Below, in pieces: positions 1-64,000 of a DNA stretch of 64,000 nt. The notes beneath the pieces are model-generated. The model saw only the letters and a list, made by a program, of their open reading frames with translations, made no database searches and was not told the origin of the DNA. The stretch comes from Mariniflexile sp. AS56. GTDB taxonomy: Bacteria > Bacteroidota > Bacteroidia > Flavobacteriales > Flavobacteriaceae. A program made the position numbers and the translations under genes. The stretch covers positions 1 to 64,000 of the forward strand of contig NZ_JAUPED010000012.1 in NCBI RefSeq assembly GCF_030552475.1, given 5' to 3'. How positions within the stretch are numbered: the first letter of the stretch is position 1; every line of letters starts with the position of its first letter.

Positions 1-9
1 GTAAAAATG

Positions 10-33
10 AAAACCGCCTTAAAAGACGGTTTT
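10..33 (-). terminator. probable terminator hairpin
   Basis: Arms AAAACCG (10-16) and CGGTTTT (27-33) form a stem, extended inside by CTT/AAG after one mismatch. Read on the minus strand the hairpin is followed by CATTTTTAC, a short T-tract, so it most likely ends minus-strand transcription coming from the DUF1919 gene through the dxs remnant. It could also serve a gene to the left of the window. Confidence 0.5.
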
Positions 34-104
34 GAATTATAGTTTTGTATTTTATAATAGGCTTGTGCAACGATTACGGTTGTTAAACGAAGTTAGTTGT
101 TTTT

Positions 105-285
105 TCTTATAAAGTCAAACTTTCAAAATTCAGTCCCCTTATTTTTTGCGGTTCGGTAACACTGCCATGCTCAATAAAAAAGATTAGGAGTGCCTAAAAC
201 CTTAATGTTTTTTTTGTGGTTTATGGTAGCAGAAAATTTTAAAATAGCAGGCTAATACTGTTGGTTTCAGCAAACCTATTGCACT
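105..285 (-). pseudogene. decayed remnant of the 3' end of a second dxs gene
   Basis: The plus strand at 141-248 matches the 3' part of the intact dxs at about 1626-1733. Over the 58 bases starting at cctaaaacc (192-249) about 49 are identical, and the block around catgctcaataaaa matches exactly. One extra base near 180 shifts the frame relative to dxs. Weaker similarity continues leftward to about 105 (tcaaactt) and rightward to about 280 after a small deletion. It corresponds to roughly the last 50-60 residues of Dxs and cannot encode a working enzyme. It lies on the same strand as dxs, on the far side of the GNAT and DUF1919 genes, so those two genes are bracketed by a full dxs and a dxs 3' scrap. 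Confidence 0.8.
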
Positions 286-302
286 ATCTTGTAATGTCTG
301 GT

Positions 303-1010
303 TTAAAAAATACGGGCTATTTTTGTGCGCAGTTTTCTAATTTTATATAGAATTTTTCTATCTGTAGTAGGGTCAAAAAGAAGGAAGTTCATCATAGCGT
401 ATATTAAAGATTTATTAATGACTCCTGTATTCAACCACTTGAAAACATTAAAAGACCTTCTTGAAATGTCAAACATTAAAGCGCCATCTAATACCCAGTT
501 TTTAATATAAACACCGTTGTGAATGTCGCCACTCCATTCTTTTAGAACTCTATCTGAATAAAAAGCGATGCTGTTTGGAAGCTTCATTTCATTCCATTTC
601 TTAATATGGTCCGCATTCATTCCAGGCTTTTCTAAATCAATTTTATACAGTAGCTTATTCCAGTTAATACGTTGATACCTTCTTTGGAATGTGTTAACAG
701 CGATATCAAAATTTTTATAGTGTAGAAAATGGAATTTCGCATAAGCAGACTGCCCTACAGGATATGTTTCGTTAGAATTAGCATTGTAAAGATTGGCAGC
801 GTTAGCCTTGCTTAAATTTTCAATAAATTGGATGTAATCATGTCCTCCAATCCATAAGCCAACTGTTGGTGTGTAGTACGGTATCTCTAATTGATTATAT
901 ATTTGTCCGCCCCAACAATCATCTGAAATTATTGTGAATTTGTCCTTAATTAGTCTTTTAGAAAGGTTTTTTGAGATTTTATTTCTGTGATTATAGATGT
1001 TTCTTAACAT
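303..1010 (-). CDS. DUF1919 family protein (cell-surface polysaccharide associated)
   Basis: A 235-residue protein with the DUF1919 hallmark near its N-terminus (IISDDCWGG at about residues 27-35), then the aromatic, conserved stretch YTPTVGLWIGGHDYI. DUF1919 proteins commonly occur in exopolysaccharide or capsule gene clusters, but no biochemical activity is established, so the role here is by family association only. There is no signal peptide or membrane segment; the C-terminus is very basic. It starts 27 bases downstream of the GNAT gene on the same strand, so the two are probably co-transcribed. The pair sits between intact dxs and a dxs remnant, which hints that it was acquired together. 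A neighbouring polysaccharide cluster may lie to the left of the window. Confidence 0.75.
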   Translation of the reverse strand: MLRNIYNHRNKISKNLSKRLIKDKFTIISDDCWGGQIYNQLEIPYYTPTVGLWIGGHDYIQFIENLSKANAANLYNANSNETYPVGQSAYAKFHFLHYKNFDIAVNTFQRRYQRINWNKLLYKIDLEKPGMNADHIKKWNEMKLPNSIAFYSDRVLKEWSGDIHNGVYIKNWVLDGALMFDISRRSFNVFKWLNTGVINKSLIYAMMNFLLFDPTTDRKILYKIRKLRTKIARIF

Positions 1011-1037
1011 ATATGCTGTTTATAATTAAGCGTCATT

Positions 1038-1496
1038 CTATTCTTTAAAATGTAATTTCATGCCTTCATGGCTTGCTATAAACCCTACATCTTCGTAGAA
1101 TTTTATGGCTCTCGGTCTTTGTTTGTCCGATGTTAATTGTAATACATGCGCATTTCGTTCTTTGGCTCTGTTTATAGCCCATTCAAACATACGTTTTCCA
1201 ATCCCCAAGCCTCTTTGGTCTTTTCTAATCATGACGTTTTCAATTTGTGCTCTAATGCCACCGTAATAAGACATATATTGAATATATGTTAATTGGAAGG
1301 TGCCAATAACCTCATAGTTTTCATTTTCCACCACCATAAGTTCTTGATTGTCGTCGGCGTTTATTTTTTCAAAAGCTTTGAGATAGTGTTTAGGCAAAGG
1401 TGTTTGGAAATTTTCTCTGTTTTTTCCAAGGTCATCATTTGCCATGAGTTGCACAATGGCTAAAATATCATTTTCTGTAGCTCTTCTAAAGGTCAT
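1038..1496 (-). CDS. GNAT family N-acetyltransferase
   Basis: A 152-residue single-domain acetyltransferase of the GCN5-related family. The acetyl-CoA pyrophosphate-binding signature is clear: VMIRKDQRGLGIGKRMFEWA (R/Q-x-x-G-x-G/A at about residues 92-111), preceded by the beta-strands TFQLTYIQ and followed by the typical C-terminal ALKFYE-like motif, here AIKFYEDVGF. The acceptor substrate cannot be told from sequence. It is cytoplasmic, with no signal or membrane segment. It lies 77 bases downstream of dxs and 27 bases upstream of DUF1919, all on the minus strand. Confidence is high for the fold and low for any specific substrate. Confidence 0.85.
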   Translation of the reverse strand: MTFRRATENDILAIVQLMANDDLGKNRENFQTPLPKHYLKAFEKINADDNQELMVVENENYEVIGTFQLTYIQYMSYYGGIRAQIENVMIRKDQRGLGIGKRMFEWAINRAKERNAHVLQLTSDKQRPRAIKFYEDVGFIASHEGMKLHFKE

Positions 1497-1573
1497 GATG
1501 GGTAATTTGGTAATTTAATTTGTGAATTTTATTAAATATTTGAACTGAAAATAGAATTCTAAAAGGTAATCAA

Positions 1574-3325
1574 TTACAAAAGCTCATTAAATAACAACCT
1601 CAAACTTGCCACATCCAAGAATATACTTTTTTGAAGTTCAGTTACACTACCATGCTCAATAAAAGTATCAGGAACACCTAAAACCTTAATTGTGTTTTTG
1701 TAGTTATTGGTGGCAGCAAATTCTAAAATAGCAGACCCGAAACCGCCGTTGATGCTGTTATCTTCAACAGTAACTATGGTTTGGTGTTCTTTAAAGATGG
1801 TATGTAATAAGGTTTCGTCTAAAGGTTTTACAAAACGCATATCGTAATGTGATATCTCTAAATTTAAAATAGCTTCAGAAATATTTTTAGCCATAGTTCC
1901 TATGCTTAAAACGGCAAGAGAATTACCTTTTTTAAGTTGTACTGCTTTACCAATGTCTATTTTTTCAAAAGGCTGTTTCCAATTAACGATGACGCCAGTG
2001 CCTCGTGGGTAACGAATGGCAATGGGTTGTTGTAAGCCTAATTGTGCGGTGTACATGATGTTGCGTAATTCCACCTCGTTTCTAGGTGCAAAAATGATGA
2101 GGTTGGGTATGCATCTTAAAAAAGATAGGTCGAAAACACCATGATGTGTCGCACCATCTTCACCTACCAAACCTGCACGGTCTAAACAAAAAATAACGGG
2201 TAACTTTTGTAAAGACACATCGTGTATTATTTGGTCATAAGCACGTTGTAAAAAGGTGGAGTAAATATTGCAAAACGGAATTAAGCCTTGGGTTGCCATA
2301 CCTGCGGCTAAGGTAACTGCGTGTTGCTCTGCAATACCCACATCAAATGCTCGGTCTGGCATTTGTTCCATCATATATTTTAATGAACTTCCTGTAGGCA
2401 TCGCGGGTGTAATACCTACAATATTTTTATTTTGTTTCGCAAGTTCCACTAGCGTGTGCCCAAAAACATCTTGGTATTTGGTGTATTCTGATGGTGTTTT
2501 AGAAATGATATCGCCCGTTGAGGCATCAAATTTTCCTGGAGCGTGGTAGGTTACTTGGTCTTCTTCTGCTTGTTTTAAGCCTTTACCTTTGGTGGTAATA
2601 ATATGTAAAAACTTAGGACCTTTTACCGATTTTAAACGTTTTAATTCTGAAATGACTTTGTTGATATTGTGCCCATCAATAGGCCCCGAATAATCAATAT
2701 TTAAAGCGTGAATAATATTGTTTCTGCGTTGTGTGCCTTTTTTAACATTGGTTAAATACTCTTTTAATGCACCAACGCTTGGGTCGATTCCAATGGCATT
2801 ATCATTTAAAATAACCAATAAATTAGCATCGGTAACTCCTGCATGGTTTAAACCTTCAAACGCCATACCTCCAGCAATACTAGCATCACCAATTACCGCA
2901 ATATGTTGCTTTTTCAAATCCCCTTTTATTTGGGATGCAATCGCCATCCCTAAGGCCGCAGAAATGGACGTAGAGGCATGTCCAACGCCAAACGTGTCAT
3001 AGATACTTTCGTCTCGTTTTGGAAAACCACTAAGGCCCCCAATTTGTCGGTTGGTATGAAATAAATCTTTTCTGTCAGTTAAAATTTTATGTCCGTAGGC
3101 TTGATGGCCCACATCCCAAATTAGTTGGTCTTCCGGAGTATTAAATACATAATGGAGCGCAATAGTTAATTCAACCACACCTAAACTAGCACCCAAATGC
3201 CCTTCTTTGGTGGCGACAATATTTATGATGAAGTCACGTAATTCTTTGGCAAGTTGAGGTAAGTCTTTTTGATTTAAAAGACGGAGTTCTTTAGGTGAAT
3301 TAATATGTTTTAAGAAATCACTCAT
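1574..3325 (-). CDS. dxs: 1-deoxy-D-xylulose-5-phosphate synthase
   Basis: A 583-residue thiamine-diphosphate enzyme that condenses pyruvate with glyceraldehyde 3-phosphate, the first step of the MEP isoprenoid pathway, which supplies units for the polyprenyl synthetase encoded at 22.4 kb. Visible motifs are DVGHQAYGHK near residue 75, the ThDP/Mg site GDASIAGGMAFEG near 147 followed by LNDNAIGID, the catalytic-glutamate region FDVGIAEQHAV near 330, and the C-terminal transketolase domain ending VEDNSINGGFG...HGSVTEL. It is slightly shorter than the usual ~620 residues but looks complete. The start is supported by a -7 box TACATTTG ending 8 bases upstream. It is divergent from tadA, with only 89 bases between them. 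Confidence 0.96.
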   Translation of the reverse strand: MSDFLKHINSPKELRLLNQKDLPQLAKELRDFIINIVATKEGHLGASLGVVELTIALHYVFNTPEDQLIWDVGHQAYGHKILTDRKDLFHTNRQIGGLSGFPKRDESIYDTFGVGHASTSISAALGMAIASQIKGDLKKQHIAVIGDASIAGGMAFEGLNHAGVTDANLLVILNDNAIGIDPSVGALKEYLTNVKKGTQRRNNIIHALNIDYSGPIDGHNINKVISELKRLKSVKGPKFLHIITTKGKGLKQAEEDQVTYHAPGKFDASTGDIISKTPSEYTKYQDVFGHTLVELAKQNKNIVGITPAMPTGSSLKYMMEQMPDRAFDVGIAEQHAVTLAAGMATQGLIPFCNIYSTFLQRAYDQIIHDVSLQKLPVIFCLDRAGLVGEDGATHHGVFDLSFLRCIPNLIIFAPRNEVELRNIMYTAQLGLQQPIAIRYPRGTGVIVNWKQPFEKIDIGKAVQLKKGNSLAVLSIGTMAKNISEAILNLEISHYDMRFVKPLDETLLHTIFKEHQTIVTVEDNSINGGFGSAILEFAATNNYKNTIKVLGVPDTFIEHGSVTELQKSIFLDVASLRLLFNELL

Positions 3326-3332
3326 TCGCTTA

Positions 3333-3340
3333 CAAATGTA
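3333..3340 (-). promoter_or_regulatory. -7 box of the dxs promoter
   Basis: Plus-strand CAAATGTA reads TACATTTG on the minus strand, an exact match to the Bacteroidetes -7 consensus TAnnTTTG. It ends 8 bases before the dxs ATG, so the message would be leaderless or nearly so. I see no convincing -33 TTTG at the right distance. Confidence 0.6.
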
Positions 3341-3382
3341 ATATTTGAAAACGATACGAACGCCATTATCATTTTGAAATTG

Positions 3383-3390
3383 TATTTTTG
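3383..3390 (+). promoter_or_regulatory. -7 box of the tadA promoter
   Basis: TATTTTTG matches TAnnTTTG and lies 24 bases before the tadA ATG. The divergent dxs and tadA promoters share an 89-base spacer. No clear -33 element was found. Confidence 0.45.
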
Positions 3391-3414
3391 ATTTTTGACA
3401 ACTAATTTTTCCCC

Positions 3415-3864
3415 ATGATAGAGCCTTTTGATGATACCTATTTTATGAAGAAAGCACTTCAAGAAGCGGAAGCCGCTTTTGAGAAGGGCGAAATTCCTGT
3501 GGGAGCTGTTGTTGTTATTGATAATAGGGTTATTGCACGCGGTCATAATTTAACTGAAACACTTACCGATGTTACCGCGCATGCTGAAATGCAGGCTATT
3601 ACCGCAGCTTCTAATTTTTTAGGGGGAAAATATTTAAAAAATTGTACACTGTATGTCACGTTAGAGCCTTGCCAAATGTGTGCGGGTGCTTTGTATTGGA
3701 GTCAGATTTCAAATATCGTTTATGGTGCCAGAGATTTGGAACGTGGTTGTATTCATTTGAACACGAAACTACACCCAAAGACCATCATGAAAGGTGGGGT
3801 TCTGGAAACTGAAGCATCGGAGTTAATGAAACGCTTTTTTATTCAAAAACGTAATTTGAATTGA
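3415..3864 (+). CDS. tadA: tRNA-specific adenosine deaminase (nucleoside deaminase)
   Basis: A 149-residue zinc-dependent deaminase of the CDA fold. The zinc and proton-shuttle motif HAEMQA (about residues 57-62) and the second zinc motif PCQMCAGA (about 87-94) are intact, as expected for TadA, which converts A34 to inosine in the anticodon of tRNA-Arg(ACG). GEIPVGAVVV near residue 25 and the length are also typical. The start at MIEPFDDTYFMKKAL fits homologues. It is transcribed divergently from dxs. Related flavobacterial nucleoside deaminases exist (for example guanine deaminase), but the overall motif spacing is TadA-like. Confidence 0.9.
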   Translation: MIEPFDDTYFMKKALQEAEAAFEKGEIPVGAVVVIDNRVIARGHNLTETLTDVTAHAEMQAITAASNFLGGKYLKNCTLYVTLEPCQMCAGALYWSQISNIVYGARDLERGCIHLNTKLHPKTIMKGGVLETEASELMKRFFIQKRNLN

Positions 3865-3897
3865 TTCTCTGAATATGCTTACTAGCACTGACTCCTG

Positions 3898-4131
3898 CTA
3901 GTTCTCCTTTTTTTCACGTTCACGCATTTTATCTAAATTCTCCTTGGTAAGCATGTAATCTTTAACATCTTTATCTTTCCATCTGTAATATGAAAATATA
4001 GGAAATGCAATAAAAAAAAGACCACAAACACCAAAACCAATTAGTTTTTGGGAGTATTCAGATTCTAAGAAATAGCCTGTTAAGATACTTCCGAATGCTG
4101 CTATAAAAAGAAAAATAATTAGATATTTCAC
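3898..4131 (-). CDS. small two-helix membrane protein, unknown function
   Basis: A 77-residue hypothetical protein. The first ~19 residues form a hydrophobic helix (MKYLIIFLFIAAFGSILTG), and a second helix spans about residues 31-50 (IGFGVCGLFFIAFPIFSYY). A charged, probably cytoplasmic tail rich in K, E and R follows, ending KMREREKKEN. I do not recognise a named family. It lies convergent with tadA and 44 bases downstream of the ClC channel gene on the same strand, so it may be its trailing operon partner. Confidence 0.6.
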   Translation of the reverse strand: MKYLIIFLFIAAFGSILTGYFLESEYSQKLIGFGVCGLFFIAFPIFSYYRWKDKDVKDYMLTKENLDKMREREKKEN

Positions 4132-4175
4132 GGTTGGTATTTTTGTTCTAAAACTCTTAAATTTAAGCTTTAGGT

Positions 4176-5963
4176 TTATTTTGTAAAGTTTATTAATTGT
4201 CTTCTGTAAGCTGTTAAAAGCTTTGATTTGGATATGAAACCAATATATTCATTGTTTTTAACCACAGGTAAATTCCAGGCACTACTGTCTTGAAATTTCC
4301 TCATAATATCGGTCATCTTATCCTTTTCTAGTTCTATTATTTCGGGTGCTGGTTGCATGATGTCGGTAGCTGTAATATCCATGTACAAACTTTGGTCGAA
4401 CATGACGGGGCGTAAATCATCTAACAAAATAACACCAAGAAACGCGTTGGTTTTTTCATTAACAACTGGAAAAATATTCCGATTCGATTTTACAACCGCC
4501 TCATGTACAATATCTCCTAGATTCATTTTTGGAGTTATGGTAATGAAGTTGGTTTCAATAACCTTATCAATATCCATGAGGGTAAGCACCGCGTGGTCTT
4601 TGTCGTGGGTGATAAGCTCCCCTTTTCTACCCAATTCCATGTTATAAACAGAGTGTGAGCTAAAATATTTAGTTATACCAAATGATATGGTTGCGGTAAG
4701 CATTAACGGAATAAATAGTTCATAACCACTAGTTAGTTCTGCAATTAAGAAAATAGCGGTTAGTGGCGCGTGTAAAACACCAGCCAATAGACCAGCCATA
4801 CCAACTAGTGTGAAATTACTTTCGGAAACGGGCGTGTTAAACAAGCCACAGTTATTAATTATTTTGGCAATACAGTTTCCCATAATACTTCCCATAAAAA
4901 GTGTTGGAGCAAAAATACCACCTACACCACCAGCACCAAACGTAAGCGCACTGGCTATAATTTTAAAGAAAACCAAGCCGGCAAGAAGTAAAACGATGGT
5001 CCAAATATTGGTTAAATCCATTTGGAAAATGTTGTTTTCTAAGGCTTTTTCAGGGTTACCGGCTATCAGGTTATTAATAACATCAAAACCTTCACCATAA
5101 AGTGGCGGAATGAAATACACTAAAACACCCAATAAGATACCTCCCAGAAGAAGACGTTTTATAGGTGAGTTTATTTTATCGAAAAAGGTATGAAATGCAT
5201 CGTATACTTTAGCGAAATATATAGAAGTTAAGGCAGCAAAAACACCAAGAATCATGTAAAAAGGGGCGTCTGCCAGTACAAATTTATCTTCAATTTTAAA
5301 TGGCAATAAAATATCGTCACCAAAGAAAAAATAAGAAGTTAAAATGGCTGAAAGCGATGCCAGTAAAAGCGGTAACATAGATGCTATGGTTAAGTCTAAA
5401 CTAAACACTTCAATAGCAAAAATAATAGCAGCAATGGGGGCCTTGAAAATAGAAGACATCGCACCGGCTGCAGCACAACCAATCAGTAAATTCCGAGTGG
5501 TTTGGTTCATGTGGAACATTCTCGAAATGTTTGAACCAATAGCAGCTCCTGTCGCAACTGTAGGACCTTCTAGCCCTACCGAACCTCCAAAACCAACGGT
5601 TAAGGGTGCTGTTAAGATTGAACCAAACATTTGGTACTGCTTCATAACACCTTTTCGTTTGGAAATGGCGTAAAGCGTAGAAGGGATACCATGACTTACT
5701 TTGTTTCTAATAACGTATTTTATAATAAAATAAACAACGGTTAAACCAATAATGGGAAACAGAAAGTAAAAGGCATGATGGTAATATTTTATTAAATTAC
5801 CTTCTAGTAAATGTTGGAAAAAGTGCGTTAAATTTTTTAAAACAACCGCGCCAACCCCAGAGGTGAAACCAATAACAATACTTAATATGTACACAAACTG
5901 CCGGTGAGAGATGTGTTTTGCTCTCCAGATAAGTACTTGTTTTAAAATGGTTTGTTTAGGCAT
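4176..5963 (-). CDS. ClC-family chloride channel/transporter with C-terminal CBS pair
   Basis: A 595-residue inner-membrane protein. The ClC signature GSVGLEGP (about residues 128-135) and the second signature GGVGGIFAPTLF (about 346-357) are present, with around ten or more hydrophobic helices up to about residue 430. Two CBS modules follow (about 465-590), where nucleotides usually bind to gate ClC proteins. ClC members are either Cl-/H+ antiporters or anion channels. The position equivalent to the gating glutamate is present in GLEGP, but I cannot assign transporter versus channel. The gene stands 44 bases behind the terminator of aspS and may be transcribed alone or with the small membrane gene downstream. 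Confidence 0.92.
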   Translation of the reverse strand: MPKQTILKQVLIWRAKHISHRQFVYILSIVIGFTSGVGAVVLKNLTHFFQHLLEGNLIKYYHHAFYFLFPIIGLTVVYFIIKYVIRNKVSHGIPSTLYAISKRKGVMKQYQMFGSILTAPLTVGFGGSVGLEGPTVATGAAIGSNISRMFHMNQTTRNLLIGCAAAGAMSSIFKAPIAAIIFAIEVFSLDLTIASMLPLLLASLSAILTSYFFFGDDILLPFKIEDKFVLADAPFYMILGVFAALTSIYFAKVYDAFHTFFDKINSPIKRLLLGGILLGVLVYFIPPLYGEGFDVINNLIAGNPEKALENNIFQMDLTNIWTIVLLLAGLVFFKIIASALTFGAGGVGGIFAPTLFMGSIMGNCIAKIINNCGLFNTPVSESNFTLVGMAGLLAGVLHAPLTAIFLIAELTSGYELFIPLMLTATISFGITKYFSSHSVYNMELGRKGELITHDKDHAVLTLMDIDKVIETNFITITPKMNLGDIVHEAVVKSNRNIFPVVNEKTNAFLGVILLDDLRPVMFDQSLYMDITATDIMQPAPEIIELEKDKMTDIMRKFQDSSAWNLPVVKNNEYIGFISKSKLLTAYRRQLINFTK

Positions 5964-5980
5964 AATTTAGGTTACTAAAA

Positions 5981-6001
5981 AATCCTGCAAAAAGCAGGAT
6001 T
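5981..6001 (-). terminator. aspS terminator
   Basis: The perfect stem AATCCTGC / GCAGGATT (5981-5988 and 5994-6001) with a five-base loop is followed on the minus strand by TTTTTTAG. It lies 7 bases beyond the aspS stop codon and before the ClC start, separating the two genes. Confidence 0.85.
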
Positions 6002-6007
6002 CATTTT

Positions 6008-7762
6008 TTATTGTTTTAAATTAAGTTTTAAGCTTAACTCGGTTAATTGAGCATCGTCTATTCGGGAGGGCGCATCAATCATCACGTCGCGACCTGCATT
6101 GTTTTTTGGGAAGGCGATATAATCGCGAATGGTTTCTTGTCCGCCAAGTATGGCTACCAATCTATCCAAACCAAATGCTAAACCACCATGTGGCGGTGCA
6201 CCGTATTGAAAGGCATCCATTAAAAAGCCAAATTGAGCTTTTGCTTCTTCGGGTGTAAACCCTAAGTAATCAAACATTAAGGCCTGTGTTTCTTTATCGT
6301 GAATTCTTATAGAACCACCGCCAATTTCGTTTCCGTTCATTACCAAATCATAAGCATTGGCTTTTACCTCTCCAGGGTTTGTTTTTAACAACTCTAATTG
6401 TCCAGGTTTTGGAGATGTAAAGGGGTGATGCATCGCGTGGTAGCGCTTGGTATCTTCATCCCATTCTAATAGAGGGAAATCCATCACCCATAATGGTGCG
6501 AATTCTTTAGGGTTTCTAAGGTTTAAACGTTCTGCTAATTCCATACGTAAAGCACTTAATTGAGCACGTACTTTGTTTGTGTTACCAGAAAGAACGCAAA
6601 TTAAATCGCCTGCTTTGGCTCCAGTAGCTTCTGCCCATTTTGCTAAATCGGCTTCATCATAAAACTTATCTACAGATGATTTGTAGGTGCCATCTTCATT
6701 GCAACGCACGTATATCATACCTAAAGCACCAATTTGTGGACGCTTCACCCAATCAATAAGTTTGTCTATTTCTTTACGTGTATAAGTGTTTCCGCCAGGT
6801 ACCGCAATTCCAGCAACCAATTCGGCACTATTAAATACACCAAAGTCTTTATGTTGTGCATTGTTGTTTAATTCGCCAAATTCCATCCCAAAACGAATGT
6901 CTGGTTTGTCGTTTCCGTACAAGCGCATGGCATCGTCATAAAGCATTCTTGGGAATTTATCAATAACAACACCGTTCACTTCTTTTAGTAAGTGGCGTGT
7001 TAAACCTTCAAAAGCATTTAAAATATCTTCTTGGTCAATAAACGCCATTTCACAATCTATTTGTGTGAATTCTGGTTGTCTATCTGCACGTAAATCTTCA
7101 TCTCTAAAGCATTTTACAATTTGGAAATATTTGTCCATACCACCCACCATAAGCAATTGCTTAAAGGTTTGTGGTGATTGCGGAAGTGCATAAAATTGAC
7201 CAGCGTTCATGCGAGAAGGCACTACAAAGTCACGCGCCCCTTCGGGTGTCGATTTTATTAAATAAGGGGTTTCAACTTCTATAAAACCTTCTTTAGATAA
7301 GTAGTTTCTAACTTCCTGAGTTACTTTATGTCTAAAAATCAAGTTGTTTTTAACAGGGTTACGACGAATATCTAAGTAACGATACTTCATACGTAACTCT
7401 TCACCACCATCGGTTTTATCTTCAATAGTAAAAGGAGGCAGTAAAGATTCGTTTAGAATGTTTAATTCTGAAACCAAAATTTCAATATCACCAGTGGTCA
7501 TATTTGGGTTTTTTGAAGCACGTTCTATAACGGTTCCTTTTACTTGAATAACAAACTCACGCCCTAAGTTTTGAGCTTGTTCTAGCATGGTTTTAGAGGT
7601 GCGTTCCTCATCAAAAACTAATTGCGTAATACCGTAACGATCACGTAAATCGACCCAAACAATAAAACCTTTATCTCTAGATTTTTGTACCCACCCAGCA
7701 AGTGTAACTTCTTTATTTATAAATGACGCATCTAATTCGCCACAATTATGACTTCTATACAT
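6008..7762 (-). CDS. aspS: aspartyl-tRNA synthetase
   Basis: A 584-residue class II synthetase that charges tRNA-Asp. The N-terminal OB anticodon-binding domain begins [14 protein letters not shown]. Class II motif 2 ([18 protein letters not shown], from about residue 217) and motif 3 ([11 protein letters not shown], near 527) are both present, and the GAD-type bacterial insertion lies between them. The start was placed at 7762 rather than at an in-frame ATG 36 bases upstream, because family members begin with this MYR-type N-terminus and a -7 box TAAATTTG lies at 7780-7787. The single-gene unit ends in a strong terminator. Confidence 0.96.
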
Positions 7763-8060
7763 AGTTGAAAATTGAAGTGCAAATTTAATGAAATACAACG
7801 GAGTATAAATTTTTTGGCATTTTTTTTTAAATCTCTATTTATACCTTGTAAAGCCCAGTGTTTGCTGTAGGTTTTTTTATATGTGTATTGCGAATCGATT
7901 TTGAAATATCGATTTTAAGGATGTATTATTGTGAATAATTCATTTTTACATGCTTATTACTGTTGAAATTTCATATGCATGCATAATAAATTCTTGTATT
8001 TTTTTTCAAATACCTTTATTATCCGTACCTTGTCGGAACTAAAAACTAATTAAAATACAT
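7763..8060. other. divergent intergenic region with a palindrome and direct repeats
   Basis: About 300 bases between the divergent aspS and TonB-receptor genes, with no gene. It holds the aspS -7 box, two direct copies of ATCGATTTT (7894-7902 and 7908-7916), and a perfect 12-base palindrome TATGCATGCATA (7974-7985) 75 bases before the receptor start. These may be regulatory sites for the receptor. No riboswitch was recognised. Confidence 0.5.
7780..7787 (-). promoter_or_regulatory. -7 box of the aspS promoter
   Basis: CAAATTTA on the plus strand is TAAATTTG on the minus strand, an exact TAnnTTTG match that ends 17 bases before the chosen aspS start. It lies inside a possible upstream extension of the frame, which supports the shorter protein. 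Confidence 0.5.
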
Positions 8061-10961
8061 ATGAAAAACTTTTTACTCTTTAAAATCTGCTTGGTTGTAG
8101 GTTTGTTTTTTCCATTGGCAATAGTTGCTCAAGGAACAATAACAGGAACAATAACCGAAGCAGGAAGCAATGCGCCTTTGCCAGGAGCAAATGTTATCGT
8201 TAAAGGCACAACGAATGGAGCTATTTCCGATTTCGACGGTAATTTTAGCATCAATGTTTCAGCATTTCCAGTAACCGTAGTTGTCTCATCTGTTGGTTAT
8301 AATACGAAAGAAGTGTCAGTAGCATCTGCTAAAAATCTTAAAATAACACTTCAAGAAGGTGTTTCTTTAGATGAGGTTGTGTTAATTGGCTCTAGAAATA
8401 AATCTAGAACAGCGATTGATACTCCTGTTCCTGTAGATGTTATTAATATGTCTGAAATTGCTACATCAGGACCGCAGACAACAATTACGGAAATTTTAAA
8501 TTACGTGGCTCCATCATTTACATCAACAACGCAAACCGTTTCAGACGGAACAGATCATGTAGATCCAGCATCTTTAAGAGGTTTAGGTCCAGATCAGGTT
8601 TTGGTTTTGATTAATGGTAAAAGAAGACACAAATCTTCATTAGTAAATGTAAATGGTACGGTTGGTACAGGTACAGTTGGTACCGATATGAACTCGATTC
8701 CTACGGCTTCAATACAACGTATCGAAGTTTTAAGAGATGGTGCAGCAGCCCAATATGGGTCTGATGCTATTGCAGGTGTAATTAACCTTGTTCTTAAAAA
8801 AGCAACAAATGAGTTGACTTTAAACGTGAACTCGGGCGCTAATATGAGTAAGCACTCTAATCAATATAATGAAGGAGGTACTGATGGTGAAAAATTTCAA
8901 ATAGATGCTAATTACGGTGTCGGTTTAGGTGATAACGGTGGGTATATTAACTTTACGGGGTCTTTAAGTACAAGAGGAGCTACCAATAGAAGTGATGAAA
9001 TGGGACAGCCTATTTACACTATGTTTGATGTTGCGACTAGAACATTGGGTTATGATAATGCTTTTGCTATGGACCCTAGTGACTTAGCTAGTTATGTGGC
9101 AGGTTTAGACCCGACATTACAAGCTGTTTATGATAATGGTGTTGTGGCAGGCGATTCTTTTTATGATATTATAAGTTCAGATTCAGCAACCTTTGTTGGA
9201 GATACATCGAACTCTTCACCAATTTCAGATTATGAATTAGCACAACGTGGTTTAACACGTGATGATTTTAGAATGAAAGTAGGGCAGTCTAAATTAAGAA
9301 GCGGACAGTTTATGATGAATATGGAGATACCTTTAGATGATAACGGTTCTGCTATTTACTCTTTTGGAGGCATGAGTTTTAGAGATGGTTTAGCTGCAGG
9401 ATTTTATAGAAGACCAGCTTATACAGATGGTAGAGGAAATACAGAAGCTTTGCCAGATGGTTTTTTACCACATATAGCTTCGCGTGTTATAGATAGATCT
9501 TTAGCTGCTGGTATTAAAGGAAAAATAGGTGATTGGGATGTAGATTTTTCTAATACATACGGCGTAAATAGCTTCGATTTCACTATTAAAAACACAGTGA
9601 ATGCTACTTTAGGGGCGTCTTCTCCAAGAGAGTTTGAAGCTGGTGGATTTGCATTTGCACAAAACACTACAAACTTTGATTTGTCTAACTTTTACGAAGA
9701 TACTTTCGAAGGTTTAAACGTGGCTTTTGGAGCAGAGTATAGAATTGAAAATTATCAATTAGTTGCTGGAGAGGAATCTTCGTATGCTAAATATGATGTA
9801 AATGGAGAAGTCGTAAATAACTATACGAATTCTGATGAAATAGTAACAAGTTATTTTGGTAGTGATGTTCCAGGTGGAGCACAAGTATTTCCTGGGTATA
9901 GACCAGAAAATGAAGTAGATCAAAACAGAAATAGTTTTGCTGCGTATGTTGATTTGGAAGCAGATTTAACAGAAGCGTTTTTATTAAGTGCAGCTTTACG
10001 TTACGAGAATTTTAACGATTTTGGAGAGACCTTTAACTGGAAATTATCTGGTAGATATAAATTATCAGAGAACAGCGCTATACGTGGTGCAGTAAGTACA
10101 GGGTTTAGAGCGCCAGATTTACATCAAATTTATTTCAACGCTACAGCAACACAATTTGTTGGAGGCGTTCCTATTGAGCAAGGAACTTTTGCAAACAATA
10201 GTAGGTTGGCCGATTTATTATCTATACCAGAACTGGAAGAAGAAACTTCATTTAATTTAAGTTTAGGGTTTACTGCTAAAATTCCAGATGCAGGTTTAAA
10301 AATTACTGTTGATGGGTATATGGTAAATGTAGATGATAGAGTAGGTATAACAAGAAGTTATTCGCCTTCTACAACAGAACAACAAGCTATTTTTGATGCA
10401 GCAGCAGCAGGTTCTGCTAAGTTTTTTACCAATGGTTTTGATACAGAATCTAAAGGTTTAGATCTTGTTTTAGATCATAAAACGAGCATTGGTACTAACG
10501 GAACTTTAACCAATATTTTATCGGGAACATTCTCTAAAACTGAAGTTAAAAATGTGAAGTCTATTCTAGGAACCGAAATTTTAGATGAAACTCTTAAAGG
10601 CTACATAGAAGATGCTATGCCTAGAACAAAATTAAACTTAACAAACAACTATGCTACTGGTGATTGGAATTTTATGTTGCGTAACGTATATTTTGGTGCA
10701 GTTAACGATCCGGACTTTAGAGGATCTGCTACTCCAGTTACTTATTCCGAAAAAATTATTACCGATTTATCTCTAACATATAGTTTTTCTGATAATTTAA
10801 AACTTACAGCAGGAGCAAATAACTTATTAGATGTGTATCCAGACGAGGTTCCTTTTGAAGGTTCACAATACGGAGATCAATTTATATTCTCTCGTAGAAC
10901 GTCTCAATTTGGATTTAATGGACGTTATGTGTTTGGTAGATTAACATTTACTTTAAAATAA
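8061..10961 (+). CDS. TonB-dependent outer-membrane receptor with carboxypeptidase-regulatory-like domain
   Basis: A 966-residue outer-membrane importer. A signal peptide (about residues 1-23, ending AIVAQG) is followed by a carboxypeptidase-D regulatory-like beta-sandwich (about 25-110: GTITGTITEAGSNAPLPGAN...SDFDGNF). The plug domain covers about 120-250 and contains the typical SLRGLGPDQVLVLINGKR and IQRIEVLRDGAAAQYGSDAIAGVINLV. A 22-strand type barrel follows, ending in FGRLTFTLK with a terminal aromatic/hydrophobic beta signal. It is not a SusC: the SusC-type long plug signature is absent and no SusD partner is adjacent. The substrate is unknown. A scrap of a second receptor gene lies just downstream, so a duplicate was probably lost here. 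Confidence 0.9.
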   Translation: MKNFLLFKICLVVGLFFPLAIVAQGTITGTITEAGSNAPLPGANVIVKGTTNGAISDFDGNFSINVSAFPVTVVVSSVGYNTKEVSVASAKNLKITLQEGVSLDEVVLIGSRNKSRTAIDTPVPVDVINMSEIATSGPQTTITEILNYVAPSFTSTTQTVSDGTDHVDPASLRGLGPDQVLVLINGKRRHKSSLVNVNGTVGTGTVGTDMNSIPTASIQRIEVLRDGAAAQYGSDAIAGVINLVLKKATNELTLNVNSGANMSKHSNQYNEGGTDGEKFQIDANYGVGLGDNGGYINFTGSLSTRGATNRSDEMGQPIYTMFDVATRTLGYDNAFAMDPSDLASYVAGLDPTLQAVYDNGVVAGDSFYDIISSDSATFVGDTSNSSPISDYELAQRGLTRDDFRMKVGQSKLRSGQFMMNMEIPLDDNGSAIYSFGGMSFRDGLAAGFYRRPAYTDGRGNTEALPDGFLPHIASRVIDRSLAAGIKGKIGDWDVDFSNTYGVNSFDFTIKNTVNATLGASSPREFEAGGFAFAQNTTNFDLSNFYEDTFEGLNVAFGAEYRIENYQLVAGEESSYAKYDVNGEVVNNYTNSDEIVTSYFGSDVPGGAQVFPGYRPENEVDQNRNSFAAYVDLEADLTEAFLLSAALRYENFNDFGETFNWKLSGRYKLSENSAIRGAVSTGFRAPDLHQIYFNATATQFVGGVPIEQGTFANNSRLADLLSIPELEEETSFNLSLGFTAKIPDAGLKITVDGYMVNVDDRVGITRSYSPSTTEQQAIFDAAAAGSAKFFTNGFDTESKGLDLVLDHKTSIGTNGTLTNILSGTFSKTEVKNVKSILGTEILDETLKGYIEDAMPRTKLNLTNNYATGDWNFMLRNVYFGAVNDPDFRGSATPVTYSEKIITDLSLTYSFSDNLKLTAGANNLLDVYPDEVPFEGSQYGDQFIFSRRTSQFGFNGRYVFGRLTFTLK

Positions 10962-11028
10962 TAGAAAGTTAATTTATAATTATTAAAAATATAGGGTTTC
11001 AGTTTCATTTTTAAAGGATATAAAATAG

Positions 11029-11091
11029 AACCAACAATTTGGAATTGGTGGACGCTTTATGTTTGCTAGATTAAGTTTTAAATTGAAATAA
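11029..11091 (+). pseudogene. C-terminal scrap of a second TonB-dependent receptor
   Basis: Read in frame, 11029-11091 encodes NQQFGIGGRFMFARLSFKLK followed by a stop. It aligns without gaps to the last residues of the upstream receptor, TSQFGFNGRYVFGRLTFTLK and stop; about three quarters of the 60 bases are identical. An in-frame TAG at 11026-11028 closes the frame upstream and there is no start codon. I read this as the end of a tandem receptor copy whose body has been deleted. It sits between the intact receptor and its terminator. Confidence 0.8.
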
Positions 11092-11109
11092 AATAAAAGA
11101 CTTTTAATG

Positions 11110-11138
11110 AAAAGCCTCAGCGTGTGTTGAGGCTTTTC
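11110..11138 (+). terminator. terminator after the receptor and its remnant
   Basis: A perfect 10-base stem AAAAGCCTCA / TGAGGCTTTT (11110-11119 and 11128-11137) with an eight-base loop, followed by CTTGTTTT. It ends the transcript of the first TonB receptor, 19 bases after the receptor remnant. Confidence 0.85.
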
Positions 11139-11272
11139 TTGTTTTATAAATTATCAAAATCGTAATTTTTTAAACTTTAAATTATGAAATTACAAATTAT
11201 TCATAAGGTATTTTGTGATATTTGTTTATTTTTTAAATATATTAGCAGTACTAACTCAATAATTAAACAATT

Positions 11273-14251
11273 ATGAACAAATTTTTAACTATCAAATGGC
11301 TTACGCTTTTGTTAGTTTTTATTCCATTACTATCTTTTTCACAACAGATAAAGGGAACAATTACTGACGGAACAACAAAAATGCCTCTGGCTGGAGCAAC
11401 AGTTTTAATAAAAGGGACAGCTACCGGGACTACATCAGATTTTGATGGGAATTTCAGTCTAAATGTTAGCGGTTTTCCAACAACGTTAGTATTTTCTTCC
11501 TTAGGGTTTGAAAAATTAGAAAAAACATTAAAAGATGCTTCAACCGTTAATGTTGTGCTTACTGAATCTGCAACAGCGCTTGATGAGATTGTAATTTCGG
11601 GATTAGCATCTTCTGTAAAAAGGTCCAATTTAGCAAATTCTGTAGCTACAGTTTCTGCAAGCGAACTAACAGGGGTAACACCAGCACAAACATTAGACGG
11701 TGCCTTGTCAGGGAAATTTACAGGAGCCTTAGTGACCGCTAATTCTGGCGCTCCAGGTGGAGGATTGTCTGTTAAATTAAGAGGGGTAACTTCTATTAAT
11801 GGTAACTCGCAACCATTATATATTATTGATGGTGTTTATATTGATAACAGTAGTATTTTCTCTGCTGGTTTAAATGATGTGTCTAGTGCAGCTTCTGGAG
11901 GTGCTAGTGCAAACAGTAACCAAGATAATGCGACAAATAGAATCGCTGACATAAATCCAGACGATATTCAAAACATTGAAATTTTGAAAGGAGCATCTGC
12001 TTCTGCTATTTATGGGTCTAGAGGAGCTGCTGGTGTAATTATTATTACCACTAAAAAAGGAAAACAAGGAAAGTCTAAATTAAATTTTTCTCAGTCTTTA
12101 GGATTTAATGAAGCTTTAAGGTTGCAGGGCCAAAGAAAATGGACTGCTGCATTGGCAGAAAGTGAATATGGTGAAGGAGCTCTTTATACAGCTGCACAAA
12201 ATGCTGGGACTTTACGAGATTATGAAAAAGAAGTTTATGGAGAGAAAGGTTTTATTACTAATACTAATGTGAGTTTATCCGGTGGAAATGAATCTACTTC
12301 ATTTTATTCTGGTATAACAAGAAATCAAGAAGATGGTATTGTTAAAGGTACAGGCTATGAAAAAACATCCTTTAGATTAAATTTAGATCACGATTTTAAT
12401 GATAATATTAAACTGTCATTAACGTCTAATTATATAAGTTCTTCGGCAGATAGAGGATTCTTTAATAATGATAATGCAGGAACAACAATTGGTGTTGCAT
12501 TAACGGCTACACGTCCTTGGGATAATCTTTTGCCAGATGCGAATGGAAACTACCCCGACCATCCTAATAATTCATCGAACCCGCTTCAAACAAGAGATTT
12601 GATGACTAATAACGAGTCTACAAAACGAATTATATCTGGAGGATCTTTGGATATTAATTTATATAGATCTTCTAATTCAGATTTGAAATTTGTTGCCAAA
12701 GCAGGTGTAGATAATTATACGCTACAAGGAAAAGTGATTTTTCCTAAAGAATTACAGTTTATGAGACCAGATAATGGTGGGGTAAACGGATTGTCGGCTG
12801 TGTCTACCACTACAAACACGAATGCTAACTATTCTGCTTTCTTAGTTCATAGTTATGATACACAGAATGATATGTCCTTTTCAACACAAATTGGAGCTAC
12901 AAGTCAGCAGTTTTCACAAAATACAGTGAGAGTTACGGCATCTGATTTGATTGCATCTGAAACAAATGTGGATCAAGCTGCCAATGTGGGAACGAATCAA
13001 GCGAGGTTAGAACAAGAAGATTTTGGTTTTTATGCCCAGGAGATGATTAATTATCAGGATAAATTAATTGGTACTCTTGGTGTAACTGGTGATAAATCGA
13101 CTAATAACGGAGATATAAATAAGTTCTTTTATTATCCAAAAGCATCCTTGGCTGCAAATTTACATAAATTTGATTTTTGGGGGTCGAGTGATAAGTTAAA
13201 TAGGCTTAAGCTTCGTGCAGCCTATGGTGAAGCAGGAACTTTTGCAGCTTTCGGATCGTTATACACGGTTTATGCAAATACTTTGGTTGATGGAAATGTA
13301 GGTATTGTTGTTCCTACCACACGTGGTAATCCTAATCTTTCACCTGAAAGACAAAAAGAATTTGAAATTGGACTCGATGCTGGTTTCTTAGAGGATCGTG
13401 TTGGTCTTGAATTTTCATATTATAAGAAAAAAGTTGAAGATTTATTATTGAGAGCTAATGCAGAACCTTCATCTGGTTATTCAACAAAATGGACCAATGC
13501 AGGAGAGCTTGAGAATAAAGGGGTAGAGATTGGGATAAATGTAAGTGCTGTTACTTCTGAAATTTTTTCATGGGATACGAATGTAAGCTGGTTTAAAAAT
13601 AAATCTGAAATGACTAAATTGAATGTTCCAACATTTAATCTAGGTGGTTTTGGTAATAGCCTAGGGCAGTTTCAAATTGAAGAAGGAAAAAGTGTTACAC
13701 AAATTGTTGGAACAACCGGTCCTGGTACGCCTGTAAGTGTATTGGGTGATGCTGAACCAGATTTTCAAATGACGTGGAGTAATAACATGAAGTATAAGGA
13801 TTTTACATTGTCATTCTTATGGCATTGGAAAAAAGGTGGAGATAATATTAATTTAACGAATTTACTGTCTGATTTTGGTGGAACAAGTTCTGACTTTGAT
13901 GATTTTGATATAGATCCAAACCATCAAATTAACAATGGAACATATAGAATTAATAATGGCTTGTTTGCGGGGAATGCAACACCGTTTGTTGAGGATGCTT
14001 CCTATTTAAGATTAAGAGAACTAGGGTTGTATTATGCTATCCCTTCGGAAATGCTTTCAAAGTGGTTTAATGATACAGTCTCAAATGTTAAATTGGGCTT
14101 TTCAGGACATAATTTAATTAATGTTTTCGACTATAAAAGTTTTGATCCAGAAGTTTCGAATTTTGGAGGTTCTGGTTTATCAACGGGTGTTGAGGTAACT
14201 CCTTTTCCATCGTCAAAAAGATACATGTTGCACTTATCGGCACAATTTTAA
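11273..14251 (+). CDS. SusC/RagA-family TonB-linked outer-membrane protein
   Basis: A 992-residue SusC-like transporter. A signal peptide (about 1-23, LLSFSQQ) is followed by a carboxypeptidase-regulatory-like domain (GTITDGTTKMPLAGATVLIKG, about 27-47). The SusC plug contains KLRGVTSINGNSQPLYIIDG (from about residue 165) and the signature IQNIEILKGASASAIYGSRG, then the barrel ends MLHLSAQF. SusC proteins import oligosaccharides or peptides together with the surface lipoprotein SusD, whose gene follows after 18 bases. No glycoside hydrolase, protease or sensor gene is linked, so the substrate cannot be inferred. The pair lies between two terminators with similar sequences and forms a two-gene operon. 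Confidence 0.94.
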   Translation: MNKFLTIKWLTLLLVFIPLLSFSQQIKGTITDGTTKMPLAGATVLIKGTATGTTSDFDGNFSLNVSGFPTTLVFSSLGFEKLEKTLKDASTVNVVLTESATALDEIVISGLASSVKRSNLANSVATVSASELTGVTPAQTLDGALSGKFTGALVTANSGAPGGGLSVKLRGVTSINGNSQPLYIIDGVYIDNSSIFSAGLNDVSSAASGGASANSNQDNATNRIADINPDDIQNIEILKGASASAIYGSRGAAGVIIITTKKGKQGKSKLNFSQSLGFNEALRLQGQRKWTAALAESEYGEGALYTAAQNAGTLRDYEKEVYGEKGFITNTNVSLSGGNESTSFYSGITRNQEDGIVKGTGYEKTSFRLNLDHDFNDNIKLSLTSNYISSSADRGFFNNDNAGTTIGVALTATRPWDNLLPDANGNYPDHPNNSSNPLQTRDLMTNNESTKRIISGGSLDINLYRSSNSDLKFVAKAGVDNYTLQGKVIFPKELQFMRPDNGGVNGLSAVSTTTNTNANYSAFLVHSYDTQNDMSFSTQIGATSQQFSQNTVRVTASDLIASETNVDQAANVGTNQARLEQEDFGFYAQEMINYQDKLIGTLGVTGDKSTNNGDINKFFYYPKASLAANLHKFDFWGSSDKLNRLKLRAAYGEAGTFAAFGSLYTVYANTLVDGNVGIVVPTTRGNPNLSPERQKEFEIGLDAGFLEDRVGLEFSYYKKKVEDLLLRANAEPSSGYSTKWTNAGELENKGVEIGINVSAVTSEIFSWDTNVSWFKNKSEMTKLNVPTFNLGGFGNSLGQFQIEEGKSVTQIVGTTGPGTPVSVLGDAEPDFQMTWSNNMKYKDFTLSFLWHWKKGGDNINLTNLLSDFGGTSSDFDDFDIDPNHQINNGTYRINNGLFAGNATPFVEDASYLRLRELGLYYAIPSEMLSKWFNDTVSNVKLGFSGHNLINVFDYKSFDPEVSNFGGSGLSTGVEVTPFPSSKRYMLHLSAQF

Positions 14252-14269
14252 AACTTAAAAAAATACAAA

Positions 14270-15571
14270 ATGAAAATTATAAAAAAGTTTAACATACTTA
14301 TACTAACTATCGCTTTTCTAGCATTAATATCTTGTAGTCTAGAAGGTGGTGAAAGTTTAAATGGAGCAAGTACCTCTTCTATCTCAGATGATTTGTCAAG
14401 AGGTGAATTGCCACAGGCGGTGTCTGGTGTGATTTCAGAAATGAGGACTAGAATAAATACGCAAGTAGATGTTCAAAGTATTCTTGGTAGAGAATATTAT
14501 TATATTACAAATTCAGACCCAAGATATGAAGGTGATGTTGTTACTGGTAATTTAGATGATAATACGTTTTATGTAACGCAAGCTTGGGGTTCAAGATACG
14601 CGGCAATAAAAGAGGCGAATTTAGCTTTGGCTGGATTGGAGAATACAACTTCTGATTTTTCACCTGAAGAAATTGCAGCTTCAAGAGGTGTTTTAAATAC
14701 GCTTAAGGCTCATGAACTTTTAATGGTGGCAAATAATCAAGAAAGTATTAGAATAAACGTTGCAGATCCTGATAATTTGGGGCCATTTGTTGGTCATGAT
14801 GCTGCTTTGGCGGCTATATCAGAACTACTAGTAAGTGCTGCTGCTGATTTAACAGCTGGAGGAACAAGTTTTCCATTTAGTTTAACTTCTGGATACGCAG
14901 GGTTCGATACGCCAGCTGGATTTCTTAAATTTAACAAAGCGCTAACAGCTAGGGTTGAGGCTTATAGAGGGAATTACACTAGTGTTTTGAGTCTTCTAGG
15001 AGCTTCATTTATGAATATGACTGGAGATTTGAAAACAGGTGTTTATCATACGTTTTCATTATCGGGGGCAGATATTGCGAATCCACTTTTTCTTGCGTTG
15101 AATCAAGAGGCTAATGTAAGAATGGTTCAGTCTAGTTTTATAACTGATGCCTTGCCAAATGATACAAGAGTTAATAAGGCTGTTTTAAGAAATTCGCCTA
15201 AAACGGCTTCTGGATTAGTGGGTAACTATGATGTGTATATTTACCAATCAAATGTTGCCAGTGTGCCCGTAATTAGAAATGAAGAATTAATATTGTTGTT
15301 TGCAGAAGCTAATATGGTATCCAATCCTTTGGTTGCTGTGGATGCTATTAATGTTGTGAGGAATGCTGCTGGTTTAGGTAACTATTCTGGGGCTCAAACT
15401 GCTGCTGCATTAGAAAGCGAAATTCTTTTTCAAAGAAGATATTCATTGTTTGGAGAAAGTCATCGATGGATTGATATGAGAAGGTTTGGAAGATTAAACG
15501 AATTGCCGAACGATAGAGCAGGTGATGCGGTTCCTGCTTATATTCCAATACCAAGAAATGAAAACCAGTAG
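14270..15571 (+). CDS. SusD/RagB-family nutrient-binding lipoprotein
   Basis: A 433-residue lipoprotein with a signal peptide and lipobox LISC (lipidated Cys22), so it should be surface-exposed and cap the SusC barrel. The helical TPR-like SusD fold is suggested by RYAAIKEANLALAGLENT, LKAHELLMVANNQESI and the characteristic C-terminal segment IRNEELILLFAEANMV...AINVVRNAAGLG...ILFQRRYSLFGESHRWIDMRR. It is somewhat shorter than typical SusD proteins (about 500 or more residues), close to the RagB-like subgroup. It begins 18 bases after SusC and is followed by a terminator. The ligand is unknown. Confidence 0.92.
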   Translation: MKIIKKFNILILTIAFLALISCSLEGGESLNGASTSSISDDLSRGELPQAVSGVISEMRTRINTQVDVQSILGREYYYITNSDPRYEGDVVTGNLDDNTFYVTQAWGSRYAAIKEANLALAGLENTTSDFSPEEIAASRGVLNTLKAHELLMVANNQESIRINVADPDNLGPFVGHDAALAAISELLVSAAADLTAGGTSFPFSLTSGYAGFDTPAGFLKFNKALTARVEAYRGNYTSVLSLLGASFMNMTGDLKTGVYHTFSLSGADIANPLFLALNQEANVRMVQSSFITDALPNDTRVNKAVLRNSPKTASGLVGNYDVYIYQSNVASVPVIRNEELILLFAEANMVSNPLVAVDAINVVRNAAGLGNYSGAQTAAALESEILFQRRYSLFGESHRWIDMRRFGRLNELPNDRAGDAVPAYIPIPRNENQ

Positions 15572-15585
15572 TTTAACTGTTTTAT

Positions 15586-15622
15586 AAAAAAAAAAGCCTC
15601 AACATGTGTTGTGGCTTTTTTT
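15586..15622 (+). terminator. terminator of the SusC/SusD operon
   Basis: A long A-tract, then AAGCC-T-CAACA / TGTTG-T-GGCTT and ten Ts. The sequence resembles the terminator at 11110-11138 (agcctca...tgttg-ggctt). It faces the RND gene, which ends at 15645 on the other strand, and can serve both directions. Confidence 0.85.
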
Positions 15623-15644
15623 TTTATGATTATTAGTCTGTAAT

Positions 15645-18600
15645 TTATGGTTGTTTTATAGTCGTAGTAGTTTCCGAAGTCGTTTTACTGCGTATCCACA
15701 TTTTAAATTGCATTGCTAAATAGAATAAAACAGGAACAACAATTAAAGTTAAAAAGGTTGCTACGAATAAACCATAAATAACGGTCCAAGCTAAAGGTCC
15801 CCAGAATACTACATTGTCTCCACCAAAATAGATGTGAGCATTGAATTCACTAAACAATGTGAAGAAATTAATATTTAAACCAATCGCTAAAGGAATTAAA
15901 CCTAATATGGTAGTAATCGCTGTTAGTAATACAGGGCGTAAACGTGCTTTTCCTGCCTGAACAATACTATCATATAAATCTTCTTTTTCTAGGTAATCAT
16001 CTTCTTCTAAACCTCTATCGTATTTTTTTCTGTCAATAAGAAGTTGGGCATAATCTAAAAGTACCACACCATTGTTTACTACAATTCCAGCAAGCGAGAT
16101 GATACCCATCATGGTCATCATAATAACAAACGCACTTCCAGTAATTACAATACCACTAAACACACCAATTAAGCTTAAAAAGATGGCAAGCATAATAATG
16201 GTTGGTTTTGAGAACGAATTAAACTGGAAAATAAGAATTAAAAAGATTAAGAATAATCCAGTAAAGAAAGCGCCCATTAAAAACGTCATTTGTTTATTCT
16301 GTTCCTCAATTTGCCCAGTGTAATCTACTTTAATGTTTTTTGGTAGTTGGGTAAAGTCTTTCATAACATGCTGTACTTGTGTTACCACGGCGCCTGCATC
16401 GGTATAACCGGGTGCTAAGGCAGAATATACGGTAACAACACGTCTAACATCCCTATGTTTAATAGAACTGAAACCAGAGGTGTTAGATTGCTTTGTTACA
16501 GCAGATACGGGAACTTCTTTAATTTGTCCCGAAGCCATATCTCTAAATGTTATTTTCTGATTAAAAATGGCGCTTGAGTTATAGCGGTTTTCTTCATTAA
16601 AACGCACATAGATGTCGTAATCATCTCCATCTTCTTTATAAACACCTGCTTTGGCTCCGAAAATAGCATTTCTTAGTTGGGTTCCAACTTGAGACGAACT
16701 AATGCCTAATTCACCTGCTTTTTCTCTATCAACCACCACTTGCATAGCTGGTTTGTCTTTATTAACGTCTATTTTTAACTCGTCAATGCCCGCAATACTT
16801 CTAGAGTTTATGAAGTCACGCATTTTTTCAGCGGTATTAATAAGCTCTGAATAATCATCACCTTCTAATTCAATATTAATTGGTGCTCCTGCAGGAGGTC
16901 CGTTTTGGTCTTTTTCAACCGAAATTAAAACCCCAGGGTAGATGCCAACTAAAGCTTCTTGTACTTTTTGACGCATTAATTCACTGTCTTCTCCTTCTCT
17001 AAACTTATACTCGCGCATAGAGGCTGTAATTTTACCTTTATGAGGCATTTCAGCAGCCGATCCACCATCGGTTTGAGGGTTTCCTGCACCTTCGCCAACT
17101 TGAGATACTGCACTTTCTACCATAAAGTTATGGTCGCCTTTTTTATACATGTCTTCATTTAAAACATGGTATACTTTGGTTTCTATTTCTTTAGTAATGG
17201 TGTTGGTTTTTTCAATATCGGTGCCTTCAGGGTATTCAATATAGACAATAATTTGATTTGGTTTATTGTCTGGAAAGAACTCTACTTTGGTTCGTTGTGT
17301 TGCCAAGGAAATTCCGAAAACTATAAAAGCTACGATCAATAAAATGAAGGTTCCAATACTTATAACATAGGGTCTTTTTCCTTTTAGAGCACTTTTTAAT
17401 GCTTTTTCATAGAAATTTTCAAGTCTTACAAGGGTCTTGTTTTGAAAACGATTCGCCATTTTACGAAGTATTAAGCGATATACCCAGAGCATAATGGCTG
17501 TGAAAATCATTAGGGAACCAAAGGCTCTATAATCACCACCAATAACAAGAATAATAAGCCCGATAATAGCGATTATGGACGTTGTATAAATAATACGTTT
17601 TAAAGGCATGTCTTTATCTTCAACCGTCATAAATTGCGATACTAATACCGAGTTGAAAAATATAGCAACAAATAGTGAAGAACCTAAAACGACAGATAAT
17701 GTAATTGGGAAATACACCATAAATTGCCCCATAACTCCTGGCCATAAACCTAACGGAATAAAGGCTGCTACTGTAGTTGCTGTAGAAATGATAATAGGAA
17801 ATGCAATTTCACTAATACCTTTTTTAGCGGCGTCTACTCTGCTCATGCCTTCTTCATCCATAAGTCTGTAAACATTTTCTACGACCACGATACCGTTATC
17901 TACCAGCATACCTAGCCCCATGATAAGCCCAAAAAGAATCATGGTATTCATGGTGTAGCCTAATAAGCTTAAAACCATTAAAGACATAAACATAGACATG
18001 GGGATGGCAAACCCAACAAATAGCGCGTTTTTAAATCCTAAAAAGAACATTAAAACGGTTACAACCAGTATGATACCGAAAATAATATTGTTCACTAAAT
18101 CATCAACCTGCCCAATTGTTTTGGAAGATTGATCGTTAGTGATGGTTACTTTTAGATTTTTTGGAAATACGTTTTCTATGGCATCATTCTTTATCAGTTC
18201 TATTTTTTCGGCAGCTTCCACCATGTTTTTTCCAGCACGTTTTTTAACGTCAAGCATAACAACAGGTTCGCCAAATTCACGGGCGTAGGTTGTTTTGTCT
18301 TTTTCTCTAAAACTAACATCGGCAATATCTTTTAAATAGATAGGGTTGTTGTTTTCAGATTTTACAACAAAGTTTTTTAAACTATTTGGATCGTCTATTT
18401 CACCAATAATTCGAATGGTTCTACGTTGGCCACTGGCTATAAAGTTACCGGCAGACATGGTCATGTTTCCTCTGCTTATAGCTCCAATAACATCATCAAA
18501 ACTTACTTGAGACGCCATCATTTTATAAATATCTACGGCTACCTCTACTTCTTTTTCTTGTGCACCACGGATGTCTACTTTTTTAATTTCGGTTAAATTT

Positions 18601-19142
18601 TCAATTTCATCTTGAAGATATTCACCAAATTCTTTAAGTTTTTCAATGGGATAATCGCCGGAAATATTAATGTTAAGAATGGGCATTTCTTCAGACATGC
18701 TTAATTCAAACACATTAGGTTCTACTTTTGCGCCGTTAAAGGTTGGCCAATCTTCACTAGAAGTTTCAGAATCTATTTCATCTTTAACCTTTTGTTTTGC
18801 TTGTTCTACGGTAATATCTTCATCAAATTCAACCACGACCATCGAGTAATCTTCTTGTGATGATGAGGTTATTTCAACCACATTACTAACCGTTTTAAGT
18901 TTGTCTTCAAGAGGGTCTGTGATTAACTTTTCAATATCTTCGGCTGTATTTCCAAAGAACGGTGTGCTTATATAAATTTTGGTTTCCTTAATTTCAGGGA
19001 AACTTTCTCTAGGCATTTTAAAATATGCTGAAATACCTAAAAAGAGAATCATAGCCATCATCATGTAAATAGTGGTCTTGTTATGTATAGCCCACGATGA
19101 TAGTTTGAATTCTTTATCGACTTGTTTTTGTTGTTTCGTCAT
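15645..19142 (-). CDS. RND-type efflux pump inner-membrane permease (AcrB/HAE1-like)
   Basis: An 1165-residue proton-driven efflux permease of the AcrB type. It has an N-terminal helix (about 20-40) and porter domains starting FPEIKETKIYISTPFFGNTAED. The TM4 proton-relay segment contains GLIMGLGMLVDNGIVVVENVYR (about 400-420, two acidic residues D and E), and the second half has GIISLAGIVVNNGVVLLDYA. Length exceeds AcrB (about 1050) because of an extra hydrophobic pair at about residues 516-565 (TTSIIAIIGLIILVIGG, then FGSLMIFTAIMLWVYRLIL) between the two halves. It is the last gene of a tetR-tolC-MFP-RND operon, 64 bases after the adaptor gene. The substrate is unknown. Confidence 0.93.
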   Translation of the reverse strand: MTKQQKQVDKEFKLSSWAIHNKTTIYMMMAMILFLGISAYFKMPRESFPEIKETKIYISTPFFGNTAEDIEKLITDPLEDKLKTVSNVVEITSSSQEDYSMVVVEFDEDITVEQAKQKVKDEIDSETSSEDWPTFNGAKVEPNVFELSMSEEMPILNINISGDYPIEKLKEFGEYLQDEIENLTEIKKVDIRGAQEKEVEVAVDIYKMMASQVSFDDVIGAISRGNMTMSAGNFIASGQRRTIRIIGEIDDPNSLKNFVVKSENNNPIYLKDIADVSFREKDKTTYAREFGEPVVMLDVKKRAGKNMVEAAEKIELIKNDAIENVFPKNLKVTITNDQSSKTIGQVDDLVNNIIFGIILVVTVLMFFLGFKNALFVGFAIPMSMFMSLMVLSLLGYTMNTMILFGLIMGLGMLVDNGIVVVENVYRLMDEEGMSRVDAAKKGISEIAFPIIISTATTVAAFIPLGLWPGVMGQFMVYFPITLSVVLGSSLFVAIFFNSVLVSQFMTVEDKDMPLKRIIYTTSIIAIIGLIILVIGGDYRAFGSLMIFTAIMLWVYRLILRKMANRFQNKTLVRLENFYEKALKSALKGKRPYVISIGTFILLIVAFIVFGISLATQRTKVEFFPDNKPNQIIVYIEYPEGTDIEKTNTITKEIETKVYHVLNEDMYKKGDHNFMVESAVSQVGEGAGNPQTDGGSAAEMPHKGKITASMREYKFREGEDSELMRQKVQEALVGIYPGVLISVEKDQNGPPAGAPINIELEGDDYSELINTAEKMRDFINSRSIAGIDELKIDVNKDKPAMQVVVDREKAGELGISSSQVGTQLRNAIFGAKAGVYKEDGDDYDIYVRFNEENRYNSSAIFNQKITFRDMASGQIKEVPVSAVTKQSNTSGFSSIKHRDVRRVVTVYSALAPGYTDAGAVVTQVQHVMKDFTQLPKNIKVDYTGQIEEQNKQMTFLMGAFFTGLFLIFLILIFQFNSFSKPTIIMLAIFLSLIGVFSGIVITGSAFVIMMTMMGIISLAGIVVNNGVVLLDYAQLLIDRKKYDRGLEEDDYLEKEDLYDSIVQAGKARLRPVLLTAITTILGLIPLAIGLNINFFTLFSEFNAHIYFGGDNVVFWGPLAWTVIYGLFVATFLTLIVVPVLFYLAMQFKMWIRSKTTSETTTTIKQP

Positions 19143-19206
19143 GATTGTTAGTCTTTGGTCGTTAGACCTTAGTTTTTAGTATCTGTTTTTAGATGATATT
19201 ATTTGG

Positions 19207-20382
19207 CTAGAGACTATTTATAATCTTAACGGTTTGGCCGTCGTTTACACTTCTTGCACCTTCTTGAATAATTTCGGCGCTGTTTTCAAGACCTTTGGTT
19301 ACTTCAATCACATTGCCTTGAGATTTACCTGTTTCAATAATAATACGTCTAGCGCTTCCTTCGTTGGCAGCATTTTTATTTTCAACAATGTAAATGTATT
19401 GCTCACCTTCTGCATTTTCTGAAATGATACTTTGAGGAATTAGTATTGCTGTATCGTTGGTGTAATCGTTAATTTTAAGTTTAGCTGTTAAGTTTGGCTT
19501 GATACTTTTATCTTTATTAGGAATAGCAATCTCAATTTTAAAGGTTCTGTTTGAAGGATTTATAAAGTTTCCGGCTTGTCTAATTTTAGCATCCATCGAT
19601 TTACCTAAAATAGGGAACTCTACTTTTACGGTTTTGTTAACGGTAATATTTGTAATGTGATTTTCTGGTACATCGGTTTCAATATACATGTCTTCTAAAT
19701 TCACAATACGCATTAGTTGTGATTGACCAGGGGCCACAACGCTACCTTGATCTGTGATTACATCATCAATAACACCAGAGAAAGGGGCTCTTATAGAGGT
19801 TTTGCCTAACTGACTTTTTAGCTGACTTACAGCACGTTGTTGTGCTTCAAAACTAGATTTTGCTTGCAAATACTGCATTTCACTACCTATTTTTTGGTTC
19901 CATAATCGTTCTTGACGCTCAAAGGTTGTTTTGGCTAAATCGGCTTGAATTTGTAATTGGGCTACTTGTTGGCTTAATCCACCATCATCTATCGTTGCAA
20001 GTAATTGTCCTTTTGTAACGTTTTGACCTTCTTTTACATAAACACGTGTTAATATACCGCCCATTTCTGGGTAAATAACAAGGTTTTGTTTGGTTTGTAC
20101 ATTCCCTTGTAATTCTAAATAATGATCAAATTTTTCAGATTGTACACTTACTGTAGTAACTAGAGGTAGTTTTTTAACGGTGTCTAGTTCTGATATTCTG
20201 CTGTTAATTAGCTTTAATTGTTCTGCAAATTCTTGTTGTTTTGTGTCGATATCTTCACGTTTTTGTTTTAGGGCTTCTAAGTTATTTGAAGCGACTAAAT
20301 CTTCTAAAGATTGTTCTTTTTTCTCACCACTGCATGCAGTTAACACAAGTGTGACAATTAGTATGGCGTATATATTTTTCAT
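19207..20382 (-). CDS. periplasmic adaptor (membrane fusion) lipoprotein of the RND pump
   Basis: A 391-residue membrane fusion protein. The signal peptide ends in lipobox LTAC (Cys17), anchoring it to a membrane. An N-terminal coiled coil (about 25-68: EALKQKREDIDTKQQEFAEQ...) precedes the barrel-sandwich half-motif GGILTRVYVKEGQNVTKGQLLATIDD (about 110-135). A helical hairpin (QVAQLQIQADLAKTTFERQE) and the second lipoyl half SIRAPFSGVIDDVITDQGSVV follow, then the beta-barrel and membrane-proximal domains. The N-terminal coiled coil before the sandwich domain is a notable extension. It links the RND permease to the TolC channel; it starts 5 bases after tolC ends. Confidence 0.92.
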   Translation of the reverse strand: MKNIYAILIVTLVLTACSGEKKEQSLEDLVASNNLEALKQKREDIDTKQQEFAEQLKLINSRISELDTVKKLPLVTTVSVQSEKFDHYLELQGNVQTKQNLVIYPEMGGILTRVYVKEGQNVTKGQLLATIDDGGLSQQVAQLQIQADLAKTTFERQERLWNQKIGSEMQYLQAKSSFEAQQRAVSQLKSQLGKTSIRAPFSGVIDDVITDQGSVVAPGQSQLMRIVNLEDMYIETDVPENHITNITVNKTVKVEFPILGKSMDAKIRQAGNFINPSNRTFKIEIAIPNKDKSIKPNLTAKLKINDYTNDTAILIPQSIISENAEGEQYIYIVENKNAANEGSARRIIIETGKSQGNVIEVTKGLENSAEIIQEGARSVNDGQTVKIINSL

Positions 20383-20387
20383 GAGTG

Positions 20388-21713
20388 TTATTTTTTAATG
20401 TTTAGTAAGTTCTTTAATTCTGATTTTTTATTGATAACATCTATAATTGCTTGTAGATATTCTTGTTGACTGGTATAGAGTTGCATTTGTGCTTGTCTTA
20501 AATCGAAGCTACTTACTAAACCTTCTTTATACTTAATAGTGTTTTTGTTTTCTATTTTTTCTGCTAGTTTTAAATTTTTCTGCTTATTGCCATAAGTGTC
20601 TATCGCTAGCACGTATTCGTTTTTTGCTGTTTTAAAATCTAGTTTTAATTTTTCTTCAGTTTCCTTTAGATTAGTATTAGCGATGTCCCACTCAATTTTA
20701 GATTTTTGTCGTCTCGCTCTGCCTTGAAAAGAACTGAATATTGGAACTTTTAAACTAACTCCTCCAGTGGTTGTAAATAACCATTCTTGCTCCTTCTTAA
20801 AGTAATTGGAAAAATGATCGCTATAACCTAAATAACTTGAGTTTATAAAGCCAGTAAGGGTTGGTAATTGTTTTGATCGTTCTAATTTATATTCCAGTTT
20901 TTTGCTTAAAACGTCATTATCTGCCATTTTATAATTTAAATTGTTGGATACAGAATGGGTGGTGTTAATTAGTTCTAAGGAAATGTTTTCCATGATTAAA
21001 GAGTCTAAGCTATCTGTTAATTTGATAGTTCCGTCTGAATCAATTCCCAATAAAAATTTCAAATACCCCATAGAAATAGTATGAAGGGTTTCCATGTTTT
21101 TTAGATTTAACTCTAAATTTGAAAGCGTTAGTTGTAGTTGTTCAACATCTTCTTCTTCTACAAGGCCATTTTTATAAATTTCGGCAGTCTCATTCAGGTT
21201 ATTAGTTAATACAAAAATGTTGTTTTTCATAATGATAACGCTTTCTTGAGTAAATAAGGCGTTATTATAAGCGCTTACAACCATGGTCTCGACGTTGTTC
21301 AAAGTTTGGTCTTTCGCTAATTGTGAAATAGATAAAAACACTTTGTTTGCTTGCAAACCAACAATATAGCCGCCATCAAAAATAAGTTGAGATAGGGATA
21401 CGCTTGGAGACATGTTATGTTTTGGGTACAGAAATAAAAACGGACTGTCAGGATCTAAATTTGCTGTGTCAAATGGTGTTTTAATGTTTGTTGTATAATC
21501 AATAGCGCCATTAACTTGTGGCAACCCTTGAGCGGTAGTTTCGCGAACCGTTTGTTTTGCTATTTGTATATTGGAATAGGCGTTTTTAATAGTTCTATTG
21601 TGTTCAAGAGCATGATCTATAGCTTCCTGAAGGGAAAAACGCTGTTTAGTTTCTTGCCCAAATCCAGAAATGGATAGGAGTAAACTAAAAATTAAAATTA
21701 ATTGGTACTTCAT
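20388..21713 (-). CDS. TolC-family outer-membrane efflux channel
   Basis: A 441-residue outer-membrane factor. The signal peptide (about 1-19, ISGFGQ) is followed by the family start FSLQEAIDHALEHNRTIKNAYSN and two repeats of long coiled helices, including the periodic segments IAKQTVRETTAQGLPQVNGAI and KLDFKTAKNEYVLAIDTYGNKQKN. The repeat structure typical of OEP domains is visible. It forms the exit duct of the tripartite pump with the adaptor and permease encoded downstream. It starts one base after the tetR stop codon, so the four genes are tightly coupled. Confidence 0.92.
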   Translation of the reverse strand: MKYQLILIFSLLLSISGFGQETKQRFSLQEAIDHALEHNRTIKNAYSNIQIAKQTVRETTAQGLPQVNGAIDYTTNIKTPFDTANLDPDSPFLFLYPKHNMSPSVSLSQLIFDGGYIVGLQANKVFLSISQLAKDQTLNNVETMVVSAYNNALFTQESVIIMKNNIFVLTNNLNETAEIYKNGLVEEEDVEQLQLTLSNLELNLKNMETLHTISMGYLKFLLGIDSDGTIKLTDSLDSLIMENISLELINTTHSVSNNLNYKMADNDVLSKKLEYKLERSKQLPTLTGFINSSYLGYSDHFSNYFKKEQEWLFTTTGGVSLKVPIFSSFQGRARRQKSKIEWDIANTNLKETEEKLKLDFKTAKNEYVLAIDTYGNKQKNLKLAEKIENKNTIKYKEGLVSSFDLRQAQMQLYTSQQEYLQAIIDVINKKSELKNLLNIKK

Positions 21714-21714
21714 T

Positions 21715-22320
21715 TTATGATTGATTTGATGTTATAAATTTATTTAGTAATTGTAAACCTTTGTCTGTTACAATGGCTCTTAAATGGTATTCTAAGTAGC
21801 TTTCCATGAGGTACTCCATGGTGTATAATGTAGAAGGGAAATAGGTGTCGTCTTTAATACCCGTCATTCCGTTAAAGTACATTCTGGAAATAAAATCGAC
21901 ATTGATGCTAGCCCGAAACAGCTCAGTATCTACGCCTTTTTGAAGACTTTCTGTTACCGAACTGTGCATTTTTTCGAATTGCTTTAAATGGAGACGCTGG
22001 TATATTTGTGGGTAATATTTTTTAAGCTGGTGTTGTGGCGATGTTTTTTCGTTTCTTAGGTGTTGCATCACAAACAATTTAATGTCATATAACTGCTGAA
22101 TGGGGTTTGGCGATGTATCACAAATACCATCAATACCTGCGCAAATGTTTTCAAAAACATCAAAAGTTACGGCTTCAACAAGCTTCGTTTTATTTGCAAA
22201 GTGTACATATATGGTTTTTTTAGATATGCCCATTTCATTAGCAATATCATCCATTGTGACGCTTTTAAAGCCAAGACTTAAGAATAACTCGGCAGATTTT
22301 TGTATAATATTTTCTCTCAT
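21715..22320 (-). CDS. TetR/AcrR-family repressor of the efflux operon
   Basis: A 201-residue regulator. The N-terminal TetR helix-turn-helix is clear: SAELFLSLGFKSVTMDDIAN followed by EMGISKKTIYVHFANKTKLVEAV (about residues 8-52). The C-terminal ligand-binding domain is divergent, as usual. I placed the start at the ATG at 22320 (MRENII...) rather than at a TTG four codons upstream, because the promoter -7 box (22330-22337) overlaps that TTG. It is the first gene of the efflux operon, and a perfect inverted repeat sits in its own promoter, so it very probably represses itself together with tolC, the adaptor and the permease. The inducer is unknown. Confidence 0.9.
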   Translation of the reverse strand: MRENIIQKSAELFLSLGFKSVTMDDIANEMGISKKTIYVHFANKTKLVEAVTFDVFENICAGIDGICDTSPNPIQQLYDIKLFVMQHLRNEKTSPQHQLKKYYPQIYQRLHLKQFEKMHSSVTESLQKGVDTELFRASINVDFISRMYFNGMTGIKDDTYFPSTLYTMEYLMESYLEYHLRAIVTDKGLQLLNKFITSNQS

Positions 22321-22329
22321 AATTGGCTG

Positions 22330-22360
22330 CAAAGATAGTTAGGAAACTTTAAAAACCAAA
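22330..22360 (-). promoter_or_regulatory. promoter of the tetR-tolC-MFP-RND operon
   Basis: On the minus strand, -33 TTTG (22360-22357), 19 bases, then -7 TATCTTTG (22337-22330). This matches the Bacteroidetes consensus TTTG-N17-23-TAnnTTTG exactly. The -7 box ends 9 bases before the tetR ATG, so the leader is only a few bases long. Confidence 0.8.
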
Positions 22361-22369
22361 AAAGTTTCC
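22342..22369. promoter_or_regulatory. TetR operator (inverted repeat in the efflux promoter)
   Basis: GGAAACTTT (22342-22350) and AAAGTTTCC (22361-22369) are perfect 9-base inverted arms separated by 10 bases. The repeat covers the -33 element and the spacer of the tetR promoter, the usual place for a TetR-type repressor to block RNA polymerase. Confidence 0.75.
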
Positions 22370-22431
22370 AAAGTTTTATAATTATTTAATACTAAATTTA
22401 TATTCGAAGGTTTTAATACAGGTAATTATTT

Positions 22432-22439
22432 TATTTTTG
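22432..22439 (+). promoter_or_regulatory. -7 box of the polyprenyl synthetase promoter
   Basis: TATTTTTG is an exact TAnnTTTG match ending 4 bases before the ATG at 22444, so transcription would start at or very near the start codon. A T-rich stretch around 22411 could serve as a weak -33 region. Confidence 0.55.
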
Positions 22440-22443
22440 CGGC

Positions 22444-23418
22444 ATGCTTGCAATAGAAAAATACCAAAACGACTTTGTTGACTATTTAAAAAAATATGCC
22501 ATTGTTAAAGAACCTGCGGGACTTTATGAGCCTATACAGTATATTTTAAATTTAGGAGGGAAACGTTTACGCCCAGTTTTAACTTTAATGACTGCTGATA
22601 TTTTTAGTAGTAATGCTGAAAAAGCACTCGATGCTGCTTTAAGTATTGAGGTGTTTCATAATTTTTCATTGGTACATGATGATATTATGGACGATGCACC
22701 GCTGCGAAGAGGTCAAGAAACCGTTCATGAAAAATGGAATATCAACACAGGTATCCTTTCAGGTGATGCCATGTTGATTATGGCGTATCAATTGTTTGAA
22801 AATTACGAGCCAAAAACCTTCCAAGCACTTGCTAAATTGTTTAGTAAAACAGCTTTGGAAGTTTGTGAAGGTCAGCAATATGATGTCGATTTTGAAACAC
22901 GTAACGATGTGACCATTCCCGATTATTTAAAAATGATCGAATATAAAACCGCTGTTTTGGTGGGTGCAGCTATGAAAATGGGTGCAATTGTGGCGAATGC
23001 ATCAGAAAACGATCAAAATAGCATCTATGAATTTGGTAGAAATTTAGGTATTGCATTTCAATTACAAGACGATTATTTAGATGCCTTTGGAGATCCTGAA
23101 ACCTTTGGGAAACAAGTGGGAGGTGATATTATTGAGAATAAAAAAACCTATTTGTATATAAAAGCTTTGGAGTTTTCTTCCGAAGAAAATAAAAATAAAT
23201 TAGAACATTTATTTAGCAGCAAAACAAACGAAGCTACACAAAAAATAAGCATTGTAAAAAACATTTTCGAACAAAGTGGAGCTGCTGATGCTACTAAAAT
23301 AGCCATTCAAGAGTATACGAATAAAGCGTTTGGTGTTTTAAAAACTATTAATATTTCTGAAGATAAAAAAGCTTTATTGGAAACCTTTGGGAACAATCTG
23401 ATGAATAGAAACGTTTAA
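22444..23418 (+). CDS. trans-polyprenyl diphosphate synthase
   Basis: A 324-residue all-alpha prenyl synthase that elongates allylic diphosphates with isopentenyl diphosphate. The first aspartate-rich motif is LVHDDIMDDAPLRRGQ (about residues 77-92), with GGKRLRP upstream (about 39-45). The second aspartate-rich motif is FQLQDDYLDAFGDPETFGKQVGGD (about 207-230). The product length (geranylgeranyl, octaprenyl and so on) cannot be read with certainty. It uses IPP from the MEP pathway (dxs). Its stop codon overlaps the start of the next gene (TAATG), so the two are translationally coupled. Confidence 0.93.
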   Translation: MLAIEKYQNDFVDYLKKYAIVKEPAGLYEPIQYILNLGGKRLRPVLTLMTADIFSSNAEKALDAALSIEVFHNFSLVHDDIMDDAPLRRGQETVHEKWNINTGILSGDAMLIMAYQLFENYEPKTFQALAKLFSKTALEVCEGQQYDVDFETRNDVTIPDYLKMIEYKTAVLVGAAMKMGAIVANASENDQNSIYEFGRNLGIAFQLQDDYLDAFGDPETFGKQVGGDIIENKKTYLYIKALEFSSEENKNKLEHLFSSKTNEATQKISIVKNIFEQSGAADATKIAIQEYTNKAFGVLKTINISEDKKALLETFGNNLMNRNV

Positions 23419-23768
23419 TGAGTTTACCAACAACATTCGAAAATTTAGTTGAAGAAGCCAATCAACTAGATTTATATAAAAGTTTAGTGGTTCAATTGAA
23501 TAAAGATTTTTTATTAGCGAATATCGATTTAGATTTTCATGAAGATATTTTACCTACTAGCTTAAAGTTTTTGCTTCATGAAACGGTATATAAACTTATT
23601 CAGGATAAATTTACTGAGTATTTAAGTCTGCTTTACATTATTGATGTTTCAGAAAAAAAAGTAAAAGCACTAAATGGTGAAGATACCCTAAAACTATCTG
23701 AAGATGTTGCTTTCTTAATTCTGCAACGTGAATGGCAAAAAGTGTGGTTTCGAAATAAATATTCTTAA
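23418..23768 (+). CDS. conserved hypothetical protein coupled to polyprenyl synthetase
   Basis: A 116-residue soluble, mainly alpha-helical, acidic protein with no signal peptide or membrane segment. It carries a central FLLHETVYKLIQDKFTEYLSLLYIIDV and ends REWQKVWFRNKYS. I do not recognise a characterised family. The overlapping TAATG with the prenyl synthase gene implies translational coupling and a related or housekeeping role. Function unknown. Confidence 0.7.
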   Translation: MSLPTTFENLVEEANQLDLYKSLVVQLNKDFLLANIDLDFHEDILPTSLKFLLHETVYKLIQDKFTEYLSLLYIIDVSEKKVKALNGEDTLKLSEDVAFLILQREWQKVWFRNKYS

Positions 23769-23787
23769 GTTTTAAAGGTCTTATTTA

Positions 23788-24318
23788 CTAAAAATAAAAC
23801 CGTACAAAAGGGATGAAAGCGTTGGCGTAAATACTTTTGTTTTCATCGTATAATAAATCGTATCGCATCCCAAAGGTCACGTTTCCATTTCTAAAACCTG
23901 CGCCTAAAAAGAAAGCGGGCGACCAGTAGGTGTCGTTTTCTAAATTCAGGTTACTTTCATAGCGTCTATTAACATGGAGTTGTTCGTATTCTGCGGATAG
24001 TTGAATCGCATTAACGGGGCTAAATAAACCAATAAGGCTACCTCCTAAAATAGTCGATTTATAAAAGTCTTTTTGTGTATTGTACGTGCCATTGAGTCCA
24101 AAACCTAAAGCAACTTGGTTATTGAATTCATATATAGCGCTGGGGGCAAGCGTGCCGCTAAAAAAGCCATTACCAAAACTAAGGCCAATGCTTCCTCCAA
24201 AACGTACCGAATTAAAGAAATCATTATCATTTTGTTGCGCATTTAAAGTACTTGCGGAACTAAGAAAAATGAAATAAAATAGGGCGTAAATTTTAATGAT
24301 TAAATAAAATCTATTCAT
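23788..24318 (-). CDS. outer-membrane beta-barrel-like protein, unknown function
   Basis: A 176-residue secreted protein. The N-terminal signal sequence ends around STLNAQQ (about residue 28). The mature part alternates hydrophobic and polar residues in short strands (FGGSIGLSFGNGFFSGTL, VALGFGLNGTYN, PAFFLGAGFRNGNVTFGMRYD) and ends in the aromatic FIPFVRFYF, as in an eight-stranded outer-membrane barrel. From memory, proteins in this position beside sucA in flavobacteria have sometimes been labelled alpha-ketoglutarate decarboxylase; nothing in this sequence supports an enzyme. It is convergent with the upstream gene and divergent from sucA. Confidence 0.75.
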   Translation of the reverse strand: MNRFYLIIKIYALFYFIFLSSASTLNAQQNDNDFFNSVRFGGSIGLSFGNGFFSGTLAPSAIYEFNNQVALGFGLNGTYNTQKDFYKSTILGGSLIGLFSPVNAIQLSAEYEQLHVNRRYESNLNLENDTYWSPAFFLGAGFRNGNVTFGMRYDLLYDENKSIYANAFIPFVRFYF

Positions 24319-24427
24319 ATAATTAGAAATATTTAAAAAATTAACATATAAAATTAATTTTTCTATATTACGGTTGTAATTGAGTTATAAATATAACAAA
24401 AGAAACATCTATTTTTGGTAAAAGTTG

Positions 24428-24435
24428 TATTTTTG
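24428..24435 (+). promoter_or_regulatory. -7 box of the sucA promoter
   Basis: TATTTTTG matches TAnnTTTG, 38 bases upstream of the sucA ATG. No -33 element at ideal spacing was found. Confidence 0.45.
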
Positions 24436-24473
24436 CTGCAAATTTGATTTAAATTAGTGTATTAAAAATTATA

Positions 24474-27215
24474 ATGGATAAATTTTCCTTTTTAAACGCA
24501 GCACATACATCGTATTTTGCCGATTTATATGACCAGTATTTACAAAGCCCAGATTCTGTAGAACCAAGTTGGAGAGCCTTTTTTCAAGGTTACGATTTTG
24601 GTAGTGAAAATTCAGAATTACAAGGGGATACGGTTGAAAGTTCTTCAACACAAATGCCAGAATCTCTCCAAAAAGAGTTCCAGGTAGTGAAGCTAATTGA
24701 TGGTTACAGAATGCGAGGGCATTTGTTTACAAAAACAAATCCTGTTCGCGAACGTAGAACCTACGAACCGTCATTGGCTATTGAAAATTTCGGACTGAGC
24801 TCAAACGATTTAGATACCGTTTTTAATGCAGGTGAAGTTTTAGGTATTGGTGCTCAGACTTTACGTGAAATTTTAATTCATTTAGATAAAATTTATTGCA
24901 GTTCTATTGGGGTGGAGTATATGTACTTGCGTAACCCCGAAGTTATTGCATGGTGGCAAGGTCAATTAAATGTGAATGACAACCAGCCTAATTTTAATGA
25001 AGATTCTAAGAAATACATTCTTTCTAAATTAAACCAAGCGGTTACTTTCGAGAATTTTTTACAGACCAAATATGTAGGTCAAAAACGATTTTCGTTAGAA
25101 GGTGGAGAATCTCTTATTCCTGCATTAAGTAATACTTTATATATTTCTTCTGAAAAATATGGCGTAAAAGAGTGCGTTTTAGGAATGGCACACCGTGGTC
25201 GTTTAAGTACTCTCGTTAATATTTTTAGAAAACCAGTTCACGAACTTTTTAGTGAGTTTGATGGTAAAGATTTTGAGGATTTAGATATTGATGGTGATGT
25301 AAAATACCATTTAGGTTTAACTCTAGATAAAACCTACCAAAACGGTAAAACTATTAAGATGAATTTGGTTCCAAATCCATCACATTTAGAAACTGTTGCA
25401 TCGGTAGCCGAAGGTATTACACGTGCTAAGATTGATAATGATTATGATGGTGATGACTCTAAAATTTTACCAATTATAGTACACGGTGATGCGGCTATTG
25501 CAGGTCAAGGTATTGTATATGAGGTGGCGCAAATGAGCCAACTTAATGGTTATAAAACAGGAGGAACGCTTCATATTGTAGTTAATAACCAAATTGGTTT
25601 TACTACCAACTATTTAGATGCACGTTCAAGTACCTATTGTACAGATGTTGCTAAAGTAACATTGTCTCCAGTATTGCATGTTAATGCAGATGATGCTGAA
25701 GCAGTAGTACATGCTGTAGAACTCGCGTTGGCATATAGAATGCGTTATAAAAAAGATGTATACATCGATTTATTAGGTTATAGAAAATACGGGCATAATG
25801 AAGGTGATGAGCCTCGTTTTACACAACCTAAATTATATAAAGAAATAGCCAAACACAGCAATCCATTTCAAATTTATTCAGATAAATTAATTGCTGAAAA
25901 AACGATCGAACAATCGTATACGGATGGTCTTGTAGCAGAATTTAAAAATGTTTTAGAAGCAGCTTACGAGAAATCTAAAGACGAAAAATCGTCGAAGGTT
26001 AGAGAGTTTATGATAGAGCGTTGGGGAGGTTTTAGTCGTAAAGGTCTAGAAGATATTCTTAAAACCGAAAACACATCATACTCGAAAAGTAATTTAGAAG
26101 CGATCGCAAAGGTGGTGTCAACAGTTCCAGAAGGCGTAAAATTTGTTCGTAAAGCAGAACGAATTTTGGACGGAAGAGCGTCTATGGTTTTTGAAACCGA
26201 TACATTAGATTGGGGAATGGCTGAAACTTTAGCTTACGGAACCTTACTTGAAGAAGGTTATAATATTCGTATTTCTGGTCAAGATGTAGAGCGTGGTACT
26301 TTTAGCCACCGTCATGCTATTTTGCGTGATGAAATTTCAGAAGAGCGTATTAATTTATTAAACACAAACCCGTTAAATAAAGGTAAAATGGATATTTATA
26401 ATTCCTTTTTATCAGAATATGGTGTGCTTGGTTTCGATTATGGTTATGCCATGGCAAACCCAAACACACTAACCATTTGGGAAGCGCAGTTTGGTGATTT
26501 TAGTAATGGTGCTCAAATTATTTTCGACCAGTATTTATCGGCTGCAGAAGATAAATGGAAATCTCAAAATGGTATTGTGGTCTTATTACCTCATGGGTAT
26601 GAAGGTCAAGGGTCTGAACACTCTTCAGCAAGAATGGAGCGTTATTTGCAATTATGTGCAGATGATAATATGATTGTTGCCGACTGTACAACCCCTGCAA
26701 ACTTTTACCATTTATTGCGCCGTCAAATGAAATGGGATTTTAGAAAACCATTAATTGTTTTTACACCAAAAAGTTTACTACGTCACCCAAAAGCAGTATC
26801 ATCTTTAAATGATTTAGCAGCGGGCGAGTTCCAAGAAGTTATAGATGATACTATAAACCCAGAGCAAGTAACTAAATTAGTTTTCTGTACGGGTAAATTC
26901 TATTACGATTTATTGGCACAGCGTGAAAAAATAGAGAATACAAATGTTGCTTTAGTACGCGTAGAGCAATTATTTCCGCTTCATGAAGCGAAGATAAAAG
27001 AAGTGGTTGCAAAGTATCCGAATGTGAAAAATTATGTTTGGGCACAAGAAGAGCCGAAAAACATGGGTGCGTGGAGTCATATCGTACAACGATTAGATTT
27101 TATTAAATTAGAAGTTATGTCGAGACCTTATAGCTCTGTACCAGCACCAGGTTCTAGTACAAGAGACAAGAGACGACAACAAAAAGTTATCGACAACGTA
27201 TTTGATATAGTGTAA
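24474..27215 (+). CDS. sucA: 2-oxoglutarate dehydrogenase E1 component
   Basis: A 913-residue thiamine-diphosphate enzyme that decarboxylates 2-oxoglutarate in the TCA cycle and passes the succinyl group to the E2 lipoyl arm. The N-terminal E2-binding segment is SFLNAAHTSYFADLYDQYL. The active-site region has LGMAHRGRLSTLVN (about 238-251), HGDAAIAGQGIVYEV and the ThDP motif following it (VVNNQIGFTT). The transketolase-like domain contains ISGQDVERGTFSHRHA, and the C-terminal domain has WAQEEPKNMGAW. Length is typical. It is 52 bases upstream of sucB in a two-gene operon. Confidence 0.96.
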   Translation: MDKFSFLNAAHTSYFADLYDQYLQSPDSVEPSWRAFFQGYDFGSENSELQGDTVESSSTQMPESLQKEFQVVKLIDGYRMRGHLFTKTNPVRERRTYEPSLAIENFGLSSNDLDTVFNAGEVLGIGAQTLREILIHLDKIYCSSIGVEYMYLRNPEVIAWWQGQLNVNDNQPNFNEDSKKYILSKLNQAVTFENFLQTKYVGQKRFSLEGGESLIPALSNTLYISSEKYGVKECVLGMAHRGRLSTLVNIFRKPVHELFSEFDGKDFEDLDIDGDVKYHLGLTLDKTYQNGKTIKMNLVPNPSHLETVASVAEGITRAKIDNDYDGDDSKILPIIVHGDAAIAGQGIVYEVAQMSQLNGYKTGGTLHIVVNNQIGFTTNYLDARSSTYCTDVAKVTLSPVLHVNADDAEAVVHAVELALAYRMRYKKDVYIDLLGYRKYGHNEGDEPRFTQPKLYKEIAKHSNPFQIYSDKLIAEKTIEQSYTDGLVAEFKNVLEAAYEKSKDEKSSKVREFMIERWGGFSRKGLEDILKTENTSYSKSNLEAIAKVVSTVPEGVKFVRKAERILDGRASMVFETDTLDWGMAETLAYGTLLEEGYNIRISGQDVERGTFSHRHAILRDEISEERINLLNTNPLNKGKMDIYNSFLSEYGVLGFDYGYAMANPNTLTIWEAQFGDFSNGAQIIFDQYLSAAEDKWKSQNGIVVLLPHGYEGQGSEHSSARMERYLQLCADDNMIVADCTTPANFYHLLRRQMKWDFRKPLIVFTPKSLLRHPKAVSSLNDLAAGEFQEVIDDTINPEQVTKLVFCTGKFYYDLLAQREKIENTNVALVRVEQLFPLHEAKIKEVVAKYPNVKNYVWAQEEPKNMGAWSHIVQRLDFIKLEVMSRPYSSVPAPGSSTRDKRRQQKVIDNVFDIV

Positions 27216-27267
27216 CAAAACATATTAGTTGAGTTGAAAAACTCGTAAAAACATTAAAATAAAAAGA

Positions 27268-28479
27268 ATGATTTTAGAAATGAAAGTGCCTTCACCAGGC
27301 GAGTCTATAAAAGAAGTAGAAATAGCAACTTGGTTAGTTCAAGATGGCGATTATGTTGAAAAAGATCAAGCCATTGCAGAAGTAGATAGTGATAAAGCGA
27401 CTTTAGAACTTCCAGCTGAAGCTGCGGGTATTATTACCCTTAAAGCAGAAGAAGGCGATGCTGTAGCAGTAGGCGCAGTGGTATGTTTAATCGATACGAG
27501 TGCAGCAAAACCTGAAGGTGCTGAAGCACCAAAAGAGGAAAAGAAAGCTGAAGCACCAAAAGCAGAAGCTCCTAAGCCTGCAGTAGCAGAAACTAAAACT
27601 TATGCAACAGGAACAGCAAGTCCAGCTGCAAAAAAGATTTTAGCTGAAAAGAATATGGATGCATCATCAATTTCTGGAACAGGAAAAGATGGACGTGTAA
27701 CTAAAGAAGATGCTGTTAGTGCAGTACCATCTATGGGAACACCAACAGGAGGAAGCCGTGGTACTTCAAGAAGTAAAATGTCTATGTTGCGCAGAAAAGT
27801 AGCAGAGCGTTTAGTAGAGGTTAAAAATACAACAGCGATGTTAACAACGTTTAACGAGGTTGATATGTCGCCTATTTTTGCGTTGCGTAACGAACATAAA
27901 GATGCCTTTAAAGCAAAACATGGTGTTGGTTTAGGGTTTATGAGTTTCTTCACTTTAGCAGTTGTTAGAGCTTTAGAAATGTATCCAGCAGTGAATTCAA
28001 TGATGGATGGTAAAGAAATGTTGTCTTATGATTTTTGCGACATAAGTATTGCTGTTTCTGGACCAAAAGGTTTAATGGTTCCAGTAATTAGAAATGCTGA
28101 AAACTTAAGCTTTAGAGGTGTTGAAGCAGAGGTTAAACGTTTAGCACTTCGTGCAAGAGACGGGCAAATTACTGTTGATGAAATGACAGGAGGAACTTTC
28201 ACTATTACAAATGGTGGTGTTTTTGGTAGTATGTTATCTACGCCAATTATTAACCCGCCTCAAAGTGGAATTTTAGGAATGCATAATATTGTAGAGAGAC
28301 CAGTTGCTATTGATGGTAAGGTTGAAATTCGTCCTATTATGTACGTTGCTTTATCTTATGATCACAGAATTATTGACGGAAAAGAAAGTGTTGGGTTTTT
28401 AGTAGCTGTAAAAGAAGCTTTAGAAAACCCTACAGAGTTATTAATGAACAACGATGTGAGAAGAGCTTTAGAGCTTTAA
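27268..28479 (+). CDS. sucB: dihydrolipoyllysine-residue succinyltransferase (2-oxoglutarate dehydrogenase E2)
   Basis: A 403-residue E2 protein. A lipoyl domain at 1-78 carries the lipoylated Lys43 in [12 protein letters not shown]. An Ala/Pro/Lys/Glu-rich linker follows (about 80-110), then a peripheral-subunit-binding domain ([19 protein letters not shown]...GRVTKEDA, about 112-150). The catalytic acyltransferase domain ends with the active-site motif [12 protein letters not shown] (His near residue 366) and LLLM-like [13 protein letters not shown]. It transfers succinyl from the E1-loaded lipoyl arm to CoA. It follows sucA and ends at a strong terminator. The E3 subunit is not in this window. 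Confidence 0.96.
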
Positions 28480-28500
28480 TAAACTCGTTTTTGTTAAATA

Positions 28501-28541
28501 AAAAAGTGCTAACACAATTTTATGTGTTAGCACTTTTTTTT
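28501..28541. terminator. bidirectional terminator between sucB and the small ORF
   Basis: Perfect 16-base arms AAAAAGTGCTAACACA (28501-28516) and TGTGTTAGCACTTTTT (28523-28538), followed by more Ts on the plus strand. It ends sucAB and can also end minus-strand transcripts that pass the 33-residue ORF (stop at 28554). Confidence 0.92.
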
Positions 28542-28553
28542 TAAATTGATTAA

Positions 28554-28655
28554 CTAACTCAAACAATAAAAGATATTTATTGCAATTACAATTACAACTA
28601 ATGTAATTAATCCGACAATAAAATATTTGTCCAGATAACTGTTATCCTTCTCCAT
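28554..28655 (-). CDS. candidate 33-residue single-helix membrane peptide
   Basis: A short frame encoding MEKDNSYLDKYFIVGLIT... with a charged N-terminus (about 10 residues), one long hydrophobic helix (about 12-30, LITLVVIVIAINIFY) and a Cys-Leu-Ser end. The open frame continues upstream, but composition and the presence of a hairpin and repeats argue that translation starts at the ATG at 28655. That ATG is preceded on the minus strand by a run of 16 As, one base away. It lies downstream of the repeat array and is the last thing before the sucB terminator. A similar-sized membrane peptide is encoded at 34879. No family recognised. Confidence 0.45.
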   Translation of the reverse strand: MEKDNSYLDKYFIVGLITLVVIVIAINIFYCLS

Positions 28656-28687
28656 GTTTTTTTTTTTTTTTTGGATTTCCAAAAAAA
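28656..28687 (-). repeat. 16-base homopolymer with adjacent palindrome before the small ORF
   Basis: On the plus strand, 28657-28672 is sixteen Ts (A16 just before the ATG on the coding strand). Part of the tract also forms TTTTTTTGGA / TCCAAAAAAA (28666-28675 and 28678-28687), a perfect 10-base inverted repeat. Such a tract can slip during replication and would change leader length. Confidence 0.8.
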
Positions 28688-28689
28688 CA

Positions 28690-28762
28690 GTAATACGACA
28701 CGCTGCATGATAAAACGCAGCGTGTCTGTGTTTTATGTAACCCCTTAGTAATTGATTAATAG
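28690..28762 (-). ncRNA. candidate small RNA 3 of the array (diverged unit)
   Basis: This unit follows the palindrome at 28795-28818 and the -7-like box TACCTTTA (28775-28768). Its start is expected near 28762. It shares the GCTATTAAT leader with units 1 and 2 but ends in a different, GC-rich hairpin GACACGCTGC / GCAGCGTGTC (28697-28706 and 28717-28726). That hairpin is followed on the minus strand after nine bases by seven Ts, so it could be a real terminator. It could alternatively be a leader for the 33-residue ORF. Confidence 0.4.
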
Positions 28763-28794
28763 CAGTGTAAAGGTAAGGTTTGTATGTCAGATAA

Positions 28795-28818
28795 AAAATA
28801 CGCAGTAGTACGTATTTT
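28795..28818. promoter_or_regulatory. palindromic operator, array unit 3
   Basis: AAAATACG (28795-28802), eight bases cagtagta, CGTATTTT (28811-28818): perfect 8-base arms. The spacer differs from units 1 and 2 while the arms are kept, as expected of a dimeric-protein site. It lies 19 bases upstream (minus strand) of a -7-like box. Confidence 0.65.
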
Positions 28819-28853
28819 AAGTTTTTAAGAGGCTTTATTGGGACTATTATAAA

Positions 28854-28917
28854 TGCAGAAGACTTTAAGCATAACACTTAAAGCCTTCCATAATTCTCCC
28901 TAAGAACTAATTAATAG
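28854..28917 (-). ncRNA. candidate small RNA 2 of the array
   Basis: It is preceded by the palindrome at 28949-28974 and TACCTTTA (28930-28923). The predicted RNA has a leader GCTATTAATTAG...TTAGGGAGAATTAT and a hairpin (28857-28869 with 28877-28889). Relative to unit 1, two bases of one arm have changed to G on the minus strand, opposite U, so both pairs remain as G-U in the minus RNA but would be A-C mismatches in a plus RNA. This supports a minus-strand RNA. A tiny ATG frame (8 codons) here is not conserved in unit 1. Confidence 0.42.
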
Positions 28918-28948
28918 CCTTGTAAAGGTATCCAGAATAAGAGTCTTA

Positions 28949-28974
28949 AAAAATACGCACTTCTACGTATTTTT
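28949..28974. promoter_or_regulatory. palindromic operator, array unit 2
   Basis: AAAAATACG (28949-28957), cacttcta, CGTATTTTT (28966-28974): perfect 9-base arms. Exactly 18 bases separate it from the -7-like TACCTTTA (28930-28923) on the minus strand, the same as in unit 1, although the intervening bases differ. Confidence 0.7.
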
Positions 28975-29009
28975 AGGTTATTGAAAGACTTTTATGAAAC
29001 TATTATAAA

Positions 29010-29073
29010 TGCAGAAGACTTTAAGCGAAACACTTAAAGTCTTCTATAATTCTCCCTAAGAACTAATTAATAG
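29010..29073 (-). ncRNA. candidate small RNA 1 of the array
   Basis: It is preceded by the palindrome at 29105-29130 and TATCTTTA (29086-29079). The hairpin is a perfect 13-base stem AGAAGACTTTAAG / CTTAAAGTCTTCT (29013-29025 and 29033-29045) with a seven-base loop. Downstream on the minus strand is GCATTTATAATAGTTT, only a weak T-tract, so termination is uncertain. A transcript of about 60-65 bases would result. Confidence 0.42.
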
Positions 29074-29104
29074 CACTGTAAAGATACAGTGAATAAGGGA
29101 TTTA

Positions 29105-29130
29105 AAAAATACGCACTTCTACGTATTTTT
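29105..29130. promoter_or_regulatory. palindromic operator, array unit 1
   Basis: AAAAATACG (29105-29113), cacttcta, CGTATTTTT (29122-29130): perfect 9-base arms. It overlaps the stop codon of the response-regulator gene (29129-29131). The centre lies about 31 bases upstream of the -7-like box, a position suited to an activator that replaces the -33 contact. Confidence 0.7.
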
Positions 29131-29758
29131 ACAAATGCTCCCTGTTATTATTAGCCCAAATAGATAATGAGGTTGGTTTATTATCTAAATTTAATTTAGC
29201 TACAATATTACTTCTGTGTTTATCTACCGTTCTAATAGATATAGATAATTCTTGAGCAATATCATTACTTGTTTTTGTTTCAGAAATAAGCTTTACAATT
29301 TTCAATTCTGTTTTGGTAAGTAGCTCTATTTCTGCAGGTTTGTGGTTCGTGCTGTATTTTAAATACTGAGCTATTTCTTCACTAAAATAAGGTTTGTTAT
29401 TTAAAGCATGCTCAATACAAGTTTCAATTTCTTCAACAGCAAATTCCTTTAAAATATAGCCGTAAACATTAAATTCTTTGGCTTGATCGTACAACTCTTC
29501 TTCTTTATCGAAGGTTATGATGATGATTTTAGTTGGTAAATTATTTTTTTTACAGGCTTCGGCAATTTCTAAACCTGTTTTGTGAGGCATTCTTATATCT
29601 AGAATCGCAATTTCTGGCTTTAATTTTACAATAAGATTGTAGGCCGTATTGCCATCTTCAGCACTTCCTATAATATTAAAACCTTTTGAGGTTAAAAAGG
29701 AACTGAGACCACGCAACATGATAGGATGGTCATCTGCTATAACAATAGAGGTGTTCAT
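29129..29758 (-). CDS. NarL/FixJ-family response regulator
   Basis: A 209-residue regulator. The receiver domain (1-120) has the acidic pair Asp9/Asp10, phosphoacceptor Asp54 (ILDIRMP) and Lys104 (YILKEF), so it should be phosphorylatable. The C-terminal LuxR-type helix-turn-helix (about 145-205) contains LTKTELKIVKLISETKTSNDIAQELSISIRTVDKHRSNI. No histidine kinase is linked. It starts 62 bases after the retropepsin gene, with a possible weak -7 (TATATTTA) between, and is the last protein gene of the PKD-CHAT-protease series. The three palindromes just beyond its 3' end are natural candidates for its binding sites, since NarL-type dimers bind inverted repeats; this is inference. Confidence 0.92.
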   Translation of the reverse strand: MNTSIVIADDHPIMLRGLSSFLTSKGFNIIGSAEDGNTAYNLIVKLKPEIAILDIRMPHKTGLEIAEACKKNNLPTKIIIITFDKEEELYDQAKEFNVYGYILKEFAVEEIETCIEHALNNKPYFSEEIAQYLKYSTNHKPAEIELLTKTELKIVKLISETKTSNDIAQELSISIRTVDKHRSNIVAKLNLDNKPTSLSIWANNNREHL

Positions 29759-29820
29759 TTAAGAGGGAATTATGTATTACTATTAAGTTGCTATTAACCT
29801 AAGGCGTAAATATAGTGATA

Positions 29821-30264
29821 TTAAGGTTTTAAGTAAAGGTATTTTGTCTCATAATCTATAACCGCATTTGATTTTTTTAAAATATCGGCCCCAATAATGC
29901 CATCAACTGGTTTTGATTTATGGTTTATAAGCGCCGTATTTACATGAGTAAGGTTAAATAAAACCAAGACAAGCTTGTTGGTTTCCCATTTACCAATGCG
30001 CACTTTGTTTTTTTTAGACATTTTAGTTTCCATATTAATGGCGCCTGCACCAGCCGCCAAAATATTGGAATCTTTTACTTTTAGATTAAACGTTTCTACA
30101 GCTTCGAAACCAACACAGGAATTAGAGGCGCCTGTATCTAAAATAAAGCGTCCTTTAACACCATTTAAAGTGGCCTTTATTTCAAAATGATTGGTTTTGG
30201 TAAGTCGTAACTTAACACGATTATAACCTTTATTTATAAGAAATTCTTGAAGAGTTTCGGTCAT
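29821..30264 (-). CDS. retropepsin-like aspartyl protease
   Basis: A 147-residue cytoplasmic protein of the clan AA fold. The catalytic motif FILDTGASNSCVG has Asp43-Thr44-Gly45-Ala46. The flap region is followed by the second hallmark GIIGADIL (about residues 124-131), a hydrophobic-hydrophobic-Gly motif, then VIDYETKYLYL. One active site per chain implies a homodimer, as in retroviral proteases. There is no signal peptide. It overlaps the 3' end of the CHAT gene by 35 bases, so the two are translationally linked. The target is unknown; nearby proteins such as the anti-sigma factor or the CHAT tail are possible substrates, but that is speculation. Confidence 0.88.
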   Translation of the reverse strand: MTETLQEFLINKGYNRVKLRLTKTNHFEIKATLNGVKGRFILDTGASNSCVGFEAVETFNLKVKDSNILAAGAGAINMETKMSKKNKVRIGKWETNKLVLVLFNLTHVNTALINHKSKPVDGIIGADILKKSNAVIDYETKYLYLKP

Positions 30265-32818
30265 GATTTTTAAATTTCAAAAATAAAAGTACCAAAATAA
30301 TAACGATTGCCATGCCAAAAAAAACATAAAACAGGCTGTTATGTGGTTTTTCGGTTTCCATATTTCCGTAATAAACAAAGGCACTCCAGTAGTAAGGTGA
30401 CTTTTTTACATTGGTAATGGCTTCATTTTCGAGGTATTCTATTTTTGAATGGTAATTCGCTATATACGCAGATTCCGATTTATTATAATGTTCATAAAAC
30501 GATTGCATGATTTGTGAGGTCGATAAATCATTTATTTGCCAAAGTGAAAACAATAAGTTATCTGCACCAGCATATTGAAACCCTCTCGCAATACTCATCG
30601 CGCCTTCACCCTTGTAAAGTTTGCCAATGCCCGTTTCGCAGGCGCTTAGCACCACTAACTTTGGGTTTAAATCTAAGCTGTATAATTCATTTAAAAATAG
30701 TGTGTCGTCATAAAACGAAATGTTGGCAGGGTTTACAACATCACCACTACTGGCATGGGTTGATAAGTGTAAAATACTATAAGAACTTGCATTTTTTATG
30801 AAGTTTTCTTTAGTTGCCTTCGCATTCCTAAATAGGGTTGATGGCATTTCCTTTTCAATAGCTTGTGCTTCGTTAACGGAATAGGTTAGTTTTTGGTTGG
30901 TGTTTTCAAATACGGGAAAGAAACCAAGCAGATCTTCGTTTTTGTATTTTTGACTTTCGTTTAGATAAAAGCTTGCACTCGAATTATAAACAATATTTTG
31001 TCTCCTAATTACAAAAGGCATTTTTGAAAAGGATGTCGAAGTCGTTTTAGAAGTAAGTAAAGCTTCAAACGGAATGAAGTTTAATAAGCCGTCAGGAATT
31101 ATGACAACGTTTTTATGGGAGGAAAGGGTGTTAAAATTCAGTAATTTGAAAATAGCGTAGGCTTGATTGGTGTAGTTTTTTATATCATTGTTTATAACGG
31201 AGGCATTGTCAAATAGATGAATAAAGCTTACTATGTTTTTTTGGACTTCTTCGCTTAATGGAATGCTTTCAATTGTTATGTCTTGTTCTGAAATAATGAA
31301 TTGGTATATGGTCTTTTTTCCGAAGAAATATTCAACTAAAACGGCGTCGTTTTTTTCTAATTTATTTTGAAAATCTTTTAAAGTGTCTGTCTTAGTGCTT
31401 TCTGGATGCTTTTTGGCAATAGCGGTTTTTATTGTCTTTAATTGAAGACTAATGGCGCTTAATTTTTTGCTTAAATGGTTAACAGTTGAGGCTTTATTTT
31501 TACCAAGCTGTTCTTTTATTAGTAAACCTGTATAATATTCTTGTGTTTTTAAAAGCTGAAATTCTTTAGTAAGTAAACTGTCATTTGGAAACTGTAGAAG
31601 GCGTTTTTTCTTCTGGTTCATATCCTTTAAAACAGATGCTTTGTTATTTTCTGAATATTGAAAAGCTTCAAATAAAAGCGCTGTATTTTTAGTTTGTTTA
31701 TAGCTGTTAAAAAGGATGTCGATACAGCGTTCACTTCTAATACGGTTAGTGGTTTCATTGAAAATTTTAGTTTCCTGTGAAGTCCAATTTTCTTGCAACA
31801 AATTAGAAACATGAAAGCTTAAATTATAGCTTCTTAAAGCTTTTTCAGGATTATTTTGAATGGCTGCATACAAGTCGAATATATCTATAAACGTGTTTTC
31901 TGAGTATAAATCTTTTTTACTGGGTAATCCAATACCATTAAAATGGGGTAGCAAAATTTTGAGAGCTTGTTGTAAACTATTTAAAGCTTCCTTTGGCCGA
32001 TTTAATAAATGAAATAATTTTGCTTCTTCTATTTGAAATTTGGCCCAATCTCTGGTTGATAGATTTTTTTTAGGAAGTAATTTTTTTGCTTTTTGGAAAG
32101 CAGTTAGCGCAGTTTCATAATTACCTTTTTGGAATTCTATAACATAATCAGCTTTATGCTTTTCAAAATCTGAGTTTCTTGAAGTATTGTTTAATATTGA
32201 AGCGCCTTCGTAATTATTTAAAGCAATCAAGCTGCTTGTTTTTATACTTTGAAGCAGTGCTTTCTGGGTGCCTTTTATATTAGGGAATTTAAAAGCGTCA
32301 TCAATAATTTTTAAGACCGTTTCATGCTTGTTAATAGTTTGATATAATTTAGCCAAGTTGATAGCGCCACTAATTTGATGTTGGGTGTTTTTACTTTTTT
32401 CTGCTAAAAATATATATTGATTGATGGTGCTTACAGCATTGGTGTAATCGTCCGTTTTGGTGTATAAATTACCGAGTGGTTTTAAGCAATTTTCAATAAT
32501 GTCGAAATCTGAAAGTTTTGAAAGCTCATATGTATTGAATCGTTTCAGGGCATCTTCATAAGTGGAAATAGCTTCTTTTAGTTTTGAATGGGCGTCTAAA
32601 TAATAGCCCTTGTGGCATTGTAAAAAAACGAGTGCGAGTTGTTCATCTTTAGATGTTGCATGTGTTTTAAATGAGGCTTCTTGCTGATTTAAAAGCTTTA
32701 ATGCTGCATCATTTTTAGTACTAATAAAAGTTTCTGCAGCCGTATAAATAGCTTCTTCTAAATTTTGAGAAAAAGAGATTCCATAAATTAAAAAGAAGAA
32801 GATATATAGGTTTTTCAT
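30230..32818 (-). CDS. membrane-anchored TPR-CHAT (caspase-like) protein
   Basis: An 862-residue protein. An N-terminal signal peptide (MKNLYIFFFLIYGISFSQ) is followed by tetratricopeptide repeats (about 30-400). The C-terminal CHAT domain (about 500-800) has the catalytic His in ILHLSTHASSGD (near 687) and Cys in LVVLSACETGIG (near 727), both intact. One membrane helix follows (about 825-845, FGMAIVIILVLLFLKF) and a short basic tail. The topology suggests a periplasmic TPR-CHAT protease tethered to the inner membrane. The start at 32818 was chosen because it opens directly into the signal peptide; an upstream extension is not credible. It is 29 bases behind the PKD gene and overlaps the retropepsin gene. 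Confidence 0.92.
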   Translation of the reverse strand: MKNLYIFFFLIYGISFSQNLEEAIYTAAETFISTKNDAALKLLNQQEASFKTHATSKDEQLALVFLQCHKGYYLDAHSKLKEAISTYEDALKRFNTYELSKLSDFDIIENCLKPLGNLYTKTDDYTNAVSTINQYIFLAEKSKNTQHQISGAINLAKLYQTINKHETVLKIIDDAFKFPNIKGTQKALLQSIKTSSLIALNNYEGASILNNTSRNSDFEKHKADYVIEFQKGNYETALTAFQKAKKLLPKKNLSTRDWAKFQIEEAKLFHLLNRPKEALNSLQQALKILLPHFNGIGLPSKKDLYSENTFIDIFDLYAAIQNNPEKALRSYNLSFHVSNLLQENWTSQETKIFNETTNRIRSERCIDILFNSYKQTKNTALLFEAFQYSENNKASVLKDMNQKKKRLLQFPNDSLLTKEFQLLKTQEYYTGLLIKEQLGKNKASTVNHLSKKLSAISLQLKTIKTAIAKKHPESTKTDTLKDFQNKLEKNDAVLVEYFFGKKTIYQFIISEQDITIESIPLSEEVQKNIVSFIHLFDNASVINNDIKNYTNQAYAIFKLLNFNTLSSHKNVVIIPDGLLNFIPFEALLTSKTTSTSFSKMPFVIRRQNIVYNSSASFYLNESQKYKNEDLLGFFPVFENTNQKLTYSVNEAQAIEKEMPSTLFRNAKATKENFIKNASSYSILHLSTHASSGDVVNPANISFYDDTLFLNELYSLDLNPKLVVLSACETGIGKLYKGEGAMSIARGFQYAGADNLLFSLWQINDLSTSQIMQSFYEHYNKSESAYIANYHSKIEYLENEAITNVKKSPYYWSAFVYYGNMETEKPHNSLFYVFFGMAIVIILVLLFLKFKNHDRNSSRISYK

Positions 32819-32847
32819 GAGTGTGTACTGGCAAACGAAGTTTATAT

Positions 32848-34803
32848 TTAGAATTTCCAAATGGCATAAAACTGCCAATAATTAAAGTCATTTTCAAAAT
32901 TCATAATATAACGCGCACCTAAACTGGGGCCTATTCTAGCGAAACCTGCTGTAGCTTCAAAGAGTAAGCCAGTTCTTAAATTAGTGAATGAATTGGTTTC
33001 AGAGCTTGAACTTTCTTTGCTGCTAAATGGTGGGAAATCGCTTGAATCTCCTTCATATTGTTCTACTAATACCGCTTGTTCTTGTTCTTCACTTAACGAA
33101 ATCGTGTTTTGTAAACCAGCGCCTAAACCAAAAAAATTATTAAGATTGTAGCGTATTAGAACAGGCACATCCCAATCAATATTTTCAAAAGAATTTCTGG
33201 TAGTGGTGCGCTGTAAAAACCGAAACCCTTGCGCATCTTGAATAAATTCTTCGCTTACTTGTGTTGAAGCATCGTACTTATGAAAATTATTCATCAACTC
33301 TACTTGCCAATACAAGCGATAGGATTTGTAAGGAGATAGAGTAGCTCCAAAAAAGTAGCTTTCGGAATTGTTTAAATCTGAAAAGGAATTTACCCCAACC
33401 TTTGCGCCAATAGAAATTCCTGGAAGAAACCGCGTGGTGGAATAGTTGGTAATAATAGGGTCGTTTTTATCAAAAATAATAGCGGTTCTACTTTTTGTTT
33501 TTTTCTTATGAAAATCTTTAGCAAACTTGATACTGTATTTTACAAAGCCTTTGGTAGAATCGTATTCCATTACGTTTTTTTGTTCGCTTCCGGGAAGGTA
33601 AATGTTTTTAAAGGTGAATATCGCCTGAGTGTCTGTAAACGTCGTGTCTAAACAACTATATAAAACTTCTTTTTTAGGGCAGATATCACATTTGGGATAC
33701 ATATCTAAAACTTTTAGAGTCGATTTATCCAACATTTCAGGAATATCAGTTTCCAAACGAATGGTGCGTGCGGGCCCTTCACCGTTATTTTGAAACTTGA
33801 TTTTATATTTTAATGTTTTAAAACGAACGAACCTATAATTCATAAAAGTACCGTTTGATGACATTTTATTGGGATCGTGCGAGGTTACAATTTCCATTTC
33901 CATGTCCTTAACCTTATGGTTATCGTAATTAGCATCTGGCACATACACACCTCGCACAGAAATGATGGCGCTGGTATCCTTAAGCATCTCGGGAGTTGTT
34001 TTTAAACTAAAAAAGACATTGCGTTCTTCTTGAGGTTTCATATTATCGAACTCTAAAAGGCTCCAGTTTTTGTAAAAGGCTTTCGAGTTTATAACGGTTA
34101 AGGGCAAATTATTTTTTTCGGTAGAATCTTGCTGAAAGGTACGCGCTTCTATAAAGTCGTTATTGGACGTTGCTAAATAAGTGCCATCATTCTCTATGTT
34201 ATGGGTGAAAGCAAAACCAGCTTCCGAAGTGTTTTTTTCGTTGTAATACGTTCGTGTGTCTGTTAATTCAAAATTATTGGCTTTGTATTGGTGTTCGTTG
34301 TAAAAAAGATACAATTTTCCGTTTGTAGTATAGTTTTTTTGGTTTTTGTAACTTACTATAACCACCATTTCTTCATCTGGAACCGGTTCGCGGTTGCGTT
34401 TTAATGTGAAGTCTTCGTCCATACTTGCAATGTCATTATCCTGAGTTGTTATGTTGTTTATTGCAATTTTTTTAGGTCGGGTTGTTGGTGGTTTTCCAGT
34501 ATCATAATTGTTAGTAGCCCATAAACGTACGTCGTATTCACCAGTTTTTTTATAACTGTGTTTTGGTTGTTCTTCCGTACTGTAGTGGCCATCGCCAAAT
34601 TCCCAGTAATGGGTATAAAAGGCTTTGGGAGCTCCTGCAATTTGATTTAAAGTTGGTGTTTCGGGTGTGAATAAAACGGTATTGCCTTGAGTGATATTTT
34701 TAATGTTTGCAATGCGGGTGAGCGTATCGTTTTCAATAGGCTTTTGGGCATAGCTGTTAATAGTCAATAAAATTAAACAGAAGAAAGAAAACCGCTTGTT
34801 CAT
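32848..34803 (-). CDS. secreted PKD-domain protein with C-terminal outer-membrane barrel
   Basis: A 651-residue protein. The signal peptide ends at NSYAQ (about 20). A PKD domain follows (about 55-105) with the hallmark YWEFGDGHYSTEEQPKHSY...GEYDVRLWATN. The middle has beta-sandwich domains, including a DUF11-like segment LKYKIKFQNNGEGPARTIRL and a four-Cys cluster (CDICPK with nearby Cys, about 380-400). The last ~185 residues form a barrel-like region (SIGAKVGVNSFSDLNNSESYFFGAT...YWQFYAIWKF) ending in an aromatic residue. It probably sits in the outer membrane with the PKD part exposed. It is followed by the CHAT gene at 29 bases and may sense or bind an external ligand for the cascade. Confidence 0.85.
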   Translation of the reverse strand: MNKRFSFFCLILLTINSYAQKPIENDTLTRIANIKNITQGNTVLFTPETPTLNQIAGAPKAFYTHYWEFGDGHYSTEEQPKHSYKKTGEYDVRLWATNNYDTGKPPTTRPKKIAINNITTQDNDIASMDEDFTLKRNREPVPDEEMVVIVSYKNQKNYTTNGKLYLFYNEHQYKANNFELTDTRTYYNEKNTSEAGFAFTHNIENDGTYLATSNNDFIEARTFQQDSTEKNNLPLTVINSKAFYKNWSLLEFDNMKPQEERNVFFSLKTTPEMLKDTSAIISVRGVYVPDANYDNHKVKDMEMEIVTSHDPNKMSSNGTFMNYRFVRFKTLKYKIKFQNNGEGPARTIRLETDIPEMLDKSTLKVLDMYPKCDICPKKEVLYSCLDTTFTDTQAIFTFKNIYLPGSEQKNVMEYDSTKGFVKYSIKFAKDFHKKKTKSRTAIIFDKNDPIITNYSTTRFLPGISIGAKVGVNSFSDLNNSESYFFGATLSPYKSYRLYWQVELMNNFHKYDASTQVSEEFIQDAQGFRFLQRTTTRNSFENIDWDVPVLIRYNLNNFFGLGAGLQNTISLSEEQEQAVLVEQYEGDSSDFPPFSSKESSSSETNSFTNLRTGLLFEATAGFARIGPSLGARYIMNFENDFNYWQFYAIWKF

Positions 34804-34878
34804 GATTATGAGGTTTGAATAGGTTTTAAATATACAAAAAGTGACATTTAAGTCCCCGTTTTTAATAAGTATCTATTT

Positions 34879-34977
34879 TTATGATGGTTGTAAGTTAGAT
34901 AGTATTACAAAAATATTAGCACCAATTACAAATAAAATGATGCAAACTATAATGAATATAAAAACAAATTTTTTCAT
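34879..34977 (-). CDS. candidate 32-residue single-helix membrane peptide
   Basis: The minus-strand frame from the ATG at 34977 to TAA at 34879 encodes MKKFVFIFIIVCIILFVIG..., one hydrophobic helix with a Lys-Lys start, ending SNLQPS. It begins about 12 bases downstream of the expected start of the ECF-type promoter at 34996-35026 and lies 75 bases before the PKD gene, so it would be the first gene of that operon. Its placement right behind a recognisable promoter is the main argument that it is real. It could modulate a membrane partner such as the CHAT protein or anti-sigma factor; no family recognised. Confidence 0.55.
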   Translation of the reverse strand: MKKFVFIFIIVCIILFVIGANIFVILSNLQPS

Positions 34978-34995
34978 GATATGTTCTGTATACTA

Positions 34996-35026
34996 TTATA
35001 TCAATAACGTAAGGTTTTTGTTACCC
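34996..35026 (-). promoter_or_regulatory. ECF-type promoter of the small peptide-PKD-CHAT-protease operon
   Basis: On the minus strand, GGGTAAC (35026-35020), 17 bases, GATATAA (35002-34996). The same -35, the same 17-base spacing and nearly the same -10 occur at 36184-36214 and 36737-36767. The box is unlike the housekeeping TTTG/TAnnTTTG promoter and is assigned by proximity to the sigma factor encoded at 36813. Confidence 0.7.
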
Positions 35027-35092
35027 TTTTTTAGGAATAAAAAAATTAGGTATTTGGTATAAATGGGTGAGGAGTAAAAAAAAATCCCAGAA

Positions 35093-35121
35093 ACGTGGTG
35101 TCTCTGGGATTAAAAAAGCAG
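35093..35121 (-). terminator. terminator of the lipoprotein gene
   Basis: Perfect 9-base arms AATCCCAGA (35093-35101) and TCTGGGATT (35113-35121), flanked by A-tracts that read as Ts on the minus strand. It separates the lipoprotein gene (end 35179) from the promoter of the PKD-CHAT operon. Confidence 0.88.
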
Positions 35122-35178
35122 GTTAATAATTGTGGCAAACCATGATTTTTAAGTAGGTAATTAAAATGAGTAGATTAT

Positions 35179-36153
35179 TTATGGTAAACCATTTATGATG
35201 GTTGTAAGTTGTGCTTCAGTGGCTACAGAAGTTTCACCTTCCGTAAATGTGATGACACCGTTTTCTATGATAGTTGCAGCTTTTACAGCATATTTCCAGT
35301 TTCCACCATCTTCAGTTGCAAAAATAACATGACATTCTAAACCGATTGGAATTTGTCCGTAATGTTCACTGAATAACCCTGTTCCAGCATCATAAGTATC
35401 TAATTTTGCAAGTCCAGCTTCTTCACCATCATATGATAAATATACCGAGCTATTTGTGTTGTCATATCCTGTTGGTACAGCAACTAAAATAGTAGTTTTT
35501 GGTCTTGGGTCGCTGTAAAAACGATCTACGTTACTCCATCCAAACGATTGGAAAAAACCATAGTATTGGTTACCTTCTGCAAATACACCAGCATTTTGTC
35601 CGGCAGCATCACGTTTTTCTTCAGCCCAAGCAAGGTCTCCGTTATCGTCTATAATACCATTCCAAAGTATCATGGCATTATCAGCTCCTCCAGTTAAATC
35701 GGCAGGGATTTGCATTTGGAATCCACAATTAGTTTCTAATGCAACACCATCTTGAGTAGCTTGTACAAAAAACTCACCACCAGAGATTAATAGGGCTTTG
35801 TCGCCGTTGGGTAAAATACCCATAGTAGGTTTGTTGGTTGTAAGCATGTTGCCTTTATCGAATAATTCAACAAATTCTAAATCAACATCTCCAGTTACAG
35901 CTACGCCGTTTTTTGTTAAACATCCACCGTTAATAAATATTTCAACGCCTTTATCTGATGTTAAATTAATAGACCCGTCGTCAGCATTAAATTGAAATGT
36001 TTGTGTTAATCCGTCTAAAGCTTGTTCTCTTATGGCATCAAATTCTTGAGCAGATGCTGGAATTATTAAATCGTCGTTGTCGTTTTTTGTACAGCTTGTT
36101 AATGTAATCGCTGTTAATAAAAGTGTTCCTAAAATGTGTTTTAAATTTTTCAT
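35179..36153 (-). CDS. secreted lipoprotein with beta-sandwich repeats, unknown function
   Basis: A 324-residue lipoprotein with lipobox LTSC (Cys21). The mature protein is rich in beta strands and acidic residues. The segment INGGCLTKNGVAVTGDVDLE followed by LFDKGNMLTTNKPTMG and FFVQATQDGVAL resembles surface proteins of Bacteroidetes that place a metal-independent beta-sandwich after the lipid anchor, but I cannot name the family. It is transcribed from its own copy of the GGGTAAC-N17-(G/T)ATATAA promoter and ends at a terminator. Membership in the sigma regulon suggests a surface or envelope-stress role (inference). Confidence 0.75.
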   Translation of the reverse strand: MKNLKHILGTLLLTAITLTSCTKNDNDDLIIPASAQEFDAIREQALDGLTQTFQFNADDGSINLTSDKGVEIFINGGCLTKNGVAVTGDVDLEFVELFDKGNMLTTNKPTMGILPNGDKALLISGGEFFVQATQDGVALETNCGFQMQIPADLTGGADNAMILWNGIIDDNGDLAWAEEKRDAAGQNAGVFAEGNQYYGFFQSFGWSNVDRFYSDPRPKTTILVAVPTGYDNTNSSVYLSYDGEEAGLAKLDTYDAGTGLFSEHYGQIPIGLECHVIFATEDGGNWKYAVKAATIIENGVITFTEGETSVATEAQLTTIINGLP

Positions 36154-36183
36154 AATATTAAGGTTTTAAATTGTTATTCATGT

Positions 36184-36214
36184 TTATATAAACAGGGCAA
36201 GTAATTTGTTACCC
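36184..36214 (-). promoter_or_regulatory. ECF-type promoter of the lipoprotein gene
   Basis: On the minus strand, GGGTAAC (36214-36208), 17 bases, TATATAA (36190-36184), 31 bases before the ATG at 36153. This is one of three identical-architecture promoters in the region. Confidence 0.7.
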
Positions 36215-36241
36215 TGTTTTGGTAATTATTTTATTTTTTTT

Positions 36242-36679
36242 TTATTGTTGAGGTTGACTGATGATCATTTTAGAGACCACAGCATCACCAGATGCTACTA
36301 AAGCAATCATTTTGTTGGCATAATCTTCAGAAGAAGCGTAACCTTTTGCGGAGCCTGTTTCAGTTTCAACTTCCCAGAAATAATTTCTTTGGGCGTTCAC
36401 TTCAGCTTTTAAAACCAAGTAACTTTGAATTTCGGTTCCTAAAATAATTTCACCAGAACTAGTTAAGGCAATCATTTCTTTGGCGCTTTCAAGAGTAAGG
36501 GAGGTTCCTGAATAAGTGGTTTTGTTGGTTTCAACTTTCCAACCAAATACTTGAGCAATGTTTTCTTTTTTAAGGGTTACAACTTCCGTTGAAGTGTTAA
36601 GTGTTGATGTTTCGTTGGTAGCGTTTATATTTAATATTGAAAAAGCTACAGTTGCGATAATTAAAATTGATTTTTTCAT
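36242..36679 (-). CDS. secreted protein made of two ~40-residue repeats
   Basis: A 145-residue protein with a signal peptide (about 1-20, cleaved near NINA). The mature part contains two tandem repeats at about 46-86 and 101-141. Both have (G/F)W(K/E)VET, then a short loop, then A(K/N)(E/K)MIAL...SG, then a beta-like end. Pattern and size suggest two small alpha/beta modules in the periplasm or on the surface. No family recognised. It lies divergent from the sigma gene and has the third ECF-type promoter 58-88 bases upstream, so it is probably one of the sigma factor's targets. Confidence 0.75.
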   Translation of the reverse strand: MKKSILIIATVAFSILNINATNETSTLNTSTEVVTLKKENIAQVFGWKVETNKTTYSGTSLTLESAKEMIALTSSGEIILGTEIQSYLVLKAEVNAQRNYFWEVETETGSAKGYASSEDYANKMIALVASGDAVVSKMIISQPQQ

Positions 36680-36736
36680 GATTTCTAATTTTTGGATTAA
36701 TTAAAATTTTGTTTTAGCATATTTGCTGTTACACCC

Positions 36737-36767
36737 TTATATCAAAACCATTTAAAAATTGTTACCC
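36737..36767 (-). promoter_or_regulatory. ECF-type promoter of the two-repeat secreted protein
   Basis: On the minus strand, GGGTAAC (36767-36761), 17 bases, GATATAA (36743-36737). The leader to the ATG at 36679 would be about 48 bases. It lies in the divergent spacer opposite the sigma gene. Confidence 0.7.
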
Positions 36768-36812
36768 ATTTATTTTAAAGTTTTTTTAAATTAGCAGTAA
36801 ATACAAGGGTTA

Positions 36813-37394
36813 ATGAGCGAAAAAAAAATACATGAAGACCAAAAGTATATTGTTGGATTGCTTAAAAACAACTCCTTTATTATACAAGCTATCTATGATA
36901 AGTTCGTGCCGAAGGTTATTAATTATATAAAGCAGAACAGCGGTGATGCCGAGAGAGCCCAAGATATTATTCAAGACACTTTAATTACTATATATAATCA
37001 GGCAAGTGCAAAGAAATTAGAATTAACATGCCCGTTTGATGCCTATTTCTTTTTACTGTGTAAACGGAAATGGTTAAATGAACTGAAAAAAACATCTAAT
37101 AAGGAGGTAACAATTAATGAAGAAGTTTTATATAAAGATGACGACGCTCAAGAACTAGCGTTTGAAACCGATGTATTTAGCGAAAAACAAGCCTTATTTA
37201 CAGAAATGTTTCAAAAACTAGGAACTGCTTGTAAAGAGTTATTAACGGCTACTTTTAAAATTAAATCGATGGAAGAAGTAGCAAAGAGTTTAGGGGTAAC
37301 ATACGCTTATGCTCGAAAAAAGAAATCTTTATGTACAGGGAAATTAACAGAGCTGGTTCAACAGTCGCCAAAATTTAACCAACTTAATAATTAA
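36813..37394 (+). CDS. ECF-type RNA polymerase sigma factor
   Basis: A 193-residue sigma-70-family protein with only regions 2 and 4. Region 2 contains SGDAERAQDIIQDTLITIYNQ and FLLCKRKWLNELKK (about 50-95). Region 4 has a helix-turn-helix, SMEEVAKSLGVTYAYARKKKSL (about 152-173). It probably recognises the GGGTAAC-N17-(G/T)ATATAA promoters at the three neighbouring units (inference from position). It is followed 5 bases later by a membrane protein with an anti-sigma-like N-terminus. The small divergent gene at 36242 carries one of these promoters. No copy of that promoter was found on the plus strand for sigma itself, so self-activation is not evident. Confidence 0.92.
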   Translation: MSEKKIHEDQKYIVGLLKNNSFIIQAIYDKFVPKVINYIKQNSGDAERAQDIIQDTLITIYNQASAKKLELTCPFDAYFFLLCKRKWLNELKKTSNKEVTINEEVLYKDDDAQELAFETDVFSEKQALFTEMFQKLGTACKELLTATFKIKSMEEVAKSLGVTYAYARKKKSLCTGKLTELVQQSPKFNQLNN

Positions 37395-37399
37395 TTGTC

Positions 37400-38134
37400 A
37401 TGGAAGATCAAGATTATATACTATTCGAAAACTATTTGCTAGGAGACCTATCTAAGGAAGATGAGGTAGCTCTAGAAGCGCGTTTGGAAAGTGACTCAAA
37501 ATTTAAAGACAGCTTTACTACTTATAAAGAGCTCTCATCTTTTTTAGAACATAAGTTTGAGAATGAAGACGCTTCTGTGGCATTTCAAGATAATTTAAAA
37601 AATATTTCAAAAACTTATTTTGAAAAACAGGAAGCGCCTAAAAAGATAGCTCGTTTTAAACCTTGGCAATATGCTATGGCAGCCACTGTCGCTTTATTTA
37701 TAGGGGTCACAGTGTTTAATAACTTTTCTAGTCCCGTTTATGAAGATTTTGCAAATTATGATAGCATTAGTTTAACCGTAAGAGGCGATCAAGATGCTTT
37801 ATTAAAAACGGCTGAAAATGCTTTTAATACAAAAGATTTCGCCAAAGCAGATGAAGCTTTTAAAAGTTTAATGGTGATGAATAAAGACAATGCTGAATTT
37901 CAGTTTTATAGAGGCGTAGCCAATTTGGAATTAAATAAATTTGATACTGCTGAAGGCTTATTAACAAGTTTAAGTAAAGGGCAATCGGCCTATAAAAACA
38001 AAGCAACCTGGTACTTGGCTTTAAGTAATTTGAAGCAAAATGAATTTGATGATTGTTTAGAAATATTAAGAACCATTCCAGAAGATGCTGAAGATTATAA
38101 AAAAGCACAAAAACTTATTAAGAAGTTAGATTAA
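37400..38134 (+). CDS. anti-sigma-like membrane protein with periplasmic TPR tail
   Basis: A 244-residue protein. The N-terminal cytoplasmic part (about 1-85) begins DYILFENYLLGDLSKEDEVA, a pattern common in flavobacterial anti-sigma factors, and lacks a zinc-binding HxxxCxxC motif. One membrane helix spans about 90-109 (YAMAATVALFIGVTVF). The periplasmic part (about 130-244) has two to three TPR-like repeats (AENAFNTKDFAKADEAFKSL, AEFQFYRGVANLELNKFDTA, ATWYLALSNLKQNEFDDCLE). It is coupled to the sigma gene by a 5-base gap. It would hold the sigma factor at the membrane and respond to periplasmic signals; the periplasmic CHAT protease is a possible trigger (inference). Confidence 0.8.
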   Translation: MEDQDYILFENYLLGDLSKEDEVALEARLESDSKFKDSFTTYKELSSFLEHKFENEDASVAFQDNLKNISKTYFEKQEAPKKIARFKPWQYAMAATVALFIGVTVFNNFSSPVYEDFANYDSISLTVRGDQDALLKTAENAFNTKDFAKADEAFKSLMVMNKDNAEFQFYRGVANLELNKFDTAEGLLTSLSKGQSAYKNKATWYLALSNLKQNEFDDCLEILRTIPEDAEDYKKAQKLIKKLD

Positions 38135-38204
38135 TAGGTGTCAAGTTCATCCTAATCGAGAACTTGAAATTATTTAATAATATTATTTGAGTTGAAAGTT
38201 ATCC

Positions 38205-38240
38205 AGACCTCACTGTTTTTTAAAACCGGTGGGGTCTTTG
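38205..38240 (+). terminator. terminator of the sigma/anti-sigma operon
   Basis: AGACCTCACTG (38205-38215) pairs with CGGTGGGGTCT (38227-38237) using two G-U pairs on the plus-strand RNA, then TTGTTTATT. It lies 70 bases after the anti-sigma gene and before the tatD-type gene. Confidence 0.75.
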
Positions 38241-38269
38241 TTTATTAAAATACTTCTTATTTTTACCGA

Positions 38270-39037
38270 ATGATAATTACAGATACCCATACCCATTTAT
38301 ATAGTGAAGCTTTTGATGAAGATAGAGATGCCATGATAACTCGGGCGTTAAATGAAGGTGTTTCACGCTTTTTTATTCCAGCAATCGATTCGACCTACAC
38401 CGCATCGATGTTGCAATTGGAAAAAGACTATCCTGAACATGTTTTTTTAATGATGGGCTTACACCCGACGCATGTAAAAGATAATTTTAAAGACGAGTTA
38501 AAGCATGTTGAAGAGATGCTTGCAAAACGAAAATTTTACGCTGTGGGTGAAATTGGTATCGATTTATATTGGGATAAATCGACACTTGCCATTCAGCAAG
38601 AGGCTTTTAAATATCAAATCCAATTAGCGAAAAAATATAAATTACCTATTGTTATTCATTGCAGGGAAGCCTTCGATGAAATATTTGAAGTGTTAGAGGC
38701 TGAGAAGGACGCTGATTTATATGGTATCTTTCACTGTTTTACCGGAACTTTAGAACAAGCACATCACGCAATATCCTATAATATGAAATTAGGAATTGGT
38801 GGCGTGGCTACTTTTAAAAATGGAAAAATCGATCAGTTTTTAAATCAAATAGATTTAAAACATATTGTATTAGAGACCGATTCACCTTATTTAGCACCAG
38901 TGCCTTATAGAGGGAAGCGCAATGAAAGTGTTTATGTTATAACGGTGTTAGAAAAATTATCAGAAGTATATGCTTTACCTTTAGAAGCTATAGCCGAGAT
39001 AACAACCCAAAACTCCAAAGTCGTATTTGGTATCTAG
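38270..39037 (+). CDS. TatD-family metal-dependent deoxyribonuclease
   Basis: A 255-residue TIM-barrel hydrolase. Metal-binding motifs are THTHLYSEAFD (about residues 5-15), the central GEIGIDLYW (Glu near 93), PIVIHCREAFDE (His near 128), IFHCFTG (His near 152) and the C-terminal ETDSPYLAP (Asp near 204). All expected ligands are present. TatD enzymes are DNA or RNA 3' exonucleases acting in repair or fragmentation. Length and motifs are typical. It is followed after 77 bases by the asparaginase gene. Confidence 0.93.
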   Translation: MIITDTHTHLYSEAFDEDRDAMITRALNEGVSRFFIPAIDSTYTASMLQLEKDYPEHVFLMMGLHPTHVKDNFKDELKHVEEMLAKRKFYAVGEIGIDLYWDKSTLAIQQEAFKYQIQLAKKYKLPIVIHCREAFDEIFEVLEAEKDADLYGIFHCFTGTLEQAHHAISYNMKLGIGGVATFKNGKIDQFLNQIDLKHIVLETDSPYLAPVPYRGKRNESVYVITVLEKLSEVYALPLEAIAEITTQNSKVVFGI

Positions 39038-39114
39038 AAAACCAATTCAAGTGTTTTAGGTTGAGTAGAATCAAGGCCTATTAGTAATGTGTAAATCCAT
39101 AATTGTAATTTAAC

Positions 39115-40146
39115 ATGACAAAAAACATTCCCAACATATTACTTATATATACTGGCGGTACCATAGGTATGATTAAAGATTTTAAAACAGGTGCTCTAAA
39201 GGCCTTCGATTTTAAAAATCTGATAGATAAAATACCCGAATTACAGCTTTTAGAATGCCAAATAGAAACCGTTTCTTTTGAAGAGCCAATCGATTCTAGT
39301 AATATGAATCCTGTTTATTGGGTTCAAATTGCCGAGGTTATAGAAGAAAACTACACTAAGTTTGATGGGTTTGTGGTGCTTCATGGTAGTGATACTATGA
39401 GTTATACCGCATCTGCATTAAGTTTTATGCTTGAAGATTTGGCGAAACCAGTTGTATTCACGGGTTCACAATTGCCTATTGGCGATTTAAGAACCGATGC
39501 TAAAGAAAATTTAATCACTTCCATTCAAATGGCATCTTTACAAGAAGGTGGAAAGCCATTGGTAAAAGAAGTGTGTTTATATTTTGAATATAAATTGTAT
39601 CGCGCTAACCGAAGTACGAAACTAAATGCAGAAAATTTTAAGGCATTTGCGTCGTTAAATTATCCGGAATTGGCAGAATCTGGCGTGCATTTAAAAGTAA
39701 ATAATGATTATTTATGGAAGCCAGATTCTAATAAATCACTAAAAGTTCATAAAAATTTAGACACCAATATTGCGCTTATTAAACTTTTTCCGGGTATATC
39801 CGAGGGGTTTTTAAGGGCTGCTTTGGCAACTCCTAACCTAAAATCGGTGGTTTTGGAGACCTTCGGATCAGGAAATTGTAGTACAGAGGCTTGGTTTATT
39901 AATCTTTTACAAGAAACAATTTCTAAAGGTTTACACGTTGTAAATGTAACCCAATGTGTAGGCGGTAGTGTGATGATGGGACATTATGAAACAAGTAACC
40001 AGTTGAAAACCATAGGTGTTATTTCAGGAAAAGACATGACAACGGAAGCGGCCATTAGTAAATTAATGTATTTGCTTGGGCAAAAAATACCGGCTAAATT
40101 ATTTAAAAACACCTTCGAAAACCCGTTGCGGGGCGAAATGTTTTAA
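39115..40146 (+). CDS. ansA: type I (cytoplasmic) L-asparaginase
   Basis: A 343-residue amidohydrolase that converts asparagine to aspartate and ammonia. The nucleophilic threonine motif IYTGGTIGM (about 10-18) and the second motif VVLHGSDTMSYTASALSFML (about 88-107) are intact. There is no signal peptide, fitting the cytoplasmic type I enzyme. Length is close to E. coli AnsA. It lies between tatD and tRNA-Ser. Symbol assigned by overall similarity to AnsA-type proteins; moderately sure. Confidence 0.88.
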   Translation: MTKNIPNILLIYTGGTIGMIKDFKTGALKAFDFKNLIDKIPELQLLECQIETVSFEEPIDSSNMNPVYWVQIAEVIEENYTKFDGFVVLHGSDTMSYTASALSFMLEDLAKPVVFTGSQLPIGDLRTDAKENLITSIQMASLQEGGKPLVKEVCLYFEYKLYRANRSTKLNAENFKAFASLNYPELAESGVHLKVNNDYLWKPDSNKSLKVHKNLDTNIALIKLFPGISEGFLRAALATPNLKSVVLETFGSGNCSTEAWFINLLQETISKGLHVVNVTQCVGGSVMMGHYETSNQLKTIGVISGKDMTTEAAISKLMYLLGQKIPAKLFKNTFENPLRGEMF

Positions 40147-40223
40147 AATTAACTTATAAAATTTTAGCGTTCAAAGTTTTTTTTGTTATTTGCTCACCCA
40201 TAAAAAAGTGCAATATAAAATAC

Positions 40224-40311
40224 AGAGAGGTGGCCGAGTGGTCGAAGGCGCACGCCTGGAAAGTGTGTATACCTCAAAAGGGTATCGAGGGTTCGAATCC
40301 CTTCCTCTCTG
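40224..40311 (+). tRNA. tRNA-Ser (anticodon GGA)
   Basis: An 88-base class II tRNA. The acceptor arms AGAGAGG (40224-40230) and CCTCTCT (40304-40310) pair perfectly, with discriminator G at 40311. The anticodon arm is CACGC-CTGGAAA-GTGTG with anticodon GGA. A long variable arm (TATACCTCAAAAGGGTATC) is typical of tRNA-Ser, and the T arm is GAGGG-TTCGAAT-CCCTT. CCA is not encoded. It reads UCC and UCU codons. Confidence 0.95.
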
Positions 40312-40389
40312 CTGTTATTTTTATTTTTTTATTGTATTTTTTTTATATCTTTAACACATTAATTAACTAATAAAATTAAGATTTAGAAC

Positions 40390-41160
40390 ATGAAAAGATT
40401 ATTTTCTATCCTTGCCATTACAGGAATGATGGCTTTTGGAACTGTTAATGCAGCTACAAATGCAAACACAAGTACAGTTGCAACAACTGTAGCAAGTATG
40501 ACACAAGATGACACTGCACAAGCAGAAGAACTTGGGTTTCATCAAGAATTAAAAAAGAGATTTATTGAAGGAGGTCCTGGATTTATGGGGATTGTATTAT
40601 TATGTTTAATTCTTGGATTAGCAATTGCTATCGAAAGAATTATCTTTTTAAATCTTTCAACTACAAACACAAAAAAATTAACTCAAGAAGTTGAAGATGC
40701 ACTTGCATCTGGTGGTGTTGAAGCTGCTAAAGAAGTTTGTAGAAACACAAAAGGCCCAATCGCTTCTATCTATTACCAAGGTTTAGACAGAACGGATGAA
40801 GGTTTAGACGCTGTTGAGAAAGCTGTTGTAGCTTACGGTGGTGTTCAAATGGGTCAATTAGAGAAAAACGTATCATGGATTTCATTATTTATCGCATTAG
40901 CGCCAATGTTAGGGTTCATGGGAACTGTAATTGGTATGATTAACGCGTTCGATAAAATTGAAGCTGCTGGAGATATGCAACCATCACTTGTTGCTGGGGG
41001 TATTAAAATTGCACTTTTAACAACCGTATTTGGTCTTGTTGTTGCGATGATCCTTCAAGTTTTTTACAACTACATTATTGCTAAGATTGATAGTATTGTT
41101 AACGATATGGAAGATGCTTCTATCACGTTAATGGACTTATTGATCAGAAATAAAAAGTAA
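40390..41160 (+). CDS. MotA/TolQ/ExbB-type proton channel protein
   Basis: A 256-residue membrane protein with the ExbB/TolQ domain. An N-terminal hydrophobic leader (about 1-22, AITGMMAFGTVNA) is followed by a Thr/Ala-rich stretch, the first channel helix (GIVLLCLILGLAIAIERIIFLN, about 57-78), a cytoplasmic helical region and the last two channel helices (WISLFIALAPMLGFMGTVIGMINAFDKIE, about 163-191, then GIKIALLTTVFGLVVAMILQ). It energises TonB receptors such as those at 8-14 kb by using the proton gradient together with ExbD. It is the first gene of a four-gene operon with two exbD genes. Confidence 0.92.
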   Translation: MKRLFSILAITGMMAFGTVNAATNANTSTVATTVASMTQDDTAQAEELGFHQELKKRFIEGGPGFMGIVLLCLILGLAIAIERIIFLNLSTTNTKKLTQEVEDALASGGVEAAKEVCRNTKGPIASIYYQGLDRTDEGLDAVEKAVVAYGGVQMGQLEKNVSWISLFIALAPMLGFMGTVIGMINAFDKIEAAGDMQPSLVAGGIKIALLTTVFGLVVAMILQVFYNYIIAKIDSIVNDMEDASITLMDLLIRNKK

Positions 41161-41179
41161 TAATTAAAACGAAATAATC

Positions 41180-41602
41180 ATGAATTTATATAAAATACTC
41201 AAGTATTTAGCTTACGCTCTTGGTATTATTGGTGCTATTTTTGCACTAATGTTAATGACCACAGATTCAGAAAGCATGATAGATAACATTTTATTTGTTA
41301 CTTATATTGTACTTTTTGTTGTTATAGCTTTAATACTTATTTATGTCCTTAAAGGCATATTTGCAGGAAATATTAAAAAAACTTTATCGACGGTTGGAAT
41401 GTTTTTAGCTGTTATTTTGATCTCTTATCTAATATCTTCAGGTACAGATTTAGATTTGAAACAATTTAATGATAAAGGTTTAGGCATTACAGAAGGAGTT
41501 TCTAAGAACGTTGGAGCAGGTTTATATGCTTTTTACATTCTTGCGGCTGTAGCAGTAGTTGCTACGTTCCTATCAAGTGCGAAAAAACTAATAAATAAAT
41601 AA
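41180..41602 (+). CDS. membrane protein of the ExbB/ExbD operon, unknown function
   Basis: A 140-residue integral membrane protein with about four helices (about 8-28 AYALGIIGAIFALMLM, 36-60 ILFVTYIVLFVVIALILIYVL, 69-90 TVGMFLAVILISYLISS, 115-134 YAFYILAAVAVVATFLSS). It sits between exbB and the first exbD, 19 and 3 bases from each. Its constant linkage in flavobacterial exb loci, as I recall, suggests an accessory subunit, but I know no experimental function. No recognisable motif. Confidence 0.75.
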   Translation: MNLYKILKYLAYALGIIGAIFALMLMTTDSESMIDNILFVTYIVLFVVIALILIYVLKGIFAGNIKKTLSTVGMFLAVILISYLISSGTDLDLKQFNDKGLGITEGVSKNVGAGLYAFYILAAVAVVATFLSSAKKLINK

Positions 41603-41605
41603 ATT

Positions 41606-42193
41606 ATGGCAAAAAGAGCAGCACCAGAAGTAAATGCAGGCTCCATGGCCGACATTGCGTTCTTACTATTAATATTTTTCTTAGTAACAACCACTATTGA
41701 AACGGATTCTGGTTTAAACAGAAAGTTACCGCCTATCGAGGATAACGTAGAACCGCCTATCATTAAGCAAAAGAATATTTTTACTGTACTTTTGAATGGT
41801 AAAGATCAATTACTTGTTGAAGATGAGGTTATGGAACTTAAAGATTTGAGAAAAGCAGCCACAGAGTTTTTGGATAATGGTGGTGATCGTACTTGTGATT
41901 ATTGTAATGGAGAAAAGGATCCTGATTCATCAGATAATCCAGATAAAGCCGTTATATCATTAAAGAATGAACGCGAAACAAGCTATAAAATGTATATAGC
42001 TGTTCAAAATGAGTTAGTAGCTGCATACAACGATTTAAGAAATACGAGAGCATCAGCGCTTTATGGTAAATCTTTTGTTGAAATGGAGGCGAACCTTAAT
42101 GATGTGAATTGGCCAGGAAACAAAGAAAAGCTTAAAGAGCAACTTGAGAAGATAAAACTTGAGTACCCTCAAAAGCTTTCAGAAGTACAATAA
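41606..42193 (+). CDS. ExbD/TolR-family protein 1, with CxxC insertion
   Basis: A 195-residue ExbD-type protein. A short cytoplasmic start is followed by one membrane helix with the proton-binding Asp16 (MADIAFLLLIFFLVTTT). The periplasmic domain (about 40-195) is longer than usual. It carries CDYC (Cys97, Cys100) in an acidic loop, then a helical segment ending KIKLEYPQKLSEVQ. Two cysteines at CxxC spacing could form a disulfide or bind metal. It forms the energy channel with ExbB and a second ExbD encoded downstream. Confidence 0.9.
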   Translation: MAKRAAPEVNAGSMADIAFLLLIFFLVTTTIETDSGLNRKLPPIEDNVEPPIIKQKNIFTVLLNGKDQLLVEDEVMELKDLRKAATEFLDNGGDRTCDYCNGEKDPDSSDNPDKAVISLKNERETSYKMYIAVQNELVAAYNDLRNTRASALYGKSFVEMEANLNDVNWPGNKEKLKEQLEKIKLEYPQKLSEVQ

Positions 42194-42214
42194 TTTAAAA
42201 TTTAACACATTACT

Positions 42215-42691
42215 ATGGGTAAATTTAAAAAGAATCAAGGAGGCGATATGCCAGCAATATCAACTGCATCATTACCCGATATTGTATTTATGTTATTATT
42301 CTTTTTTATGGTGGCGACTGTTATGAGACAGAATACCTTAAAAATAGAGAATAATTTACCGTTTGCAGATCAGGTTGAGAAGTTAGATAAGAAGGATTTG
42401 GTAATGTATATATATGCAGGTAAACCAAGTGCTAATTATAGAAACTTTGGTACTGAAAGCAGAATACAATTAAATGATGATTTTGCTGATGTTAAAGATA
42501 TCGCAGCTTTTATTGCCGCTGAACGCGCTTCTAAAAGAGAGGAATTAATTCCTTTTTTAACTACTGCATTAAAAGTAGATAAAGACGCTAATATGGGTTT
42601 AATAGGTGATATTAAGCAAGAATTGCGAAAAGTAAATGCACTTAAAATTAATTACACAACTAAGAAAGGTTCTGTAATGAGTAACAATTAA
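42215..42691 (+). CDS. ExbD/TolR-family protein 2
   Basis: A 158-residue ExbD-type protein. The single membrane helix includes the proton-binding Asp in LPDIVFMLLFFFMVATVM (about residues 20-37). The periplasmic domain has KDLVMYIYAGKP and a C-terminal AFIAAERASKREELIPFLTTALKVD region. It is shorter than the neighbouring ExbD and lacks its CxxC insertion. Two ExbD paralogues with one ExbB is a usual Bacteroidetes arrangement, and the two may form a hetero-dimer. It is the last gene of the exb operon, followed by a strong terminator. Confidence 0.9.
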   Translation: MGKFKKNQGGDMPAISTASLPDIVFMLLFFFMVATVMRQNTLKIENNLPFADQVEKLDKKDLVMYIYAGKPSANYRNFGTESRIQLNDDFADVKDIAAFIAAERASKREELIPFLTTALKVDKDANMGLIGDIKQELRKVNALKINYTTKKGSVMSNN

Positions 42692-42713
42692 TTTCTATAT
42701 TCTTAATTTTATA

Positions 42714-42752
42714 ACAAAGGCGCTTTGATTTATCAAAGCGCCTTTGTATTTT
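42714..42752 (+). terminator. terminator of the exb operon
   Basis: ACAAAGGCGCTTTGAT (42714-42729) and ATCAAAGCGCCTTTGT (42732-42747) are perfect 16-base arms, followed by ATTTTTA. It is 22 bases after exbD2. Confidence 0.92.
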
Positions 42753-42776
42753 TAATAATATCACATGTCATTATAT

Positions 42777-42784
42777 TACCTTTG
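42777..42784 (+). promoter_or_regulatory. -7 box of the beta-barrel gene promoter
   Basis: TACCTTTG is an exact TAnnTTTG match, 28 bases before the ATG at 42813. This supports transcription separate from the exb operon. Confidence 0.55.
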
Positions 42785-42812
42785 CCTGTGTAACTAATTA
42801 TAATTGTTAAGA

Positions 42813-43505
42813 ATGAAATCTTTATATACTATTCTATGTTCTTTAGTGTGTGTAACCGTAGGTTATTCTCAAACAGATAGTATTAGTAAGGTTGATGAAC
42901 ATTATAAAGAGGATCAATTTTATATAGGTATTACTTATAATTTATTGGGTAATAAACCAACAGACTTGTCTCAAAGCGGGTTTTCTAGTGGGTTGCATTT
43001 TGGTATTGTAAAAGACATGCCATTAAATGAGGCAAGAAATGTAGCCTTGGGTATTGGTTTGGGCTATTCCTTAAATTCTTTCAATCAAAATTTGCTTATT
43101 GATAAAGATGCTTCAGGTACTGTCACCTATGCTGTTTTAGATGATGGGAGCACGTATTCCAAAAACAAGTACACTAACCAACTGTTAGAACTTCCGATTG
43201 AATTTAGATGGCGTACATCAACACCATCGGAATATAACTTTTGGCGTATTTATGCTGGTTTTAAGGTTGGCTACTTAGTAAGTAGTACAACAAAGTATAA
43301 AGGCGACTTAGGCTATCTTAAACATCGTAATATTAGTGATTTTAATAAGCTTCAATATGGTGTAACGCTTTCTGCAGGCTATAATACTTGGAACTTATAC
43401 ATATATTATGGGTTAAACCCCATTTTTTCGAATGATGCGACCTTAAATGGAAGTACAATTAAAGCAAATACCTTAAAAGCAGGGTTGATGTTTTATATTT
43501 TATAG
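42813..43505 (+). CDS. outer-membrane beta-barrel protein (PorT-like)
   Basis: A 230-residue secreted protein. The signal peptide ends around TVGYSQ (about 19 residues from this start). The remainder consists of barrel-like strands such as DQFYIGITYNLLG, SSGLHFGIVKDM, ARNVALGIGLGYSLNS, LLELPIEFRWRTS and WNLYIYYGLNPIFS, ending LKAGLMFYIL. It resembles the PorT/outer-membrane-beta-barrel family, whose members help type IX secretion or are of unknown role. The start was placed at the ATG at 42813, not at an in-frame TTG three codons upstream. It follows the exb operon but has its own -7 box. Confidence 0.8.
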   Translation: MKSLYTILCSLVCVTVGYSQTDSISKVDEHYKEDQFYIGITYNLLGNKPTDLSQSGFSSGLHFGIVKDMPLNEARNVALGIGLGYSLNSFNQNLLIDKDASGTVTYAVLDDGSTYSKNKYTNQLLELPIEFRWRTSTPSEYNFWRIYAGFKVGYLVSSTTKYKGDLGYLKHRNISDFNKLQYGVTLSAGYNTWNLYIYYGLNPIFSNDATLNGSTIKANTLKAGLMFYIL

Positions 43506-43509
43506 GTGA

Positions 43510-44115
43510 CTATAACCAATAAGTCACTAAGATGAGTTGGGGCATCATTCCAATAAATATACCCATAAGTAACTCTTTATACGTATGTGCCTTTAAATGC
43601 AGTCTAGAAGTTGCTACGGCGCCTGTTATTACACACATTAAAGCCAGTATATCATTTATGTTTATATTGAAATGAATACTTAAATCAATAAAAAACATAA
43701 AAAGCCCGGAAATCGCAATCATGTGTATACTTGCTTTGAATTTAAAAACGGCTAAGATTAAACAGGACATGGTGGAAATTAGTACGCCAACAAAAAAGAA
43801 ATAAAGTTCTATAAATTGCGATTGTGTAAATATTCGAAGTAAAATTATAAGAATAATTACACTATTTAAGGCTAATGGAATAATACGTTCGGTTGTTGTT
43901 TTTAAATAGATAGTCTGTATCTTACCTAAGGTTTTTAATAAAAAATATATTAAAACTGGTAAAACAATGGTTAGTATGGCTAATGATATGAGTTTCGCAT
44001 ACACAATTTCTTGTGGTGTAAAACGAGGGGAAACAAAAAAATAAAAACCAACCCCCACTAAAGGCATAATTAAAGGGTGGAAAATAACCGAGACACTTTT
44101 TAAAAAACGATCCAT
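43510..44115 (-). CDS. PAP2-like integral membrane protein
   Basis: A 201-residue membrane protein with about six helices. Remnants of the PAP2 phosphatase motifs can be traced: KTTTERIIP (Lys72, Arg77, Pro80), SIH in place of SGH (129-131) and SRLHLKAHTYKE (Ser170, Arg171, His177, Glu181), matching SR-x5-H-x3-D except for Glu instead of Asp. The enzyme could act on a lipid pyrophosphate such as undecaprenyl pyrophosphate, but with changed motifs it may have another role. It overlaps rpoN by one base and is translationally coupled to it, an odd partnership with no obvious functional reason. Confidence 0.7.
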   Translation of the reverse strand: MDRFLKSVSVIFHPLIMPLVGVGFYFFVSPRFTPQEIVYAKLISLAILTIVLPVLIYFLLKTLGKIQTIYLKTTTERIIPLALNSVIILIILLRIFTQSQFIELYFFFVGVLISTMSCLILAVFKFKASIHMIAISGLFMFFIDLSIHFNININDILALMCVITGAVATSRLHLKAHTYKELLMGIFIGMMPQLILVTYWL

Positions 44116-45575
44116 TATATTTTTTTTCGTAACCTAGCCACTGGTATATCTAATTGCTCCCTATATTTAGCAACAGTGCGTCGTGCAATTGGGTAGCCTT
44201 TTTCTTTTAAAATAGCAGCTAAAGTTTCATCGGTTAAGGGTTTTCTTTTTTCCTCTTCTTCAATAACTGTTTCTAAAATTTTCTTGATTTCTCGGGTTGA
44301 AACATCTTCACCTTGATCGTTTTTCATCGATTCTGAAAAGAATTCTTTTATTAATTTCGTTCCGTAAGGTGTGTCAACATATTTGCTGTTTGCTACGCGT
44401 GATACTGTGGAAACATCCATAGATATTTCATCTGCCACGTCTTTTAGAATCATAGGTTTTAAATTGCGTTCATCGCCTGTTAAAAAATATTCTTCTTGAT
44501 AGTTCATGATGGCACTCATGGTAATGAACAGTGTTTGCTGGCGCTGCTTGATGGCTTCAATAAACCATTTGGCAGCATCTAATTTTTGTTTGATAAATAT
44601 AACGGCGTCTTTTTGAGATTTCGATTTATCTTTAGATTCTTTATAGCCTGTTAGCATGTTATTGTACTCTCTCGATACATGAAGTTCGGGGGCATTACGG
44701 CCGTTCAAAGTTAATTCCAATTCACCATCAACTATTTTAATAGCAAAATCAGGAACTACATGTTCCACAATGCGGTTGTTACCGGCGTAAGAGCCTCCTG
44801 GTTTTGGGTTTAAATGTTCAATTTCACGAATGGCATCTTTTAGTTGAATTTCTGAAATGTCAAACTTTTGAAGCAGCTTGTCGTAATGCTTCTTTGTGAA
44901 TTGATCGAAGGCGTTATCTATAATATCAATTGCTAATTCGGTATCGGCTGTTTTTTCTTTTCTATGTAATTGAATACTTAAACACTCTTGTAAATTTCGA
45001 GCTCCTACACCTGCAGGATCTAATTGATGTACAATTCTAAGCACTTTACCTATTTTTTCTTCAGTGGTATAGACACTTTGCGTAAAAGCCAAATCGTCCA
45101 TGATATCTGGTAACGATCTGCGTATATAACCGCTTTCATCAACACTACCTACTAAAAACTCTGCAATTTCGTATTCTTCATCATCCAATCTGTAGGTGTT
45201 TAATTGGTTTATTAGATGTTGTGTGAATGAAGTTCCTGCAGCATAAGGCATTGTTTTTTCTTCATCATCGCTGCTGTAGTTGTTGGCTTGGGTGCGGTAA
45301 TCTGGAATTTCATCATCACTTAAATATTCATCAACATTGATGTCTTCGTTTCCGATGGTTTCACTGTCATCAAAATCATCATTGGTGTTGTCGAAATCTG
45401 AGTCAAAATCACTTTCTAATTCTTCCTTGCCACCTTCTAAAGCAGGGTTTTCTTCCAACTCTTGTTTCAAGCGTTGCTCAAATGCTTGCGTAGGCAACTG
45501 TATCAATTTCATTAATTGAATTTGTTGCGGCGACAGTTTTTGCGATAATTTAAATTGTAAATGTTGCTTGAGCAT
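44115..45575 (-). CDS. rpoN: RNA polymerase sigma-54 factor
   Basis: A 486-residue sigma-54 protein. Region I at the N-terminus is Gln/Leu-rich (LQFKLSQKLSPQQIQLMKLIQLPTQ). An acidic region II is followed by the core-binding domain. Region III holds the helix-turn-helix (VADEISMDVSTVSRVANSKY, about 375-395) and the RpoN box ARRTVAKYRE near the C-terminus, here IARRTVAKYREQLDIP. It reads -24/-12 promoters with AAA+ activators. Located between asnS (upstream, separated by a terminator) and a PAP2-like gene that it overlaps by one base. Confidence 0.96.
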   Translation of the reverse strand: MLKQHLQFKLSQKLSPQQIQLMKLIQLPTQAFEQRLKQELEENPALEGGKEELESDFDSDFDNTNDDFDDSETIGNEDINVDEYLSDDEIPDYRTQANNYSSDDEEKTMPYAAGTSFTQHLINQLNTYRLDDEEYEIAEFLVGSVDESGYIRRSLPDIMDDLAFTQSVYTTEEKIGKVLRIVHQLDPAGVGARNLQECLSIQLHRKEKTADTELAIDIIDNAFDQFTKKHYDKLLQKFDISEIQLKDAIREIEHLNPKPGGSYAGNNRIVEHVVPDFAIKIVDGELELTLNGRNAPELHVSREYNNMLTGYKESKDKSKSQKDAVIFIKQKLDAAKWFIEAIKQRQQTLFITMSAIMNYQEEYFLTGDERNLKPMILKDVADEISMDVSTVSRVANSKYVDTPYGTKLIKEFFSESMKNDQGEDVSTREIKKILETVIEEEEKRKPLTDETLAAILKEKGYPIARRTVAKYREQLDIPVARLRKKI

Positions 45576-45621
45576 ATTGTGATTTGGTTTCTGTAAAAAT
45601 AAAAAACTATTTCTAAAAAAA

Positions 45622-45654
45622 AGACCTCACATGTTTTTAATACTTGTGAGGTCT
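45622..45654 (-). terminator. asnS terminator
   Basis: Perfect 10-base arms AGACCTCACA (45622-45631) and TGTGAGGTCT (45645-45654), with an A-tract that gives a T-tract on the minus strand. It lies 19 bases after asnS and before rpoN. Confidence 0.88.
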
Positions 45655-45672
45655 AATTAATTCATATAGAAT

Positions 45673-47112
45673 TTAGAATTCAGCGTTTTGCGGTGTTCTA
45701 GGAAACGGTATAACGTCTCGAATATTGCTCATACCAGTCGCAAACATAACCAAACGTTCAAAGCCTAAACCAAAACCAGCGTGTACAGCGGTTCCAAATT
45801 TACGTAAATCTAAATACCACCACAGTTCTTCTTCAGGGATATTAGAAGCTGCCATACGTTGTTTAAGGACTTCTAAGCGTTCTTCACGTTGTGCACCTCC
45901 AACAATTTCTCCAATACCTGGAAATAGAATGTCCATAGCGCGAACGGTTTTCCCGTCATCATTCATACGCATGTAAAATGCTTTGATGTCTGCCGGATAA
46001 TCGAACAATATGACTGGACATTTAAAGTGTTTTTCAACTAAAAAGCGTTCATGTTCACTTTGTAAATCGGTACCCCAATCTTTAATTATGTATTTAAACT
46101 TCTTTTTCTTATTAGGTGTGCTGTCTCGAAGAATGTCTATGGCTTCTGTATAGCTTACGCGTTTGAAATTATTATCGGTTACAAAGTTTAATTTTTCAAT
46201 TAAACTCATATCGTTTCGTTCGTTTTGAGGTTTTCTTTTGTCTTCGTCTTGTAAACGAGCGTCTAAGAAATCTAAGTCTTCACGGTTATTTTTAAGAATG
46301 TATTTGATTACGAATTTCATGAAATCTTCAGCCAAATCCATATTACCAGCTAAATCCATAAAAGCGACCTCGGGCTCAATCATCCAGAATTCTGCTAAAT
46401 GTCTTGATGTATTGGAGTTTTCTGCTCTAAAAGTAGGCCCAAAAGTATAAACCTTCCCTAAAGACATCGCGTAAGTTTCAGCTTCTAATTGACCAGAAAC
46501 GGTTAAATTAGTTTCTTTTCCGAAGAAATCTTTAGAATAATCCACATGACCTTCTTCATTTAAAGGTGGTTTTTTAGCATCTAGATTGGTAACTCTAAAC
46601 ATTTCACCAGCACCTTCGGCATCACTTCCAGTAATGATTGGGGTATGCACGTTGTGAAAACCGTTCTCATTAAAGTATTTATGAATGGCGAACGATAACG
46701 CAGAACGCAAGCGCATAACGGCACTAAACGTATTTGTTCTGGTTCTTAAATGGGCATTTTCTCTTAAAAATTCAAAAGAATGTTTTTTGGGTTGAATAGG
46801 GTAGGTTTCAGGGTCTGAATCGCCTAAAATTTTGATACATGTTACTTGAATTTCAACCTTTTGTCCTTTTCCCTGGCTTTCTACTAGCTCGCCTTTAATA
46901 TGTATTGCAGCACCTGTAGTAATGCGTTTTAAGAGAGATTCTTCTAAGGTTTCAAAATCGACAACACATTGTATGTTATTAAGTGTAGAACCATCGTTTA
47001 AAGCGATGAATCGATTCGCTCTAAAAGTTCTAACCCATCCTTTTATGTCAACTTCAGAACGAACATAATCTTGCGTTAGTAAGTCTGAAATGGTACGTAA
47101 TTTCATAAGCAT
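45673..47112 (-). CDS. asnS: asparaginyl-tRNA synthetase
   Basis: A 479-residue class II synthetase. The N-terminal OB anticodon-binding domain (about 15-115, [20 protein letters not shown]) is followed by the catalytic domain with [24 protein letters not shown] (motif 2, about 223-246) and motif 3 [15 protein letters not shown] (about 450-464). The motif [11 protein letters not shown] is the asparagine-specific signature, as opposed to aspartate. Two nearby ATGs, 47112 and 47106, could both start translation; 47112 is shown. This organism therefore charges tRNA-Asn directly. Confidence 0.95.
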
Positions 47113-47202
47113 TAAAATTTAGTAATGTAAATATAAAGGTTTCGAAGGTGAAAATTCAAAATCTAAAAACCAAATTCCAAAATCTTAATTTGAGATGTGG
47201 TT

Positions 47203-49608
47203 TTAAATATTGGAATTTCTGTCATCGCTATCATCTTCCTCTGGAATAATATTGATTGCAGGCTCTTTTAGCACTTCTTTATTAGCGATGCTACGTTCTA
47301 AAGATAATAATAAAGAAGGTAGTAATAGTAAGTTTGACAACATCGCAAAAAGCAATGTGGCCGATACTAAAGCACCTAAAGCGACGGTGCCACCAAAACT
47401 AGAAATGGTGAATACAGAGAAACCAAAGAACAGTACAATGGAGGTGTAAAACATACTCACACCCGTTTCGCGTAATGCCCCATAAACAGATACTTTAATT
47501 TTCCAGTTATTAGCTTGTAATTCTTGTCTGTATTTTGCTAAAAAGTGAATGGTGTCATCTACTGAAATACCGAAGGCGATACTAAATACCAAAATGGTTG
47601 AAGGTTTGATGGGAACACCTAAATACCCCATAAGACCTGCGGTGACAAGAAGCGGAATGAGGTTAGGAATTAATGATACAATAATCATACGTCCAGATCT
47701 AAACATATACGCCATAAATAGCGCTATTAAGATGATGGCTAGCGATAAAGAAATGGCCAGGTTTTTTACCAAATAGGTAGTTCCTTTTTGAAAAACTAAG
47801 GCTTTCCCCGTCATGGTAACTGTATATCTTTCTTTAGGAAATAGTTTATCTATTTTAGTTTGAAGGTTTTCTTCAATACGTTCCATTTTATCGGTACCAA
47901 TATCTTTCATAAAGGTTGTGATGCGGGCGTATTGACCAGTGCTATCCACAAAGTTTTTAAGTAAATCGACATTAGAGGTCGAGTTTTTGGCATATGATAA
48001 AATAAAACTGTTTTCTTGTGAAGTAGGCAGTTGGTAAAATTTAGTATTCCCGTTGTAATAGGCTTGTTTGGAATATTTAACCAAATCGACCACCGAAATA
48101 GGTTTTGATAATTCAGGTGTTTCAGTGATTAATTCCTGAAGTTCGTCCATGCGTTTTAATGTAGAAAGTTTCATGACACCTTGCTTGCGCTTCGTATCAA
48201 TCATTATTTCTAAAGGCATGATACCATTAAATTCGTCTTCAAAAAAGCGGATATCCTTAACAAACCCCGAATCTTGCGGCATGTCTTCTATTAAACTACC
48301 CGAAATTTTTATCTGGTAAATACCAATAATACTCACAATTAGAAGCACTAAAGCGACCGAGTAAATAGCAATACGCTCATGTTTTACCATACGCTCTGTC
48401 CAGTTTACGAAGCCACCAATCCAACGTTTATTTAAATGTTCTAAATGCCTGTCTTTTGGGTAAGGCAAAAACGTATAGATAATGGGGATGATAAGTAAAC
48501 ATAAAATAAAAATGGCAAGAATACTTAAAGAAGCTACAATACCAAATTCTTTTAAAAGGGTGCTTTCTGTAAGTATGAAAGTCGCAAAACCAGAAGCGGT
48601 AGTGACATTCGTCATTAAAGTCGCATTACCAATTTTTGTGATAACACGCTGTAACGATTTTACTTTATTACCATGCAGTTTTACTTCGTGCTGGTATTTA
48701 TTTATTAAAAAGATACAGTTTGGAATCCCAATAACAATAATTAATGGCGGAATAAGGGCTGTTAAAACTGTTATCTCATAATTAAGTGCACCAATAATAC
48801 CTAAGGTCCACATAACACCTACACAAACCACCACCAATGATATTAAAGTCGCTCTAAACGATCTGAAAAACAAAAAGAAAATAAGTGAGGTTACTAGTAA
48901 TGCGGCTAGCACAAACCAAACAATTTCATCAACTATTAATTGGGCGTTTAAGGTTCTAATATAAGGCATACCCGAAATGCGCACATCTAAATGGGTAACA
49001 TCCTCAAAAGCCTTAATTTTAGGTTCTAATTCCTTAATTATAAAATCTTTTCTGGCCGATGTGTTAACAATGGCTTTGTCAAGATAAATTATGGTTCTTA
49101 TGGTTTTTGTTTTCTTATTGAATAAGAAATTATCGTAAAAAGGGTATTTGTTGAAAAGTTCATCTTCAAGCTTATTTACTTGTGCGGTAGAAGTAATAGA
49201 ATCTTTTATGAAAGGTTCTAAATTGAATTTTTGTTGAAGGGTATCTTTTACAAGTTTTTGAAGGTCTTTAACAGAAATAACGGTTTCAACTTCAGCATAA
49301 TCTTTAAAGCTATCGGCTAATTTATTCCAAGCATTTAATTTTTCAACTGAAAGTAAGGTGCTGTCTTTAACACCAATAATAATAAGATTTCCTTCTTCAC
49401 CAAAGGTGTTTAGAAAGTTGTTATAGGTGACATTTACTTCATGATCGTCTGGTAAAAGATTCGCTTCCGTATTCGAAAAACGCATGTTTTTCCATTGGGT
49501 ACTAAATAAAACGGTGATACTAATAATACCAACAAGAATTCCTATCTTATTACGTAAAATTAACCTTGCGGTAACGTCCCAAAAATCTTTGGTAAAAAGT
49601 TTTAACAT
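47203..49608 (-). CDS. MMPL/RND-superfamily exporter
   Basis: An 801-residue membrane protein with two halves, each a periplasmic loop plus six helices (first half with EIVWFVLAALLVTSLIFFLFFRSF, second half with NLAISLSLAIILIALFMAYMF). The TM4 segments contain TLMTNVTTASGFATFILT and the related LRETGVSMFYTSIVLFFGFSVF near GISVDDTIHFLAKYRQ, the proton-relay-like acidic pair. It is a two-fold version of the RND fold without the extended AcrB porter. Substrates in related proteins are lipids, hopanoids or siderophores. It lies 47 bases after a DUF5686-like outer-membrane gene, which may be its partner. Confidence 0.88.
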   Translation of the reverse strand: MLKLFTKDFWDVTARLILRNKIGILVGIISITVLFSTQWKNMRFSNTEANLLPDDHEVNVTYNNFLNTFGEEGNLIIIGVKDSTLLSVEKLNAWNKLADSFKDYAEVETVISVKDLQKLVKDTLQQKFNLEPFIKDSITSTAQVNKLEDELFNKYPFYDNFLFNKKTKTIRTIIYLDKAIVNTSARKDFIIKELEPKIKAFEDVTHLDVRISGMPYIRTLNAQLIVDEIVWFVLAALLVTSLIFFLFFRSFRATLISLVVVCVGVMWTLGIIGALNYEITVLTALIPPLIIVIGIPNCIFLINKYQHEVKLHGNKVKSLQRVITKIGNATLMTNVTTASGFATFILTESTLLKEFGIVASLSILAIFILCLLIIPIIYTFLPYPKDRHLEHLNKRWIGGFVNWTERMVKHERIAIYSVALVLLIVSIIGIYQIKISGSLIEDMPQDSGFVKDIRFFEDEFNGIMPLEIMIDTKRKQGVMKLSTLKRMDELQELITETPELSKPISVVDLVKYSKQAYYNGNTKFYQLPTSQENSFILSYAKNSTSNVDLLKNFVDSTGQYARITTFMKDIGTDKMERIEENLQTKIDKLFPKERYTVTMTGKALVFQKGTTYLVKNLAISLSLAIILIALFMAYMFRSGRMIIVSLIPNLIPLLVTAGLMGYLGVPIKPSTILVFSIAFGISVDDTIHFLAKYRQELQANNWKIKVSVYGALRETGVSMFYTSIVLFFGFSVFTISSFGGTVALGALVSATLLFAMLSNLLLLPSLLLSLERSIANKEVLKEPAINIIPEEDDSDDRNSNI

Positions 49609-49627
49609 GCCTTAAATAAAAGTTGGG

Positions 49628-49635
49628 CAAAGGTA
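49628..49635 (-). promoter_or_regulatory. -7 box of the MMPL exporter promoter
   Basis: CAAAGGTA reads TACCTTTG on the minus strand, an exact TAnnTTTG match ending 19 bases before the ATG at 49608. It suggests the exporter has its own promoter even though the upstream gene is only 47 bases away. Confidence 0.5.
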
Positions 49636-49655
49636 GAAAAAATGAGGGTAATACC

Positions 49656-50921
49656 TCATAAAGTCAAGTTAAATGTAAACTTAAAGGCAACATTATCACC
49701 AATATCAGGCAAGTGGTAGGCGCCGTAGCGGTAGGTGAAGCTTAATCCAAATCCGAAAAGTAATTTGTTAATTTCAAAACCCGATTCCGTATAGCCCTTT
49801 TCAATCGAACCAAAAGTGACGTTTTGGTGTCTTTCTGGCTCTTTAGTGTCACCAATTGCGTAGCGCGTGATTAATACCATTTGGGGTTTAAAACGTTCGG
49901 AAATATGAAAGGGTTTTAAAAAGTGTTTAACCTGAAGTGTAGCAAACTTGTCAGAAAAAAACTCATTAAAAAACATAGTTTCGAAGCTATTGGTACCAGC
50001 TACCGAAAACCGTTGCATAATAGTTTCTTTAGTAATGTTATTGGGGTAGGCGTGGTATAAATGTGTTAAGGGGATGTCTCCGCTAGCAATACCGCCAACT
50101 AAGGTGATTTCAGAAAGGTTGCCATCTTTTTTTCCAATTTGGTGAATGGTTCTGAAATCTAATTTTGAAAAACTTAAATCACTCTTGAAAACGTCGTTAA
50201 AACTTTTGGTGTATTGAAGGGTGACTAAGGGGTAGTCGTTTTCTTGAGTATCAGTTTCTGAGGCTGTGCTACTTTTTAAGGGTTTCCATTGCAGGGCTAC
50301 TTTTGCCATGCTTAGTTTGAAAATGTTCAGTACACCGTCATCGGTAACAAAACCATAATTGTAGGTTGGGGAAATGTTGCTTCTAGAAAATTCTGTTTCT
50401 ACATTTAAATTGTTTGTTACTTCGCGTTCGAAGGAAACTGCTTTAGTAATGTGCTTATGAAATAAGTCGATGTTAAGTAAGCGTGGTTCAAAAAACTGAA
50501 AGAAACGTTTGTCTGTTAAAAATTTGGTGCTCCCTGTTTCTTGTAAATCGTCTGTATAAGTAAGTGTTACCCAGGTTTTGGTTGCTTCATCTATCCGGAA
50601 ACTGGTACCAACACTGTATTTAAAACGGTCGTCTCTAAATCCATAAACCGTATAGCCGTTTATTTTTATTTTCTCCGAAAGGGCATCGTTTGTAACACCT
50701 CCAATTCCCGTACGTATACCTTCATATTGGTTGTATTTTATGAGGTATCTTAAGTCGAAATTAAAGTATTTGGTAGGTATGTAGCCGTTGCCAAGACCTT
50801 TTACAAAGGCATTTTTTTTAATAGAATCTTGAGTAGTTTCTAAGTTGTTTTCATGACTTGATTGTGCCTGAAATGAGGTAGCATAAAAAATGCAAAAAAG
50901 AAGAATGCCATATTTAAACAT
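49656..50921 (-). CDS. DUF5686-like outer-membrane barrel protein (short form)
   Basis: A 421-residue secreted protein with a signal peptide (about 1-19, FQAQSS). The barrel region contains LGNGYIPTKYFNFDLRYLIKYNQYEGIRTGIGGV, many amphipathic strands and the ending LFGFGLSFTYRYGAYHLPDI...FKFTFNLTL. These match the C-terminal part of DUF5686 proteins, whose full-length versions (about 800 residues) have an N-terminal carboxypeptidase-regulatory-like domain that is missing here. Role unknown; it is upstream of the MMPL exporter and downstream of the frr terminator, and may function with that exporter. Confidence 0.75.
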   Translation of the reverse strand: MFKYGILLFCIFYATSFQAQSSHENNLETTQDSIKKNAFVKGLGNGYIPTKYFNFDLRYLIKYNQYEGIRTGIGGVTNDALSEKIKINGYTVYGFRDDRFKYSVGTSFRIDEATKTWVTLTYTDDLQETGSTKFLTDKRFFQFFEPRLLNIDLFHKHITKAVSFEREVTNNLNVETEFSRSNISPTYNYGFVTDDGVLNIFKLSMAKVALQWKPLKSSTASETDTQENDYPLVTLQYTKSFNDVFKSDLSFSKLDFRTIHQIGKKDGNLSEITLVGGIASGDIPLTHLYHAYPNNITKETIMQRFSVAGTNSFETMFFNEFFSDKFATLQVKHFLKPFHISERFKPQMVLITRYAIGDTKEPERHQNVTFGSIEKGYTESGFEINKLLFGFGLSFTYRYGAYHLPDIGDNVAFKFTFNLTL

Positions 50922-50952
50922 AGGTACAACGTAAAGCTAAAATTTGTAAAAA

Positions 50953-50974
50953 AAAGCGACTTGATAGTCGCTTT
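50953..50974 (-). terminator. frr terminator
   Basis: Perfect 9-base arms AAAGCGACT (50953-50961) and AGTCGCTTT (50966-50974) with a four-base loop, followed by Ts on the minus strand. It ends the pyrH-frr unit. Confidence 0.9.
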
Positions 50975-50978
50975 AATA

Positions 50979-51536
50979 TTATACAGTCATAATTTCCTTT
51001 TCTTTGATGTCGAAATGGTCATCAATCTTTTTAACGTACTTATCAGTTAAATGTTGTACATCTACTTCTGCGTTCTTTTTCAAATCGTCAGATACATCTT
51101 CAGATTTTTTAATATCGTTGTTTGCGTCTTTTCTAGCAGAGCGCACACCTATTTTAGCATCTTCAGCTTCTGCTTTAGCTTGTTTTGCTAAATCACGACG
51201 GCGTTCTTCTGTTAAAGGTGGTACATTTATTATAATAGTATCGCCATTGTTCATTGGGTTGAAACCAAGATTTGCAATTTGAATACCTTTTTCAATTTCT
51301 TGAAGCATCTTTTTTTCCCAAGGTTGTACGGTAATCGTTCTACCATCGGGTGTATTTACGTTGGCAACTTGGGTTAAAGGTGTTGGTGCACCGTAATAAT
51401 TAACCATAACGCTTCCAAGCATGGCAGGACTCGCTTTACCTGCTCTAATATTAGCAAATTGCTTCTCCAAATGCCTCACAGCATTATCCATAGATTCTTT
51501 TGCTGTGTCTAATATAAATTGTATTTCTTCATTCAT
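50979..51536 (-). CDS. frr: ribosome recycling factor
   Basis: A 185-residue two-domain RRF. The hallmark KQFANIRAGKASPAMLG (about 25-41) and the conserved GADTIIINVPPLTEERRRDLAK-like segment (here NNGDTIIINVPPLTEERRRDL, about 96-116) and VRSARKDANNDIKK are all present. It splits post-termination ribosomes together with EF-G. Length is exactly typical. It lies 44 bases downstream of pyrH on the same strand, the standard pairing. Confidence 0.97.
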   Translation of the reverse strand: MNEEIQFILDTAKESMDNAVRHLEKQFANIRAGKASPAMLGSVMVNYYGAPTPLTQVANVNTPDGRTITVQPWEKKMLQEIEKGIQIANLGFNPMNNGDTIIINVPPLTEERRRDLAKQAKAEAEDAKIGVRSARKDANNDIKKSEDVSDDLKKNAEVDVQHLTDKYVKKIDDHFDIKEKEIMTV

Positions 51537-51580
51537 AATATCAAACTTTTTCTATCAATTACTCAAAAATTACGCCAAAT

Positions 51581-52288
51581 TTATAGGTTTACTTCGGTTC
51601 CTATGTTTTCGCCGGCAACAACTTTTAATAAATTGCCTTTTTTATTCATATCGAAAACTATAATAGGAAGTTCGTTTTCTTGACTTAGTGTAAAAGCCGT
51701 AGTATCCATGACTTTTAAACCTTTTTTCAAAACATCATCAAATGAAATGAAATTAAATTTAACAGCTGTATCATCTTTTTCAGGATCTACATTGTAAATA
51801 CCGTCAACACGAGTTCCTTTTAAAATAACGTCGGCTTCCACTTCAATAGCACGTAAAACGGCTGCAGAATCTGTTGTAAAATATGGATTTCCTGTACCTC
51901 CACCAAAAATAACAACACGTCCTTTTTCTAGGTGACGCATGGCTTTACGTCTAATAAAAGGTTCTGCTACTTGGTTGATGTGTACGGCCGATTGTAAGCG
52001 TGTTGGTAATCCGGCATCTTCTAGGGCACTTTGTAGCGCTAAGCCGTTTATAACGGTTGCTAACATACCCATATGGTCTCCTTGTACACGATCCATACCG
52101 TTACTTGCGCCTGCAACACCTCTAAAGATGTTACCACCTCCAATAACGATGGCAACTTCAACACCTGCATCTGTTATGGTTTTAATGTCTTGAGCGTATT
52201 CGGCTAAACGTTCTGGGTCGATACCGTACTGGCGTTCTCCCATTAGGGCTTCACCAGAAAGTTTTAAAAGAATTCTTTTATATTTCAT
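51581..52288 (-). CDS. pyrH: UMP kinase
   Basis: A 235-residue amino-acid-kinase-fold enzyme that phosphorylates UMP to UDP. Motifs: [14 protein letters not shown] (about 3-16), [13 protein letters not shown] (about 45-57), [16 protein letters not shown], and the ATP-binding [12 protein letters not shown] and [11 protein letters not shown]. The start at 52288 was chosen because the protein begins [14 protein letters not shown] as in all homologues; an in-frame start 72 bases upstream would extend through the -7 box at 52309-52316. It is followed by frr. Confidence 0.97.
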
Positions 52289-52308
52289 GTTCGTTTTTGA
52301 AAGTTCAG

Positions 52309-52316
52309 CAAAACTA
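52309..52316 (-). promoter_or_regulatory. -7 box of the pyrH-frr promoter
   Basis: CAAAACTA reads TAGTTTTG on the minus strand, an exact TAnnTTTG match, 20 bases upstream of the pyrH ATG. No good -33 element seen. Confidence 0.5.
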
Positions 52317-52415
52317 CATAATTTTTTGTTGTTTACCGAAAACCTAATTATCAAAAACAAGGCTGTTTGAAAAATATAGGGTGTATTTTAAGTGATCGCT
52401 GCCAATTTTGGATAT

Positions 52416-52453
52416 AAAAAAACCACTAAGCTTTGAAGCATAGTGGTTTTTTT
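52416..52453 (-). terminator. tsf terminator
   Basis: A-tract, ACCACTA (52422-52428), an inner GCTT/AAGC helix, TAGTGGT (52441-52447) and a T-tract, with A/T-tracts on both sides usable in either direction. It lies 45 bases after the tsf stop and ahead of pyrH. Confidence 0.88.
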
Positions 52454-52497
52454 ATAATTTATTGTTTTATTAAATTTTGAACCCGTAGGTTTAAAAA

Positions 52498-53472
52498 TTA
52501 TCCTAAAGCAACACGTTTAAATCCTAAGATTGAAACATCTCCGTAAGATGCTACATATTTAGCAACGTTTATTTTCTCATCTTTAATAAAGTTTTGATCT
52601 AATAAACATTGTTCTTGGTCTAAAGTCGTGTTATCTGAAATAAAACGCTCTAATTTACCTGGTAAAATTCTATCCCAAATTTGCTCTGGTTTACCTTCAG
52701 CTTTTAATTCTGCTTTCGCATCTTCTTCAGCTTTAGCTAAAACTTCTGGCGTTAATTGAGCCATAGAAATGAATTGAGGTACATTTTTAAGTGTTTTACC
52801 TAAACGTGCAAACTCTTCGTTATCTTTTTCAATAACTGCAATTCTTGCCTCTAATTCTGAAGCGATGAAAGACGCATCAAAATCTTTGTAAGATAATGTG
52901 CTAGCTCCCATAGAAGCTATTTGCATAGCTACATCTTTAGATAGAGTTTCAGCATTTTTTACGTTAGCAGATAAACCTACTAAAGCTGCAATTTTGTTAA
53001 TGTGAACGTAAGAACCAACATAAGGTGCTTCTAATTTCTCAAAAGCATTGATATCTAATTTTTCACCAATAACTCCAGTTTGCTCAATTAATTTATCAGC
53101 AACAGTCATTCCACCAAAATCTGCAGCTAAAAGCTCTTCTTTAGTGTTTACTGTGAAAGCTAATTCAGCTAATTGGTCAGCTAAAGCAATAAAATTTTCG
53201 TTTTTACCAACAAAGTCAGTTTCGCAACCTAAAACGATGGCAACACCTACTGTATTGTCAGCATTTACTTTTGCAATGGCTGCACCTTCAGAAGACTCAC
53301 GGTCTGCTCTGTTAGCAGCAACTTTTTGTCCTTTTTTACGTAGAACTTCAATTGCTTTATCAAAATTGCCTTCAGCTTCAACTAAAGCTTTTTTACAATC
53401 CATCATTCCTGCACCCGTAGCTTGTCTTAATTTGTTAACCTCAGCTGCTGTAATTTTTACTGTAGATTCCAT
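52498..53472 (-). CDS. tsf: translation elongation factor Ts
   Basis: A 324-residue exchange factor for EF-Tu. The N-terminal UBA domain includes AAEVNKLRQATGAGMMDCKKALVEAEGN (about 8-35). The core contains GCETDFVGKNENF (about 80-92) and later LVGLSANVKN. It is about 40 residues longer than E. coli Tsf, with extra sequence in the C-terminal half (PEQIWDRILPGKLERFISDNTTLDQEQCLLDQ), as is common in Bacteroidetes. The start at 53472 was taken because it gives the standard N-terminus; an upstream in-frame ATG adds ten unrelated residues. It is 84 bases after rpsB, the usual pair. Confidence 0.97.
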   Translation of the reverse strand: MESTVKITAAEVNKLRQATGAGMMDCKKALVEAEGNFDKAIEVLRKKGQKVAANRADRESSEGAAIAKVNADNTVGVAIVLGCETDFVGKNENFIALADQLAELAFTVNTKEELLAADFGGMTVADKLIEQTGVIGEKLDINAFEKLEAPYVGSYVHINKIAALVGLSANVKNAETLSKDVAMQIASMGASTLSYKDFDASFIASELEARIAVIEKDNEEFARLGKTLKNVPQFISMAQLTPEVLAKAEEDAKAELKAEGKPEQIWDRILPGKLERFISDNTTLDQEQCLLDQNFIKDEKINVAKYVASYGDVSILGFKRVALG

Positions 53473-53556
53473 ATGTAATTTAAATTTAAAAAAGTCGTTC
53501 AAATATTCCTGTAAAGAAAATAATTAAACGACTTATTTGTATTGTGAAATTGTTAA

Positions 53557-54330
53557 TTATTCTTCCTCGTCGGCAACAACAGCTTTAGCAGCACTCTTTT
53601 TAGTTGGTGCAACTGCTTCATTGTTATCATCTTGGTCTTTATCAGCTTTTCTGTCTGCTAAACCAGCAGCAACAGATGCTGTTACATAAGATAACACTTT
53701 ATCGATAGATTTAGAAGCATCATCATTTGCAGGTATTACATAATCAACTTGACGTGGATCTGAGTTGGTATCTACCATTGCAAAAATTGGAATGTTTAAT
53801 TTTTGAGCTTCTTTAATAGCGATGTGCTCACGTTTAATATCAACTACAAATAATGCACCTGGTAAACGTGTCATGTCTACAATAGAACCTAAGTTTTTTT
53901 CTAACTTAGCTCTTAAACGATCTACTTGTAAACGTTCTTTTTTAGAAAGCGTTAAGAAAGTTCCGTCTTTCTTCATTCTATCAATCATAGCCATTTTTTT
54001 AACAGCTTTTCTAATAGTTACGAAGTTAGTTAACATTCCACCAGGCCATCTTTCAGTGATGTAAGGCATGTTAATAGAACCTGCTTTTTCAGCTACGATA
54101 TCTTTTGCTTGCTTTTTTGTAGCAACGAATAAAATTTTACGACCAGAAGCTGCAATTTTAGCTAATGCTTCTCCAGCTTCGTCAATTTTAGCCGCTGTTT
54201 TATAAAGGTTAATAATGTGGATGCCATTACGCTCCATGTATACGTAAGGAGCCATGTTTGGATCCCACTTACGTGTAAGGTGACCGAAGTGTACACCTGC
54301 TTCAAGTAATTCTTTTACTTCTACTGCCAT
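53557..54330 (-). CDS. rpsB: 30S ribosomal protein S2
   Basis: A 257-residue S2 protein. The start MAVEVKELLEAGVHFGHLTRKWDPNM is standard; the ATG at 54330 was chosen over an in-frame GTG upstream because the extension is not conserved and overlaps a structured leader. TNFVTIRKAVKKM, MTRLPGALFVVDIKREHIAIKEA and DTNSDPRQVDYVIPANDDASKSI are diagnostic. The C-terminus has an acidic low-complexity tail (VAPTKKSAAKAVVADEEE). It is followed by tsf; a 204-base gap with an RNA structure separates it from rpsI. Confidence 0.97.
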   Translation of the reverse strand: MAVEVKELLEAGVHFGHLTRKWDPNMAPYVYMERNGIHIINLYKTAAKIDEAGEALAKIAASGRKILFVATKKQAKDIVAEKAGSINMPYITERWPGGMLTNFVTIRKAVKKMAMIDRMKKDGTFLTLSKKERLQVDRLRAKLEKNLGSIVDMTRLPGALFVVDIKREHIAIKEAQKLNIPIFAMVDTNSDPRQVDYVIPANDDASKSIDKVLSYVTASVAAGLADRKADKDQDDNNEAVAPTKKSAAKAVVADEEE

Positions 54331-54356
54331 TTTGTGATAGTTTACGTTCTGTTGAA

Positions 54357-54408
54357 TTAGCAATGATAAAGTGGTCACTTGCGTTCGCCTTTACCATTTA
54401 GATGCTAA
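54357..54408 (-). promoter_or_regulatory. candidate structured rpsB leader RNA
   Basis: In the minus-strand RNA, AATGGTAAAG (54398-54389) pairs with CTTTATCATT (54371-54362) over 10 positions including one G-U pair that would be a mismatch on the plus-strand RNA. It is flanked by a second helix TTAGC/GCTAA (54408-54404 with 54361-54357) after a five-base bulge. A mini hairpin GCG-AA-CGC lies in the loop. It begins 27 bases before the rpsB ATG. The position fits an S2 autoregulatory leader as known in other bacteria, but homology to any named motif is not established here. Confidence 0.45.
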
Positions 54409-54534
54409 ACTTATCCCGCTGTTAAGCTAGGACAACAATAACTGGTTAAATTTTGTTTTAATTTGAAATTAATATTGAATAGCGCTGCGACAATGCGTAG
54501 CGAAACCATGCAATAAAAACTCCCAAATTGGGTA

Positions 54535-54921
54535 TTAACGTTTAGAGAATTGGAATTTCTTACGCGCTTTCTTCTGACCGAATTTTTTACGCTCCACCAT
54601 TCTTGGATCTCTTGTTAATAAACCTTCTGGTTTAAGTGTTAGTCTGTTTTCTGCATCTAACTCGCACATTGCACGAGAAATTGCTAAACGAACAGCTTCT
54701 GCTTGTCCAGTAATACCGCCACCGAATACACTTACTTTAATATCAAAGTTACCTTCATTATTAGTCAAAGCTAATGGTTGGTTTACTTTGTATTGTAAAG
54801 TAGTTGTAGTAAAGTAGGCGTTTAATTCTTTTTTGTTAACTGTGATGTTACCAGTTCCTGAGGCAACATAAACACGAGCAACTGCCGTTTTTCTACGACC
54901 AATTTTGTGAATTACTTCCAT
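54535..54921 (-). CDS. rpsI: 30S ribosomal protein S9
   Basis: A 128-residue S9. The start HKIGRRKTAVARVYVASGTGNITVNKK is standard; GGGITGQAEAVRLAISRAMCE lies in the middle; the C-terminal tail LTRDPRMVERKKFGQKKARKKFQFSKR ends in the universal SKR that contacts the P-site tRNA. Its ATG overlaps the rplM stop codon by one base, the expected rplM-rpsI pairing. Confidence 0.97.
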   Translation of the reverse strand: MEVIHKIGRRKTAVARVYVASGTGNITVNKKELNAYFTTTTLQYKVNQPLALTNNEGNFDIKVSVFGGGITGQAEAVRLAISRAMCELDAENRLTLKPEGLLTRDPRMVERKKFGQKKARKKFQFSKR

Positions 54922-55376
54922 TACTTGAATTCGTTTAAGTTAATTGTTTTTGGCTTTTGTGCAGCATGAGTGTGCGCTGAACCAACAACAACGTTTAAAT
55001 TACGGAATAAATTTGCACCTAATTTGTTTTTAGGTAACATTCCTTTTACTGATTTTTCTACTACTCTTGCTGGATCTTTTCCAAACAATTCTGTAGCAGT
55101 TAAACTTCTTTGACCACCTGGATAACCTGTGTGACGAATGTACGTTTTATCGTTCCATTTGTTACCGGTTAAGTTGATTTTTTCAGAGTTGATAACAATT
55201 ACGTTATCACCACAATCAACGTGTGGTGTGAAGCTTGGTTTGTGTTTACCTCTTAAAAGTTTTGCAACTTTAGAAGCTAAACGACCCAAAGTTTGACCTT
55301 CAGCGTCAACTAAAACCCACTGCTTATCTACAGTAGCTTTGTTCGCTGAAATGGTTTTGTAGCTTAATGTGTCCAC
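54921..55376 (-). CDS. rplM: 50S ribosomal protein L13
   Basis: A 151-residue L13. The segments [33 protein letters not shown] (about 21-53), [19 protein letters not shown] and [17 protein letters not shown] are typical, as is [12 protein letters not shown]-like text, here [15 protein letters not shown]. It is the first gene of the rplM-rpsI unit and has a complete TTTG-N19-TACATTTG promoter 48-78 bases upstream. Confidence 0.97.
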
Positions 55377-55423
55377 GTTATTAATTATTTTTTATTAAAC
55401 ATTCCTCTCTCAAAAAGAGTTTG

Positions 55424-55454
55424 CAAATGTACGATAATCTGATTGATAACCAAA
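55424..55454 (-). promoter_or_regulatory. promoter of rplM-rpsI
   Basis: On the minus strand, TTTG (55454-55451), 19 bases, TACATTTG (55431-55424). This fully matches the Bacteroidetes housekeeping consensus. The leader would be about 40 bases. Confidence 0.75.
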
Positions 55455-55537
55455 CACTATACAGGAAAATTTATTTTAGAGTTATTCTGTTGAATATTAG
55501 GGGGCTTAATATTTTAGGTTAAACATTAAAAAGAAGT

Positions 55538-55906
55538 TTAGAATTTAATTAAAATTGTTTGGTTTTCTTGAACCCTAAAGTTTATAATACGCGTCATTAA
55601 GTCTATAGGAATGGCTGTGTTTAAAAGGAACTGAATAGAGCCTTTGCCTTGTTTATAGTGGCTTAATTCTTCAACGAAAGGTTTATGTCCCGTTGGGGTT
55701 GCATAGAAACCAATGTGCTTTTCATAGGCAGCAAAATAGACCAAAGGTTTATTATGGGTTTTATAGGCAGGCATACCGAAGGCTATCGTTTCAGTCACCC
55801 CTGGAGCTTGTGTTATTATTAAGTTGCGAATAATTTGAAGTATTTTCTGGGTGTTATAAGGGAAAGAGGTAATATATGCATCAACTGTTATTATCGTTTC
55901 TTTCAT
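55538..55906 (-). CDS. DUF1801 (YdhG/CyaY-like) domain protein
   Basis: A 122-residue DUF1801 protein. The pattern AYITSFPYNTQKILQIIRNLI near the start, the middle ETIAFGMPAYKTHNKPLVYFAAYEKHIGFYATP (about 39-71) and GKGSIQFLLNTAIPIDLMTRII are diagnostic. The family is sometimes called an iron chaperone by similarity to frataxin folds; that function is not established. No signal peptide. It is on the same strand as the neighbouring ribosomal genes but separated by 161 bases, with no operon sign. Confidence 0.85.
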   Translation of the reverse strand: MKETIITVDAYITSFPYNTQKILQIIRNLIITQAPGVTETIAFGMPAYKTHNKPLVYFAAYEKHIGFYATPTGHKPFVEELSHYKQGKGSIQFLLNTAIPIDLMTRIINFRVQENQTILIKF

Positions 55907-55935
55907 TAGGTCGTTGTTTCGAGGTTTCCGTATAC

Positions 55936-55974
55936 AATAAATCCCATTTGAATTTAATTCAAATGGGATTTATT
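55936..55974. terminator. large palindromic terminator before DUF1801
   Basis: A nearly perfect 19-base inverted repeat (55936-55954 and 55956-55974, AATAAATCCCATTTGAATT and its complement) with a single central base, so the physical loop will be larger. It lies 26 bases beyond the 3' end of the outer-membrane gene at 56001 and 30 bases upstream of the DUF1801 start. Confidence 0.8.
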
Positions 55975-56000
55975 AAAAGTAATAATTTTTTTCGAAAACC

Positions 56001-56900
56001 TTATAGTTTGAAAACGACTCCTCCTGTGTAAGTTGTGCCTTTTCCTATATTTCTTCCATCTACAATAGTACCAACACCTGCGTTAATACCAAAATTGCTC
56101 GCGATAGGTACATAAACGTTACCACCAACTCTTGCATAATCTACTTTCGTCTCAGGAAAGTTACCAAAGAACCCTGGTCCACCTATGTCAATGCCTTTTT
56201 TCGATGTCGATTGTGAATCAAACCAGGCATCCAAATAAATAATACTTGCGCTATAACCTACTTTAATGAGTGTATTTACACTGTTTGGAGCATCAAAATC
56301 AGATCCATCACCTAAGTTAAAGTTGTTGTCGGCTTCTCCTCTAACGGTATATCCTAATGCTACTGTTCCAAAAAAACCACCATTATTTTTATAATGCATA
56401 CCTAATTTAGCATCCAAGGTAGGTGCACCATTACCTATAGATAAAATACCGGTAGGCTCATAACCAAGCGGCATAGAACCTCCAAGAGCCGCAAAATACG
56501 TCATGGTACCATGTTTTAAAGTTTCATTGTGTAAATTATATTTTAAAGCAACACTTAAATCTTGAATATCTTTTTGCTCGGTAGTTCCGTTAATTGGATC
56601 CGGATTTCCTTTACCATTCGAAGAAATATAAGGTAAGTTTACAATGGCTGTAAGCCTATCCGTAATACCATAATTAGCATAGAAATTAAAAATGTCTTGA
56701 GTTATTTCGTTGTGTGCTGGGACGCCTTCAACTTTTGTTTTACCAACATAAAAAGAATCGTAAGTGCTATACGAGTATGATAAGGATAAGTTAGCTTCTC
56801 CTTTTTTATTGAAAAAGCCATCGATAAGTCCTTGAGCTGTGACATTTGTTGTTGTTAAGCATATAAATGCTACAATCATTGCGGTTAGTTTAATTTTCAT
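56001..56900 (-). CDS. outer-membrane beta-barrel protein, probable channel
   Basis: A 299-residue secreted barrel. The signal peptide begins at KIKLTAMIVAFICLTTT and ends near NVTAQG (about residue 23). The mature protein consists of strands such as EANLSLSYSYSTYDSFYVG, LTAIVNLPYIS, LSVALKYNLH, FFGTVALGYTVRGE and VGYSASIIYLDAWFDSQ, ending GTTYTGGVVFKL. It resembles outer-membrane transporter proteins of the MetA/phenol-degradation type in topology, but I cannot name its substrate. The start is one of two adjacent ATGs (56900 or 56903); upstream in-frame ATGs would only add a non-signal extension. It lies between polA and its own terminator. Confidence 0.75.
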   Translation of the reverse strand: MKIKLTAMIVAFICLTTTNVTAQGLIDGFFNKKGEANLSLSYSYSTYDSFYVGKTKVEGVPAHNEITQDIFNFYANYGITDRLTAIVNLPYISSNGKGNPDPINGTTEQKDIQDLSVALKYNLHNETLKHGTMTYFAALGGSMPLGYEPTGILSIGNGAPTLDAKLGMHYKNNGGFFGTVALGYTVRGEADNNFNLGDGSDFDAPNSVNTLIKVGYSASIIYLDAWFDSQSTSKKGIDIGGPGFFGNFPETKVDYARVGGNVYVPIASNFGINAGVGTIVDGRNIGKGTTYTGGVVFKL

Positions 56901-57007
56901 CATATTAATTTTTTTAGTTAGGTCATTCAGACGCATTAAAGCATGAGTCATTACAAAAAAACGGATGGTATATGATAAAGATTTTCTTAACTAAATATTC
57001 GTATTAT

Positions 57008-59851
57008 TTAATGTGCTTCTAACCAGTCGTTTCCAACGCCTAATTCAACATCTAAAGGCACTTCTAGTTTATAAGCATTTTCCATTTCGGTTTTAACCAA
57101 GGTTTTAATGGTTTCTAATTCGGGTTTGTAGACATCAAAAACCAATTCATCGTGTACTTGCAGTAGCATTTTGGTTTTGAAATTGCCTTCAGAAAGTTTC
57201 TTGTAAATATTAATCATGGCCAACTTAATAATATCGGCAGCGCTTCCTTGTATAGGTGCGTTTACAGCATTACGTTCGGCAGCGCCGCGTACTACAGCAT
57301 TCCTAGAATTAATATCGTTTAAATAGCGACGTCTTCCTAAAACGGTTTGTACATAACCATTCTCTCGAGCAAAATCTATCTGTTCACTTATGAAATTTCT
57401 AAGTTTCGGATAGGTTGTATAATAGGTGTCTATCAATTCTTTAGATTCACCTCTGCTTAAATCGGTTTGATTACTTAAACCAAAAGCCGAAACACCGTAA
57501 ATAATACCGAAGTTAACGGTTTTGGCATTGCTACGTTGCTCTCTAGTAACTTCTTCAAGAGGCACATTAAATACTTTTGATGCCGTACTTGCATGAATAT
57601 CTTCACCGTTTTTAAAGGCCGAAATCATAGTTTCTTCGTTGCTTAAAGCAGCAATGATGCGGAGTTCTATTTGCGAATAATCGGCAGCTAAAAGCGTGTA
57701 GTCTTCGCTTCGCGGAATAAATGCTTTTCTAACTTGACGTCCGCGTTCCGTACGAATTGGAATGTTTTGAAGGTTCGGGTTGTTGCTTGAAAGTCGCCCG
57801 GTGGCAGCAACAGTTTGCATATAGTCGGTATGTACACGACCTGTTGATGGCTCTACTTGGTTTGGTAGGGCGTCCACATAGGTGCTTTTTAGTTTTGCTA
57901 AGCCCCTAAATTCTAAAATATGTTGAATAATATCGTGGTCTTTCGCCAGGTAACTTAAAATATCTTCACCTGTGGCATATTGACCTGTTTTGGTTTTTTT
58001 AGGTTTGTCAACTAGTTTTAGTTTGTCAAATAAAATATCTCCCAATTGTTTTGGCGACGCGATGTTGAATTCCTCGCCTGCTTCCGCATAAATTTTGGTT
58101 TCTAAATCTTTGATATCACTATTTAATTGTTCCGATAAGGAATTTAAAAACGTTTCATTCAAGTTAATACCTTCTAATTCCATGGCAGCTAAGACACGAA
58201 GTAGCGGAACTTCAATATCCTCAAACAGTTTTTTTGTATTGGCATCACCTAATTCCTTTTCAAAATGTTCTTTAAGTTGCAAGGTAATATCAGCATCTTC
58301 AACTGCATATTCTGTTTGCTTTTCTAAAGCAACATCACGCATAGACAGTTGGTTTTTTCCTTTTTTACCAATTAATGCTTCAATAGAAATTGGGCTGTAA
58401 TTTAAATAGGTTTCGGCCAGCACATCCATATTATGGCGCATATCGGGGTTAATTAAATAATGCGCTAACATGGTGTCAAACAGGTTTCCTTTTACTTCAA
58501 TATTATATTTTGCTAAAACTTTGATGTCGTATTTTAAATTCTGACCAATTTTTTCAATGGTTTCATTTTCAAAAAACGGACGCAATTGTTCTATAATTTC
58601 TTGAGCTTCGTCTTGAACTTCCGGAAAAGGAAGGTAGAAGCCTTTACCAGCTTCCCATGAAAAGGCAATGCCTACAAGTTCTGCCGTTATAGGGTTTAGT
58701 CCAGTTGTTTCCGTGTCAAAACACACCGAAGTTTGCTTCATTAAGTTTTTAATAAACAATTTGGAAGCCATGCCTGGAGCGACACTTTGGTAAAAATGCG
58801 CATTGGTTTCGGCTGTTTTTCTAATGAATTCTGAAACACTCTCAGTGTCAGCCTTAGTAGAAATATCACCTCCAAATAATGAAAATTGTCCGGCACCTGC
58901 AGAAGCTGTTTCTTGAGGTGTTGCTTTTACTTCGGTTTTATTTGAATCTATTTCTGTTGAAGTAGCTTGTACTGCAAAGGTTTTTTCAAAGTTAGTTAGT
59001 AATTGTCTAAACTCTAGATCTAGAAAAATTTCAGTAACTTTTGGAAGATCCGGTTGGTCTAATTCAAAATCTTTTGCGTGAAAAGTAACGGGAACATCTA
59101 GCATAATAGTTGCTAGTTTTTTTGAAAGTATGCCCAATTCTTTATTGTCTTCTATTTTCTCCTTCATTTTACCTTTTAGCTCGTGGGTGTTGGCTAAAAG
59201 ATTTTCCATGCTGCCGTATTGTGCTAAAAATTTCTTGGCCGTTTTTTCACCAACTCCAGGAAGTCCGGGGATATTATCACTAGAATCGCCCATCATCCCT
59301 AAAAAGTCAATAACTTGTAGCGGGTCTGTGACTTCAAATTTTTTCTGAACTTCGGGAATGCCCCAAGTTTCGTAACCACCACCAAAAACGGGACGGTACA
59401 TAAAAATGTTTTCTGAAACTAATTGCGCAAAATCTTTATCTGGGGTCACCATAAATGTTTGGTAGCCTTCCTTTTCCGCTTGTTTGGCAAGTGTTCCAAT
59501 AACATCATCGGCTTCAAAGCCTTCTTTTACCATAATAGGAATGTGCATGGCTCTTAAAATGTCTTGAATAATAGGCACAGCTATTTTTATAGCTTCGGGC
59601 GTTTCATCTCTATTTGCTTTATAGGCTTCAAACATTTCAACACGATCGGCACTTCCGCCTTTATCAAAACAAACCGCTAAATGGTCTGGACGCTCTCGTT
59701 TTATAACGTCTAAAAGTGAGTTCATAAAACCCATAACCGCAGAGGTGTCTAAACCTTTAGAGTTAATTCTAGGGTTTTTTATAAAAGCATAGTAACCACG
59801 AAATATTAATGCGAAGGCATCAACTAAAAAGACACGTTTATTGTCAGACAT
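57008..59851 (-). CDS. polA: DNA polymerase I
   Basis: A 947-residue three-domain enzyme. The N-terminal 5' nuclease (1-300, LVDAFALIFRGYYAFI, FDKGGSADR and DFLGMMGDSSDNIPGLPGVG) is intact. The 3'-5' exonuclease motif CFDTETTGLNP (from about residue 378) carries the catalytic Asp/Glu pair, so proofreading should work. The polymerase domain has TGRLSSNNPNLQNIPIRTERG, DYSQIELRIIAALS, NFGIIYGVSAFGLS and the C-terminal LLQVHDELVFD. It has its own -7 box (TAGTTTTG at 59874-59881) and its own region with no operon partner. Confidence 0.97.
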   Translation of the reverse strand: MSDNKRVFLVDAFALIFRGYYAFIKNPRINSKGLDTSAVMGFMNSLLDVIKRERPDHLAVCFDKGGSADRVEMFEAYKANRDETPEAIKIAVPIIQDILRAMHIPIMVKEGFEADDVIGTLAKQAEKEGYQTFMVTPDKDFAQLVSENIFMYRPVFGGGYETWGIPEVQKKFEVTDPLQVIDFLGMMGDSSDNIPGLPGVGEKTAKKFLAQYGSMENLLANTHELKGKMKEKIEDNKELGILSKKLATIMLDVPVTFHAKDFELDQPDLPKVTEIFLDLEFRQLLTNFEKTFAVQATSTEIDSNKTEVKATPQETASAGAGQFSLFGGDISTKADTESVSEFIRKTAETNAHFYQSVAPGMASKLFIKNLMKQTSVCFDTETTGLNPITAELVGIAFSWEAGKGFYLPFPEVQDEAQEIIEQLRPFFENETIEKIGQNLKYDIKVLAKYNIEVKGNLFDTMLAHYLINPDMRHNMDVLAETYLNYSPISIEALIGKKGKNQLSMRDVALEKQTEYAVEDADITLQLKEHFEKELGDANTKKLFEDIEVPLLRVLAAMELEGINLNETFLNSLSEQLNSDIKDLETKIYAEAGEEFNIASPKQLGDILFDKLKLVDKPKKTKTGQYATGEDILSYLAKDHDIIQHILEFRGLAKLKSTYVDALPNQVEPSTGRVHTDYMQTVAATGRLSSNNPNLQNIPIRTERGRQVRKAFIPRSEDYTLLAADYSQIELRIIAALSNEETMISAFKNGEDIHASTASKVFNVPLEEVTREQRSNAKTVNFGIIYGVSAFGLSNQTDLSRGESKELIDTYYTTYPKLRNFISEQIDFARENGYVQTVLGRRRYLNDINSRNAVVRGAAERNAVNAPIQGSAADIIKLAMINIYKKLSEGNFKTKMLLQVHDELVFDVYKPELETIKTLVKTEMENAYKLEVPLDVELGVGNDWLEAH

Positions 59852-59873
59852 TTTGTTTGTTTTGATAGAAAAC

Positions 59874-59881
59874 CAAAACTA
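59874..59881 (-). promoter_or_regulatory. -7 box of the polA promoter
   Basis: CAAAACTA reads TAGTTTTG on the minus strand, an exact TAnnTTTG match, 22 bases before the ATG at 59851. The same -7 sequence is found upstream of pyrH. Confidence 0.5.
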
Positions 59882-60048
59882 CAAAAAGTATTTCTGTTTT
59901 GGGGTTTGCTATGTTACAATTGCTCGAATTTTGAAACAAATACTTTAAACCATCAATAGTATGCTTAATTGTTCTGTGTAAACGTTTAACAGTTTGCTAA
60001 GAAAATCAAAACGTGAAATGAGTAACTTTACAGATTAATTTGATATAT

Positions 60049-61284
60049 ATGCTTCGCTGGATTATTTTCCTTGTTATTTTTTTCATTCTAGATTTATACG
60101 CTTTTCAGGCATTTAAAACGGTCTCAAAAAACAATTGGTCTCATGTAACTTATTGGTTAATCTCGATGTTAGTGGTGGGTAATTTTGTTTACAGTTATTA
60201 TGGGTTTAATAGGAGGGATGGTTTTTCGCATGCGAACGCCTATGCTGCTGGTTTTTTAATTGCTATAGCGCTTCCTAAATTGGTGCTTTTTTTCGGAATG
60301 TTTGCCGAGGATGTTTTTAGAGTGCCACTAGCTATTTATCGTTATTTTACAGAAGGTGATACCGCTAAAGGCAATTACTTTGCATCACGTAGGCAGTTTG
60401 TTAGTAAAATAGCATTGGGTATTGCAGCGATTCCGTTGGTATCTGTATTATACGGAATTTATAAAGGGAAGTATAATTTTAAAGTTTTAAAATACACCTT
60501 GACTTTTGAGGATTTACCTAGTGCCTTCGATGGGTATAGAATTACGCAGTTAAGTGATATCCATTCGGGGAGTTTTGATAATGTTGAAAAAGTAAAATAC
60601 GCCGTCAATTTAGTAAATGAACAAAAAAGTGATGTGATTTTGTTTACCGGTGATATGGTAAATAATAAGGCAGAGGAGATGCACCCGTATTTGGATGTAT
60701 TTGATAAGCTACAAGCTAAAGATGGTAAGTTTTCTGTATTGGGAAATCATGATTATGGCGATTATGTTTCTTGGGATTCTGAGGCTGATAAACATCAAAA
60801 TTTAGAAGATTTAAAAACGATTCAGAAACAAATTGGATTCGATTTGTTGTTGAATGACAGTCGCTTTATAGAAAAAGATGGACAGCGAATCGCTTTGGTT
60901 GGTGTCGAAAATTGGGGAACAGGAGGTTTTAAACAGGCGGGAGACTTAAAGAAAGCTGCTGCGAATGTTGATAAGGACGACTTCAAAGTTTTAATGAGTC
61001 ACGACCCAACCCATTGGGAAAAGGTGGTGATTGATGATAATTATCACTACCATTTAACCCTTAGTGGGCACACCCACGGGATGCAGTTCGGTATAGAAAT
61101 TCCGGGATGGTTTAAATGGAGTCCTGTAAAATGGCGCTATAAATACTGGGCAGGTATTTATAAAGAGATGGGCCAATATATTAATGTGAATAGAGGTTTT
61201 GGTTATTTGGCTTTTCCGGGGCGTGTAGGGATTTGGCCAGAAATAACGGTAATTGAGCTTAAAAAAGGGAAAAACGTGGTTTAG
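60049..61284 (+). CDS. membrane-anchored metallophosphoesterase (YkuE/calcineurin-like)
   Basis: A 411-residue protein. The first ~120 residues hold about three to four helices (FLVIFFILDLYAFQAF, YWLISMLVVGNFVYSYYGF, AAGFLIAIALPKLVLFFGMF and a later AIPLVSVLYGIYK). The phosphoesterase domain has the metal motifs QLSDIHSGSF (about 170), LFTGDMVNN (about 201), LGNHDYGD (about 233), LMSHDP (about 310) and LSGHTHGMQFG (about 335). All are intact. Relatives hydrolyse phospholipids such as UDP-diacylglucosamine or short DNA, but the substrate is not predictable. The start was set at the ATG at 60049; an in-frame TTG lies nine bases upstream. Confidence 0.88.
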   Translation: MLRWIIFLVIFFILDLYAFQAFKTVSKNNWSHVTYWLISMLVVGNFVYSYYGFNRRDGFSHANAYAAGFLIAIALPKLVLFFGMFAEDVFRVPLAIYRYFTEGDTAKGNYFASRRQFVSKIALGIAAIPLVSVLYGIYKGKYNFKVLKYTLTFEDLPSAFDGYRITQLSDIHSGSFDNVEKVKYAVNLVNEQKSDVILFTGDMVNNKAEEMHPYLDVFDKLQAKDGKFSVLGNHDYGDYVSWDSEADKHQNLEDLKTIQKQIGFDLLLNDSRFIEKDGQRIALVGVENWGTGGFKQAGDLKKAAANVDKDDFKVLMSHDPTHWEKVVIDDNYHYHLTLSGHTHGMQFGIEIPGWFKWSPVKWRYKYWAGIYKEMGQYINVNRGFGYLAFPGRVGIWPEITVIELKKGKNVV

Positions 61285-61415
61285 TACATTGCATTTTTAA
61301 TATGTAAAGAAATTGCTTACTTTTATCCGAAACCATTATAAATACAGCATTTATTGATATTTTCGAAAAATTGCGTAGGTTTGTATAAGTACATTTGACT
61401 AATAAACAATAAAGT

Positions 61416-61712
61416 ATGTCAAAATTTGGGGAACTAATTGATGTAGAAATTCCTGTTTTGTTAGAGTTTTTTACAGATTGGAATGATCAATCTACAATCA
61501 TGCACGCCGTTTTAAGAGATGTGGCTGCTGCACTTGGAGATAAAGCTAAAGTGATTAAAATTGATGTTGAAAAAAACAGCGAACTTGCTGAAGCTTTACG
61601 TGTAAAATCACTACCAACTTTAATTATTTATAAAGATGGTGAAATGAAATGGCGCCAAAGTGGAGAGCAAGATGCAAATACGCTTATTGGAATTATTCAA
61701 AAGTATGTTTAG
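61416..61712 (+). CDS. thioredoxin-like protein lacking the redox cysteines
   Basis: A 98-residue thioredoxin-fold protein. The beta1-alpha1 segment IPVLLEFFTDWNDQSTIMHAVL keeps the tryptophan position (DW) but the usual WCGPC is replaced by WNDQSTI, with no Cys in the whole protein. The cis-proline motif SLPTLIIYKDGE is intact (about 66-77), as is DVEKNSELAEALRV. It therefore cannot act as a dithiol reductase and more likely binds a partner, as other cysteine-less thioredoxin-fold proteins do. It lies alone, 131 bases after the phosphoesterase gene. Confidence 0.85.
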   Translation: MSKFGELIDVEIPVLLEFFTDWNDQSTIMHAVLRDVAAALGDKAKVIKIDVEKNSELAEALRVKSLPTLIIYKDGEMKWRQSGEQDANTLIGIIQKYV

Positions 61713-61811
61713 TGCCTGCAAACATAGAGGCTTCTTTTCTTATGTTTTTTAAGGACGCTGCCTAAGGGTTGGGTTTTCTGCTCTAAGTTGTTAATTATCT
61801 AAAAGTAATTA

Positions 61812-62480
61812 TCAGAATTCTAAAGCCTTAAAGCTAAAGCCTTTTTTACTATAATATTTTAATACTTTAGGTAAAACATATTGCATGTTTTTAGATGCTT
61901 TTACGCTATCATGAAATACTACAATACTACCATTTGTTGTTTTTGAAAGAACATTTTTTAGGCAGGTTTCTTTAGGGATGTCTTTTTCCCAATCAAAAGA
62001 AAGTATATCCCACATAATTATTTTGTATCCTAATCCTAAGAGTTTTTTTCCTTGCTTAGGTGTTATTTGACCATAAGGAGGTCGGAAAAGATTAACGATT
62101 GGTGATGGACTATTCCCGGTACCTGAATGGGGGATTTTATTTTTGAAAACACTTTCACATAAACTTACATTTTCAAGATAATCTTTTGCCTTTGTTTTCC
62201 AACCTTTAATGTGGTTGTTGGTGTGGTTTCCAATGGCATGTCCTTCATCTAAAATGTGTTGAAAGATTTCTGGGTGTTTTTCAATGTTATTTCCAATGCA
62301 AAAAAAAGTAGCTTTTGCGTTGAATGCCTTTAAAGTATCTAATGTCCAGGTTGTGATTTCAGGTGTTGGACCGTCATCAAACGTCAAGTAAATAACGTTA
62401 TCATTAGTTGCGATGTCCCAAACATAGTTTGGGAACATCTTCTTAACAACTAAAGGTGTTTTTACAGGCGTTAAGGTCAT
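61812..62480 (-). CDS. polysaccharide deacetylase (NodB/CE4 family)
   Basis: A 222-residue CE4 enzyme that removes N- or O-acetyl groups from sugars such as peptidoglycan or chitin oligomers. Motif 1 TFDDGPTPEIT (about 33-43) has the catalytic Asp and first metal Asp. Motif 2 is HTNNHIKGW (metal His, about 80-84). Motif 3 is RPPYGQ (about 132-137). Motif 5 has IVVFHDS (about 188-194). There is no signal peptide, which is unusual for an enzyme acting on cell wall. It begins three bases after the DUF2723 gene and is likely co-transcribed. Confidence 0.9.
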   Translation of the reverse strand: MTLTPVKTPLVVKKMFPNYVWDIATNDNVIYLTFDDGPTPEITTWTLDTLKAFNAKATFFCIGNNIEKHPEIFQHILDEGHAIGNHTNNHIKGWKTKAKDYLENVSLCESVFKNKIPHSGTGNSPSPIVNLFRPPYGQITPKQGKKLLGLGYKIIMWDILSFDWEKDIPKETCLKNVLSKTTNGSIVVFHDSVKASKNMQYVLPKVLKYYSKKGFSFKALEF

Positions 62481-62483
62481 GCC

Positions 62484-64000
62484 TTACTCTGTGATTAAAT
62501 CGATATTGCTATCTGTAGTAGGTAAATCTTTTTCTTTTTTAGGAGCAGTTCCTTGTGTTTCCGGTTGACCTCCGTAAAAGTGTTTAAACATCATTAAATG
62601 GTTGTTGAAAACATCTCCTTCTGTTTCTGCGAACTCCAAATCATATTTCACTAAAACATTTATTAAACCTTTATAGCGTTCAATATCTGTGTAAATATCT
62701 TCAAATAAACGTTCTTGATTTTCGGTTTTTAAGGTGCTGTAATAGTATAAACTCTCTTGGTATTTTTTAGCAACCTCTTTAAAAAGTTTTTGTGCTTTTT
62801 CTTTATTGCCTACTTCATAGTAAGCGCTAATGTAAGGCTCTAAAAGGGTGTAATATCCAAAATAGTCAACAGGCATGTTTGTCATGGCAATGTCTGCTAT
62901 CTCTTCTGCTTTTTTTAGTTTTTTCTCAGTAAGTAATTGTTCTATTAAACGGGCTAAATTACCTCTATAAGAAATAGAGTTTTTACGTGTTTCTGGGTCG
63001 TGATAAATATCTGGGCTTCCACTATTACCCCAATCCCATTTTTTAACCTTATTATACATCAGGTCACTATCTACACGTCCCATATCAAACGGGTTGGCTC
63101 TATCTATTTCCGATTTTATAGGTACTAGCTTGTAACACATACCATCTAATTGTAAATAATCCTTCATCCAGATGTAATCATCATCACCAAAGCTTCCGCC
63201 GGTAAAATAAATAGGGCGTTTCCAATCGTTATTCGCTACAATATCGAGCATTAACAATCTGTTCTTATATAATGCGCCACCTGTGACTTTAATATCAATA
63301 TGTGAAACAATTTTATCGGCATCTTTTGGCTGAACAATGCCGTATTTTAATGCATTCTCTTTGTTAACCGGAATTCTTAAAAACTCGGTAGGTAAATAAC
63401 TTGCATTTAAATCTTGGGTTCTAACCTGTGAAAGGTCAATACCTTTTTGTTCTAATATGTAGCGGTACTTGGTTTTGGGATTGTTACTAGATATAAAATC
63501 TAAAAATTGTTTTACCTGTAACGTGTCTTTTACTACGGGTTCGATAATGATGTAGTCGTTGGTGCCGTATTTGTATAAATCGTGTGTTAGTTGCGACGGG
63601 ATAGGGTCGCTATCGTATGCTTTACGCTTCATTTGGTCTATGTACCAATCTGTTTGAAATAAACTGGTATTAACCACACGTACATCGGTTCTGTAGCCTT
63701 CAATTTCTTGAGCATACCAAAGTGCAAAAGTATCGTTATCTCCAATGGTGAAAAGTATACCATTTTCCTCACAAGAATCTAGATACATTTTGGCCATAGA
63801 TCGCGCTGTATATTTATCTGAACGATCGTGGTCGTCCCAGTTATTTGCAGCTAAAATACCAGGAACTAATATTAGACATATAATAGATATGGCGGGTGCT
63901 AGAATTTTAGGTGATGCATATTTTTTTAAGGCATCAAATAAAGCATAGACTCCAAAGCCAATCCAAAGAGCGAATACATAAAATGATCCAACTACTGAAT
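62484..64000 (-). CDS. DUF2723 family membrane protein (partial, C-terminal part)
   Basis: The open frame runs to the right edge without a start, so only the last ~505 residues are visible. Near the edge it shows membrane helices (SFYVFALWIGFGVYALFDAL, SIICLILVPGILAANNW). A conserved region HDRSDKYTARSMAKMYLD and GILFTIGDNDTFALWYAQ (about 65-115 from the edge) is typical of DUF2723 proteins, which resemble protein O-mannosyltransferases in topology. A helical C-terminal tail with TPR-like repeats (KKAEEIADIAMTNMPVDY, VGNKEKAQKLFKEVAKKYQES) follows. It ends three bases before the deacetylase gene. Full function is unknown. Confidence 0.85.
   Translation of the reverse strand, partial: SVVGSFYVFALWIGFGVYALFDALKKYASPKILAPAISIICLILVPGILAANNWDDHDRSDKYTARSMAKMYLDSCEENGILFTIGDNDTFALWYAQEIEGYRTDVRVVNTSLFQTDWYIDQMKRKAYDSDPIPSQLTHDLYKYGTNDYIIIEPVVKDTLQVKQFLDFISSNNPKTKYRYILEQKGIDLSQVRTQDLNASYLPTEFLRIPVNKENALKYGIVQPKDADKIVSHIDIKVTGGALYKNRLLMLDIVANNDWKRPIYFTGGSFGDDDYIWMKDYLQLDGMCYKLVPIKSEIDRANPFDMGRVDSDLMYNKVKKWDWGNSGSPDIYHDPETRKNSISYRGNLARLIEQLLTEKKLKKAEEIADIAMTNMPVDYFGYYTLLEPYISAYYEVGNKEKAQKLFKEVAKKYQESLYYYSTLKTENQERLFEDIYTDIERYKGLINVLVKYDLEFAETEGDVFNNHLMMFKHFYGGQPETQGTAPKKEKDLPTTDSNIDLITE

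Follow-up and report, generated by a model that had tools for sequence, protein, structure and literature searches.

The minus strand of the window, the stretch of 64,000 nucleotides analysed here, carries three promoter units 3′ of the gene for a NarL/LuxR-type response regulator (RR), at spacings of 155 and 156 bases. These are the repeat units of about 155 bases that a first-pass annotation had described behind this gene, and TRF reports them as a 156-base unit in 2.2 copies with a score of 491, one of two arrays within the 64 kb. Each unit has the same order, a palindrome followed by a TAYCTTTA box and then a start at GCTATTAAT. The three palindromes were all located on the minus strand as TACG-N8-CGTA, in agreement with that annotation, with cores at 29110-29125, 28954-28969 and 28799-28814; operator 1 sits one base past the RR stop codon. 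Promoters of F. johnsoniae have, by the account given in PMC6847099, a -7 consensus of TAHHTTTG at positions -12 to -5. Applied to the window, this rule puts +1 at the G of GCTATTAAT and the predicted starts at 29074, 28918 and 28763, each one base away from the earlier estimates (near 29073, 28917 and 28762), and the palindromes then centre on -43 relative to the predicted +1. The features of the locus, in the direction of the minus strand, are:

30230-32878, minus strand: TPR-CHAT protein gene, upstream neighbour (PF12770)
29821-30264, minus strand: retropepsin-like aspartyl protease gene, upstream neighbour of the RR gene (PF13650)
29129-29758, minus strand: NarL/LuxR-type RR gene (Pfam PF00072, receiver; PF00196, GerE)
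29108-29127, minus strand: operator 1, AATACG-N8-CGTATT, centre at about -43 (from the sequence and the geometry in relatives)
29079-29086, minus strand: -7 box of unit 1, TATCTTTA (from the sequence)
29002-29074, minus strand: putative small RNA of unit 1, predicted start 29074 (fold z -5.2; match to model R1)
28952-28971, minus strand: operator 2 (from the sequence)
28923-28930, minus strand: -7 box of unit 2, TACCTTTA (from the sequence)
28846-28918, minus strand: putative small RNA of unit 2, predicted start 28918 (fold z -4.1; match to model R1)
28797-28816, minus strand: operator 3 (from the sequence)
28768-28775, minus strand: -7 box of unit 3, again TACCTTTA (from the sequence)
28656-28763, minus strand: unit 3, putative 5′ leader of the small-protein mRNA, predicted start 28763 (fold z -4.7; same arrangement in relatives)
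28554-28655, minus strand: gene for a 33-aa single-pass membrane protein, MEKDNSYLDKYFIVGLITLVVIVIAINIFYCLS (follows second units in relatives; pN/pS)
28500-28539, listed on the plus strand and symmetric by sequence: terminator common to the small-protein gene and its convergent sucB-type neighbour

The gene order TPR-CHAT, retropepsin-like protease, RR is conserved, with the protease present in 24 of 30 RR loci, and by eye the TPR-CHAT protein has an apparent signal peptide and a C-terminal membrane stretch. Within the window, no gene for a sensor kinase was recognised next to the RR gene. A run of about 15 A on the minus strand at 28656-28680 ends just 5′ of the small-protein ATG; its length may vary, since the relatives L009 and L010 have other run lengths. 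The terminator between the convergent sucB-type and small-protein genes is strong.

Units 1 and 2 open with the same 28 bases, a leader that folds into a hairpin whose loop is UAGGG, and a second, terminator-like hairpin lies 3′ of this leader hairpin. The fold energies are -24.7 kcal/mol for unit 1, -21.9 kcal/mol for unit 2 and -27.4 kcal/mol for unit 3 and, for each of the three, none of 200 shuffles was as stable as the native sequence. The sequence confirms the earlier remark that, at the two arm positions where units 1 and 2 differ, pairing is kept, as G-U, only in minus-strand RNA; the hairpin loops differ between these units as well. The leader had been described as shared by all three units, which holds for the identical bases of units 1 and 2, whereas unit 3 has only GCTATTAAT and a weak similarity. 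Its GC-rich hairpin, at 28697-28726, is indeed a different and unrelated one. In the window the hairpins end in GCATTTATAATAG; beside the U tracts of many relatives this one is weak. A short ORF in unit 2 (ATGGAAGGC...) was rejected as coding because unit 1 has ATA instead. Model R1 matches the window at 29006-29074 (E 6.5e-10) and 28849-28918, where the window rows belong to the training alignment. Judged by comparison with relatives, units 1 and 2 are best read as encoding sibling small RNAs of about 70 bases.

Operator classes and the regulators beside them

The leader was found in six of six genomes of the genus, that of the window included, at up to two mismatches, and in 67 of 299 genomes of the family at up to one; the reversed leader pattern, run as a control on the same genus and family genomes, gave no matches. 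A scan of named genomes yielded at least 115 stretches carrying the leader and, among the 80 matches listed, the titles bear names that we take to be those of Flavobacteriaceae genera, or Flavobacteriales, Bacteroidia or Bacteroidetes labels. Relatives, drawn from these stretches and from further loci, provided at least 152 distinct units (loci L008-L162, leader with up to four substitutions). The count leaves aside any copy of the window's loci, any unit whose 80 bases repeat those of another, and any unit truncated at the edge of its locus. The 28-base leader is identical in 107 of these 152 units and the TAGGG loop is present in 146, a conservation that is inflated because most units were fetched by the leader pattern.

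Operators in the set are of the type TACG...CGTA in 109 units, TACTC...GAGTA in 32 and TACC...GGTA in seven (six of these convincing, one weak at three mismatches), with none in four. The distance from operator centre to start is 43 bases in 105 of the 109 TACG units, 42.5 in all 32 TACTC units and 43 in six of the seven TACC units. An operator of type A (TACG) or B (TACTC) with up to two mismatches and its centre 38-48 bases 5′ of the start is present in 144 of the 152 units, against one of 3040 base-shuffled upstream sequences. The operators form at least three classes placed at equal distance from the predicted start. A looser classing, used for some counts below, gives 114, 33 and 5 units and counts some TACC-type operators as class A.

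Ninety of the 152 units lie within 700 bases behind an orthologue of the window RR and 31 behind an orthologue of a PAS-LuxR regulator; 31 carry neither label, and some of these are close to the edge of a locus or deeper within an array. Under the looser classing, 89 of 114 TACG units are behind the RR and 31 of 33 TACTC units behind the PAS-LuxR regulator. The neighbourhoods of TACC units vary, as annotated in three loci: the unit of L079 lies behind a TPR histidine kinase and a NarL-type RR, that of L059 has a PAS-LuxR gene downstream, and that of L052 has a histidine kinase with two-component propeller repeats upstream on the opposite strand. At L124:2380-2720 a leader unit is found amid TTACGG...CCGTAA repeats behind a kinase-like/regulator-like pair, and these repeats are perhaps a fourth operator class.

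The genome of the window has, in addition, an unlinked PAS-LuxR (class B, TACTC) copy at G000:C1:295915-295998. The sibling-RNA trait is present in this genome to the extent that units 1 and 2 and this copy each have an operator and a -7-like box by sequence. The sole match detected between the window and the PAS-LuxR locus is the leader itself, 36 bases at 94%, which indicates that the leader has been kept on its own. In class B the next ORF of at least 150 aa is convergent in 29 of 33 units, and in those units the RNA is therefore no leader of a neighbouring gene; in three units that ORF is on the same strand, and one unit has none within 1500 bases. Beyond this genome's own class B copy, too, a same-strand gene comes next, at about 490 bases. 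Overall, the RNA is not private to the window RR, as the same leader stands behind PAS-LuxR regulators and, in L079, behind a histidine kinase-RR pair.

Several loci have arrangements of their own. In L108 (1-2000) a class B unit adjoins a sucB-type gene that converges on it, and thereby takes the place which in the window belongs to the RR locus. In L031, L144 and perhaps L135, leader units follow the protease gene and no intervening RR gene was recognised; L031 retains an operator-like palindrome. The largest array seen, at L157:2252-4380, has five leader-pattern units, or seven model matches, in tandem behind one RR.

The first-pass annotation had proposed a covariance-model search of flavobacterial genomes. 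Among 57 RR orthologues in 120 family genomes (E about 1e-60 or better), 34 have an R1 match within 1 kb downstream and 23 have none, counts in which the strict R1 filters lose weak matches and the training set of R1 overlaps some of the RR-locus sequences; the RNA is therefore not an obligate partner of the RR. In the top 30 RR loci, chosen by protein score alone, an operator lies behind the RR in 28 and a full leader (up to three mismatches) in 19, with one to four operators per locus and seven, as overlapping matches, in one. Since 143 of 600 shuffles of 925 bases also contain at least one operator match, only the position of the operator beside the RR stop codon is informative in this test. 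Relatives that keep the RR and have no conserved palindromes or hairpins had been expected to speak against sibling RNAs; by these counts the palindrome is present in 28 of 30 loci, and 23 of 57 orthologues are without a match to the RNA. An order-wide sample gave matches in five of 196 genomes, namely the genome of the window and four of its family. Taken with the orthologue counts, this indicates that the RNA is a feature of one part of the family and that the RR can exist without it.

Conservation of the RNA structure

Alignment A1 comprises 50 sequences, two from the window and 48 from class A, for which 60 units had been picked; the other 12, six of them of TACC type, were left out by hand. 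Thirteen of its 21 pairs change on both sides, with 106 double-change cells against 30.9 in shuffles, and for each of the five whole-structure measures none of 500 shuffles reaches the observed value. Kinship can mimic such a signal without structure; nevertheless, 94.6% of the cells are paired, and this drops to 38-60% when the structure is slid. In the second hairpin, which was not selected by the leader pattern, 11 of 14 pairs change on both sides. Covariation in the leader hairpin (SL1) is thin, with double changes in two of seven pairs.

The model built from A1 matches all 42 loci outside its training set, which are the 12 left-out units, 29 loci of class B and the PAS-LuxR copy in this genome; apart from that copy, all of the 42 had originally been fetched by the leader pattern. 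The alifold consensus of the class B loci shows the same two-hairpin plan. Over the 152 units, the region from +29 to +88 has a mean folding energy of -18.6 kcal/mol, which shuffling raises to -6.7 kcal/mol. A U-rich tail follows a stem in 122 of these units and in 99 of 760 shuffles. A test for stems of at least nine pairs did not discriminate, being positive in 151 of 152 units and 623 of 760 shuffles.

The third unit and the 33-residue membrane protein

Judged by its counterparts in relatives, unit 3 is not a sibling RNA but supplies the promoter and leader for a transmembrane protein of 33 aa, which is conserved. Second units in relatives (67 units in 65 loci) have the same operator and box and another leader, often AATTCTTTTGAGAGAGAATT, and in 53 of the 65 loci they are followed by a single-pass protein of about 30-40 aa. 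This protein is under purifying selection: pN/pS is 0.21 over 77 pairs, and a count over 62 pairs gives 368 differences at first codon positions, 153 at second and 791 at third. It falls into no family of Pfam or NCBIfam. In a test made independently of the RNA, a small membrane ORF lies within 700 bases in 25 of the 30 RR loci, or 24 without the doubtful L217; the other strand has one in a single locus of the 30, and shuffles have one in 6%.

In L218, L220 and L222, which are more distant relatives, the RR-adjacent operator places +1 on the start codon of the membrane protein or no more than two bases from it, and on this ground the small RNA units look like later additions. We infer, from an unrooted comparison, that the circuit from the RR to the membrane protein is the older one and that the RNA units arose by duplication of its promoter. 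The protein would most likely serve the signalling pathway of the RR, as its feedback or envelope partner. MgrB-type proteins are short single-pass feedback proteins encoded under a neighbouring regulator. The 33-aa protein resembles them in size, in its membrane stretch and in its position beside a regulator; it differs in that the constant feature here is an Asn inside the membrane stretch, found in 53 of 53 small proteins aligned by eye.

Proposed mode of action and relation to known systems

We consider it probable that the locus encodes sibling RNAs (units 1 and 2) and a membrane protein (unit 3) switched by the NarL-type RR, with an RNA that is common to other regulators. Comparison among relatives demonstrates the promoter geometry, the RNA structure, the adjacency to regulators and the selection on the small protein, as features of the sequence. 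The activated NarL-type regulator would bind each palindrome centred at -43 and turn on the flavobacterial -7 promoter of each unit. The units would be transcribed into RNAs in which the constant 5′ hairpin with its UAGGG loop is the presumed working part, acting in trans through the leader, and in which the variable second hairpin would end transcription. At the third unit, the same operator would drive the 33-aa protein. The copies behind PAS-LuxR regulators and, in one locus, a histidine kinase-RR pair would bring several signals to one RNA-level output. The original proposal of sibling small RNAs under the adjacent RR is thereby narrowed: it stands for units 1 and 2, where leader, covarying hairpin, promoter geometry and RR adjacency are kept, and falls away for unit 3, which belongs to the small-protein gene, and for the notion of an RNA serving this RR alone.

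The small gene lies directly after unit 3 and its equivalents, short U tracts end some of the hairpins of unit-3 type, and in L218, L220 and L222 the predicted start lies at the start codon of that gene. These observations would suit units that are duplicated promoters and attenuating leaders of the membrane protein gene, where most transcripts stop at each hairpin and the RNAs have no function in trans. We think such a role for all the units unlikely, however, since the same leader occurs in class B behind another regulator with the next large ORF mostly convergent, a U-tailed hairpin follows in most first-type units, and first-type leaders are far better conserved than unit-3 leaders, in part through the method of fetching. 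The operators found behind nearly all of the 30 RR genes would also be expected of an array of decoy or autoregulatory sites for the RR with an incidental RNA; -7 box, leader and covarying hairpin are all kept, although a decoy could do without them, and we regard this explanation as highly improbable.

Exact 10-base complements of the leader core (TTCTCCCTAA) are not enriched in six genomes, where 28 forward and 8 reverse places, units included, compare with 22 and 26 for the reversed control; the search covered perfect 10-base complements, as distinct from wobble pairs or shorter seeds. Thirty of the 36 places were fetched, of which 16 are not units and have no common site position, and one weak protein similarity among these 16 loci lies away from the site. 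A match at G000:C23:47286, on the wrong strand and across a gene start, was dismissed as chance. The lack of enrichment would suit a variant that overlaps with our preferred reading, in which the RNA titrates a protein through its UAGGG loop in the manner of CsrB and does not pair with mRNA. The conserved part is one short hairpin whose purine loop contains AGGGA, and NarL-family RRs drive CsrB-type RNAs in gamma-proteobacteria (see PMC2375449). The likeness to RsmX/Y/Z and CsrB under GacA/UvrY extends to the upstream palindrome, the sibling RNAs and the GGA-type loops (see PMC2375449 and PMC7911923). In the alignments, however, each RNA has a single UAGGG loop and not many GGA motifs, and CsrA (PF02599) occurs in none of 60 family genomes, against 3 of 14 in the control. 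A sponge for CsrA was accordingly rejected; another RNA-binding protein could take its place, and titration as such seems to us unlikely.

No Rfam family other than tRNA exceeds its gathering threshold in the window, the best weak match scoring 21.6 bits against a threshold of 59. Literature searches, with most subscription journals outside their scope, gave no description of the RNA family or the small protein, and a search of papers for the sequence strings found nothing, a result of low weight because papers seldom print such motifs. LhrC1-5 of Listeria monocytogenes, described in PMC4132741 as multicopy short RNAs with their own promoters under two-component control (LisRK), share with the present units, as predicted here, these three traits as well as a repeated loop motif and a terminator loop. 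By the same account the motifs of LhrC are CU-rich (UCCC), and masking a ribosome-binding site is among their uses. Here, in contrast, the loop is UAGGG, several regulators have their own copy, and the host phylum, the Bacteroidetes, has mRNAs without Shine-Dalgarno sites, according to PMC6847099; the two are set apart by description, not by sequence. Rfp18, presented in PMC9723704, on the transcriptome of Flavobacterium psychrophilum, as a conserved small RNA, comes from the same bacterial family; it is predicted to pair through a third stem-loop, and its targets include metalloprotease mRNAs. Identity with Rfp18 was rejected on this described structure, as opposed to sequence, since the RNA here has two hairpins.

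Going beyond the reading preferred above, we tentatively suggest a shared output line, in which each LuxR-type regulator has its own promoter-linked copy of the RNA, the tiny membrane protein was the original output whose promoter the RNAs copied, and the UAGGG hairpin is the ligand of an undescribed RNA-binding protein or follows a new pairing rule; we think this possible but less likely than not. The family offers a precise object for experiment: the promoter geometry is fixed, the 28-base leader constant, the operators of three or more classes and the small membrane protein linked, and many named genera carry it. Our impression from the literature searches is that few regulatory RNAs have been studied in Flavobacteriaceae, a family of a phylum whose mRNAs are without Shine-Dalgarno sites. 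If our interpretation is correct, one RNA output would be reused by several signalling systems in Flavobacteriaceae.
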